From a virus: a stretch of DNA of 37,286 nucleotides. The stretch lies in IMG/VR virus record IMGVR_UViG_3300032116_000611, positions 1-37,286 of that record; one strand, given 5' to 3'. Position 1 is the stretch's first letter; the number at the start of each line of letters is the position of its first letter. Position numbers and translations under genes: made by a program. Positions 1 to 37,286 of the stretch are shown here, piece by piece. The notes below the pieces were generated by a model. The model was not told the origin of the DNA and made no database searches. It saw nothing but the letters and a program-made list of their open reading frames with translations.

Positions 1-1
1 A

Positions 2-3000
2 TCCTCAGGTGCACAATCAGCTATCGTTGGTGGACTATCCAATTCAGCTGCAGGAATTAGATCATTTATTGGTGGTGGTAACGCTAACTGTGGTACCACA
101 ACATACACAGTGGTAGCAGGTGGTACAGGAAATACATCCTCTGGATATGCTTCAGCAACAGTGGGAGGTATTACAAATACAGCCTCTGGTAATATATCAT
201 TTGTTGGAGGAGGTGTTTCAAACACTGCTAGTGGATATAGAGCCACTGTAACTGGAGGATATGGAAACGTTGCATCCACCTTACATTCATTTGTAGGAGC
301 TGGTACTGCTAATACAGCACAAGGAATCACCTCTGTTATAGCAGGTGGTAACTGTAACTTTGTATGTAATTCTACATCTGCATGTCTAGCTTTTGGAGCA
401 GTTGTAGTAGGAGGTGTTGGTAACAACACTACAGGAGGTACTTGGTCATTAGCTTCTTGTGCATTTACAGTGGCTCCAACAGTGTGCAATGCAGGTCCCT
501 ATTCTTTCATAGGAGGTGGTTTTCAGAATAGAGCAGCAGCTAATGCATCTACTGTAGGAGGTGGTGTTGCAAATACTGCTTCAGGTTATAGATCATCTGT
601 TTTAGGAGGTCAAGGAAACTGTTCTATTAACAGCTATTCTACCTTAGGAGGTGGTATTAATAATACGTCTTCTGGAAATGTTTCTACAATAGCTGGAGGT
701 AATGCTAATACAGCATCAGGAGATCATTCTACTGTTGCAGGAGGTATATCTAACACTGCTTCAGGTTATCGTGCAATAGTAGGTGGAGGTGCATCTAATA
801 CAGCCTCAGGCAATTGGTCCGCTGTATTAGGAGGAATTGCTAACAATTCAGTGGGAGGCTATTCTTTCATAGGCGCAGGTTCTAATAACAATGCTGGAGG
901 ATTACAAGCTACTGTAAGTGGTGGATATTCAAACTCAGCAGCTAACAACTATTCTACTATTAGTGGTGGATATGACAATACAGCATCAGGACTTGTTAGT
1001 TCTCTTGTAGGTGGTTTTAGAAACTTGGCTTCAGGCAATTGTAGTTTTGTTGGAGGTGGTTGTGCTAACTGTGCAACAAGTGATTATGCGTCTGTAGTAG
1101 GAGGTCAATTAAACTGTGCCACTGCAGGCTATTCATTTACTGGTGGTGGTTACAATAACAAAGCAACAAACTCACAAGCGACTGTAGCAGGAGGTTATGG
1201 CAACTTAGCTTCTGGTGCGAGAGGATTTGTGGGAGGAGGTCATACTAACACTGCATCAACATACGCTTCTGTAGTAGCAGGTGGTTATGGTAACAGAGCC
1301 TGCACAAGTGACTATTCAACAGTGGGCGGCGGTCTTGAAAATGTAGCATCAGGATGTGCTTCTGTGGTTTCAGGAGGTCAGACTAGCAATGCAACTGGAG
1401 CAAGATCTACAGTGGGAGGTGGACAGTCAAACACTGCTTCTGGTAACTGTTCATTTGTAGGAGGTGGTCAGTCTAATACAGCTTCAGGTGCATGGTCTAC
1501 TGTAGGAGGAGGATGTTCTAATAATGCATCTCAGAATAGATCAGCTATAGCAGGCGGTGGTTCAAATAGTGCTACTCAACCTTTATCTTTTGTTGGGGGA
1601 GGTTATGGTAACACTTCATCAGCTACATATGCAATGATAGGCGGTGGTTATTTAAACACTGCAAGTAATAATTATTCTGCTATAGCAGGTGGTAGAAATA
1701 ATGCTGCAAGTGGTGTAGCTTCATTTATTGGTGGTGGCTCTACTAACACAGCTTCAGGAAACTGTTCAACAGTAGGAGGAGGTAAAAGTAATACAGCATC
1801 AGGTATTTATTCATTCATAGGAGGCGGGGATTTAAACAGCTCTTCATGTAACAGAGCAACTATTGGAGGAGGATACAGCAACACTTCATCAGCACTATAT
1901 TCTACTATTTCAGGTGGATATAAAAACTATGCACAAGGAAATAGTTCTTTTGTAGGTGGTGGGGTTTGTAATATGATTTGTTGTGCCACTGCAACCTGTT
2001 GTTCAGTAGGTGCCACTATTGCAGGTGGTGTTGGTAATAATACAAGTGGTGGAACCTTTTCAGTAGCAGGTTATTTCACCGTAGCACCAACAACTCTTTA
2101 TGCGGCAGGTCAATTCTCTACAATTGGTGGTGGATTCCAAAATAGAGTGCAAGGTGCTTGTGCAACAGTTGCTGGTGGTGCAGCTAACGTTGCTTGTGGA
2201 AATAGATCGTTTATTGGAGGTGGTGATTCTAACTGTGCTACTAATGAAAGATCAGTAGTGGGCGGTGGATACAACAACACTTCATCTGGGGCTTATTCAA
2301 CAGTATCAGGAGGTTATCAAAACTGTGCCACTTCAATACATTCAACTGTTGGAGGAGGTAGAGCAAATAGAGCTACAGATAGTTACACAACAGTGGGAGG
2401 TGGATGGAACAACTTAGCCTCTGCAGTAAGATCTACAATTGCTGGTGGTGAGTCCAACTGCACTCCATCAGGAGGATATGCAACTGTTGGAGGAGGTTTC
2501 TTGAATATGGCATGCGGTCAAATGGCTGTTGTTGGAGGAGGTAGAGCAAATACTGGCTCAGGGACTTATTCTGTGGTTTCAGGAGGTTGCGTTAACACTG
2601 CTTCTGGTACATACTCATCTGTGGGTGGTGGTAGAAACAACTCTGCATCTTCTACAGGTTCTAGAGTAGGAGGTGGTAGAAACAACGTATCATCTAATAC
2701 AGATTCTGTTGTAGGTGGAGGAAACAGTAACACTGCATCAGGAGCACATTCAACAGTATCAGGTGGATATCAAAACGCAGCATCAGGTGCTTGTGCTACT
2801 ATAGCAGGAGGTAGAGCAGGTACAGCTTCTGCCGCATACGCATCAATAGGTGGTGGTACTGCAAATTTAGCATGCGGAACTCTTTCAACTGTGGCCGGAG
2901 GCCAAAGTAATACTGCTAGTGGTGCTAGAGCTTTTGCAGGTGGAGGTCAAAATAACACTGCATCAGGAAATTATTCTACAGTAGCAGGAGGTAGAGCTAA

Positions 3001-5842
3001 CACTGCTTCTGGTACATCAGGAGGCGGATTTGCATTCATAGGTGGAGGTTGTGGAAATACTGTATCTGGAGGTTATGCTTCTGTAGTGGTGGGTGGATGT
3101 GCAAACTGTGCTACATCTACACGTTCAACAGTAGTTGGAGGTAATCTTAATAAAGCGTTAAATGCTTCTACATTTGTAGGAGGCGGTGAAATCAACTGTG
3201 CTGTAGGTGTATTTGATGTTGTAGTGGGAGGATTTAATAATACAAATGCCTCTAGCTGTATGTCATTCATTGGTGGTGGTTGCTACAACTACATCTCAAC
3301 AGGTGTTTGGCAAACACTCGTAGGTGGTATTTGTAACTGTATCACATCAGGAGGATACAACTTTATTGGTGGTGGTTATAGAAACTGTTTAATTGGTAGT
3401 GCTTCTGAATCAGCAGTTGTAGTAGGAGGTACTAATACAGTAAGTAATTCATATTCTGCAATCTTAGCAGGTTCAGCAAACACAGTATCAGGTAAGTGTT
3501 CATCACTTGCTGGAGGTAGAGCAAACAGTGTTTCAGCAGATCTATCATTTATAGGAGGTGGTCTTAGTAACACAGCCTCAGGTGCTTGTTCTTTTATTGG
3601 TGGTGGTCAAGGAAATATATCTTCAGCTGGTCTATCTACAATTGCAGGTGGATTGAACAACCGTTCATGTGGAACTTATTCAACGGTGTCAGGAGGCTAT
3701 CTCAACTGTGCAACTGGTATTTTTGATGCTGTAGGAGGAGGTTGTTTTAATAGAGCATCAAATGGTTATTCAACTGTAGCAGGTGGTAATACTAACTTAG
3801 CTAATGGAGGTAGAGCTACTATAGGAGGAGGACAATCTAACTCAGCTAGTGGATACGCTTCTACAATAGCTGGAGGTAGAGCTAACACAACCTCTAATAC
3901 ATATTCCACTGTAGGTGGAGGATTAAGTAATCTATCATCAGGATTTGCTTCTACAATAGCAGGTGGTAGAAGTAACTGTGCCACTTCTGATGATGCAACA
4001 GTGGGAGGTGGATTAAGTAACACAGCATCTGCTTACAGAGCAACAGTTGCAGGTGGTAGAAAAAACTGTTCTACAGCTTGCCATGCTACAGTAAGTGGTG
4101 GATATGACAACGCCGCTTTATGCATTAATGGTACAATATCAGGAGGTCAGGGTAACAGAGTGTGTGGAGTTGCTGGTAGTGTTGGAGGTGGTGTATTTAA
4201 CTGTGCTACAGGAGCTTGTTCTGCAATCCTAGGTGGTTGTGGTAACACTGCATCAGCTTGTTGGGCAGGTGCATTCGGTTGCAACTTAAATGCAAACGTA
4301 GCCAAGACATTCTTTACTAACAACCAATGTATATCAGGCCAGTTAGTAGTCTCTGCTTCAGGAGGAGTTCAAACAGCCTGCTTCTTTGGTTCAGGCTCAA
4401 CCTTACTGTCTGTTGATGGTTCACAAGGTCGACTTCTAGAAGTAACAGACGATCTTTCTTGTTCTATTTTCTCAGCCAATACTATTGCAGGCCTTCCTGT
4501 TATAGAAGCCTTCTCTAACTATTGTGTTAGTCTAGGACAGTACAATGGTCACAAGTTCGAGGTGACTTGTAGATCTATCAGAGGTGGTAAGTGTAATACT
4601 GCATCAGGCATATACAGTTTTGTAGGAGGAGGTTGTTGTAATACGGCATCAAACTATTATTCATTTGTTGGAGAGGGAACATTTAACACCGCATCAGGAG
4701 TTAGAGCTACTATTGTTAATGGATCACAAAACTGTGCTTCAGCCAACTGCTCAATTATTGTAGGAGGCTCTAGTAATACCGCTTGTTCTGGATTTGCTTC
4801 TATAGTAGGAGGCGCACTTCATACCGCTTCAGGATATGGTTCATTTATAGGTGGTGGACTATGTAACCGTGTAACAACAACCTATTCAACTATCCCTGGT
4901 GGTAGACAAAACTGTGCTAATAACACTTATTCATTTATAGGCGGTGGTTATCTTAACTGTGCTACAAACACTTATACGACTATATCTGGTGGTTATAGTA
5001 ACGTAGCTTCTGCTGCTTATTCAACACTATCTGGTGGATACAATAATACTGCTTCTGGTACATACTCTGTAGTCGGAGGAGGATTTACAAACTGTGCTAC
5101 TTCAACAAGAAGTACTGTAGCTGGAGGTATGAATAATAGAGCTACTGCTCCTAGAAGTACAGTTGCAGGAGGAGAAGCTAATACATCATCAGGATACTAC
5201 GGATTTGTAGGTGGCGGCTTATATAACTGTGTTACATATACTCATACAACAATTGGTGGAGGTTGCCGTAACTGTGTCATAGGATGTTCTACTTCAGGTG
5301 TAATTGCAGGTGGATCTTGCAATACTATTAGTGGCTACGGTAATGATTCTGGTATATTAGGTGGTTTTGCTAACTGTGTTAACAGTCACGCTAACGCACA
5401 TATCATTGGATCATGTATTACTAGTACAGCTCAAAACTACACCTTTGTAAATAACTTATGTTGTACAGGTGGCGGTCTTTCTGACTGTCGTGTTAAAAAC
5501 ACAATTGAGCCTGTTAGATTCAGTCTTAATGAACTTACCAAACTTCAACCAGTTAGCTATTGTTGGAATGGTGATACATCATGCCATAAGAAGTACGGCT
5601 TCTTGGCTCAAGATGTACAACAAGCAATGTCTTGTGTGGTTACTTGCAATCAACTACACCGTCTAGGTCCTAATGGTACACAAGTACTTGGAGGAGATGG
5701 TGAACCACTTCTTGCCTTTGAAAAAGATGCAATCTATGCTTCATACATCAATGCCTTCAAAGAGTTGAAACAAGAGAATGATCAGCTGAAAGCTAGAATA
5801 GAAGCAATAGAAGCCATACTCAAGAAAAATAACCTGTTATAA
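2..5842 (+). CDS. Giant cysteine-rich beta-roll tail fibre with C-terminal S74 chaperone domain (5' end outside window)
   Basis: The reading frame is open from base 2, so the true start lies upstream; the GTG at 110 is only an internal codon. The visible ~1945 residues are mostly a 15-residue repeat of the form GGG-x-x-N-T-A-S-G-x-x-S-T/F-V/I, about a hundred copies, which resembles the YadA-head/trimeric-adhesin beta-roll. A non-repeat domain interrupts the array at about 4260-4590, after which repeats resume. From about 5480 the motif SDCRVKN starts an intramolecular chaperone domain (peptidase S74 family), followed by a C-terminal coiled coil (about 5755-5835). In that family the chaperone trimerises the fibre and then cleaves itself off at a conserved Ser, here probably the TCT codon at 5480-5482. 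I counted about 80 Cys by eye, which is unusual. The likely role is a receptor-binding side or tail fibre. The glycan block follows directly downstream. Confidence 0.9.
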   Translation, partial: SSGAQSAIVGGLSNSAAGIRSFIGGGNANCGTTTYTVVAGGTGNTSSGYASATVGGITNTASGNISFVGGGVSNTASGYRATVTGGYGNVASTLHSFVGAGTANTAQGITSVIAGGNCNFVCNSTSACLAFGAVVVGGVGNNTTGGTWSLASCAFTVAPTVCNAGPYSFIGGGFQNRAAANASTVGGGVANTASGYRSSVLGGQGNCSINSYSTLGGGINNTSSGNVSTIAGGNANTASGDHSTVAGGISNTASGYRAIVGGGASNTASGNWSAVLGGIANNSVGGYSFIGAGSNNNAGGLQATVSGGYSNSAANNYSTISGGYDNTASGLVSSLVGGFRNLASGNCSFVGGGCANCATSDYASVVGGQLNCATAGYSFTGGGYNNKATNSQATVAGGYGNLASGARGFVGGGHTNTASTYASVVAGGYGNRACTSDYSTVGGGLENVASGCASVVSGGQTSNATGARSTVGGGQSNTASGNCSFVGGGQSNTASGAWSTVGGGCSNNASQNRSAIAGGGSNSATQPLSFVGGGYGNTSSATYAMIGGGYLNTASNNYSAIAGGRNNAASGVASFIGGGSTNTASGNCSTVGGGKSNTASGIYSFIGGGDLNSSSCNRATIGGGYSNTSSALYSTISGGYKNYAQGNSSFVGGGVCNMICCATATCCSVGATIAGGVGNNTSGGTFSVAGYFTVAPTTLYAAGQFSTIGGGFQNRVQGACATVAGGAANVACGNRSFIGGGDSNCATNERSVVGGGYNNTSSGAYSTVSGGYQNCATSIHSTVGGGRANRATDSYTTVGGGWNNLASAVRSTIAGGESNCTPSGGYATVGGGFLNMACGQMAVVGGGRANTGSGTYSVVSGGCVNTASGTYSSVGGGRNNSASSTGSRVGGGRNNVSSNTDSVVGGGNSNTASGAHSTVSGGYQNAASGACATIAGGRAGTASAAYASIGGGTANLACGTLSTVAGGQSNTASGARAFAGGGQNNTASGNYSTVAGGRANTASGTSGGGFAFIGGGCGNTVSGGYASVVVGGCANCATSTRSTVVGGNLNKALNASTFVGGGEINCAVGVFDVVVGGFNNTNASSCMSFIGGGCYNYISTGVWQTLVGGICNCITSGGYNFIGGGYRNCLIGSASESAVVVGGTNTVSNSYSAILAGSANTVSGKCSSLAGGRANSVSADLSFIGGGLSNTASGACSFIGGGQGNISSAGLSTIAGGLNNRSCGTYSTVSGGYLNCATGIFDAVGGGCFNRASNGYSTVAGGNTNLANGGRATIGGGQSNSASGYASTIAGGRANTTSNTYSTVGGGLSNLSSGFASTIAGGRSNCATSDDATVGGGLSNTASAYRATVAGGRKNCSTACHATVSGGYDNAALCINGTISGGQGNRVCGVAGSVGGGVFNCATGACSAILGGCGNTASACWAGAFGCNLNANVAKTFFTNNQCISGQLVVSASGGVQTACFFGSGSTLLSVDGSQGRLLEVTDDLSCSIFSANTIAGLPVIEAFSNYCVSLGQYNGHKFEVTCRSIRGGKCNTASGIYSFVGGGCCNTASNYYSFVGEGTFNTASGVRATIVNGSQNCASANCSIIVGGSSNTACSGFASIVGGALHTASGYGSFIGGGLCNRVTTTYSTIPGGRQNCANNTYSFIGGGYLNCATNTYTTISGGYSNVASAAYSTLSGGYNNTASGTYSVVGGGFTNCATSTRSTVAGGMNNRATAPRSTVAGGEANTSSGYYGFVGGGLYNCVTYTHTTIGGGCRNCVIGCSTSGVIAGGSCNTISGYGNDSGILGGFANCVNSHANAHIIGSCITSTAQNYTFVNNLCCTGGGLSDCRVKNTIEPVRFSLNELTKLQPVSYCWNGDTSCHKKYGFLAQDVQQAMSCVVTCNQLHRLGPNGTQVLGGDGEPLLAFEKDAIYASYINAFKELKQENDQLKARIEAIEAILKKNNLL
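4260..4590 (+). other. Non-repeat domain interrupting the fibre beta-roll
   Basis: Within the fibre gene the GGG/NTASG repeat stops, and a segment containing LLSVDGSQGRLLEVTDD and AGLPVIEAF appears. The repeats restart at about 4590. In many phage fibres a segment of this type sits just before the S74 chaperone. Its internal position here, with a second run of repeats before the chaperone, suggests that two fibre modules were fused in tandem or that a segment was duplicated. The function of this domain is not known to me. Confidence 0.6.
5480..5842 (+). other. Peptidase S74 / intramolecular chaperone domain of the fibre
   Basis: The domain begins with S-D-C-R-V-K-N and continues with ELTKLQPVSYCWN and KKYGFLAQDVQQ, all hallmarks of the endosialidase-type chaperone domain. 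It ends in a heptad-like helix (ELKQENDQLKARIEAIEAIL). Family knowledge says it assists trimer folding and is released by self-cleavage before the first Ser. The Ser codon is at 5480-5482 and the following Asp at 5483-5485. Confidence 0.85.
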
Positions 5843-5856
5843 ACTACAACTAACAC

Positions 5857-5864
5857 ATATTTAT
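5857..5864 (+). promoter_or_regulatory. Putative late-promoter element ATATTTAT
   Basis: Exact ATATTTAT, 35 bases from its first base to the ATG at 5892. It lies in the 49-base gap after the fibre gene. It is one of 11 exact copies placed before start codons in this window. Confidence 0.55.
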
Positions 5865-5891
5865 TAATAAGCAAAATAAACTTAACTAACT

Positions 5892-6233
5892 ATGATCTTC
5901 GGTAAAATTAACCCAGTAGCTACAGTATATCAACAAGCCACTCCATTTGGAACTACAACTGTAACTGGTTCTTACATGACTGCTATAGCTCGCCCATACG
6001 TTCTAGGAGCTAACCAAGTTAACTTCCAAGTTGTTTATGGTAACTGTACTTTTGACACAGGATCAGGTGCTGTTACTAACTTCCAACAAGTGTTCAGCGA
6101 TAACGTAGTACTTTCTGGAAGTGTTATCACTACTTGGGGTGAAGACGATACTGTTATCTTAGACGCTATTGCTGACCAGCAAGGAACTGAGGTTACTCAG
6201 GTTGTTTCTGGAAGTAACAATATGATGTTCTAA
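5892..6233 (+). CDS. Small protein of unknown function behind the tail fibre
   Basis: A 113-residue protein that I do not recognise. It is rich in Val, Thr, Gly and Asn with alternating hydrophobic residues, which suggests a beta-rich fold. It has no signal peptide, no membrane segment and a single Cys. It has its own upstream ATATTTAT element and follows the fibre gene by 49 bases, so a small virion or fibre-associated protein is plausible. That assignment rests on context alone. Confidence 0.65.
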   Translation: MIFGKINPVATVYQQATPFGTTTVTGSYMTAIARPYVLGANQVNFQVVYGNCTFDTGSGAVTNFQQVFSDNVVLSGSVITTWGEDDTVILDAIADQQGTEVTQVVSGSNNMMF

Positions 6234-6264
6234 AATAAATTTTTTTCTTTCAACCAGTTTTTGT

Positions 6265-6272
6265 ATATTTAG
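6265..6272 (+). promoter_or_regulatory. Near-match to the putative late-promoter element (ATATTTAG)
   Basis: ATATTTAG, one base off the ATATTTAT consensus, only 11 bases before the ATG at 6276 and preceded by a T-rich tract. It would drive the glycan operon. It is weaker and closer to the start codon than the other copies. Confidence 0.35.
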
Positions 6273-6275
6273 GTT

Positions 6276-7148
6276 ATGAACATAATCTTCCAAATAAATG
6301 GAGGTATTGGTAAGTGTGTTATGGCCACGGCTGTTTGTGAAGCCATAAAGAAAAAATACCCCGACTCTAAGCTTATCGTAGTCTCTGGCTACGCTGATGT
6401 ATTCTTGAATAACCCCCATGTATATAGGTCATACCAATACGGGGGTATTTCTTATTTCTATAGTGAGTATATTGATGGGCATGACTACAAGATCTTTGCC
6501 CATGATCCTTATGTACAAACAGAGTATGTAGAACAAAAAGAGCACCTGATCAAAACATGGTGTGAGATGTACGATGTGCCTTATAATGGTGAACAGCCTA
6601 AGATCTATTTGACAGGCCGTGAAGTCAAGTTCTTCGAGAACAAGTTCACGTCAGACAGACCGATACTACTACTTCAAACTAATGGTGGAGCTCAAACAGA
6701 GCATAAGTATAGTTGGGCTAGAGACATTCCTTCTAGTGTAGCAGTTAAGGTGATAGACCACTTTAGACTAGAGTATAATGTAGTTCATATTAGGCGTGAT
6801 GATCAAAATCAGTTTGAAGGCACATTCGGTGTCTCAGACACATTCAGAGCGCTTTGCGTATTGATCTCCATGTCCAGTAAAAGACTGTTGATTGATAGCT
6901 TTGCCCAACACGTAGCGGCTTCTATGAACCTCCCATCAACTGTGTGTTGGATAGCTAATTCACCTAAAGTGTTTGGCTACACTATGCACAACAATATATT
7001 AGCAAACCCTTTTACCACTAAGCCTGAACTTAGGAACAGTTACTTTGGTAAATTCAATATAGCTGGAGACTTGCTTGAGTTTCCTTATAACCACGAAGAC
7101 GAGATCTTCGATGTAGACAAGATAATCAAATCGATAGAACAACTATAA
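6276..7148 (+). CDS. GT9-like glycosyltransferase, possible heptosyltransferase
   Basis: A 290-residue protein with the layout of GT-B fold glycosyltransferases of the GT9/ADP-heptosyltransferase type. The N-terminal glycine-rich loop is GGIGKCVMATAV (residues 9-20), followed by an alternating beta/alpha pattern (SKLIVVSG). The C-terminal half carries LLIDSFAQHVAASMNLPSTVCW-type sequence, matching the GT9 pattern D-S-x-x-x-H-x-A-A before a Pro-containing strand. GT9 enzymes transfer heptose from ADP-heptose to lipopolysaccharide core. Genes for ADP-heptose synthesis lie 2-4 kb downstream in the same operon-like block, which supports this donor. It could instead use another nucleotide sugar or modify a phage protein. 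The acceptor cannot be read from sequence. Confidence 0.65.
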   Translation: MNIIFQINGGIGKCVMATAVCEAIKKKYPDSKLIVVSGYADVFLNNPHVYRSYQYGGISYFYSEYIDGHDYKIFAHDPYVQTEYVEQKEHLIKTWCEMYDVPYNGEQPKIYLTGREVKFFENKFTSDRPILLLQTNGGAQTEHKYSWARDIPSSVAVKVIDHFRLEYNVVHIRRDDQNQFEGTFGVSDTFRALCVLISMSSKRLLIDSFAQHVAASMNLPSTVCWIANSPKVFGYTMHNNILANPFTTKPELRNSYFGKFNIAGDLLEFPYNHEDEIFDVDKIIKSIEQL

Positions 7149-7154
7149 ACTGTT

Positions 7155-7973
7155 ATGGAAAGACTATTTCATCAATCTTCACTGCCTAGAGCAGGTTCAA
7201 CTCTTCTGCAAAACATTCTGGCACAGAACCCAGACATTTATGCTACACCTACTTCAGGCGTATTAGAATTAGTGTTCGCAGCTAGAGGTAATTACACAGA
7301 TTCACCAGAGTTTAAAGCGCAAGACGCTGAAGTAATGAAGAAGGCGTTTCTAGCCTTTTGTACTCAAGGTATGAAAGCATACTACGAAGCTATTACAGAC
7401 CAAAAGTATGTGATCGACAAGTCAAGAGGCTGGGGTATACACTACGACTTCTTGAACCTATTAAACCCTGAGCCAAAGATCATTTGCATGGTTCGTGACC
7501 TTCGTGACATTTTTGCATCAATGGAGAAGAACTATCGTAAGAACCCTGACAAACAAGACCCTATTCTTAACTGGGCACAGATGAGTGGAACAACTGTACC
7601 AAAACGTATTGACATTTGGGCACAGAATCCACCTGTAGGTATGGCGATTGAAAGACTAGGTGAGATCTTTAGAATGGGAATCGATAGCAAGATGTTGTTC
7701 GTTAAGTTCGAAGACCTTTGTTTATACCCAGAACAACAGATGCACAGAATATACACTTATCTAGACATACCATTTTATTCACATGACTTCGATAATATCG
7801 AGCAAGTAACAAAAGAAGACGACGAAGTATACGGAGCGTTTGGTGATCACGTTATCAGAACTAAGCTAGAGCCAGTGCCTTCTAAGGCAAAGACACTACT
7901 TGGCAAAGATGTAACAGATTGGATCTACAATACATACAAATGGTACTTCGATCAGTTCGGTTATAAAAAGTAA
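7155..7973 (+). CDS. PAPS-dependent sulfotransferase
   Basis: A 272-residue protein with both PAPS-binding signatures of the sulfotransferase family. The 5'-phosphosulfate loop is SSLPRAGSTLL (residues 8-18) and the 3'-phosphate-binding segment is MVRDLRDIFASM (about residues 111-122). Sulfotransferases move sulfate from 3'-phosphoadenosine-5'-phosphosulfate to a hydroxyl or amine, often on sugars. The gene starts 6 bases after the glycosyltransferase and is followed 3 bases later by an APS kinase that could supply its donor. The acceptor is unknown: host surface glycan, a heptose-containing glycan made by this block, or a virion protein. There is no signal peptide, so it should act in the cytoplasm. 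Confidence 0.85.
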   Translation: MERLFHQSSLPRAGSTLLQNILAQNPDIYATPTSGVLELVFAARGNYTDSPEFKAQDAEVMKKAFLAFCTQGMKAYYEAITDQKYVIDKSRGWGIHYDFLNLLNPEPKIICMVRDLRDIFASMEKNYRKNPDKQDPILNWAQMSGTTVPKRIDIWAQNPPVGMAIERLGEIFRMGIDSKMLFVKFEDLCLYPEQQMHRIYTYLDIPFYSHDFDNIEQVTKEDDEVYGAFGDHVIRTKLEPVPSKAKTLLGKDVTDWIYNTYKWYFDQFGYKK

Positions 7974-7976
7974 CAC

Positions 7977-8426
7977 ATGATTATATCTTTATTTGGCCAA
8001 CCACATTGTGGTAAAACAACATTGGCTAAGCAGTTAATTTCTACTCAAACATTCGATCAATACTGGAATATTGATGGCGATGAACTAAGAAACATATTCA
8101 AGAACAAGAACTTCACAAGAGAAGGTCGTATTCAGAACTTGAATAGAGCAAGTGATATTGCCCACTACATGAATAGTATAGGCTCAGCTGGTATTATATT
8201 ATCATTGATATACCCATACAAAGAAGCAAGAGACTATTTAAACAGTCTAACTGACGAAGTTAGATGGGTGTATCTAAGTTATAATGGTGAACGTGGTCGT
8301 GAGAATTATCACGTAAAAGACTTTGAACTACCACAAGAAAGTGAGAGAGTGCTTCACTTAAATACAACAGAACTAACTCCTCAAGAGTGTATTGAATCAA
8401 TCGAAAGGTATGTCTACAATAACTAA
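7977..8426 (+). CDS. cysC: Adenylylsulfate (APS) kinase
   Basis: A 149-residue P-loop kinase. GQPHCGKTT (residues 7-15) is the Walker A loop. DGDELR near residue 34 matches the APS-kinase LDGDxLR motif, R-x-x-N-x-x-R lies near residues 51-59, and IYPYKEARDYL corresponds to the family's I-x-PY-x-x-x-R segment. It phosphorylates adenylylsulfate to PAPS. Bacterial CysC is usually about 200 residues, so this is compact, with a short N-terminus. The neighbouring sulfotransferase is the obvious consumer. It overlaps the next gene by 17 bases. Confidence 0.85.
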   Translation: MIISLFGQPHCGKTTLAKQLISTQTFDQYWNIDGDELRNIFKNKNFTREGRIQNLNRASDIAHYMNSIGSAGIILSLIYPYKEARDYLNSLTDEVRWVYLSYNGERGRENYHVKDFELPQESERVLHLNTTELTPQECIESIERYVYNN

Positions 8427-8793
8427 TGTACATGAATGTCCAGGTTGTAAGATACCAAAAGGTTGGGGCCATGAACTAATCATACACAATTCTGACAAGT
8501 ATTGTGGAAAGGTTTTAGTATTCAACAAAGGTTGCAAATTTAGCATGCACTACCATTTGTTAAAGCAAGAAACGTGGTACGTCAATAAAGGATCATTCAA
8601 ATATAGATGGATTGATACAGAAAAAGGTGAGACTCTAGAGACAACACTCAAGCTAGGAGATGTTGTAACACAGTATCCAGGAATGCCTCATCAATTAGAG
8701 GCTTTAGAAGATGGAGAAATATTCGAAGTTAGCACTCAGCACTTCGACTCAGATAGTTATAGAATATGGAAAGGAGACTCACAATCTACGTAG
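8410..8793 (+). CDS. Single-domain cupin, mannose-6-phosphate isomerase/sugar-type
   Basis: I chose the ATG at 8410 (MSTITN) over an upstream TTG at 8392; the result is 127 residues overlapping the APS kinase by 17 bases. The cupin metal motif is visible: H47-Y-H49-x4-E54 in motif 1 and H94 in PGMPHQ for motif 2. KGWGHE near residue 17 recalls the KPWGxE signature of type II phosphomannose isomerase cupins. Such small cupins act as sugar-phosphate isomerases or epimerases, or bind sugar nucleotides. A CPGC pair near residue 10 adds a possible extra metal site. Membership of the sugar block supports a role in carbohydrate metabolism, but the reaction is not determined. Confidence 0.75.
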   Translation: MSTITNVHECPGCKIPKGWGHELIIHNSDKYCGKVLVFNKGCKFSMHYHLLKQETWYVNKGSFKYRWIDTEKGETLETTLKLGDVVTQYPGMPHQLEALEDGEIFEVSTQHFDSDSYRIWKGDSQST

Positions 8794-9071
8794 ACATAGA
8801 CAATACTATTTGTCTTACACCTGATGATGTTCATTATAGCCAATCTCTTCCTATCAAAGAGAATATTGACAAGATCAATAAGCTCTATAGAGAAGGACAC
8901 ACTATAGTCTATTGGACAGCTAGAGGCATGAGAAGTAAAGTTGACTACACAGAGTTAACAGAAAAGCAGTTGAAAGAATGGGGATGCAAATACCATCAAC
9001 TGATCATGAATCATAAACCAGCTTACGATATGCTGATATGTGATAAGACAAAACGTATAGAAGAACTATGA
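8766..9071 (+). CDS. Small HAD-family phosphatase
   Basis: A 101-residue HAD protein starting at ATG 8766, overlapping the cupin by 28 bases. D10-I-D12-N-T14 is the catalytic DxDxT loop, Thr51 in YWTARG is motif II, Lys84 is a motif III candidate and ICDK (Asp93) is motif IV. Short HAD phosphatases of this kind are common in capsule and lipopolysaccharide clusters. The next genes make ADP-heptose, whose pathway needs a phosphatase for heptose-1,7-bisphosphate (GmhB step). This protein could fill that step but is much smaller than GmhB, so the assignment is inference. Confidence 0.75.
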   Translation: MERRLTIYVDIDNTICLTPDDVHYSQSLPIKENIDKINKLYREGHTIVYWTARGMRSKVDYTELTEKQLKEWGCKYHQLIMNHKPAYDMLICDKTKRIEEL

Positions 9072-9472
9072 AAAAGGTTTGGACAAACGGTACATTCGAT
9101 GTTCTACATGTTGGCCATTTAAAGTTGTTAGAGTACGCAGCTTCATTTGGTCAATTAACTGTAGGAATAGACTCTGATAAAAGAGTAAAAGAGTTGAAAG
9201 GACTAGACAGACCTTTTAACAATACATTAGACAGAAAGTACTTTTTAGAGTCAATCAAGTTTGTTCACAACGTAGTTGTATTTAACTCGAGAGAAGAGTT
9301 GATCAATATGGTAAAAGACTTTGAGCCTGACTATATGGTAATAGGAAGCGACTATATTGACAAACCTGTCTTTGGTTCAGAATACGCAAAAGAGTTATTG
9401 TTTTTTGACAAGTTAGAACAGTACTCGACTACAACGATATTAAGCTATGAAAAAGATATTAGTAATAGGTGA
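9068..9472 (+). CDS. rfaE2: D-glycero-beta-D-manno-heptose 1-phosphate adenylyltransferase (HldE C-domain type)
   Basis: A 134-residue cytidylyltransferase-fold enzyme. NGTFDVLHVGH (residues 7-17) holds the HxGH nucleotide-binding motif. VGIDSDKRVKELKG, RPFNN and the closing STTTIL follow the order seen in the adenylyltransferase domain of HldE/RfaE. It would charge heptose-1-phosphate with AMP to give ADP-heptose. In E. coli this domain is fused behind the kinase in HldE; here it is a separate gene placed before the kinase, overlapping it by 26 bases. The start overlaps the HAD gene stop as ATGA. A glycerol-3-phosphate cytidylyltransferase-like role is the main alternative, made less likely by the adjacent heptose kinase and epimerase. 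Confidence 0.82.
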   Translation: MKKVWTNGTFDVLHVGHLKLLEYAASFGQLTVGIDSDKRVKELKGLDRPFNNTLDRKYFLESIKFVHNVVVFNSREELINMVKDFEPDYMVIGSDYIDKPVFGSEYAKELLFFDKLEQYSTTTILSYEKDISNR

Positions 9473-10190
9473 TTTTTGTATTGACTGTTTTATATATGGC
9501 AAAACTGAAAGGCTGAGCCCAGAAGCACCTGTTCCAGTATTTGTGCCTACACAAAGTAAAATAAACGATGGTATGGCTGGAAATGTTGCTACTAACTTAA
9601 CAGCAATGTCTACAGAATATCATGTTGAACTATACCATCAAGATGAGGTGATCAAGAAGACCAGGTATATTGATCAGAATACTAACCACATGTTTTTACG
9701 TGTAGATGAAGGAGAAGATTCTATAACACCTCTAGTGTTGACTGAAGAAGTTACTAAGAGAATACAAGAAGCAGAAGCTGTGGTTATTAGTGATTATAAT
9801 AAAGGGTACCTTGACCTTGAAACAATTAATCAGATAGGTAAACTGGCTAAAAGATCTTTTTTAGACACTAAGAAGAAAATTAACTCGGATACGATAGAAA
9901 GATTTACATTTATTAAACTAAACGAAGAGGAGTTTAAGAAGAACATGACTGATGATCCTGAGAAGTTAAAGAAGATAATCGCAACACTTGGTAGTAGAGG
10001 TGCACAGTATATGGGTAAGTTATACCCTGTAGTTGCAAAAGAAACAATAGACGTATCAGGAGCAGGTGACACATTCTTATCTGCTTTTGTACTAAAACAC
10101 TTAGAAACTAATGATGTAGAGATAGCAATAACATTTGCTAACAAGATGAGTTCAATTGTTGTATCAAAGAAAGGAGTAGTAACACCATGA
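9447..10190 (+). CDS. rfaE1: D-beta-D-heptose 7-phosphate kinase (PfkB family, HldE N-domain type), compact
   Basis: A 247-residue PfkB/ribokinase-family protein. GDFCIDCFIYG with ERLSPEAPVPV (residues 8-31) is a close match to the HldE kinase N-terminus, and GMAGNVATNL follows as the substrate loop. SGAGDTFLSAF near residue 203 contains the anion hole and the catalytic Asp. It would phosphorylate heptose-7-phosphate at C1. HldE kinase domains are usually over 300 residues. Here the segment between the NVATNL helix and the R-Y-I-D strand is very short, so a lid or dimerisation subregion may be missing. The gene overlaps the adenylyltransferase and ends in an ATGA overlap with the epimerase. 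Confidence 0.82.
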   Translation: MKKILVIGDFCIDCFIYGKTERLSPEAPVPVFVPTQSKINDGMAGNVATNLTAMSTEYHVELYHQDEVIKKTRYIDQNTNHMFLRVDEGEDSITPLVLTEEVTKRIQEAEAVVISDYNKGYLDLETINQIGKLAKRSFLDTKKKINSDTIERFTFIKLNEEEFKKNMTDDPEKLKKIIATLGSRGAQYMGKLYPVVAKETIDVSGAGDTFLSAFVLKHLETNDVEIAITFANKMSSIVVSKKGVVTP

Positions 10191-11005
10191 GAGCATTAAT
10201 AACAGGACATAAAGGGTTTATTGGCTATAACTTGAAAAAGATGTTAGAAGCCAAAATGGACCGTTATATATATGGTCTAGATGAAGAGTTGTTTGATTCA
10301 CCTAATTGGAAAGAAGACCTTGAGTCATACATATATAGACAACAGCCTGACATTATATTTCATGTAGGAGCTTGTGCAGATACTATGAATCAAGACGTAG
10401 AATACATGATGACTAGAAACTATGAGTCAACAGTTATTATGTCTAATTTAGCAAAGATACACGATATACCTTTTATATATAGTTCATCTGCCGCTAACTA
10501 TGGTGATGTAAATGGGAATCGCAATTTATATGCTTGGTCTAAATACGCAGCAGAAAAACATGTAGTAGCAAACTATCAAGTAGCACTACGATACTTTAAT
10601 GTGTATGGTCCTGGTGAGGGTCATAAAGGTAAGATGGCTTCCGTTGCACACCAGATGTTTAATAGACATAAAGCTAAACAACCTGTACAACTATTTCCAG
10701 GTCGTCCTCAAAGAGACTTTATTTATATTGATGATGTAGTGTCTGCTAATATTGAGGCTATGGTAGGATACCACGAACTACGTGGTGATTGGTATGATGT
10801 AGGATCTGGTGAAGCCAACACGTTTGAGTCTGTCTTAGAACATTTAAATATACCTTATACATACAAAGATAAATCAGAGATGCCTGATAACTATCAAATG
10901 TATACAAAGGCAGATCAACGTAAAATGCTACCAGGTTGGATTCCTAAATTTACACTAGAACAAGGACTAAAAAAGTACAAAGAATATCTATGCAAAACTA
11001 TTTAG
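10187..11005 (+). CDS. hldD: ADP-L-glycero-D-manno-heptose 6-epimerase-like SDR enzyme
   Basis: A 272-residue extended short-chain dehydrogenase. TGHKGFIG (residues 6-13) is the NAD(P)-binding glycine motif, and Y115-x-x-x-K119 is the catalytic pair. ALRYFNVYGPGEGHKGKMAS is close to the diagnostic HldD segment, followed by LFPGRPQRDFIYIDDVV. HldD inverts C6 of ADP-D-glycero-D-manno-heptose to the L,D form used by heptosyltransferases. It starts in an ATGA overlap with the kinase. The run adenylyltransferase-kinase-epimerase makes the pathway assignment strong. A UDP-sugar epimerase is the alternative. Confidence 0.85.
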   Translation: MRALITGHKGFIGYNLKKMLEAKMDRYIYGLDEELFDSPNWKEDLESYIYRQQPDIIFHVGACADTMNQDVEYMMTRNYESTVIMSNLAKIHDIPFIYSSSAANYGDVNGNRNLYAWSKYAAEKHVVANYQVALRYFNVYGPGEGHKGKMASVAHQMFNRHKAKQPVQLFPGRPQRDFIYIDDVVSANIEAMVGYHELRGDWYDVGSGEANTFESVLEHLNIPYTYKDKSEMPDNYQMYTKADQRKMLPGWIPKFTLEQGLKKYKEYLCKTI

Positions 11006-11376
11006 CAAAAGCTCAGAGTAAGTCAGGCAAATATGCAATGTTTATTGGCCGTTGGCAGCCTTGGCATGATGGCCACCGTTGGTTAATTGACCAAGCCTTA
11101 AATGAAGACAAGAAAGTGTTGTTGTGTGTTCGTGATGTTCCTACAAGTGAATCTAACCCATGGACAGCAGATCAAATACTATTAAACTTGGCTGACGCAC
11201 TAAAAGATCTTATCGAAGAAGGCCGTGTTCACATCATGAAGATACCTGATATTGAGTCTATTAATATTGGCCGAGGTGTTGGTTATGATGTAATTGAGCA
11301 TGTGCCACCTCAAGAGATTCACGATATATCAGCTACCAAGATCAGAGAGCAAATGAAGCAAGAAGGAAAGCTATGA
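10990..11376 (+). CDS. HxGH nucleotidylyltransferase of unsettled specificity
   Basis: A 128-residue protein of the nucleotidylyltransferase superfamily. GRWQPWHDGHRWL holds HxGH at residues 26-29, and ISATKIRE (113-120) is the C-terminal nucleotide-binding motif. The pattern is close to NadM-type nicotinamide-nucleotide adenylyltransferases. The ISxTxxR motif also occurs in ATP sulfurylases, so a sulfate-activating role feeding the APS kinase is conceivable but unproven. It overlaps the epimerase by 16 bases and the DUF2061 gene by ATGA. Confidence 0.7.
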   Translation: MQNYLAKAQSKSGKYAMFIGRWQPWHDGHRWLIDQALNEDKKVLLCVRDVPTSESNPWTADQILLNLADALKDLIEEGRVHIMKIPDIESINIGRGVGYDVIEHVPPQEIHDISATKIREQMKQEGKL

Positions 11377-11585
11377 CAGTACAAAAGAAAAGGCATATTG
11401 CCAAAACGATCAGCTACCGTATAGTCAGCACCTTGATAGGATTTCTAATCATGTGGGCTGCCACAGGATCTGTTAAAATAGGAGCTGCTTTCGGTATAGC
11501 AGAGCTAGTATATAAGCCAATCCAGTACTACCTTCATGAGAGGGTCTGGTACAAATGGATCAAGTACGGCCTGAAGCAGGACTAG
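11373..11585 (+). CDS. DUF2061-family small membrane protein
   Basis: A 70-residue protein with a basic N-terminus (KKRHIAKTISYR) then two hydrophobic segments (about residues 17-31 and 35-50), ending in YLHERVWYKWIKYG. The order K-T-x-S-Y-R then R-x-W-x-x-I-x-W/Y-G is typical of DUF2061. This family is often encoded near sulfate-activation genes in bacteria, as I recall. Here it ends the block with an APS kinase and sulfotransferase. The biochemical function is not known. Confidence 0.75.
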   Translation: MTVQKKRHIAKTISYRIVSTLIGFLIMWAATGSVKIGAAFGIAELVYKPIQYYLHERVWYKWIKYGLKQD

Positions 11586-11605
11586 CGTTTTTACTAGATT
11601 CACGT

Positions 11606-11613
11606 ATATTTAT
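11606..11613 (+). promoter_or_regulatory. Putative late-promoter element ATATTTAT
   Basis: Exact ATATTTAT, 24 bases before the ATG at 11630 and followed by an A/T run. It separates the glycan block from the next transcription unit and argues for the short start of the following gene. Confidence 0.55.
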
Positions 11614-11629
11614 ATATAAACCCATAGAC

Positions 11630-11818
11630 ATGAAAATTTTACTTATCGTTGTTGCAATTGCTCTAGTAGCTACTTTCATCCTAATGAAGAAAGGTAAGAT
11701 CAAAGACGCCGATGGTAACAACATCCCAGATGCTCTAGAAGACGCAGCTAAAGAAGTTAAAGAGGTAGTAAAGAAAGCTAAGAAGACTGCCACTAAGAAG
11801 AAAGCAACTAAAGAATAA
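11630..11818 (+). CDS. Small membrane-anchored, lysine-rich protein
   Basis: I chose the ATG at 11630 (MKILLIV) because an ATATTTAT element lies 24 bases upstream; the longer frame from 11555 would overlap the preceding gene and lacks any signal. The 62-residue product has one N-terminal membrane segment (residues 1-19). Next comes DADGNNIPDALED, a calcium-loop-like acidic motif (D-x-D-x-N), and then a Lys/Ala-rich helix ending in repeated TKK. The function is unknown. The basic tail could bind nucleic acid or phospholipid headgroups. Confidence 0.65.
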   Translation: MKILLIVVAIALVATFILMKKGKIKDADGNNIPDALEDAAKEVKEVVKKAKKTATKKKATKE

Positions 11819-11827
11819 TCAAATAAT

Positions 11828-12289
11828 ATGGCAACAGTTACACTAAAGAACTCAGAGTTTTTAAACCTCGAATCTGAGATTAATGGATTGATCAATCAAC
11901 AAGAGAACAGATTGATCTTGAGAGGTCTTATCAACGAGAACATGAAGCTATCTACCAAGATCAAGCTTTCTGACCTTACTAAGAAATTAGCCGTAGAACT
12001 TAATGCTATCGCAGAAAAGAGAAACGAGCTAGTTGTTAAGCATGGTGAGGCTCAAGAGGACGGAACAACTTTCGTTCCTATGTTCATCAACATTCAAACT
12101 AACGAGCAAGGTGAAGTAGTATCAAGAGATGCTAACCCTAAGTTTGAAGAGTTTCAAAAAGAGTACCAACCTTTCTTGAATGAAGAGAAGCAGTTCGAAT
12201 GCGAACTATTCACTCAACAAGACCTAGAAGGTGCATACTCAGAGTTTAACTACCCTACTTTTTACAAGTTAGTTAAATCAGAAGAATAA
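11828..12289 (+). CDS. Hypothetical protein, helical
   Basis: A 153-residue protein that I do not recognise. The first 70 residues look helical and charged, and the C-terminal part is acidic with aromatic residues (YPTFYKLV). It starts 9 bases after the lysine-rich membrane protein and is followed by a strong terminator, so the two probably form one unit. It has no membrane segment. Confidence 0.7.
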   Translation: MATVTLKNSEFLNLESEINGLINQQENRLILRGLINENMKLSTKIKLSDLTKKLAVELNAIAEKRNELVVKHGEAQEDGTTFVPMFINIQTNEQGEVVSRDANPKFEEFQKEYQPFLNEEKQFECELFTQQDLEGAYSEFNYPTFYKLVKSEE

Positions 12290-12318
12290 ATTGACTTTTT
12301 GTTTTTAATATAAACAAC

Positions 12319-12348
12319 AATGGCTCTCTTTTATTAGAGGGCCATTTT
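12319..12348 (+). terminator. Rho-independent terminator
   Basis: AATGGCTCTC pairs with GAGGGCCATT (one G-U pair) around a short TTTTATTA loop, and a T-run follows the stem. It closes the 11630-12289 unit. An ATATTTAT element for the next gene follows at once. Confidence 0.8.
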
Positions 12349-12350
12349 AC

Positions 12351-12358
12351 ATATTTAT
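12351..12358 (+). promoter_or_regulatory. Putative late-promoter element ATATTTAT
   Basis: Exact ATATTTAT directly after the terminator, 21 bases before the ATG at 12372. Terminator followed immediately by this motif is strong positional support for a promoter. Confidence 0.6.
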
Positions 12359-12371
12359 AATAACAATTGTT

Positions 12372-12608
12372 ATGGGAAAGCTAACCGACACAGAACTCCA
12401 ATTAGTTCAGCTAATAAAAAGAGACGCTTTAGAAGTGGCCTCTACTTTAGGTGAACTTAGTTACCAAAGAATGACTATCGATCTTTTAATTGACGAAGAG
12501 AAGAAAAAGGTCAAGGATATCAAAGAAAGAGAGGCGAAGATCTTAGATGAACTCAAAGAAAAATACGGAAACGTCTCCATAAATATCGAGACTGGAGAAT
12601 TTCAATAA
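12372..12608 (+). CDS. Small coiled-coil protein
   Basis: A 78-residue protein, mostly charged helix (about residues 36-65 rich in Glu and Lys with heptad spacing), ending in a short beta-like NIETGEF. I do not recognise it. It has its own ATATTTAT element upstream and precedes the tail sheath gene, so a virion or assembly role is possible from context only. Confidence 0.7.
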   Translation: MGKLTDTELQLVQLIKRDALEVASTLGELSYQRMTIDLLIDEEKKKVKDIKEREAKILDELKEKYGNVSINIETGEFQ

Positions 12609-12628
12609 AGTGTTTCAAAAAAGTTTTG

Positions 12629-12636
12629 ATATTTAT
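12629..12636 (+). promoter_or_regulatory. Putative late-promoter element ATATTTAT
   Basis: Exact ATATTTAT, 29 bases before the ATG of the tail sheath gene at 12658. Confidence 0.6.
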
Positions 12637-12657
12637 TACTAGATAAAAATCATATAA

Positions 12658-14421
12658 ATGGCCGAAACACTTCTTAGCCCAGGAGTTTTCTTGAATGAAA
12701 ACGATCTATCACAAATAACCTCGGGTCCAGTTGCAGCCGGCGCTGCACTTATGGGTCCTACAGTAATTGGTCCAGTTAATATTCCAACATTAGTAACTTC
12801 ATACTCACAGTACAAAGCTATCTTTGGTGCTGCGTTCGTTTCTGGAGGTGCTAATTTTGAATACCTAACATCTATTGCTGCCCTTAACTACTTTGAACAA
12901 GGTGGTGAGTCTTTGTTAGTAACTAGAGTTGCCTCTGGTTCTTATACAGCAGCAACAGCATCAGTTTCTGGATCTAACGGAATAGAGTCATTTAAACTAG
13001 AAACTCTTTCTGTAGGTACAATAATGAATAACGTAAACGGTAATACATTAGGTACTAACGGATCTCTTCCATCTGGTTCTTCTGCCAACGTTCGTTGGGA
13101 AGTAACTGGCGTAGACACTGGTTCTGGTGTTTTCAGTCTTGTTATCCGTCGTGGTGATGACTATAATAATAGTAAGACTATTCTAGAAACATGGAATAAT
13201 CTATCTCTAGATCCTAATCAAAATAATTATATTGCTTACGTAATAGGAGACCAAACTCAAACTATTCGTCAAGATTCAACTGGAGACTACTACTTGCAAA
13301 CTACAGGTTCTTATCAGAATAATAGCTTGTACGTTCGTGTATCTTCTGTTAATCAGCCAACTCCTGGTTACTTTAACCAAGTTGGTGTTGCTCAAAATAT
13401 GTATACAGCGTCACTACCAACTCTTGGTTCAGGTTCATTAAATGGAGCTTTTGGCGGTGCCGCAGGAGTTATTTTCGGTTCTTTTGGAAAGGCTCCTCTT
13501 AACATGTTTGAGAACATTCCAAATGTTGCTTCTACAGTAGCAACTCCAACAACTAACATTCAAGGTGTTCACCCTGCTGACTATAATGTAGCTATCAACC
13601 TTCTTGAGAATACTGATGCGTACGACTTCAATGTTGTTTACGCTCCAGGTTTGACTAGCGTAAACGCTGCAACTCAAGTATCTGATCTTTTACTTTTAGC
13701 TCAAGGTCGTGGCGACAATATTGCTGTTGTTGATATGGTTGGATATGGTCAACAAATAAATAGTGTTATTGGTCAAGCTGTATCTTATGACAACTCATAC
13801 GGTGCAACTTACTGGCCATGGGTACAGATTCGTTCACGCGAAACTGGTAAAGTTAACTTCGTTCCAGCTTCTACATTAGTACCAGCTGTTTACGAATACA
13901 ATGATAAAGTATCTGCAGAATGGTTTGCTCCAGCAGGTCTTAACAGAGGTTCTCTTTCAACTGTACTTCAGCCAGAAAGAAAGATCGGTGTAAATGATCG
14001 TAACGTTCTATATCAAGGAAAGGTTAACCCAATCGCTACCTTCCCAGGTGTTGGAACAGTTATCTATGGTCAGAAGACTCTTCAACAGAAGCCTTCTGCT
14101 CTTGATCGTGTAAATGTAAGTCGTCTATTGATCGCTCTTAAATCTTATATCGGTCAATTAGGTGAGCAGATCGTGTTCGAGCCAAACACTCAAGTAACTC
14201 GTAACAAGTTCTTAAGCCAAGTTAATCCTTATCTTGAGTCTGTACAACAGCGTCAAGGTCTATATGCCTTCCAAGTTGTAATGGACGAATCTAATAACAC
14301 TCCAGATGTAGTAGATCGTAACCAATTAGTTGGTACAATTTATCTACAGCCAACTAAGACTGCTGAATTCATCCAACTTGACTTCAACATTCTTCCGACT
14401 GGTGCAACATTTGGTCAATAA
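12658..14421 (+). CDS. gp18: Contractile tail sheath protein
   Basis: A 587-residue protein. The N-terminus (AETLLSPGVFLNENDLS) has the S-PGV-x-x-x-E pattern of phage sheath proteins, and the C-terminal third (SRLLIALKSYIGQLGEQ, EPNTQVTRNKF, TAEFIQLDFNIL) matches the conserved sheath fold that contacts the tube. The middle part is more variable. Sheath subunits polymerise round the tail tube and contract on infection. T4 gp18 is 659 residues, so the length is normal. It is followed by a small unknown protein and then the tail tube gene, as expected for a T4-like tail module. Confidence 0.93.
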   Translation: MAETLLSPGVFLNENDLSQITSGPVAAGAALMGPTVIGPVNIPTLVTSYSQYKAIFGAAFVSGGANFEYLTSIAALNYFEQGGESLLVTRVASGSYTAATASVSGSNGIESFKLETLSVGTIMNNVNGNTLGTNGSLPSGSSANVRWEVTGVDTGSGVFSLVIRRGDDYNNSKTILETWNNLSLDPNQNNYIAYVIGDQTQTIRQDSTGDYYLQTTGSYQNNSLYVRVSSVNQPTPGYFNQVGVAQNMYTASLPTLGSGSLNGAFGGAAGVIFGSFGKAPLNMFENIPNVASTVATPTTNIQGVHPADYNVAINLLENTDAYDFNVVYAPGLTSVNAATQVSDLLLLAQGRGDNIAVVDMVGYGQQINSVIGQAVSYDNSYGATYWPWVQIRSRETGKVNFVPASTLVPAVYEYNDKVSAEWFAPAGLNRGSLSTVLQPERKIGVNDRNVLYQGKVNPIATFPGVGTVIYGQKTLQQKPSALDRVNVSRLLIALKSYIGQLGEQIVFEPNTQVTRNKFLSQVNPYLESVQQRQGLYAFQVVMDESNNTPDVVDRNQLVGTIYLQPTKTAEFIQLDFNILPTGATFGQ

Positions 14422-14438
14422 TATAAAATAAACCACAG

Positions 14439-14990
14439 ATGAACGATAATACTATATTAAGAATCAAAGTACCAGCTCACTTATACGAGAGTGTAAAAGA
14501 GCAGTTGACCCTATCTGAAGCCAAAAAAGGTAAGCATAATCTTGGCGCTGGTATGGAGTTAGTTAAAGAAAAGAAAATGAAGGCTCCAAAAGACGGCATG
14601 AAGAAAGTAGAAGAAGTAGAACAAGTTCAAGAAGTTGATCAAGTTGAAGAAGGTGTAATGGACATGCTTCGCGCTGCTTCTGATAAAATCTTTTATAATC
14701 CAGCAGTTGTAGATGCACCAAAAGATGTAGTTAAAGCTTGTATCGAAGATGCTAACTCTCAAAAGAAGTCTAATCCTAAAGTTGATAGAGACAATCTTAT
14801 CGTTAATTGCTTGAAGAGTAAAGGTGCCGCTTTCAAAGCTAGTCAAACTACAGGTATTGCTGAAAAGAAAGACAGAACAATGGATGAGTTGAAGAAGGCT
14901 AAAGACATGCTCGAGATGAAAATCAAGAAAATGGAAGAGAGCCTCAACGAGAAGAAGCACAAAGAAGAGGAGAAAGAAGAAAAACAATAA
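14439..14990 (+). CDS. Highly charged hypothetical protein between sheath and tube genes
   Basis: A 183-residue protein starting 17 bases after the sheath gene. The N-terminus (ILRIKVPAHLYESVKEQL) looks like a short folded segment. An acidic stretch rich in EEV/QEV and a central segment with two Cys follow. The C-terminal 40 residues are a Lys/Glu coiled coil. I do not recognise a family. Its place inside the tail operon suggests an assembly or virion role. Confidence 0.7.
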   Translation: MNDNTILRIKVPAHLYESVKEQLTLSEAKKGKHNLGAGMELVKEKKMKAPKDGMKKVEEVEQVQEVDQVEEGVMDMLRAASDKIFYNPAVVDAPKDVVKACIEDANSQKKSNPKVDRDNLIVNCLKSKGAAFKASQTTGIAEKKDRTMDELKKAKDMLEMKIKKMEESLNEKKHKEEEKEEKQ

Positions 14991-15002
14991 TTTAGTTATT
15001 GA

Positions 15003-15010
15003 ATATTTAT
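15003..15010 (+). promoter_or_regulatory. Putative late-promoter element ATATTTAT
   Basis: Exact ATATTTAT, 33 bases before the ATG of the tail tube gene at 15036. Confidence 0.6.
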
Positions 15011-15035
15011 AGTAAGAAACTAAATCGCATATACA

Positions 15036-15521
15036 ATGCCAGTATTGGATCCAAATGAAATAATGTTCACAGCGTTTGAACCTACAGTATCAAACCGCTT
15101 TATCATGTACATCGATGGTATTCCATCTTACATGATCAAGAAGGCAGACGCTCCTGGTGTTACTCTAAATGAGATCAAGTTAGATCACATCAATGTTTAC
15201 CGTAAGATCAAAGGTAAAGCAGAATGGCGTGATATGACTTTGTCTCTTTATAACCCAATCTCTCCATCTGGCCAACAAGCTGTGATTGAGTGGGTACGTC
15301 TACACCACGAATCTGTAACAGGCCGTGATGGTTACTCTGACTTTTACAAGAAAGATCTTAACCTATCTATCCTAGGACCAGTAGGTGACATTGTAAGTGA
15401 GTGGATCATCAAAGGTGCTTTCATTAAAGAAGCTACTTTTGGTAACTACGACTGGTCAACATCAGATCCAACTGAATTGACTATGTCTATCGGAATGGAC
15501 TATTGCGTGTTAAATTACTAA
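15036..15521 (+). CDS. gp19: Tail tube protein (T4 gp19 type)
   Basis: A 161-residue protein; T4 gp19 is 163. The N-terminal SNRFIMYIDGIPSYMIKKA, then WRDMTLSLYNPISPSG, and the closing TELTMSIGMDY are typical of T4-like tail tube proteins and type VI secretion Hcp-like tubes. It forms the inner tube through which DNA passes. The gene has its own upstream element and is followed by a strong terminator, so it can be expressed as a single high-level unit. Confidence 0.92.
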   Translation: MPVLDPNEIMFTAFEPTVSNRFIMYIDGIPSYMIKKADAPGVTLNEIKLDHINVYRKIKGKAEWRDMTLSLYNPISPSGQQAVIEWVRLHHESVTGRDGYSDFYKKDLNLSILGPVGDIVSEWIIKGAFIKEATFGNYDWSTSDPTELTMSIGMDYCVLNY

Positions 15522-15545
15522 TACGCTACTTATACCTCCAAAAAG

Positions 15546-15573
15546 AAAGGCCCCTTACTAGGGGCTTTTTTTA
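15546..15573 (+). terminator. Rho-independent terminator after the tail tube gene
   Basis: GGCCCC pairs with GGGGCT around a TTACTA loop, followed by a run of seven T. It separates the tube gene from the chaperone and tape-measure genes. Confidence 0.88.
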
Positions 15574-15595
15574 TTTTGGTAAATTTAGTATTCAT

Positions 15596-15603
15596 ATATT
15601 TAT
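15596..15603 (+). promoter_or_regulatory. Putative late-promoter element ATATTTAT
   Basis: Exact ATATTTAT, 27 bases before the ATG at 15623 and shortly after a strong terminator. Confidence 0.6.
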
Positions 15604-15622
15604 ATATAAAAGACAATAGTTT

Positions 15623-16390
15623 ATGAGTGAACAAAAGTTTACGGTACCTACAGAAATGATCGACCTTCCAAGTAAAGGTCTTATCTACCCAAAAGAGAAT
15701 CCACTATCTTCAGGCCAAGTTGAAATGAAGTATATGACGGCAAAAGAGGAAGACATCCTTACAAATGTCAACCTGCTTCGCCAGGGCCTCGCCATCGAGA
15801 AGATGCTAAAGAGCCTAATCAAATCACCTATCAACTACGAAGACCTAACCTTGGGTGACAGGAATGGCTTACTAATAGCCGCTAGAATTCTAGCCTACGG
15901 TAAAGACTACACTTTTAAGTATACTAACCCTAGTACTGATGAAGAAGAGAAAGTAGAAGTTGATTTACAGACTCTAAAGTATAGAGAGTTAGATTGGTCT
16001 AAGTTTGGTAACAAGAACGAGTTCGGTTTCACTCTACCCTATTCTAAGAACGAAGTAACGTTCAAGATCTTGACAGTAGCTGATGACAAGAAGATTGATG
16101 AAGAGATCAAAGGTATGAAGAAAGTTGTAGGCCAAGATGCTGGTATCTTGTCTACCAGACTTAAGTATCAGATCACATCTGTTAACAATGATTATTCTGT
16201 TAAGTCAATTCGTGATTTTATTGATCAAGGATACCTTTTATCTAGAGATTCTATTGCACTCAGAAAGTATATTGCTGATATAACCCCAGATATCGATACA
16301 ACAGTATCATTTACTTTGAAAGACTCTACCGAAATACAAACAACCCTACCGATGGGTGCAGAGTTCTTTTTTCCCGGGAGCGGACTATAG
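15623..16390 (+). CDS. gp26: Baseplate hub/tail assembly protein, T4 gp26-like
   Basis: A 255-residue protein. Its N-terminal region (PTEMIDLPSKGLIYPKENPL, then EMKYMTAKEEDILTN) is the hallmark of the T4-type baseplate/gp26 family, found widely in T4-like phages. The rest is alpha/beta with LLIAARILAYGKDYTF. It lies directly before an overlapping small frame and a tape-measure-like gene, which is the position of tail assembly chaperones in many phages. The last codons (GAG TTC TTT TTT CCC) form a six-T slippery run. A shift there would fuse it to the downstream frame. Confidence 0.82.
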   Translation: MSEQKFTVPTEMIDLPSKGLIYPKENPLSSGQVEMKYMTAKEEDILTNVNLLRQGLAIEKMLKSLIKSPINYEDLTLGDRNGLLIAARILAYGKDYTFKYTNPSTDEEEKVEVDLQTLKYRELDWSKFGNKNEFGFTLPYSKNEVTFKILTVADDKKIDEEIKGMKKVVGQDAGILSTRLKYQITSVNNDYSVKSIRDFIDQGYLLSRDSIALRKYIADITPDIDTTVSFTLKDSTEIQTTLPMGAEFFFPGSGL

Positions 16391-16655
16391 GTCCGCATTC
16401 ATGACAGAATGCTTTGAACTCACCTACCATGGTGGAGGAGGTTTTAGTTACTCCGAAGTATGGAATATGGACGTGCCTAAACGTAGGTTTAACCTCAAGA
16501 AGATCAATGAGTATCTAGAGAAGGTTGAAGAGATGCGTAATGAAGGCCAAAAGAAAGTCACCGAGAAGACAGACGTATCTAAAATCAAACTGCCAGACTT
16601 TGTCAAAAAGCCTGAAGAGCCTACCTTTGTATCTAAGGTAAAAACCAAAAGGTAA
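16356..16655 (+). CDS. Overlapping downstream tail chaperone frame (gp51-like position), possibly made by frameshift
   Basis: The frame is open from a GTG at 16356; the first ATG is at 16401. It overlaps the end of the gp26-like gene in the +1 frame. The sequence DYRSAFMTECFELTYHGGGG spans the ATG, and residues before it look like part of the same fold, so starting at the ATG may cut the domain. Reaching this frame from the upstream gene needs a +1 or -2 shift, and the six-T run at 16366-16371 offers a site. It then has a charged tail (KKINEYLEKVEEMRNEGQKK). The layout short chaperone, overlapping extension, tape measure resembles the lambda G/GT/H arrangement. Independent initiation at 16401 is the simple alternative. 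Confidence 0.65.
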   Translation: MQSSFFPGADYRSAFMTECFELTYHGGGGFSYSEVWNMDVPKRRFNLKKINEYLEKVEEMRNEGQKKVTEKTDVSKIKLPDFVKKPEEPTFVSKVKTKR

Positions 16656-16663
16656 ATATTTAT
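16656..16663 (+). promoter_or_regulatory. Putative late-promoter element ATATTTAT
   Basis: Exact ATATTTAT starting immediately after the stop codon of the preceding frame, 28 bases before the ATG at 16684. Confidence 0.55.
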
Positions 16664-16683
16664 TCGTAAGCAGTATAATGTAA

Positions 16684-18912
16684 ATGCCACCACCTATTCC
16701 ACCAACAGGACCTCAGAATACACCGCAAGGACAAGATCCTCAAGCGTTGAGGCAGACTTTAAGGCAGCTATTAGATGATCAAGGAGATTATAATAATCTC
16801 TTGAAAAATGCTATAGCTGATCTTAAGAGAATGGATACTGCATACTCTAAAATTGAGGCTAGACTTAACTCTCTAAATAAAGATAGTGTTAATGTAAAAC
16901 AGGTTAACCAAGAGTTACTTAGATTAAGACAGAAAGAATTTTTAGAAGGAAAGAAACTTTCTGATTTAGAAAGAGAAGTTTCACAAACTGCTAAAGATAG
17001 TTTAGATAGAGCTAGAAGAACAGCAGAAGCACAGAAAACAAGATTGGCCGCACAAGGCAGATCTTTTGATGTAGAGAAAGCTATGATGGGCATTCTGAAG
17101 AATCAAGGAGATCTTGAGGCTATCAGTTTATATACCCAAGAAAAACAACTAGAAATAGCTAAAAAGCAAACAGAAGAAGGAGAAAAAGAATTAGCTCTAG
17201 AAAAGCAATTAAATAAAGAAATAGGAGTTAGTGGGGCTGCATTTAAATTATTCTCTGATAAATTAGGAATAGGAACGGAGTTTTATTCTCAGATGGTAAC
17301 TAAAGCAAGACAGTTACAGTCTGAAGGGAAAAAGATAACTTTCTTAGATAAATTAAGTATATTAGGAAAAGCAGGTGCTGCTGGTTTAAAAGAAGCTATA
17401 ACAGATCCTTTGACCGCAATACCTTTAGCCGGAGCCGCTATAGGAGGGATTGTTAGCGGATTAAAATCTGTATTTGATTATATAGTAGGAATACAAGATC
17501 AAACTGTAAAGTTTGCAAGAGCCATGAACCTTTCAACAGGTGAAGCTAGAGCAATTAAAATGGAGTTTGCTAGTCTTAGTATTTCTTCTGGAGACTTATT
17601 CATCAATAGCCAAAAGATGGTTGAGTCTCAAATGGAATTAGCTGATGCTTTAGATGTAACAAATAGACTTACTAATGAACAGTTAGCTACTAACATTAAG
17701 TTAAGAGATATAGCAGGCCTTGACTTAGAAACAAGAAAAGGTATAGTTGAAGCGTCAACATTAACAGGCCAATCTTCAGAAGGTATAACTAAATCTGTTT
17801 TATCACAAGTAGCAGGTTTAAAACAAGCAACAGGAATTAGTTTTAATTATCAGAAGATTCTTAAAGAAGCATCTAATTTAGGTGGATATTTAGGTTTATC
17901 TTTCTCTAAATACCCGTCTCAATTAACTAAGTCATTAGTTGCTGTTAAGTCAATGGGCATAGAATTGAAGCAGTTAGACTCTATAGCTGATTCATTCTTA
18001 GACTTTGAATCTTCTATATCAAAAGAGTTCGAAGCTCAATTATTAACTGGAAAAGATATTAACTTAACTAAAGCTCGTGAAGCTTTCTTGAACAATGATC
18101 TTGCAACTGCTGCTAAAGAAATAACAACTCAAGTTGGATCTGCTCAAGACTTTTTAAAGTTAAATCGTATACAAGCTGAGTCTCTAGCCTCTGCATTTGG
18201 CATGTCTAGAGATCAAATGGGAGACATGTTGAAGCAACAAGAGTTGTTAGGTAAACTAGGCGCAAAAGATCTTAAAGATGCACAAGCAAAAGTACAAGCA
18301 TTAAAAGCGCAAGGTAAATCTAAAGAAGAGATCATTAGACTTACTGGTGAAGAAGCTTATCAAAACTTAACAAACGCCTCTCTTCAAGAAAAGATCGGCG
18401 GTTTTATGGAAAAGATAAAACAATCAATAGCTGACTTTGTAGAGAAAAGTGGTATTATAGAAAAGATAGAAGGCTTTTTCGAATATATTTCTAAGCCAGA
18501 AAATATCAAAGCTGTTATAAGTAAACTTAGAGACTTCTTTGCTTTTGCAGTTGAAGCTGTTTTAGGAATTGCTAACGGTCTCATAAATGCTATAGACTTT
18601 ATAACTTTTGGTTTTGGTATAGATGAGAGTTTTGAAAGAAAATTTGAAGCATTTGCAAAAGATGCTCCTAACAGAATTAGATCATTAGGTGGAGACTTTG
18701 GTGGAGTTAGTGTTGGAGATAAAGCCGCTACCTCAACAACGACTAATAATGTAACATCTACAACTCAAGATAACATGAGCATGGCTAGAGGATCTGGTAA
18801 CCAACCTAAAGTATATGTAATGGTAACCGTAGATCCTATAACAGGTAAGTCTGTAGAGAAAGTTGTGACTCAAGAATATTTTGAAACACAATTTGGCCAA
18901 ATGGCAAAATAA
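16684..18912 (+). CDS. Putative tape measure protein
   Basis: A 742-residue protein. It has a Pro-rich start, a long helical coiled-coil N-terminal third (about residues 20-180), and a glycine/alanine-rich hydrophobic stretch (AIPLAGAAIGGIVSGL) near residue 245. More helical sequence follows, and a second hydrophobic segment (VLGIANGLINAIDFITFGFG) lies near residue 625. Long coiled coil plus hydrophobic segments directly after tail chaperone genes is the usual signature of a tape measure, which sets tail length and enters the cell envelope. T4 gp29 is 590 residues. I see no peptidase motif. The call rests on architecture and position, not on a sequence motif. Confidence 0.75.
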   Translation: MPPPIPPTGPQNTPQGQDPQALRQTLRQLLDDQGDYNNLLKNAIADLKRMDTAYSKIEARLNSLNKDSVNVKQVNQELLRLRQKEFLEGKKLSDLEREVSQTAKDSLDRARRTAEAQKTRLAAQGRSFDVEKAMMGILKNQGDLEAISLYTQEKQLEIAKKQTEEGEKELALEKQLNKEIGVSGAAFKLFSDKLGIGTEFYSQMVTKARQLQSEGKKITFLDKLSILGKAGAAGLKEAITDPLTAIPLAGAAIGGIVSGLKSVFDYIVGIQDQTVKFARAMNLSTGEARAIKMEFASLSISSGDLFINSQKMVESQMELADALDVTNRLTNEQLATNIKLRDIAGLDLETRKGIVEASTLTGQSSEGITKSVLSQVAGLKQATGISFNYQKILKEASNLGGYLGLSFSKYPSQLTKSLVAVKSMGIELKQLDSIADSFLDFESSISKEFEAQLLTGKDINLTKAREAFLNNDLATAAKEITTQVGSAQDFLKLNRIQAESLASAFGMSRDQMGDMLKQQELLGKLGAKDLKDAQAKVQALKAQGKSKEEIIRLTGEEAYQNLTNASLQEKIGGFMEKIKQSIADFVEKSGIIEKIEGFFEYISKPENIKAVISKLRDFFAFAVEAVLGIANGLINAIDFITFGFGIDESFERKFEAFAKDAPNRIRSLGGDFGGVSVGDKAATSTTTNNVTSTTQDNMSMARGSGNQPKVYVMVTVDPITGKSVEKVVTQEYFETQFGQMAK

Positions 18913-18920
18913 TAGTATAA

Positions 18921-20735
18921 ATGCCTCTAATAGATCTACAAACAAACCTTAAGAACCTAAGGTTCGGTAATGATAGACCAGGATATGGTTCGTCAGGCCT
19001 ACCTTATATTCAAACCATAATGCCAGATACACCTAATGCAACTGGCACAGTTCAACCTATCTATAGACCAGGTTCAACTGGAGGTTTAGACTTCCCTATT
19101 AGAGGAGGTCAATTAGAGTTTAACTTAGGTACACAATCATTTACTGTATCTAGTAGAATAGACAGATCAAGAATCAGAAAGTTTTTTGAAGATAAGCCTA
19201 GAGGCACTGCTTTTATTCAAAAGCAAGTAGGTCTACAATTATCTAACCCTAAGATCGAAACAGGTAACACTTTGTTTGGTATTCCTCAAGGGCTTCCTTA
19301 TCCTGGCTTATTAGAGAACACTAGAGTATATAACTTAGGTGCAAATACTTTAGCTCAAGTAGGAGTATCTGGAACAGGTTTTCACGCTAATAGAGCAGGT
19401 TTAGTGCCATTTAATCCATTTGAGAAGTTCTACTATTCAATAGTAAATGCTCAAAACGTAAATAATCAGAAAGCGTCTAATAGGCTATATAATCTTTTAG
19501 GCCTTAAGATGACTACAGGAGATCCTTTCGCAAACCCTGCAAATGTTCCAGATATTAACTTAGTAAACACTTTAGGTATATCACTTAACAGAAATTTGAT
19601 ATATCAATATTTAGGAGGGCCTAATTCTGTTTATGGTATTGGTACAACTACTATTGCAAGAGCTGTAGATACAACTAAATTAGTTTCTTCTTTTGCAATG
19701 AATTATGATCAATTATTACAACAGAAGTCTAATTTAAATAACCCTAAGCCAGAGCTTCAAGACTTTAGAAAAAAGATTAATGATGCTCAAGGATCTGTTA
19801 TTTTTCCTAATACATGGACTAAAGAACAATCCGTAGACTACAAATTCTTTGTTAATAAAAAAGATAAACTAAACTTAACCTATCCTTTCTTATTTAGAAA
19901 TGATCAAGCACCTTGGGAAGTTTATCAAGATGAAACACAAGATCTTGTTAAATTTGTTTTTGAGGCTATCTCTAATGATGCACCTACTTATTCAACTGCA
20001 ATATTCTTTAGAGCATTTTTAACTGCAGGTATAACTGATACTAATTCAGCTCAATTAAACGCATTTAAATATATTGGTAGAGGTGAAAACTTCTATACTT
20101 ATCAAGGCTTTGATAGAACGATAGGCTTCTCTTTTAGAGTAGCTGCTCAATCTAGAGAAGAACTTAGACCTTTATATAATAAGCTCAATACACTTTTAGG
20201 TCAAGTTTATCCAGACTATAGTCCTAATCAAGGTATAATGAGAGCGCCTGTTGTTCGTGTAACAGTAGGAGACTATTTATATCGTGTTCCTGGCTTCTTA
20301 GAATCAATCAATCTAACTGTAGACAATAATACGCCTTGGGAGATTAATTTAGAAAATGATCAATCTGGTGAAATTGCACAATTACCTCAAGTAATAGATG
20401 TGACTGTTTCATTTAAGCCTATTATGGACATACTTCCTAAGAGACCATCAGTTACTTCTACTACAACTTCTAGAGTTAATACTGAAGCTAATACTGCAAC
20501 TGATGTTGAAACAGTTACAACTAATGTGGCTGCATTAATTGCAAATGTTCCTAAGTCGTCTCCTAATGATCCTACTACTTTTATTAAGCCAGTTTATCAA
20601 CAACAAACTGAATTAGGAACTAGACAAGCTACAGCTCAAGAAGCATCAAGATTGAGAAATGTAAATGTGCCTCCTCCAACTCCTCCAAGAATTCCTGCAG
20701 TACCAAATAATATAGTCATACCTACAAATCGATGA
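18921..20735 (+). CDS. Putative baseplate/tail structural protein
   Basis: A 604-residue protein starting 8 bases after the tape measure gene. A region near residues 385-500 (GFDRTIGFSFRVAAQSREEL, then VRVTVGDYLYRVPGFLESIN) looks like a tail-tube-type beta barrel, as in proteins that start the tube at the baseplate. The C-terminus is a Thr/Asn/Pro-rich linker. The next gene is gp53-like and overlaps by ATGA. A role as a tube initiator or hub component (T4 gp48/gp54/gp27 functions) is plausible, but I cannot choose among them. Confidence 0.7.
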   Translation: MPLIDLQTNLKNLRFGNDRPGYGSSGLPYIQTIMPDTPNATGTVQPIYRPGSTGGLDFPIRGGQLEFNLGTQSFTVSSRIDRSRIRKFFEDKPRGTAFIQKQVGLQLSNPKIETGNTLFGIPQGLPYPGLLENTRVYNLGANTLAQVGVSGTGFHANRAGLVPFNPFEKFYYSIVNAQNVNNQKASNRLYNLLGLKMTTGDPFANPANVPDINLVNTLGISLNRNLIYQYLGGPNSVYGIGTTTIARAVDTTKLVSSFAMNYDQLLQQKSNLNNPKPELQDFRKKINDAQGSVIFPNTWTKEQSVDYKFFVNKKDKLNLTYPFLFRNDQAPWEVYQDETQDLVKFVFEAISNDAPTYSTAIFFRAFLTAGITDTNSAQLNAFKYIGRGENFYTYQGFDRTIGFSFRVAAQSREELRPLYNKLNTLLGQVYPDYSPNQGIMRAPVVRVTVGDYLYRVPGFLESINLTVDNNTPWEINLENDQSGEIAQLPQVIDVTVSFKPIMDILPKRPSVTSTTTSRVNTEANTATDVETVTTNVAALIANVPKSSPNDPTTFIKPVYQQQTELGTRQATAQEASRLRNVNVPPPTPPRIPAVPNNIVIPTNR

Positions 20736-21040
20736 ACTACAGATATCAAAATATAGAAGTAATAAAGTTAGCAGCCACAGGTAGTCAATACTATGTAAAT
20801 AATATTTATCCTGAAATACCGCCTACTAATGACGATAATTACGTTATTACAGTATTAGGTGATAGATTAGACCTGTTGGCTTTTGATTTCTATGGTGATT
20901 CTAGCTTTTGGTGGGTAATTGCTTCTGCAAATGCACTACCAGGAGATTCACTAGTAGTAGAACCAGGAACACAACTTCGTATACCAGTAGATTTGGCAGG
21001 CGCAATTAACACATATAAACTAGTAAACGCTACGAGATAG
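20732..21040 (+). CDS. gp53: Baseplate wedge protein with LysM-like domain (gp53 type)
   Basis: A 102-residue protein starting in an ATGA overlap. The core GDRLDLLAFDFYGDSSFWWVIASAN and EPGTQLRIP has the LysM-like pattern (G-D-x-L-x-x-x-A-x-x-x-Y-G, then W-x-x-I-x-x-x-N, then P-G-x-x-L-x-I-P). Small phage proteins of this shape are baseplate wedge components equivalent to T4 gp53, whose LysM-like fold helps join baseplate parts. Its position between two large baseplate genes supports this. Confidence 0.8.
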   Translation: MNYRYQNIEVIKLAATGSQYYVNNIYPEIPPTNDDNYVITVLGDRLDLLAFDFYGDSSFWWVIASANALPGDSLVVEPGTQLRIPVDLAGAINTYKLVNATR

Positions 21041-21042
21041 TT

Positions 21043-24000
21043 ATGCCTTTTGATAGTAATAAGATATCAAATATTCTAGGCAGCAAAATTCCACAATGGT
21101 TAATAAACCAGTTAGGAACTAGAGCCTCGCAAGGAGCTAAAGATGTTAGAGACAACGATAACATTTTATTTATAGCAAATAAAACTGCGTGGATTAGGCT
21201 TGTTTCTTCTGTTGATATTATAAACCCATCAGATGTAGAATACTTTAGAAGAGTAGTCGGTGATAGTATAAAAAATAAAGAGGACCTTGCTAAACAGTTT
21301 GTTTTGTTTGGAGGTACATCAAAATACTTAAGAGAGAACTCGTATCAACAAAGATCAGGTCTTGGTAAAGACGGTGCTTATGGCATATTAGGAAATGATG
21401 AGATTCAACAGTTTGGTTATAGACCGATGCCAGGTATTAATTCAGTTAGTATTGACACTCAAGGTAAGTTAGGTTCTCTTAGATCTGCAACTATCAGTTT
21501 TAAATGTTGGGATAAAGCGCAGTTAGACATTATCGACGCTCTTTATTTTAAGCTTGGTTTTACCATGTTCTTAGAGTGGGGACAAACGTTTTTCTATCCT
21601 CAAGGAAGTGACAGAATTCAATCGTCTGAATTATATTCAATAGATCCTTTTAGAAAGAACTTAACTAAAGAAGAGATAGCCATACAAATAAGTAGAAACA
21701 TCAGACAGTCTGAAGGTAACTACGATGCTCTTCTTGGAATGGTGACTAATTTTAATTTTACTTATAATCAAGATGGAGGATATGACTGTACTCTTAAACT
21801 AATGGCTCTTGGTATATTAGGAGATGCTATTAAGATCAATAATCCAAAGGATCTACCTAATATATTATCAGAAGAAATTAGACAGTACAACAACACGCTT
21901 GTACAAATTGCTCAAGCTGAAGAAAAAGAAAGGCAAAGACTAGCAGAAGAAGAAGCTAGAAAGAAAAAAGAACAAGAAGAAGCGTCTCAAGAATCTCTGC
22001 TCAAGTACTTAAATAAAGAGATTAATAAAGTAGATGCAGAACCAAATGCTCAACAACAGTTAAAAATAGTTGAAAAAGCAGGTATCGCAAACTCTGAAGC
22101 AGTTAGTGCTACTAATTTTGATTACTTCTATGATGTAAAAAATAGAAGTTGGTCACTAATAGTTCCTAGATTAGGAGCACTAATACCTAGAGAAAATACA
22201 ACAGATTTAGTAGAATCAATTAACATAGACACAACTAAACTATTCAATAAAGTTCAAGTATATTTTGATTCATTCAATAGATTTTCTACAACTAGAACTC
22301 CTGCTGTTAATGTAAATGCTACAAATCCTCTTTCAATAGAATCTTTAGCTCAGATATCTCAGAACTTACCTTTAGAAGTTAGAATGTTTAGAGCGTCTGT
22401 TCAAAGTGAGTCTACTAGAGATACTAGAAGAAGAATTACTTTTTCTTATTCTGGAGCAAATGGCAAAAAGTATCCGGTAGGAATCAAAGTAGAATTTGAT
22501 AATGTAAATCCTCAATTTTCAAGAGATAGCATAAATGCAGAAGAGGTTTATACTAAAGCTATAAACCAGATAAAACAAGACGGTAATTTTACTGTATCAA
22601 ATCTTACACTAGGTATAGCGACACTAAAATATCCTGATATCGGTGAAATAGACTCAACTGTTAATAATATAACTGATAGTGTAGACAAGATATCAAGGTT
22701 TCCAATAATATCACTAACAAAAGATCTTGTAGTTTCAGTAAATGATAAAGTAGAAGTAAGTAGACAAACTACGACAGGAACAGTAACTACTGAATCTGTA
22801 GGAAATGTTGATGTAACTGTAAAAGTATCTTTGTTTATTACAGATACCGCTCTAATACAGAGTATAGTAAAAGGAGCAAATTCTCCTGATTATAAAGTAG
22901 TACAAGCTGCTATTGCTAGTCAAAATCAAGGTTCAACAACAGAACAGCAAGCAGAAGGTCAAGACGCAGCTAATACACAAATAGAACAATCTTTACAATT
23001 ACAATCAGGACTTGAACTAACTCTAAGAACAATACAAGTTCATGCTTTAAATAGAGCTATAAATAAAACAAAGACTCCTGATCTAGAAATAGGTAGAAAA
23101 GTTTATACATTACCTATATGGGATAAAAAAGATGAAACACAAGGAGGAACTCCTTTTTATACACAGATATTTTCTAACGGTATTTTTTCTGACTATATAA
23201 CAGACTTGATAGAAAAAACTGTATCTATTGTTGATCCTAGGAACCCAAAAGAAAGATTAATACTTCAATCTAAATACGGGTTTGCTACCGAATTAATGGC
23301 AGGTCGTGCTACACAACAAGAATTAAAAGGCAAAGAGGTAGACTTTCAAACTCTACTAAATGCTTATGTAGTACCATATCAAATAAATCAAGAGATTGTA
23401 AAAGGCGTTTCTACAAATCACCCCGTATATATTCCATTAGGACTACTACTAATGATACTCAATCATAGTTGTACTATATATGATACTAAAGATAAAGCAT
23501 CCCAGACTCCTTTAGTGTACATTGATTTTAATCCTAATGTAAACTTCTTTTTAACTAATACAAAGCACTTAAGCACTAATCCTTTTAAAGTGTTAATTCC
23601 TTTTGAAGGAGGTTTTTCTGACTATCAAGAATTGTTTTCAAAAGAGATTTTAAGCGCTAATCAAACAAGTATACTTCCACTGTCAGGAAGTACATCAGAC
23701 ACTCCTTTATTTAATACATTTAAACAAGACGTTTTATCTAGTCAAATACCGTCTATTAAATTTGGTGAATCAAATGATGGTATATATAGAGGAAGAATGA
23801 TGAATATATTGCTAAATATAGATTACATCATACAATTAGTAAGAGACTATAGTTTAAAAGACGGCACTAATAGTATATATCTAAAGACATTTTTAGAGCA
23901 AATCATACTAGACATTAACAAGTATTTAGGTAACTTTAGCGTTCTAAGACTAGCTTATAATGACGGAGGAAACACTTTTCATATAGTAGATGATCAAGTT

Positions 24001-25224
24001 GTGCCTACACTCCCAGAAGAAGAGATGTTAGAACCAGACAATACAGATGAAATTCCATTAGTAGGGAAATACAGTATTGCTAAAAGCTTAGAAATAAGAA
24101 CAGATGTTAGTAGTAAGTTAAGTAGCATGATAGCAATATCGGCTAATGCAGACGTTCAAGGAAAATCTACCCTTTCTACTAATGGTGATAGTTTTGGTTT
24201 TATTAACACTAGTTATAAAGATAGATTTATACCAACTAAAGGAGATATAACTGGAAGTGTTACGTCTGATCAAGACACTGTGAAAGCTGCTGCTATACAA
24301 TTTAATCAAACTATATCTGACTTCTACAGTAAAATCAACCCTTCAGAAGCAAACGTTTCTCAAGCTACTAACTACTATATAGAGAAGATGAGTAAGGTAA
24401 AAAATAACGAATACCCTACAAGAGCATCTTCAATGATCCCTGTATCTGTTAACTTTACAACAGATGGTATATCTGGTTTTACTATGGGCCAAGCTTTCAC
24501 CATATCAGATCAGCTTCTTCCATACACTTATAATAATCGTATAGTACGAAATCAAAAAGGTTTATCACAAGACCATGTTAATAAAGTCGGCTTTGTTGTA
24601 GTAGGTTTAACTAATACTATTGAGAATAATCAATGGACAACAGCTGTTAGAGCTAACATGATATTCTTAAAGTATAAGAGTGATTTTGTTGGATCTATAA
24701 AAAGGCCTGCTAATACAAGTCTTCAATTTGGAGTGAACCCTACACAGGCCTATTCTAATTATGTTAATCCTGCAAACGTAACTATACCTAGTGGAGAAGC
24801 TAGGAAAAACTTAGTAGACGCTATTAATAAAACTAACGCTACTACTGGTGTAAAAATATTGGCTTTAGCTCAAGCAACTTTAGAAGGTTATTATCCTAAC
24901 ACTAAAGCATATAGAAATAACAATCCTGGGAATTTGAGATCAGTTCAAGGACCTTTTCAACAATTTGCTACGTTAGAAGAAGGAGCTCAGGCTTTAGTTA
25001 ATTACATAAATAGAGCTATAAGTAAACAAAATAAAAATTATACTAATGCTAATACGTTAGTACAGTATATAAATGTTTACGCACCAGCTTCAGACAACAA
25101 TGATCCTAATGGTTATGTAGCTAGTGTATTAGGATACTTTAGAAAAGTAGGAGTAAACAACTTTAACTCTAATAGTTTGCTTTCTGAGATTAGTAATTTT
25201 AACAACAATGTAAATCTAGTGTGA
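21043..25224 (+). CDS. Giant baseplate hub/spike protein with C-terminal muralytic-type domain
   Basis: A 1393-residue protein 2 bases after gp53. The N-terminal ~270 residues have a hub-like beta-rich pattern (SISFKCWDKAQLDIIDALYF), then comes a Glu/Lys/Arg coiled coil near residues 290-330. A long middle region follows that I cannot assign. The last ~140 residues (from about 1255) look like a phage lysozyme/transglycosylase-type domain: AYRNNNPGNLRS near residue 1290, then FQQFATLEEGAQALVNYI and YAPASDNNDPNGY. The NNPGN plus F-x-x-F-x-x-x-x-x-G pattern recurs in virion-associated cell wall hydrolases. A Glu near 1281 (QATLEGYY) is a catalytic candidate. It probably combines T4 gp27-like and gp5-like roles in one chain. 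Confidence 0.75.
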   Translation: MPFDSNKISNILGSKIPQWLINQLGTRASQGAKDVRDNDNILFIANKTAWIRLVSSVDIINPSDVEYFRRVVGDSIKNKEDLAKQFVLFGGTSKYLRENSYQQRSGLGKDGAYGILGNDEIQQFGYRPMPGINSVSIDTQGKLGSLRSATISFKCWDKAQLDIIDALYFKLGFTMFLEWGQTFFYPQGSDRIQSSELYSIDPFRKNLTKEEIAIQISRNIRQSEGNYDALLGMVTNFNFTYNQDGGYDCTLKLMALGILGDAIKINNPKDLPNILSEEIRQYNNTLVQIAQAEEKERQRLAEEEARKKKEQEEASQESLLKYLNKEINKVDAEPNAQQQLKIVEKAGIANSEAVSATNFDYFYDVKNRSWSLIVPRLGALIPRENTTDLVESINIDTTKLFNKVQVYFDSFNRFSTTRTPAVNVNATNPLSIESLAQISQNLPLEVRMFRASVQSESTRDTRRRITFSYSGANGKKYPVGIKVEFDNVNPQFSRDSINAEEVYTKAINQIKQDGNFTVSNLTLGIATLKYPDIGEIDSTVNNITDSVDKISRFPIISLTKDLVVSVNDKVEVSRQTTTGTVTTESVGNVDVTVKVSLFITDTALIQSIVKGANSPDYKVVQAAIASQNQGSTTEQQAEGQDAANTQIEQSLQLQSGLELTLRTIQVHALNRAINKTKTPDLEIGRKVYTLPIWDKKDETQGGTPFYTQIFSNGIFSDYITDLIEKTVSIVDPRNPKERLILQSKYGFATELMAGRATQQELKGKEVDFQTLLNAYVVPYQINQEIVKGVSTNHPVYIPLGLLLMILNHSCTIYDTKDKASQTPLVYIDFNPNVNFFLTNTKHLSTNPFKVLIPFEGGFSDYQELFSKEILSANQTSILPLSGSTSDTPLFNTFKQDVLSSQIPSIKFGESNDGIYRGRMMNILLNIDYIIQLVRDYSLKDGTNSIYLKTFLEQIILDINKYLGNFSVLRLAYNDGGNTFHIVDDQVVPTLPEEEMLEPDNTDEIPLVGKYSIAKSLEIRTDVSSKLSSMIAISANADVQGKSTLSTNGDSFGFINTSYKDRFIPTKGDITGSVTSDQDTVKAAAIQFNQTISDFYSKINPSEANVSQATNYYIEKMSKVKNNEYPTRASSMIPVSVNFTTDGISGFTMGQAFTISDQLLPYTYNNRIVRNQKGLSQDHVNKVGFVVVGLTNTIENNQWTTAVRANMIFLKYKSDFVGSIKRPANTSLQFGVNPTQAYSNYVNPANVTIPSGEARKNLVDAINKTNATTGVKILALAQATLEGYYPNTKAYRNNNPGNLRSVQGPFQQFATLEEGAQALVNYINRAISKQNKNYTNANTLVQYINVYAPASDNNDPNGYVASVLGYFRKVGVNNFNSNSLLSEISNFNNNVNLV

Positions 25225-25868
25225 TGTTAAGATACTATCCATCATTCGCCATTCAACCAAATTTAAATACCATAGGAGGAGAATTCCTTTTAGATGGACA
25301 ACCTTATTCTGGTAAGTATTACGAAACATACGATGGTAGAGCATTTACAGGGTCTACTCCTGAGGTTGGGCCTAGTGAACCTCTAGAAAGAGTTTCTGTT
25401 TATTTATCAGCTCCTGGTTTAGCTAACTCTAATTTGTCTGTAAGAAATCAAAAACAGCTGGCTAGTAAAACCGGGGTTTTTGTATCTACAACTAACAACA
25501 CTAGAATACCAGGTCAACCTAACTCTTATTATCCTCAACCAACTGAGCAAGATTATAGAAAAGGTTATCTTATACGCTACTTCACTAAGAAAGAAAATGA
25601 GCGTGGGTTTGTTACAGAGATATCTCAAGACGAGTACAACTCAATTGTGAATGGAACTGCTGACTACGACATATCAATTTACCAAACTGCAACTATACTT
25701 TGGAAGTTGACAGGCCCATTAAAGAGTACAAGACAATCACAGTACAATGTTATACCAGGTATCATTGACACAAATCAAAGGTTGACTGAATCGGCTAATA
25801 GAACCTTCTTAGGCATTGTTGACTTTATTGGAGGTGACTACGCAAAATTTGCTAGACCTACTCTATAG
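25224..25868 (+). CDS. Putative structural protein at the end of the tail operon
   Basis: A protein of about 214 residues. I took the ATG at 25224, which overlaps the stop of the hub gene as TGATG; a GTG codon lies just before it. It is rich in Tyr, Pro, Asn and Thr with short beta-like segments and no membrane segment. I do not recognise it. Translational coupling to the hub gene suggests a baseplate role. Confidence 0.68.
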   Translation: MLRYYPSFAIQPNLNTIGGEFLLDGQPYSGKYYETYDGRAFTGSTPEVGPSEPLERVSVYLSAPGLANSNLSVRNQKQLASKTGVFVSTTNNTRIPGQPNSYYPQPTEQDYRKGYLIRYFTKKENERGFVTEISQDEYNSIVNGTADYDISIYQTATILWKLTGPLKSTRQSQYNVIPGIIDTNQRLTESANRTFLGIVDFIGGDYAKFARPTL

Positions 25869-25906
25869 ATAGTTTTTTTACTATCGATACAATAGTATAT
25901 TATTGT
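25868..25906. repeat. Two adjacent short inverted repeats between tail and polymerase genes
   Basis: GATAGT-TTTTTT-ACTATC (25868-25885) is a perfect 6-base inverted repeat, followed at 25889-25906 by ACAATA-GTATAT-TATTGT, another perfect 6-base arm pair. Both lie in the 53-base gap before the polymerase gene. They could be a weak terminator plus an operator, or RNA hairpins. Confidence 0.45.
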
Positions 25907-25921
25907 GACTAATAACAGGTT

Positions 25922-27217
25922 ATGTATTTCATCATCGAAGATAAAGAACAACTTCAGCGTCTAGAGCTTTCAGACGAAGCGTTTATACAAATAGTCACTT
26001 CTAACGATTATTACCATCCTAAACTGTCAAGAGCTAGTTTAGTATATTATAACAACGGTAAGAAAGGCTATGTATTTGTGATCAATCACTCAGAAGGCTT
26101 TTCTCTAGAGTTAAAGTTAGTAGAAGACTTTCTAAAGAAGCACACTAAGATCTATCTACTTGACAAGAAGTTTCACTCATACTTCTTAGATCTACCTAAC
26201 TCAATCGATGTACAGTTTATCTGTCTAGATAAAAACAACGAGTACAGTTCTTTCAATTGTGACACAGTAGTACACAAAGACTTTTATATCAAGCATCCTG
26301 TTCTACCTACCTTAAACGAGATCATACCAATTGCTAAACACTACGAGAAGTGTGAGTGCTTATATAAGTTGGTTAGAGACTACTTCCATCTTGAGATGGA
26401 CGTTGAACTTCAAGAAAGACTGACTGAAGCGTATAAAGGAGTAGAAGAATCTGGAATCAAAGTAGACCTAAGCTGCTTCCATAAAAAGTTTCAATTCCAA
26501 CACCCAGAATATAGTTTGTTAGGTGACACTATCTATTCTTACTATAACCTGTATAATTTGACAGCTAGGCCTACCAACTCATTCAACGGTATTAACTTTC
26601 TAGCCATACCTAAAGACCAGGACTTTAGACAGTGCTTTGTCCCAAAGAATGACTTTCTTGTAGAGTTTGACTTTGACGCTTACCACCTAAGACTAATATC
26701 TAGGCTGATTGGCTTTCAACCACCAAAAGAGTCTATGCACATGTATTTAGGACGCGCATACTTCCACGTGGATGAGCTAACTGATGAGCAGTATAAAGAA
26801 TCAAAGACCATAACGTTTAAACAACTGTATGGAGGGATTGAAGCCCAATACAAACACATTGACTTCTTTAAACACTTAAGTGAGTTTATTGAACAAGAAT
26901 GGAAGAAGTACAATGCCCATAAAGCTGCAGTGCTACCGACAGGCCGTATCTTGAAAAAACTACCTGGCATGAACAAGCTAAAACTGTTTAACTATATTGT
27001 CCAGAACCTAGAGACCAAAGAGAACATTGACAAGATCTTAGAGCTAAACAAACTTCTAAGTAAGAAGAAGACAAAACTGATCTTGATCACCTACGATTCT
27101 TTCTTGTTTGACTTCTGCCAGCAAGACGGTAAAACCCTCTTAAAAAAGATAAAAGAGGTGTTAGAAAAGAACGACATGTTAGTAAAACACAAATACGGCA
27201 CCAACTATGCTTTCTAG
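25922..27217 (+). CDS. Divergent PolA-family DNA polymerase lacking a recognisable exonuclease
   Basis: A 431-residue protein. The C-terminal half has the family A polymerase motifs in order: a template-binding TARPTNSFNGINFL segment, motif A EFDFDAYHLR (Asp250/Asp252), motif B KTITFKQLYGG (Lys295 to Tyr303/Gly304), and motif C LITYDSFLFDF with Asp392. Motif C has Y-D-S where family members usually have H-D-E, so one carboxylate is replaced. The N-terminal ~200 residues have the size of a DnaQ-like exonuclease region but show no DxE motif. It could be a second polymerase, a helper subunit, or a regulator. A more standard PolA gene lies at 35645. The ATG is preceded by CAGGTT and no ATATTTAT element. 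Confidence 0.78.
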   Translation: MYFIIEDKEQLQRLELSDEAFIQIVTSNDYYHPKLSRASLVYYNNGKKGYVFVINHSEGFSLELKLVEDFLKKHTKIYLLDKKFHSYFLDLPNSIDVQFICLDKNNEYSSFNCDTVVHKDFYIKHPVLPTLNEIIPIAKHYEKCECLYKLVRDYFHLEMDVELQERLTEAYKGVEESGIKVDLSCFHKKFQFQHPEYSLLGDTIYSYYNLYNLTARPTNSFNGINFLAIPKDQDFRQCFVPKNDFLVEFDFDAYHLRLISRLIGFQPPKESMHMYLGRAYFHVDELTDEQYKESKTITFKQLYGGIEAQYKHIDFFKHLSEFIEQEWKKYNAHKAAVLPTGRILKKLPGMNKLKLFNYIVQNLETKENIDKILELNKLLSKKKTKLILITYDSFLFDFCQQDGKTLLKKIKEVLEKNDMLVKHKYGTNYAF

Positions 27218-27228
27218 TAATATATCTA

Positions 27229-27236
27229 ATATTTAT
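27229..27236 (+). promoter_or_regulatory. Putative late-promoter element ATATTTAT
   Basis: Exact ATATTTAT, 21 bases before the ATG at 27250, in the gap after the divergent polymerase gene. Confidence 0.5.
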
Positions 27237-27249
27237 AATTAATAAAGTT

Positions 27250-27678
27250 ATGCAAGAATTAAAAATAATTGAACTTACCGCAGACTCGCTTATGAATAAG
27301 TTGTTTTGTACTTTCTCTTCCAAAGATGGTTTGGATGACACCCTAAGGGAAATAAACAGAGAGTACACCATTCTATATAAAAAGATATTTGTTTTGGCCT
27401 CTCCAGAGTCTGAAGAATACATGTGTACATATAACATCGAACTCCAAGGTGGTCAGACCAAGATCCTTCCTAATACTATCCTACTCCATAGAAAGAAAGA
27501 GTCAAACACTCTTTATACCATTAATGCCTTGAACACTTTGATCAAGAAGCTGAATAGTGGCGTACTAGATACATCTTTTATGATCAACTGGAACGACTAC
27601 AAGAATAGTATCTTGTTGACTCAAGGTGATGACTTGAAGAAACTCAACACCACTATCCACAAGATAGTTGCAGTGTAA
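27250..27678 (+). CDS. Hypothetical protein
   Basis: A 142-residue protein of mixed alpha/beta pattern with two Cys and no membrane segment; I do not recognise it. It has its own ATATTTAT element, unlike the replication genes on either side, so it may be expressed with the structural genes. Confidence 0.7.
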   Translation: MQELKIIELTADSLMNKLFCTFSSKDGLDDTLREINREYTILYKKIFVLASPESEEYMCTYNIELQGGQTKILPNTILLHRKKESNTLYTINALNTLIKKLNSGVLDTSFMINWNDYKNSILLTQGDDLKKLNTTIHKIVAV

Positions 27679-27682
27679 CTAG

Positions 27683-27706
27683 AAAGAACGATTTTTCCTG
27701 TTCTTT
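27683..27706 (+). promoter_or_regulatory. Hairpin in the leader of the SSB gene
   Basis: AAAGAAC and GTTCTTT form a perfect 7-base stem around a 10-base loop, 32 bases before the SSB start codon. A pyrimidine/A-rich unstructured stretch follows. There is no T-run after the stem, so it is not a typical terminator. T4 gene 32 is autoregulated through a folded leader followed by unstructured RNA, so this is a candidate translational operator. Confidence 0.45.
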
Positions 27707-27738
27707 AACATTCATTACATTTACCAAAACAGTTATAT

Positions 27739-28521
27739 ATGGACATTTCAGTCATTAAATCAAGATTGTCGGCTCTACAGAATCCACGTGGAGGACAAAA
27801 GAAAGACCTCAGCCAAACTATTTGGAGGCCTTCCGTGGGTAAACACTCGGTACGTATTGTGCCTTCTGTGTTTAATAAACAAAATCCATTCAAAGAGGTT
27901 TACATGCACTATGGCATCAATAACCGTTCTATGATGGCATTATCTAACTTTGGTGAGAAAGATCCTATCGTGGAATTTGCTCAACAACTCCGTAAAACAT
28001 CTGACAAAGAGAATTGGTCTCTAGCTAAGAAGCTTGAACCTAAGATGCGTGTATTTGCGCCTGTTATTGTTAGAGGTGAAGAAGACAAAGGTGTTCGCCT
28101 TTGGGAGTTCGGTAAGCAAGTTTATATGGACTTACTTTCTATCGCTGAAGATGAGGACGTAGGAGACTACACTGATCCTATTACTGGTCGTGATATCACA
28201 GTTGAAACTGCTGGTAAAGAAACCACAGGGCTTATGTACAACACATCAACTGTACGTGTAAGAACTAAGTCAACTCCTCTATCAGAAGATTCTAACAAAG
28301 TTAAACAGTGGTTAGAGAATCAGCCTGATCCTTTGACACAGTTCAAGAGATATTCTTATGATGAGATGAAAGAGTCATTACTCAAGCATTTGAACCCAGA
28401 AGAAGATCTAAAAGAGTCTGCAGATGACGTTGTTGCTAAACAACCTGAATCTAATCAATACACTCTTAGTACAACTAAGCCAAGTGTTGACTCCGCAATT
28501 GACGATTTGTTCGATATTTAA
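27739..28521 (+). CDS. gp32: Single-stranded DNA-binding protein (T4 gp32-like)
   Basis: A 260-residue protein. The basic N-terminus (MDISVIKSRLSALQNPRGG) corresponds to the gp32 cooperativity arm. The core has the OB-fold pattern SVRIVPSVFNKQNPFKEVY, with aromatic and basic residues for ssDNA binding, and the tail is acidic and ends DSAIDDLFDI, like the partner-binding tips of SSBs. T4 gp32 is 301 residues with a bound zinc. This protein has no Cys at all, so the zinc site is absent. It coats ssDNA and recruits helicase and recombinase, and its neighbours are UvsX, exonuclease and helicase genes. Confidence 0.85.
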   Translation: MDISVIKSRLSALQNPRGGQKKDLSQTIWRPSVGKHSVRIVPSVFNKQNPFKEVYMHYGINNRSMMALSNFGEKDPIVEFAQQLRKTSDKENWSLAKKLEPKMRVFAPVIVRGEEDKGVRLWEFGKQVYMDLLSIAEDEDVGDYTDPITGRDITVETAGKETTGLMYNTSTVRVRTKSTPLSEDSNKVKQWLENQPDPLTQFKRYSYDEMKESLLKHLNPEEDLKESADDVVAKQPESNQYTLSTTKPSVDSAIDDLFDI

Positions 28522-28530
28522 TAACGAGAG

Positions 28531-28557
28531 CCCTGGCAATAAAAGCCAGGGTTTTTT
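28531..28557 (+). terminator. Rho-independent terminator after the SSB gene
   Basis: CCCTGGC pairs perfectly with GCCAGGG around an AATAAAA loop, followed by six T. It limits transcription of the abundant SSB message from running into uvsX. Confidence 0.92.
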
Positions 28558-28573
28558 AACTCAATAGTTTTGT

Positions 28574-29644
28574 ATGGCAAAAGCAAAAGAATCGCTTACT
28601 AGCACTATATCTGGTGCAATCAAAGGAACAGCTGATCTAGAGAAGTTTAAGAAAGGCAAGAACTTATCTGCAGGTGTTGTTTTCAAAGAACAAAGTTGGA
28701 TACCACTATCACAAGCATTTCAAGATACACTACAAATTCCTGGTATTCCTGTTGGTCACATTACACTGTTAAGAGGACACTCTGATACTGGTAAAACAAC
28801 TGCACTACTTGAAGCAGCTGTTAGTGCACAAAAGTTAGGAATACTACCTGTGTTTATTATCACAGAGATGAAGTGGGATTGGAATCACGCTCGTGAGATG
28901 GGCTTTCAATTTGAAGAAGTAGCAGACCCTGCAACTGGAGAAGTTGTAGACTACAAAGGCTTCTTCTTATATATCGATCGTGAAAGACTAGAATGTATCG
29001 AAGACGTAGCAGGTTTTATTGCTGATATTCTTGATGAGCAAAAGAGAGGAACACTACCTTACAACATTTGCTTCTTCTGGGATTCAGTAGGATCAATTCC
29101 TTGTAGAATGTCTATCGAGAAAAGCACAAACAATAACGAATGGAATGCAGGCGCTATGTCTCAACAGTTTGGTAACTTCATTAACCAGCGTATTGTACTA
29201 TCACGTAAAGCATCTCAACCATATACTAATACATTAGTAGCAGTTAATAAAGTATGGGTAGCAAAGCCTGATTCACCAATGGGCCAGCCTACACTTAATA
29301 ACAAAGGTGGTAACACCATGTACTTTGACTCATCTTTAGTTATCACATTCGGTAACATTGCAAGAGCAGGTACAAACAAGATCAAGGCTACTAAGAATGG
29401 TAAAGAAGTAGAGTTCGCTAAGAGAACTAGAATTAGCTGTGATAAGAATCACGTAACTGGTGTTACAGCTGTTAACAAAGTCATTATGACTGTGCACGGG
29501 TTTATCAATGATGATAAGAAAGAGCTTGATGAGTACAAGAAGAAGTATTCAGATCAATGGATGAAAGTCCTTGGATCTAGTACGTTCGATGTAGTAGAAG
29601 AAGAAACTGCCTTATCACCTGATATATTTGACACAGAAGATTAA
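28574..29644 (+). CDS. uvsX: UvsX/RecA-type recombinase
   Basis: A 356-residue RecA-fold ATPase. The Walker A loop is GHSDTGKTT (residues 68-76). FIITEMKWDWNHA is a RecA-like strand-Glu segment, FFWDSVGSIP is Walker B, and a switch/DNA-loop region (GNTMYFDSSLVITFG) follows. UvsX (about 390 residues in T4) drives strand invasion in recombination-dependent replication and repair. The gene ends in a TAATG overlap with the FEN-type exonuclease and follows the SSB gene across a strong terminator. Confidence 0.88.
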   Translation: MAKAKESLTSTISGAIKGTADLEKFKKGKNLSAGVVFKEQSWIPLSQAFQDTLQIPGIPVGHITLLRGHSDTGKTTALLEAAVSAQKLGILPVFIITEMKWDWNHAREMGFQFEEVADPATGEVVDYKGFFLYIDRERLECIEDVAGFIADILDEQKRGTLPYNICFFWDSVGSIPCRMSIEKSTNNNEWNAGAMSQQFGNFINQRIVLSRKASQPYTNTLVAVNKVWVAKPDSPMGQPTLNNKGGNTMYFDSSLVITFGNIARAGTNKIKATKNGKEVEFAKRTRISCDKNHVTGVTAVNKVIMTVHGFINDDKKELDEYKKKYSDQWMKVLGSSTFDVVEEETALSPDIFDTED

Positions 29645-30654
29645 TGAATAAAGAATACAAAAAAATATTCGACTCTTTAAAAGAGGAGAAAGACCTAGAC
29701 TCAGTAGACAGCCGAGTGCTATTAATAGATGGCCTAAACACCTTCTTGAGAGCATTCGCTGCTATTGGTTGGGTCAATAAAGACCTATCACATATTGGAG
29801 GTTTAACTGGCTTTTTAAGGTCGTTAGGCTATGTTATTAAATTAGTTAGACCAACTAGAGTGATCATAGTGTTTGATGGGCAAGGCTCGTCAACAAACAA
29901 AAGGTACATTTACCCAGATTATAAAGCTAATCGTGGACTTAGTAGAGTTACTACTTGGGATTCATTTGAATCACAGCAAGAAGAGTCTGACTCTATTACT
30001 GAACAATTAGTAAGACTAATCTTTTATCTAAAGGCACTACCAGTCGATCTTTTGTCTATCGACAAGATAGAAGCAGATGATGTTATAGGTTACATTAGTC
30101 AGAAACTACCAGGTGAAGTTACAATCATGTCAAGTGATCGTGACTACTTACAACTAGTATCTGATAAAGTAACAGTCTATTCACCAACAAAGAAGAAGTT
30201 CTATGATCATGATCTAGTGCTTACTGAGTATGGTGTTAGTCCTAACAACTTCTTGACACAAAAGATACTGCTAGGTGATTCTGGAGATAATATACCTGGT
30301 GTAAAAGGGCTTGGCTCTAAGACAATGCTCAAAGAGTTTCCTGAGTTAGCGAAAGATGATCTAGTAACTCTAGACGATGTTCTAGCAAAGTGTGATGGCA
30401 GAAAAAAGATACTAGAGTCGATCAAGAACTTTGAATTTCAGCTTAGAATTAATCAAAGACTCATGGATCTAAAGAGGCCGAACATTCCAGAAGAAGCAGA
30501 AGAGGAAATAAAAAGTGTGTTACTCAATCCAAATAAAGGTTACGATTCACAGAAATTTCTTACATTGTATCATGAGGATGAGTTAGGTAACTCAATCCAA
30601 AATGTACAAGCATGGTTATTCAATCATTTTCACAACTTACAAAAGTATAAATAG
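29644..30654 (+). CDS. 5'-3' exonuclease of the FEN / T4 RNase H type
   Basis: A 336-residue flap-nuclease family protein. Acidic metal-binding motifs appear in order: LLIDGLNTF (Asp29), VIIVFDGQGSSTNK, IEADDVIGYI and SSDRDYLQLV. The helix-hairpin-helix LGDSGDNIPGVKGLGSKT follows. T4 RNase H (305 residues) removes RNA primers and flaps on the lagging strand. It is translationally coupled to uvsX and lies 2 bases before the helicase gene, a compact replication set. Confidence 0.88.
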   Translation: MNKEYKKIFDSLKEEKDLDSVDSRVLLIDGLNTFLRAFAAIGWVNKDLSHIGGLTGFLRSLGYVIKLVRPTRVIIVFDGQGSSTNKRYIYPDYKANRGLSRVTTWDSFESQQEESDSITEQLVRLIFYLKALPVDLLSIDKIEADDVIGYISQKLPGEVTIMSSDRDYLQLVSDKVTVYSPTKKKFYDHDLVLTEYGVSPNNFLTQKILLGDSGDNIPGVKGLGSKTMLKEFPELAKDDLVTLDDVLAKCDGRKKILESIKNFEFQLRINQRLMDLKRPNIPEEAEEEIKSVLLNPNKGYDSQKFLTLYHEDELGNSIQNVQAWLFNHFHNLQKYK

Positions 30655-30656
30655 TT

Positions 30657-32042
30657 ATGTCGAACTTAAATCAGTTACAGCAGTACGGTATTGGTTTTCA
30701 AGTAAAGGTTTTATCTAGCTTACTAAAGCACAAAGAGTTTCTACAAAACATTAACGATATCTTAGATACCGAAATGTTTGACAATCCTGCACACAAGTGG
30801 ATTGTTGGTGAGATACTACGTTACTACTACAAGTATCATACAACACCATCTGTAGATGCACTACAAGTTGAAGTTAGAAAGATAGAAAACGAGGTATTGA
30901 AAGTATCAGTAGTCGAGCAGTTAAAAGAAGCGTTGAAGGCTTCTAATGAAGATCGTGAGTATGTAGAGCAAGAGTTTAGTAGTTTCTGTAAGAATCAACA
31001 GATCAAGAAAGCTATCTTAAATTCAGTAGGCCTTTTAGAGAAAGGTCAGTACGATGATATCAAGTATATGATGGACGCTGCGTTAAAAGCAGGTCAAGAC
31101 AAATCAATAGGCCACGAATATGAGAAAGATATTGAGACACGTTATCGTGAAGAAGAACGTGCCGCTATACCTACAGCATGGCCACACGTAAATGAGCTAC
31201 TAATGGGAGGCCTTGGTTCAGGTGACCTTGGTATTATATTCGGTAATCCTGGAGGTGGTAAATCATGGATGCTAGTTAATATGGGCGCCATGGCAGTACA
31301 ACGTGGTTACACAGTTTGTCACTACACATTAGAACTATCTGAGTATTATGTAGGTAAAAGATACGATTCACTATTCACAGGAATCGATGTACAAGCTGTA
31401 CATAAACACAGAGGGGCTATTGAAGAAGCTGTGTCTAAGGTAAAAGGTAAGTTGATCATTAAAGAGTTTCCGATGGGTAAGGCAACTACACATACCATCG
31501 AATCACACATTCAGAAGTGTCGTGATCTTGGGTACCCACCTGATCTAGTTATCATAGACTATGTTGATCTATTGAAGAGCAAAACTAAGTCAATTGACCC
31601 TAAAGACGCAATCGATGATGTTTATACAGCTACCAAAGGTATGGCAAGAGAATTGAAGGTGCCAATCTGGACTGTATCACAGGTTAACCGTGCCGGTGCC
31701 AAAGACGACGTTATCGAAGGTGACAAGGCAGCAGGATCTTACAACAAGATGATGATCGCAGACTTTGCTATGTCACTGTCTAGAAAAAGACAAGACAAGG
31801 TAAATGGTACAGGCCGTATACATATTATGAAAAATCGTTATGGCATGGACGGTATGACCTACGCTGCCAAGATCAGTACAAATAACGGATCAATTGAAAT
31901 AAACCCTGACAGTCTAGATGATGATGAGTTAAATATAGAGACCTCAGCTCCAATCTCTGGCTCCAACAAAGGCTACAATTCTAGCCTGGACCGTGATGAG
32001 AAGGCTTATTTGGCATCGAAATTTTTTGAGCTGAATACCTAA
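30657..32042 (+). CDS. gp41: Replicative DNA helicase (DnaB / T4 gp41-like)
   Basis: A 461-residue protein with an N-terminal helical DnaB-like domain (about residues 1-150) and a RecA-type motor. GNPGGGKSW near residue 196 is Walker A, LELSEYYVGKRYDSL is the DnaB-type motif after strand 2, LVIIDYVDLLK is Walker B, and WTVSQVNRAG is the sensor segment. KNRYGMDG near the end corresponds to the arginine-finger region. T4 gp41 is 475 residues. It unwinds the fork ahead of the polymerase. I see no primase gene in the window. Confidence 0.9.
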   Translation: MSNLNQLQQYGIGFQVKVLSSLLKHKEFLQNINDILDTEMFDNPAHKWIVGEILRYYYKYHTTPSVDALQVEVRKIENEVLKVSVVEQLKEALKASNEDREYVEQEFSSFCKNQQIKKAILNSVGLLEKGQYDDIKYMMDAALKAGQDKSIGHEYEKDIETRYREEERAAIPTAWPHVNELLMGGLGSGDLGIIFGNPGGGKSWMLVNMGAMAVQRGYTVCHYTLELSEYYVGKRYDSLFTGIDVQAVHKHRGAIEEAVSKVKGKLIIKEFPMGKATTHTIESHIQKCRDLGYPPDLVIIDYVDLLKSKTKSIDPKDAIDDVYTATKGMARELKVPIWTVSQVNRAGAKDDVIEGDKAAGSYNKMMIADFAMSLSRKRQDKVNGTGRIHIMKNRYGMDGMTYAAKISTNNGSIEINPDSLDDDELNIETSAPISGSNKGYNSSLDRDEKAYLASKFFELNT

Positions 32043-32047
32043 AGCTG

Positions 32048-32055
32048 ATATTTAT
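32048..32055 (+). promoter_or_regulatory. Putative late-promoter element ATATTTAT
   Basis: Exact ATATTTAT just after the helicase stop codon, 27 bases before the ATG at 32075. Confidence 0.5.
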
Positions 32056-32074
32056 TAGAGAAAAACAGACCCCT

Positions 32075-32296
32075 ATGAATTTTTTGATAGATCTACTTAA
32101 AAAGGCAACTAAAGGAGACAACTTTCGTGTTAAAGCGACTCCTACAAAATACAACGACAAGATTGCCCAATTAAACACCACTTCAAACAATCAGTTTGAT
32201 AGACTAACTACATCTAGGATCAATCAAATTCAGAAGACAGGTAATTCTGTTTTGACTCAATCTAGTTCCAAAGGAACTATCCTACCAGGTTCTTAA
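32075..32296 (+). CDS. Small hypothetical protein
   Basis: A 73-residue protein rich in Lys, Thr, Asn and Ser, with an amphipathic N-terminal helix (MNFLIDLLKKATKG). I do not recognise it. It has its own ATATTTAT element and is followed by a 114-base gap before the reductase gene. Confidence 0.6.
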   Translation: MNFLIDLLKKATKGDNFRVKATPTKYNDKIAQLNTTSNNQFDRLTTSRINQIQKTGNSVLTQSSSKGTILPGS

Positions 32297-32356
32297 TCGA
32301 ACCTAGCATCACTTAAGACTGAGAAACAGGTTATATTGTTGACTAGAAGGCTTTCA

Positions 32357-32371
32357 GGTCTCTTAGAGGCC
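32357..32371 (+). terminator. Weak hairpin before the reductase gene
   Basis: GGTCTC-TTA-GAGGCC forms a 6-base stem (one G-U pair), followed by an imperfect T-rich tract (ACTTTATT). It is a possible weak terminator or leader hairpin. Nothing else recognisable lies in the 114-base gap apart from A/T-rich sequence. Confidence 0.35.
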
Positions 32372-32410
32372 ACTTTATTATATAAACTATTTTAAAAACT
32401 AAAACAAAAA

Positions 32411-34321
32411 ATGGAATCAAAGGACATTCTTATCCCGTGGGGCGAAATTGGATACATTACATTTAAAAGAACTTATGCTAGAAGATTAAAAGAGGATGAT
32501 CCTAATTCTAAGACAGAAGAGTTTTGGCAAGTTGTACAGCGTGAGCTAGATGCTTCAGACAAGCAGTTAAAAGTTGGCTTCACTGAAGAAGAGAAAAAGA
32601 GGTATGCTGAAATGAGGCTTAACTTGAAGTTCTCTACAGCTGGTCGTTTTATGTGGCAGCTTGGTACAAAGACTGTAGATAAGCTAGGTCTACCGTCTTT
32701 ACAAAACTGTGCATTCGTTACAGTTAACAATCCTATTAGACCATTCACATGGGCCTTTGAAATGTTAATGTTAGGTTCAGGTGTTGGTTACAATATTCAA
32801 AAGCACAACGTTTATCAACTACCTAAAGTAAAAGGGAAAGTAAAGATTGAACGTAAAGACGTTAAAGACGCTGACTTCATTGTACCAGATACACGTGAAG
32901 GTTGGGTGAAGTTGCTAGGTAAAGTATTGAAAGCGCACTTCTATTCTGGAGAAGGCTTTACATATTCTACAATGATGATCAGATCTAAAGGGGCTCCTAT
33001 CAAAGGATTCGGTGGTACCGCATCAGGCCCAGAAGATCTTTGTTGGGGTATTGCTGAGATCAATAAGATATTGAATGGTCGTGCTAATAAGAAGTTGAGA
33101 CCAATTGACTGTCTAGACATCATGAACATTATAGGCATGGTTGTAGTTGCAGGAAACGTTCGTCGTTCTGCACAAATCTCTATTGGTGATTATGATGACA
33201 TCGAGTATTTGAAAGCTAAAAGGTGGGACCTCGGTTCTATTCCTAACTGGAGAGCTATGAGTAACAACTCAATCGTAGCACCAGAAAATACAGACGATCT
33301 ACTTCCTGAGTTCTGGGAGACTTATAATCAAGGTGAGCCTTACGGTCTTATCAATTTAGAACTATCTAAAACAGTTGGTCGTACTGGTGAAACACAATAT
33401 CCTGATCCAGAAGTAGAAGGGTTCAACCCGTGCGCAGAGCAATCACTTGCTAACTTTGAAACATGTTGTTTAGCTGAGGTATATCTACCTAACATCAATT
33501 CTTATGATGAGCTAAAAGAAGCAATCACATTTGCATACCGCATGAATAAGCACTCTCTTGCTTTACATTGTTCTTTAAAAGAGACTGAGAACATTGTTCA
33601 CAAGAATATGAGAATGGGAATCGGTATGACTGGTATTCTTCAAGCAACAGAAGAACAACGCTCATGGTTAAAAGACGCTTACGTATGGCTTCGTGAATAT
33701 GACAAAGAATATTCAGCTAAACACAAATTCCCAGCTAGTATTAAACTAACTACTGTTAAACCTTCTGGTACACTTAGCTTGTTAGCAGGTGTAACACCAG
33801 GAGTTCACCCAAACCCAGCAGGGCCATACTACATTCGCCGTGTAAGAATCTCTTCTCAATCACCATTAGTTGACGTTTGTCGTCAGCATGGCTACCACAT
33901 CGAGTACCAAAGAAAGTTTGATGGTTCAGAAGATAAGTCTACAATGGTAATATCATTCCCGTGTAAACTACCTGCAACTACACCTGTTGCCGCTGATTAT
34001 GACTGGAAGACGCAGATGGATATGGTACGTCGTATGCAAGCTGAATGGTCAGACAACTCTGTAAGCTGTACTGTATACTACAAGAAAGAAGACATCGAAG
34101 ACATCAAGAAGTACTTGAAAGACCACTTCCGTCATGAAATGAAGACAGTATCATTCTTGTTGTATCACGGCCATGGTTTTGATCAAGCACCTTATGAGAC
34201 CATTACAGAAGCTCAGTATCTAGAGATGACTAAGAATGTTAGACCAATTACCTCTGTAGAAGTAAAAGAGTCTGAAATGGAGCTAGCCGAGTGTGAAGGA
34301 GGATTCTGCCCAGTTAAGTAG
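32411..34321 (+). CDS. nrdJ: Adenosylcobalamin-dependent (class II, monomeric) ribonucleotide reductase
   Basis: A 636-residue enzyme of the Lactobacillus RTPR type. Cys100 (SLQNCAFV), Cys341 with Glu343 in NPCAE, and Cys352 match the catalytic set C119, C408/E410 and C419 of the L. leichmannii enzyme, including the 11-residue spacing between the last two Cys. The C-terminal CEGGFC (Cys628/Cys633) is the shuttle pair that re-reduces the active site. NVRRSAQIS and KPSGTLSLLAGVTPGVHP are further reductase landmarks. It makes deoxynucleotides from ribonucleoside triphosphates and needs host B12. At about 100 residues shorter than the Lactobacillus protein it is compact. There is no intein or intron. 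Confidence 0.92.
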   Translation: MESKDILIPWGEIGYITFKRTYARRLKEDDPNSKTEEFWQVVQRELDASDKQLKVGFTEEEKKRYAEMRLNLKFSTAGRFMWQLGTKTVDKLGLPSLQNCAFVTVNNPIRPFTWAFEMLMLGSGVGYNIQKHNVYQLPKVKGKVKIERKDVKDADFIVPDTREGWVKLLGKVLKAHFYSGEGFTYSTMMIRSKGAPIKGFGGTASGPEDLCWGIAEINKILNGRANKKLRPIDCLDIMNIIGMVVVAGNVRRSAQISIGDYDDIEYLKAKRWDLGSIPNWRAMSNNSIVAPENTDDLLPEFWETYNQGEPYGLINLELSKTVGRTGETQYPDPEVEGFNPCAEQSLANFETCCLAEVYLPNINSYDELKEAITFAYRMNKHSLALHCSLKETENIVHKNMRMGIGMTGILQATEEQRSWLKDAYVWLREYDKEYSAKHKFPASIKLTTVKPSGTLSLLAGVTPGVHPNPAGPYYIRRVRISSQSPLVDVCRQHGYHIEYQRKFDGSEDKSTMVISFPCKLPATTPVAADYDWKTQMDMVRRMQAEWSDNSVSCTVYYKKEDIEDIKKYLKDHFRHEMKTVSFLLYHGHGFDQAPYETITEAQYLEMTKNVRPITSVEVKESEMELAECEGGFCPVK

Positions 34322-34329
34322 GTCTAAGG

Positions 34330-34337
34330 ATATTTAT
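34330..34337 (+). promoter_or_regulatory. Putative late-promoter element ATATTTAT
   Basis: Exact ATATTTAT, only 14 bases before the ATG at 34344, the closest of the exact copies. Confidence 0.45.
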
Positions 34338-34343
34338 TTTTAG

Positions 34344-35048
34344 ATGCCTATAACACTACTAAATACAAACAATAGTGGACATATTGAGTTACGAAACCAA
34401 TATAACTCAGGGTATTTTAGTATAAGTGTTTCATCATCAGCGGCACCGGCTCCTGCAACAGATCAAATTAAAGCACAGTTGTCGACTAGTTTAGCTGCCT
34501 ACAATGCCGCTACAGTAAATGACTGGGTAAAGATAACATCTACAGAATATAACAATATATTCAACAACATACCTGGAGCTACTAAACGTGGTAATACAGA
34601 TGTTCAAGTTGCTACTAGAGCAGTGTCAGCTGGTTTTACTGAAATGCAGTTTGCTATTAACAATAACCCTAATACTGCACTCACTATTAACACAGGTGAA
34701 TATCCTATAGCTTTTGTAGCTGAGACTTGGAATAGTACACAAACAGTGCAATTCGGTTATGATACAGACTATCATACAGGAGCCCCTACCTATGGAAATA
34801 GTGTAACTGTAACTCCAGTTGGAGCATGTTACTATGTTAGAAAAGCACCAACAGGTGTAGAATCTGCTCCAGCGTCTCAGACACTATATCCATCACTAAA
34901 AATAAATGGTGGTACTTTTAACCTTGTTCCTAATACTAGTGGATGGTTTACAACAAATGGTGGTACTAGTTGGACATCTTATCAAGGAAATGTCAACAAT
35001 GGCGCTGCTAAGTTTCAAATGATAGTTACATCAACAAAGTCATGGTAA
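34344..35048 (+). CDS. Hypothetical protein, beta-rich, possibly virion-associated
   Basis: A 234-residue protein rich in Asn, Thr, Ser and Gly with alternating hydrophobic residues. The N-terminus (MPITLLNTNNSGHIELRNQY) and the C-terminal Trp/Thr/Gly-rich part (GWFTTNGGTSWTSY) look like fibre or adhesin modules. It has no signal peptide. Together with its ATATTTAT element this suggests a late structural protein standing apart from the main tail block. The family is not recognised. Confidence 0.65.
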   Translation: MPITLLNTNNSGHIELRNQYNSGYFSISVSSSAAPAPATDQIKAQLSTSLAAYNAATVNDWVKITSTEYNNIFNNIPGATKRGNTDVQVATRAVSAGFTEMQFAINNNPNTALTINTGEYPIAFVAETWNSTQTVQFGYDTDYHTGAPTYGNSVTVTPVGACYYVRKAPTGVESAPASQTLYPSLKINGGTFNLVPNTSGWFTTNGGTSWTSYQGNVNNGAAKFQMIVTSTKSW

Positions 35049-35230
35049 AAAAGAAGAAAAAAGAGTTCATAGAAAATGTACATTACTATTTAGAAGGTGA
35101 AAGGATCGTTTTTACAGAACAATTTCATCTAGAAAGAGGCCAATGTTGTGGTACAGGCTGTAGACACTGTCCTTATGATCCTAAACATACAAAAGGCACT
35201 ATAGACATAAAGAAGAAAGATAGGAAATAG
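35042..35230 (+). CDS. DUF5522-like cysteine-rich small protein
   Basis: A 62-residue protein. IVFTEQFHLERGQCCGTGCRHCPY is the signature of the DUF5522 family: V-F-T-x-x-x-H-x-x-R-G-x-C-C-G-x-G-C-R-H-C-P-Y. This family is common in Bacteroidota cellular genomes, and the four Cys suggest metal binding. The start overlaps the preceding gene by 7 bases. It is probably host-derived, and the function is unknown. Confidence 0.8.
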   Translation: MVKKKKKEFIENVHYYLEGERIVFTEQFHLERGQCCGTGCRHCPYDPKHTKGTIDIKKKDRK

Positions 35231-35236
35231 TTTTGT

Positions 35237-35244
35237 ATATTTAT
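35237..35244 (+). promoter_or_regulatory. Putative late-promoter element ATATTTAT
   Basis: Exact ATATTTAT, 21 bases before the ATG at 35258. Confidence 0.5.
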
Positions 35245-35257
35245 CTAAAATCACACA

Positions 35258-35464
35258 ATGACATTTACTATTACTAGAGAGTATCTTTACCTTGGAGTGA
35301 CGATCGTACTTCTTTTAATCCAAGTGTGGCAGATGTTTAAAATAGACGCACTCAAAAAAGAGATAGACAATATATGGAATCAAATTCATATTATTGCTAT
35401 ATCAGCTGGTAATACACTTCAAAAACTAGAAAAGAAAATCGATGAAAAACAAGACAAACAATGA
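35258..35464 (+). CDS. Small single-pass membrane protein
   Basis: A 68-residue protein with one membrane segment near residues 9-25 (LGVTIVLLLIQVWQMF), then a charged coiled coil (EKKIDEKQDKQ). Such short anchored coiled-coil proteins occur among phage lysis proteins (spanins, holin-like), but neither a lipobox nor an endolysin is nearby, so function is open. It overlaps the next gene by 23 bases. Confidence 0.6.
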   Translation: MTFTITREYLYLGVTIVLLLIQVWQMFKIDALKKEIDNIWNQIHIIAISAGNTLQKLEKKIDEKQDKQ

Positions 35465-35636
35465 AGAGTCAAAAGGACTAGGTGATACTATAGCCAAAAT
35501 CACTCATGCAACAGGTCTAGATGTTGTAGCAGAAAAAGTTGCTCATGCTATGGGAAAAGAAGACTGTGGTTGTAATCGCCGTCGAGAGAAGTTAAACGAA
35601 CTATTTCCTTATAAGACTGAAGAGAAAAAAGACTAA
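35442..35636 (+). CDS. Small cysteine-containing hypothetical protein
   Basis: A 64-residue protein. The core GLGDTIAKITHATGLDVVAEKV is a predicted amphipathic helix, followed by KEDCGCNRRREKLNELFPYK. I recall similar short proteins with the CGCNRRR segment in other phage genomes, but no function. It overlaps the membrane protein gene by 23 bases, suggesting coupling. Confidence 0.65.
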   Translation: MKNKTNNEESKGLGDTIAKITHATGLDVVAEKVAHAMGKEDCGCNRRREKLNELFPYKTEEKKD

Positions 35637-35644
35637 TCAAGTAT

Positions 35645-37286
35645 ATGAATAAAAGTTATGTTACAGTTCAAACCATCGATACACTAAAAGAGATGGTTGA
35701 ACACATTAAGGCGCACGACATTATTGCATTCGACACAGAAACAAACAGCCTAAACCCTCGTAAAGGTAAGATCATAGGCTTCTCAGTATCAGGAGAAGTT
35801 GGCAAAGGCTACTACATGCCTACTATGATATTCAAGGACAACGAACTACAAGACGCTTATATCGATGATAAGCTTTGTCATGACCTTGCAAAGAAAACTA
35901 TTTCACTATTAATTGGTAAGAAGTTAGTGATGCACAACGCATCATTCGACTGTAGATTCGTTAAGTGCTTCTATGATGTAGACTTACTATCTAGCCTACA
36001 TGTTGATACACTCTTGTTAGTGCATACAGTAAAAGAAGAAGGTGCTGGCTTTATGGCAGGCTCATCATTTGGTCTTAAAGACATTGCTAAGTCTATACAA
36101 AAAGAGATTGGTCTAGATGTTGAACAAGCTGCCAATGAAGAGCAGTTGAAGATGAAAGAGTCTATTAAGAATAACGGTGGATCAATCACACGTGAGAACT
36201 ATGAAATCTGGAAAGCAGACCTTGAACTACTTTCAGAATACGCATCAGCAGATACTGACTTGACTCTTAGAATATATCACCACTTCATGAATACACTTAA
36301 AGAAGAAGGGCTAGAGAAGTTCTTCTTTGAAGATGAAGTTATGCCTGTGTATAAAGAGGTAACTATTCCTATGGAGATGGTTGGTATGAAGATAGACCTT
36401 GATCTTATAAAGACTAGTCGTGCTAAGATTATAGAAGAGCTACAAAAGTATTCTGAGCTTGTTACAAAAGAGTTGTTGAAGCATGAGTCTGTTCGTGCTT
36501 GGGTTATTATGAAAGCGTTAGACGCATATCCTCCTAATAACAAAGGTACATTCGCACAAGAGCTTTGTCGTGAAGCTAAGTTAGATCTTGAAGCCTCTGC
36601 TAAAACAGGAAAGTACAGCCTAACTCAATCAGCTTTGATCAGGCTTCCTGAATCACCAGTTAAACACTTTTTGCTTCATGGTGATGATGCTGTTCTAGAC
36701 AAAGAGATGGTAACTAAGATTAGTCTTAGACTTTGGAAACAAGACAATGATGGGCAGTTCTTTAACATTCAATCAAAAGATCAGTTAGGTGAAATTGCTT
36801 TCGGTGTTCTAGGCATCAAACCTTTGTCTACTACTAAAACAGGTAAACCTCAATTTGACGACGATACTGTACAATCTATTGCAGGCAAATACGAGTGGGC
36901 TAAGAATTTACGTATCTACAACAGGCTACTTAAGATCAAATCAACATACATGGACCGCTTTCTTGACAATCAAGAAGATGGTCGTTACTACTTCTATTAC
37001 AAACAACATGGTACAGTGTCTGGCCGTTATGGTTCAGATGCTCAACAACTTCCTAGACCTAAAGAAGAAGGAGACGACGAACCTATCGTTATCGAGTACA
37101 ACAACTTGATTCGTGCATTCTTTATCCCAGAAGAGCATAACATATTTGTTGACTGTGATTATGAATCACTTGAGCCTCATACATTTGCTCACGTGTCTGG
37201 TGATGAAGGCTTAAAAGACATCTTTCGTAACAACTGGGACTTCTATTCTACAATTGCAATCAAGACAGAAGGACTGAATCAATATT
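35645..37286 (+). CDS. polA: PolA-family DNA polymerase with 3'-5' exonuclease domain (3' end outside window)
   Basis: An ATG at 35645 opens a frame with no stop before the window edge, giving 547 visible residues. The N-terminal proofreading exonuclease is intact: FDTETNSL (Asp30, Glu32), HNASFDCRF (Asp102) and YASAD (Tyr199, Asp203). The polymerase part shows TVSGRYGS (Thr457-Arg461) with QQLPR, then motif A VDCDYESLEPHTFAHVSGD with catalytic Asp505. Motifs B and C lie beyond the edge. No 5'-3' exonuclease domain is fused; that job is probably done by the product of the gene at 29644. It is the more likely main replicase, in contrast to the divergent copy at 25922. Confidence 0.88.
   Translation, partial: MNKSYVTVQTIDTLKEMVEHIKAHDIIAFDTETNSLNPRKGKIIGFSVSGEVGKGYYMPTMIFKDNELQDAYIDDKLCHDLAKKTISLLIGKKLVMHNASFDCRFVKCFYDVDLLSSLHVDTLLLVHTVKEEGAGFMAGSSFGLKDIAKSIQKEIGLDVEQAANEEQLKMKESIKNNGGSITRENYEIWKADLELLSEYASADTDLTLRIYHHFMNTLKEEGLEKFFFEDEVMPVYKEVTIPMEMVGMKIDLDLIKTSRAKIIEELQKYSELVTKELLKHESVRAWVIMKALDAYPPNNKGTFAQELCREAKLDLEASAKTGKYSLTQSALIRLPESPVKHFLLHGDDAVLDKEMVTKISLRLWKQDNDGQFFNIQSKDQLGEIAFGVLGIKPLSTTKTGKPQFDDDTVQSIAGKYEWAKNLRIYNRLLKIKSTYMDRFLDNQEDGRYYFYYKQHGTVSGRYGSDAQQLPRPKEEGDDEPIVIEYNNLIRAFFIPEEHNIFVDCDYESLEPHTFAHVSGDEGLKDIFRNNWDFYSTIAIKTEGLNQY

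Follow-up and report, generated by a model that had tools for sequence, protein, structure and literature searches.

The window, by which we mean the whole 37,286-nucleotide stretch that was analysed, belongs to a T4-like phage from fresh water that has not been cultured and is a relative of Flavobacterium phage immuto. We found that it carries a block of ten genes (6276-11585), all on the plus strand and overlapping or at most 8 bp apart, which lies between a long beta-roll fibre gene and the tail module with its sheath gene (12658-14421, plus strand; phrog_23, E 8e-68). A preliminary description had recognized this block but had started it at 5480, a position within the fibre gene, whose end lies at 5842; it had also placed the block directly behind the fibre, and although the two are near each other, a gene for a 113-aa protein (5892-6233, plus strand) intervenes. 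All ten genes are present in the same order in loci L008 and L019, and in nearly identical order in L030/L190, L046/L210, L077, L095 and L106, indicating that the arrangement is not due to chance. No such block is present in immuto, the nearest cultured relative. The block consists of two modules: a sulfation core, found on about 100 related contigs and encoding a GT9-fold glycosyltransferase (GT), a sulfotransferase (ST), an APS kinase, a 128-aa nucleotidyltransferase and a DUF2061 protein; and an optional ADP-heptose insert, containing cupin, HAD, and HldC-, HldA- and HldD-like genes.

The fibre gene (1-5842, plus strand), belonging to type A, is open at the start of the window, so that its product lacks the N-terminus here. 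The product contains 15-residue repeats of the left-handed beta-roll type, [GA]GGxxNTASGxxST[VI], and ends in a Peptidase_S74 intramolecular chaperone domain (PF13884, E 4e-9). It is rich in Ser (13.5%) and Thr (9.7%), with just 28 Asp plus Glu residues in 1780 aa. The 113-aa protein, conserved between the fibre and GT/ST genes in type A and type B loci, had no match in Pfam or PHROG and is a possible fibre accessory.

The PAPS-dependent ST (7155-7973, plus strand; phrog_27463) matched PF13469 above the cut-off (E 1.5e-18) and has a conserved 5'-PSB loop with invariant P11-R12-x-G14-S15-T16; its profile matches were TPST1/2, CurM and StaL. TPST was the best PDB profile match, the likeness lying in the PAPS-binding regions. 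However, the catalytic residue of TPST is a Glu after the 5'-PSB loop, and the corresponding TPST1 region (GEET) aligned to P-T-S in ST in the profile alignment. Since this region is absent and acidic residues are few near the Tyr residues of the fibre (acidic context at 8 of 72), we rejected sulfation of fibre tyrosines in the manner of TPST. The adjacent gene (7977-8426, plus strand) encodes a short homologue of APS kinases, matching PF01583 (E 3.4e-10) and APS kinases in PDB, in which the P-loop GQPHCGKT and the motif DGDELR are invariant or nearly so across the family. The substrate loop KKARxGEIKxFTG is replaced in all aligned rows by a shorter RGRExxHVxDFE segment, whereas the canonical loop is retained in the bacterial partner APS kinases of loci L340, L327 and L361. 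The last gene of the block (11373-11585, plus strand) encodes a small membrane protein of the DUF2061 family (PF09834, E 3e-17), which is fused to APS kinase in Bacteroidota (locus L361).

The 128-aa nucleotidyltransferase (10990-11376, plus strand) has a NadM-like fold and matched CTP_transf_like and NadM-like models, with no homology to PF01747 or CysD. The solved structures and NCBI models closest to this protein are those of NMN adenylyltransferases, as would be expected if it served NAD salvage and had no relation to the sulfate genes, but its context makes this unlikely. Specifically, 104 of 106 viral loci pair it with APS kinase, as do 42 of 67 bacterial ones within a distance of two genes; in some bacteria, including Omnitrophota MAGs, it is fused to a canonical APS kinase; its bacterial neighbours include sulfotransferases and a CysQ-like gene of the inositol-phosphatase family; and genomes bearing it mostly lack CysD and Sat. 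This strong genomic context suggests that the enzyme is probably a miniature ATP sulfurylase. As in CysDN/CysC, Sat-APS kinase fusions and PAPSS, the phages and Omnitrophota combine an APS kinase homologue with the candidate adenylyltransferase that follows it, but the latter differs in being about 110-160 aa long and closest to NadM. No short ATP sulfurylase was found in our searches of open-licence papers.

The GT (6276-7148, plus strand) had no Pfam match, a search of the window with PF01075 (Glyco_transf_9) gave none, and no sequence-profile match was found in PDB; it was thus assigned by fold only. In its AlphaFold model (pLDDT 93.6) it has the GT-B fold of the GT9 class, every top Foldseek match being a GT9 enzyme (3tov, WaaF 1psw, WaaC and TibC; E 5e-11 to 1e-6), and the modelled fold suggests that the donor is likely ADP-heptose. 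With WaaC and WaaF, the GT shares the fold and the donor-lobe motif D-S-x-x-x-H-x-A-A, as in GT9, but it has an invariant G12-K13 where those enzymes carry an N-terminal GD motif. TibC is a protein heptosyltransferase, and the known enzymes of this type (BAHTs) modify Ser residues of repeat-rich adhesins (PMC4358343). The catalytic GT9/GT-B fold is shared with TibC and AAH (TM-score 0.55-0.67), whereas the GT, a candidate known from sequence and fold, is about 100 aa shorter and only about 13% identical. In addition, the C-terminal Cys cluster that would correspond to the four-cysteine iron finger of the dodecameric TibC (PMC4358343) is absent from the 290-aa GT and from the conserved columns of its family.

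The five genes of the ADP-heptose insert, all on the plus strand, are homologous to the cyanophage "LPS" genes T4-GC 304-308 of P-SSM2, S-SM2, S-SSM7 and S-CAM1/3, and this part of the block is already known. They encode a cupin homologous to T4-GC 307 (8392-8793; phrog_7851, E 8e-40); a small HAD phosphatase-like protein homologous to T4-GC 306 (8766-9071; phrog_1238); an HldC/HldE-C-like heptose-1-phosphate adenylyltransferase (9068-9472; TIGR02199, E 2e-25); an HldA/HldE-N-like heptose-7-phosphate kinase (9447-10190; TIGR02198, E 8e-40), shorter than the bacterial form and 36-44% identical to its cyanophage homologues; and an HldD-like ADP-heptose 6-epimerase with YxxSK and EGHKGKMAS motifs (10187-11005; TIGR02197, E 3e-52). 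The PHROG label of the HAD protein, phosphoheptose isomerase, was rejected, since the protein matches HAD models (EcbF/BcbF, HAD-IIIA), which make it a candidate heptose-bisphosphate phosphatase. A GmhA-type isomerase was seen neither in the block nor in the window annotations, leaving the ADP-heptose set incomplete there; the host may supply this enzyme. All five genes occur together in the window, P-SSM2, S-CAM3 and AG-345-O18. In the cyanophages, no APS kinase, nucleotidyltransferase or DUF2061 gene was seen beside the heptose genes, and the gene order and the orientation of the epimerase are different; a search of 50,697 phage records gave no APS kinase match. The preliminary statement that no phage system of this composition has been described was thus half right: the heptose part had been published (PMC3037559, PMC2984593), with T4-GC 304, 305, 307 and 308 named as co-occurring LPS genes (PMC3037559), but our searches of open-licence papers revealed no phage sulfotransferase together with heptose genes. 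The heptose genes are missing from about three-quarters of type A loci; they were found in eight dereplicated loci, all type A or untyped, and in none of 13 of type B or C; a restriction to type A is suggestive only.

The subtypes of GT and ST matched the repeat class of the fibre without exception in dereplicated contigs (35 type A, 10 type B and 3 type C). When changes of fibre type were counted on gene trees built from type A and type B loci, ST and GT each required one change (shuffle means 9.1 and 9.2, respectively), whereas APS kinase required seven (9.0), the nucleotidyltransferase seven (8.7), DUF2061 six (8.7) and the sheath five (5.8). Thus, GT and ST track the fibre repeat class and the other genes do not, a result that is new. 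The 113-aa gene, which lies between the fibre and GT and might have separated physical from functional linkage, required two changes and largely follows fibre type, so that physical linkage may still account for the pattern. The association with fibre genes persists in related genomes: GT-ST still adjoins the fibre in inverted loci (L097/L194/L198/L201), and in marine SAG viruses ST adjoins repeat-rich adhesins. The preliminary description had held that finding the block never near fibres in relatives would speak against a fibre function; this is the situation of the heptose genes in S-SM2, P-TIM68, S-T4 and Sf-CH5, where they lie in sugar clusters away from fibres, but not in P-SSM2, S-CAM1 and S-CAM3, where they lie between tail-fibre genes. 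That GT and ST, unlike APS kinase, the nucleotidyltransferase, DUF2061 and the sheath, track the fibre speaks for an acceptor linked with the fibre, in the simplest case the fibre itself, although a host receptor peculiar to each fibre class would produce an identical pattern.

Judging by its gene content, the fold of GT, the conserved gene order and the way GT and ST segregate with fibre class, the block may represent a late, fibre-linked sulfo-glycosylation cassette with the beta-roll fibre as its most likely acceptor, a plausible but unproven reading whose chances we regard as almost evenly balanced. Going by protein families and genomic context, the nucleotidyltransferase would adenylylate sulfate to APS and APS kinase would convert this to PAPS, with DUF2061 perhaps holding the pair at the membrane. 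The HldA-, HldC- and HldD-like enzymes, with HAD as a possible phosphatase, would convert a host sedoheptulose-derived heptose phosphate to ADP-heptose; phages without the optional insert would draw on the host pool. GT would then add heptose and ST sulfate to an acceptor, most likely the adjacent Ser/Thr-rich fibre, which would be modified in the cytoplasm ahead of virion assembly. Fibre modification had been raised in the preliminary description, and it gains from the TibC- and WaaF-like fold of GT, the co-segregation, and the persistence of GT/ST or ST beside fibres or adhesins in inverted loci and marine viruses. It is also supported by the SET-domain and 2OG-Fe(II) oxygenase genes that fill the slot of the block in relatives, by the lack of any annotated flippase, polymerase or ligase gene in the block, and by the heptose genes beside cyanophage fibres, although heptose is absent from cyanobacterial LPS (PMC4515613). 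It is weakened by the lack of the TibC iron-finger cysteines, by the membrane location to which DUF2061 points, by the heptose genes located off the fibres in some phages and missing from most type A loci, and by the possibility that co-segregation arises when genes are physically linked and recombination takes place in their conserved flanks.

Alternatively, sulfated heptose may be placed on host LPS or capsule, blocking superinfection or the loss of progeny on debris, a real possibility that we would nevertheless expect to be wrong; the specificity would then follow the fibre because the receptor of that fibre is masked, on which we are equally guarded. Such remodelling, the standing proposal for the cyanophage LPS genes (PMC2984593), accounts for the co-segregation too. 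GT9 enzymes act mostly on LPS, and the fold of GT resembles WaaF and WaaC, which act on LPS, no less than TibC; DUF2061 proteins belong to a membrane family; a flippase-like gene is present in the bacterial APS kinase-nucleotidyltransferase-sulfotransferase locus L340; and type B loci carry an extra GT4-family glycosyltransferase. However, the genes lie within the tail/fibre module and not in an early region, export and ligation genes are missing from the block, heptose genes are carried by phages of hosts whose LPS contains no heptose, and the SET-domain enzymes in the same slot suggest a protein target. That the acceptor is not the beta-roll shaft but a different virion or host protein, for example the 113-aa product or another tail protein, appears improbable: the 113-aa gene separates fibre and GT in loci of types A and B alike and mostly goes with fibre type, but it was not found in every locus (63 gene calls versus 155 for ST), and its product has few acceptor sites compared with the fibre repeats. 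It is very improbable that the segment is acquired passenger or spacer DNA, exchangeable and hypervariable, with no defined role, as raised for the cyanophage LPS clusters ("stuffer DNA", PMC3037559), since, even though it swaps between backbones, its genes remain open and co-directional in about 100 dereplicated loci, catalytic motifs are conserved down to 40-60% identity, and the nucleotidyltransferase stays paired with APS kinase in nearly all viral loci.

Beside the tracking of fibre class by GT and ST, the nucleotidyltransferase as a candidate ATP sulfurylase is new. In a broader reading, which we put forward tentatively and judge somewhat more probably wrong than right, it would be the smallest, unrecognized class of sulfate adenylyltransferase and, with APS kinase and DUF2061, would form a stand-alone PAPS supply in phages, many Bacteroidota, Marinimicrobia and Omnitrophota, with which these phages add sulfate and heptose to their own repeat-rich fibres. 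If so, phage "LPS" clusters would shift from an untested superinfection idea toward a testable fibre modification; we know of no sulfated phage fibre, and this would be the first. The nucleotidyltransferase result is independent of the phage question. Many bacteria possess APS kinase but no known ATP sulfurylase, a gap that this family would fill with a very small enzyme; a known sulfate adenylyltransferase was found in 10 of 49 genomes bearing the nucleotidyltransferase, compared with 76 of 78 comparison genomes.

The virus record comprises 37,286 bases, and the gene content and arrangement are certain. A fibre ORF, already open where the window starts, ends at 5842; it encodes 15-residue beta-roll-type repeats together with a Peptidase_S74 chaperone. 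Next come a small 113-aa gene (5892-6233) and ten co-directional genes (6276 to 11585), the ten that the preliminary description placed between fibre and tail module. Behind these lie the genes for tail sheath, tube and baseplate hub, and then a replication block. Flavobacterium phage immuto has a helicase 54% identical to the one in the window and a similar fibre-sheath-tube-hub-tape measure order, but it lacks the ten-gene block. On this match and gene order the window comes from a T4-like, immuto-like phage, uncultured and sampled in freshwater metagenomes, and we infer a host in the Bacteroidota. The contig with locus L324 (3692-6343), assigned by binning to a Chitinophagaceae MAG, has HldD, APS kinase (APSK), nucleotidyltransferase (NTase) and DUF2061 genes in phage-like form; it may derive from a phage and may, weakly, point to such a host.

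A search of IMG/VR with four cassette proteins yielded about 300 loci, in which a unit recurred consisting of fibre, small gene, glycosyltransferase (GT) and sulfotransferase (ST) in either order, APSK, NTase, DUF2061 and often the sheath. Between APSK and NTase some loci have an optional insert, cupin-HAD-HldC-HldA-HldD: L008, L019, L030/L190, L046/L210, L047/L095, L077 and L106, and, without HAD, L181. The block comprises two modules, one belonging to the recurring unit and the other this five-gene heptose set.

Three repeat classes were distinguished among fibres adjacent to the cassette: A ([GA]GGxxNTASG), as in the window, B (AIGYNALxxNTTG) and C (kelch-like EEYNG). ST proteins at least 66% identical to that of the window accompanied class A fibres, those 47-54% identical, in ST-GT order, class B, and those 45-46% identical, class C, with no exceptions in 48 typed loci. 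Among the A and B loci, the ST and GT trees each required one fibre-type change (9.1 and 9.2 after shuffling), whereas the counts for APSK (7 vs 9.0), NTase (7 vs 8.7), DUF2061 (6 vs 8.7), sheath (5 vs 5.8) and tube (4 vs 4.6) were close to random. Fibre, GT and ST thus travel jointly across phage backbones, and the PAPS genes are common to all. Since the class labels are counts of motifs picked after the loci had been viewed, and L189, with a mixed repeat signal, was left untyped, this pattern needs retesting on new contigs.

Were the fibre the substrate of GT and ST, co-segregation would follow, and fibre decoration, with about an even chance of being correct, is the leading candidate function for the cassette, ahead of a change in the host envelope. 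The latter, a tentative second reading, also predicts co-segregation if GT and ST mask the receptor of that fibre. Mere recombination in conserved flanks would produce it as well, and the two fibre-type changes of the small gene that separates fibre from GT are compatible with this.

GT (6276-7148) had no Pfam match, and the top structural matches of its model (pLDDT 93.6) were all GT9 (3tov, WaaF, WaaC and TibC; E 5e-11 to 1e-6). TibC is a protein heptosyltransferase acting on Ser of autotransporters (PMC4358343), but its iron finger is missing from the window GT, and TM-scores did not separate TibC from WaaF. ST (7155-7973) is a member of PF13469; among PDB entries TPST1 matched it best, in the PAPS-binding parts, but the region of the TPST catalytic Glu is not conserved.

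The strongest new lead is the 128-aa NTase (10990-11376), a candidate miniature sulfate adenylyltransferase. APSK lay at most two genes upstream of the viral NTase in 102 of 106 distinct cases, and heptose genes separated the two in two more; among 67 loci in bacterial genomes, 42 had APSK no more than two genes away, many of the remainder being fusions. Some neighbours in the four bacterial loci that follow were assigned by eye and the others by Pfam. L327 (Omnitrophota; NTase fused to canonical APSK) has sulfotransferase-like genes and one sulfatase-like gene in its vicinity, and in L340 (Flavobacteriales) canonical APSK and NTase are accompanied by a CysQ-like gene of the inositol-phosphatase family, a flippase-like gene and a pair of sulfotransferase-like genes. 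In L361 (7318-8013) and L365 (6786-7481), from Bacteroidota MAGs, DUF2061, for which no function is known, forms an N-terminal fusion with APSK directly before NTase, next to a sulfotransferase-like gene; this fusion suggests a role for DUF2061 in PAPS supply. Of 49 NTase genomes, Sat (PF01747) was present in 6 and CysD (E<1e-50) in 5 (union 10), and either in 7 of the 38 with a ribosomal marker. Among 149 Bacteroidia genomes, 78 had a strong APSK match and no NTase, and 76 of these carried CysD or Sat (Fisher p 7e-21), the NTase genomes being mostly MAGs and single-cell genomes of several phyla that differ from the comparison set in size and completeness. Most simply, NTase would supply APS.

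The same five heptose genes also form a cassette in cyanophages. Their proposed linkage to fibre genes held in P-SSM2, S-CAM1 and S-CAM3, where the cassette lies between fibre genes, but not in S-SM2, P-TIM68, S-T4 and Sf-CH5, where it lies inside sugar clusters; in S-SSM7 it adjoins head-tail genes. Sullivan et al. (2010) listed T4-GC 304, 305, 307 and 308 among LPS genes co-occurring in three phages and judged these functionally linked (PMC3037559), and cyanophage LPS genes have been proposed to alter the host surface against other phages (PMC2984593). A simple LPS-core role in cyanophages fits poorly with the lack of heptose in cyanobacterial LPS (PMC4515613). The PHROG label of the window HAD protein (8766-9071), phosphoheptose isomerase, looks wrong, as the protein matches HAD phosphatase models; its cyanophage homologues of that name (e.g. 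P-SSM2 PSSM2_311) are probably misnamed.

Extra genes at the cassette slot, encoding SET-domain, FkbM methyltransferase, 2OG-Fe(II) oxygenase and GT25- and GT4-family proteins, are consistent with a site of modification. Proteins are the usual substrates of SET enzymes; in one phage subgroup (L226, L208, L212, L213, L218, L219 and L222) GT and ST are separated by a gene whose 128-130 aa product has a SET domain (PF00856; in L226, E 1e-9). Type C locus L010 (3364-9136) has 2OG-Fe(II) oxygenase genes (one PF13759) ahead of GT, and three kelch-like proteins with CTEEYNG repeats between GT and ST. In the marine single-cell viruses AG-345-L05 (L006, 470-14564) and AG-345-O18 (L005, 1395-16691), ST genes adjoin kelch-like adhesins of about 1000 aa, and carbamoyltransferase-like genes are present; L005 also has the heptose cassette. 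Cysteine is unusually high for a cytoplasmically assembled protein in the window fibre repeats (1-5842; 4.3% of the first 1780 residues), and cysteine is likewise abundant in the type B fibre and in two proteins, of 758 and 290 aa, from the marine locus L005.
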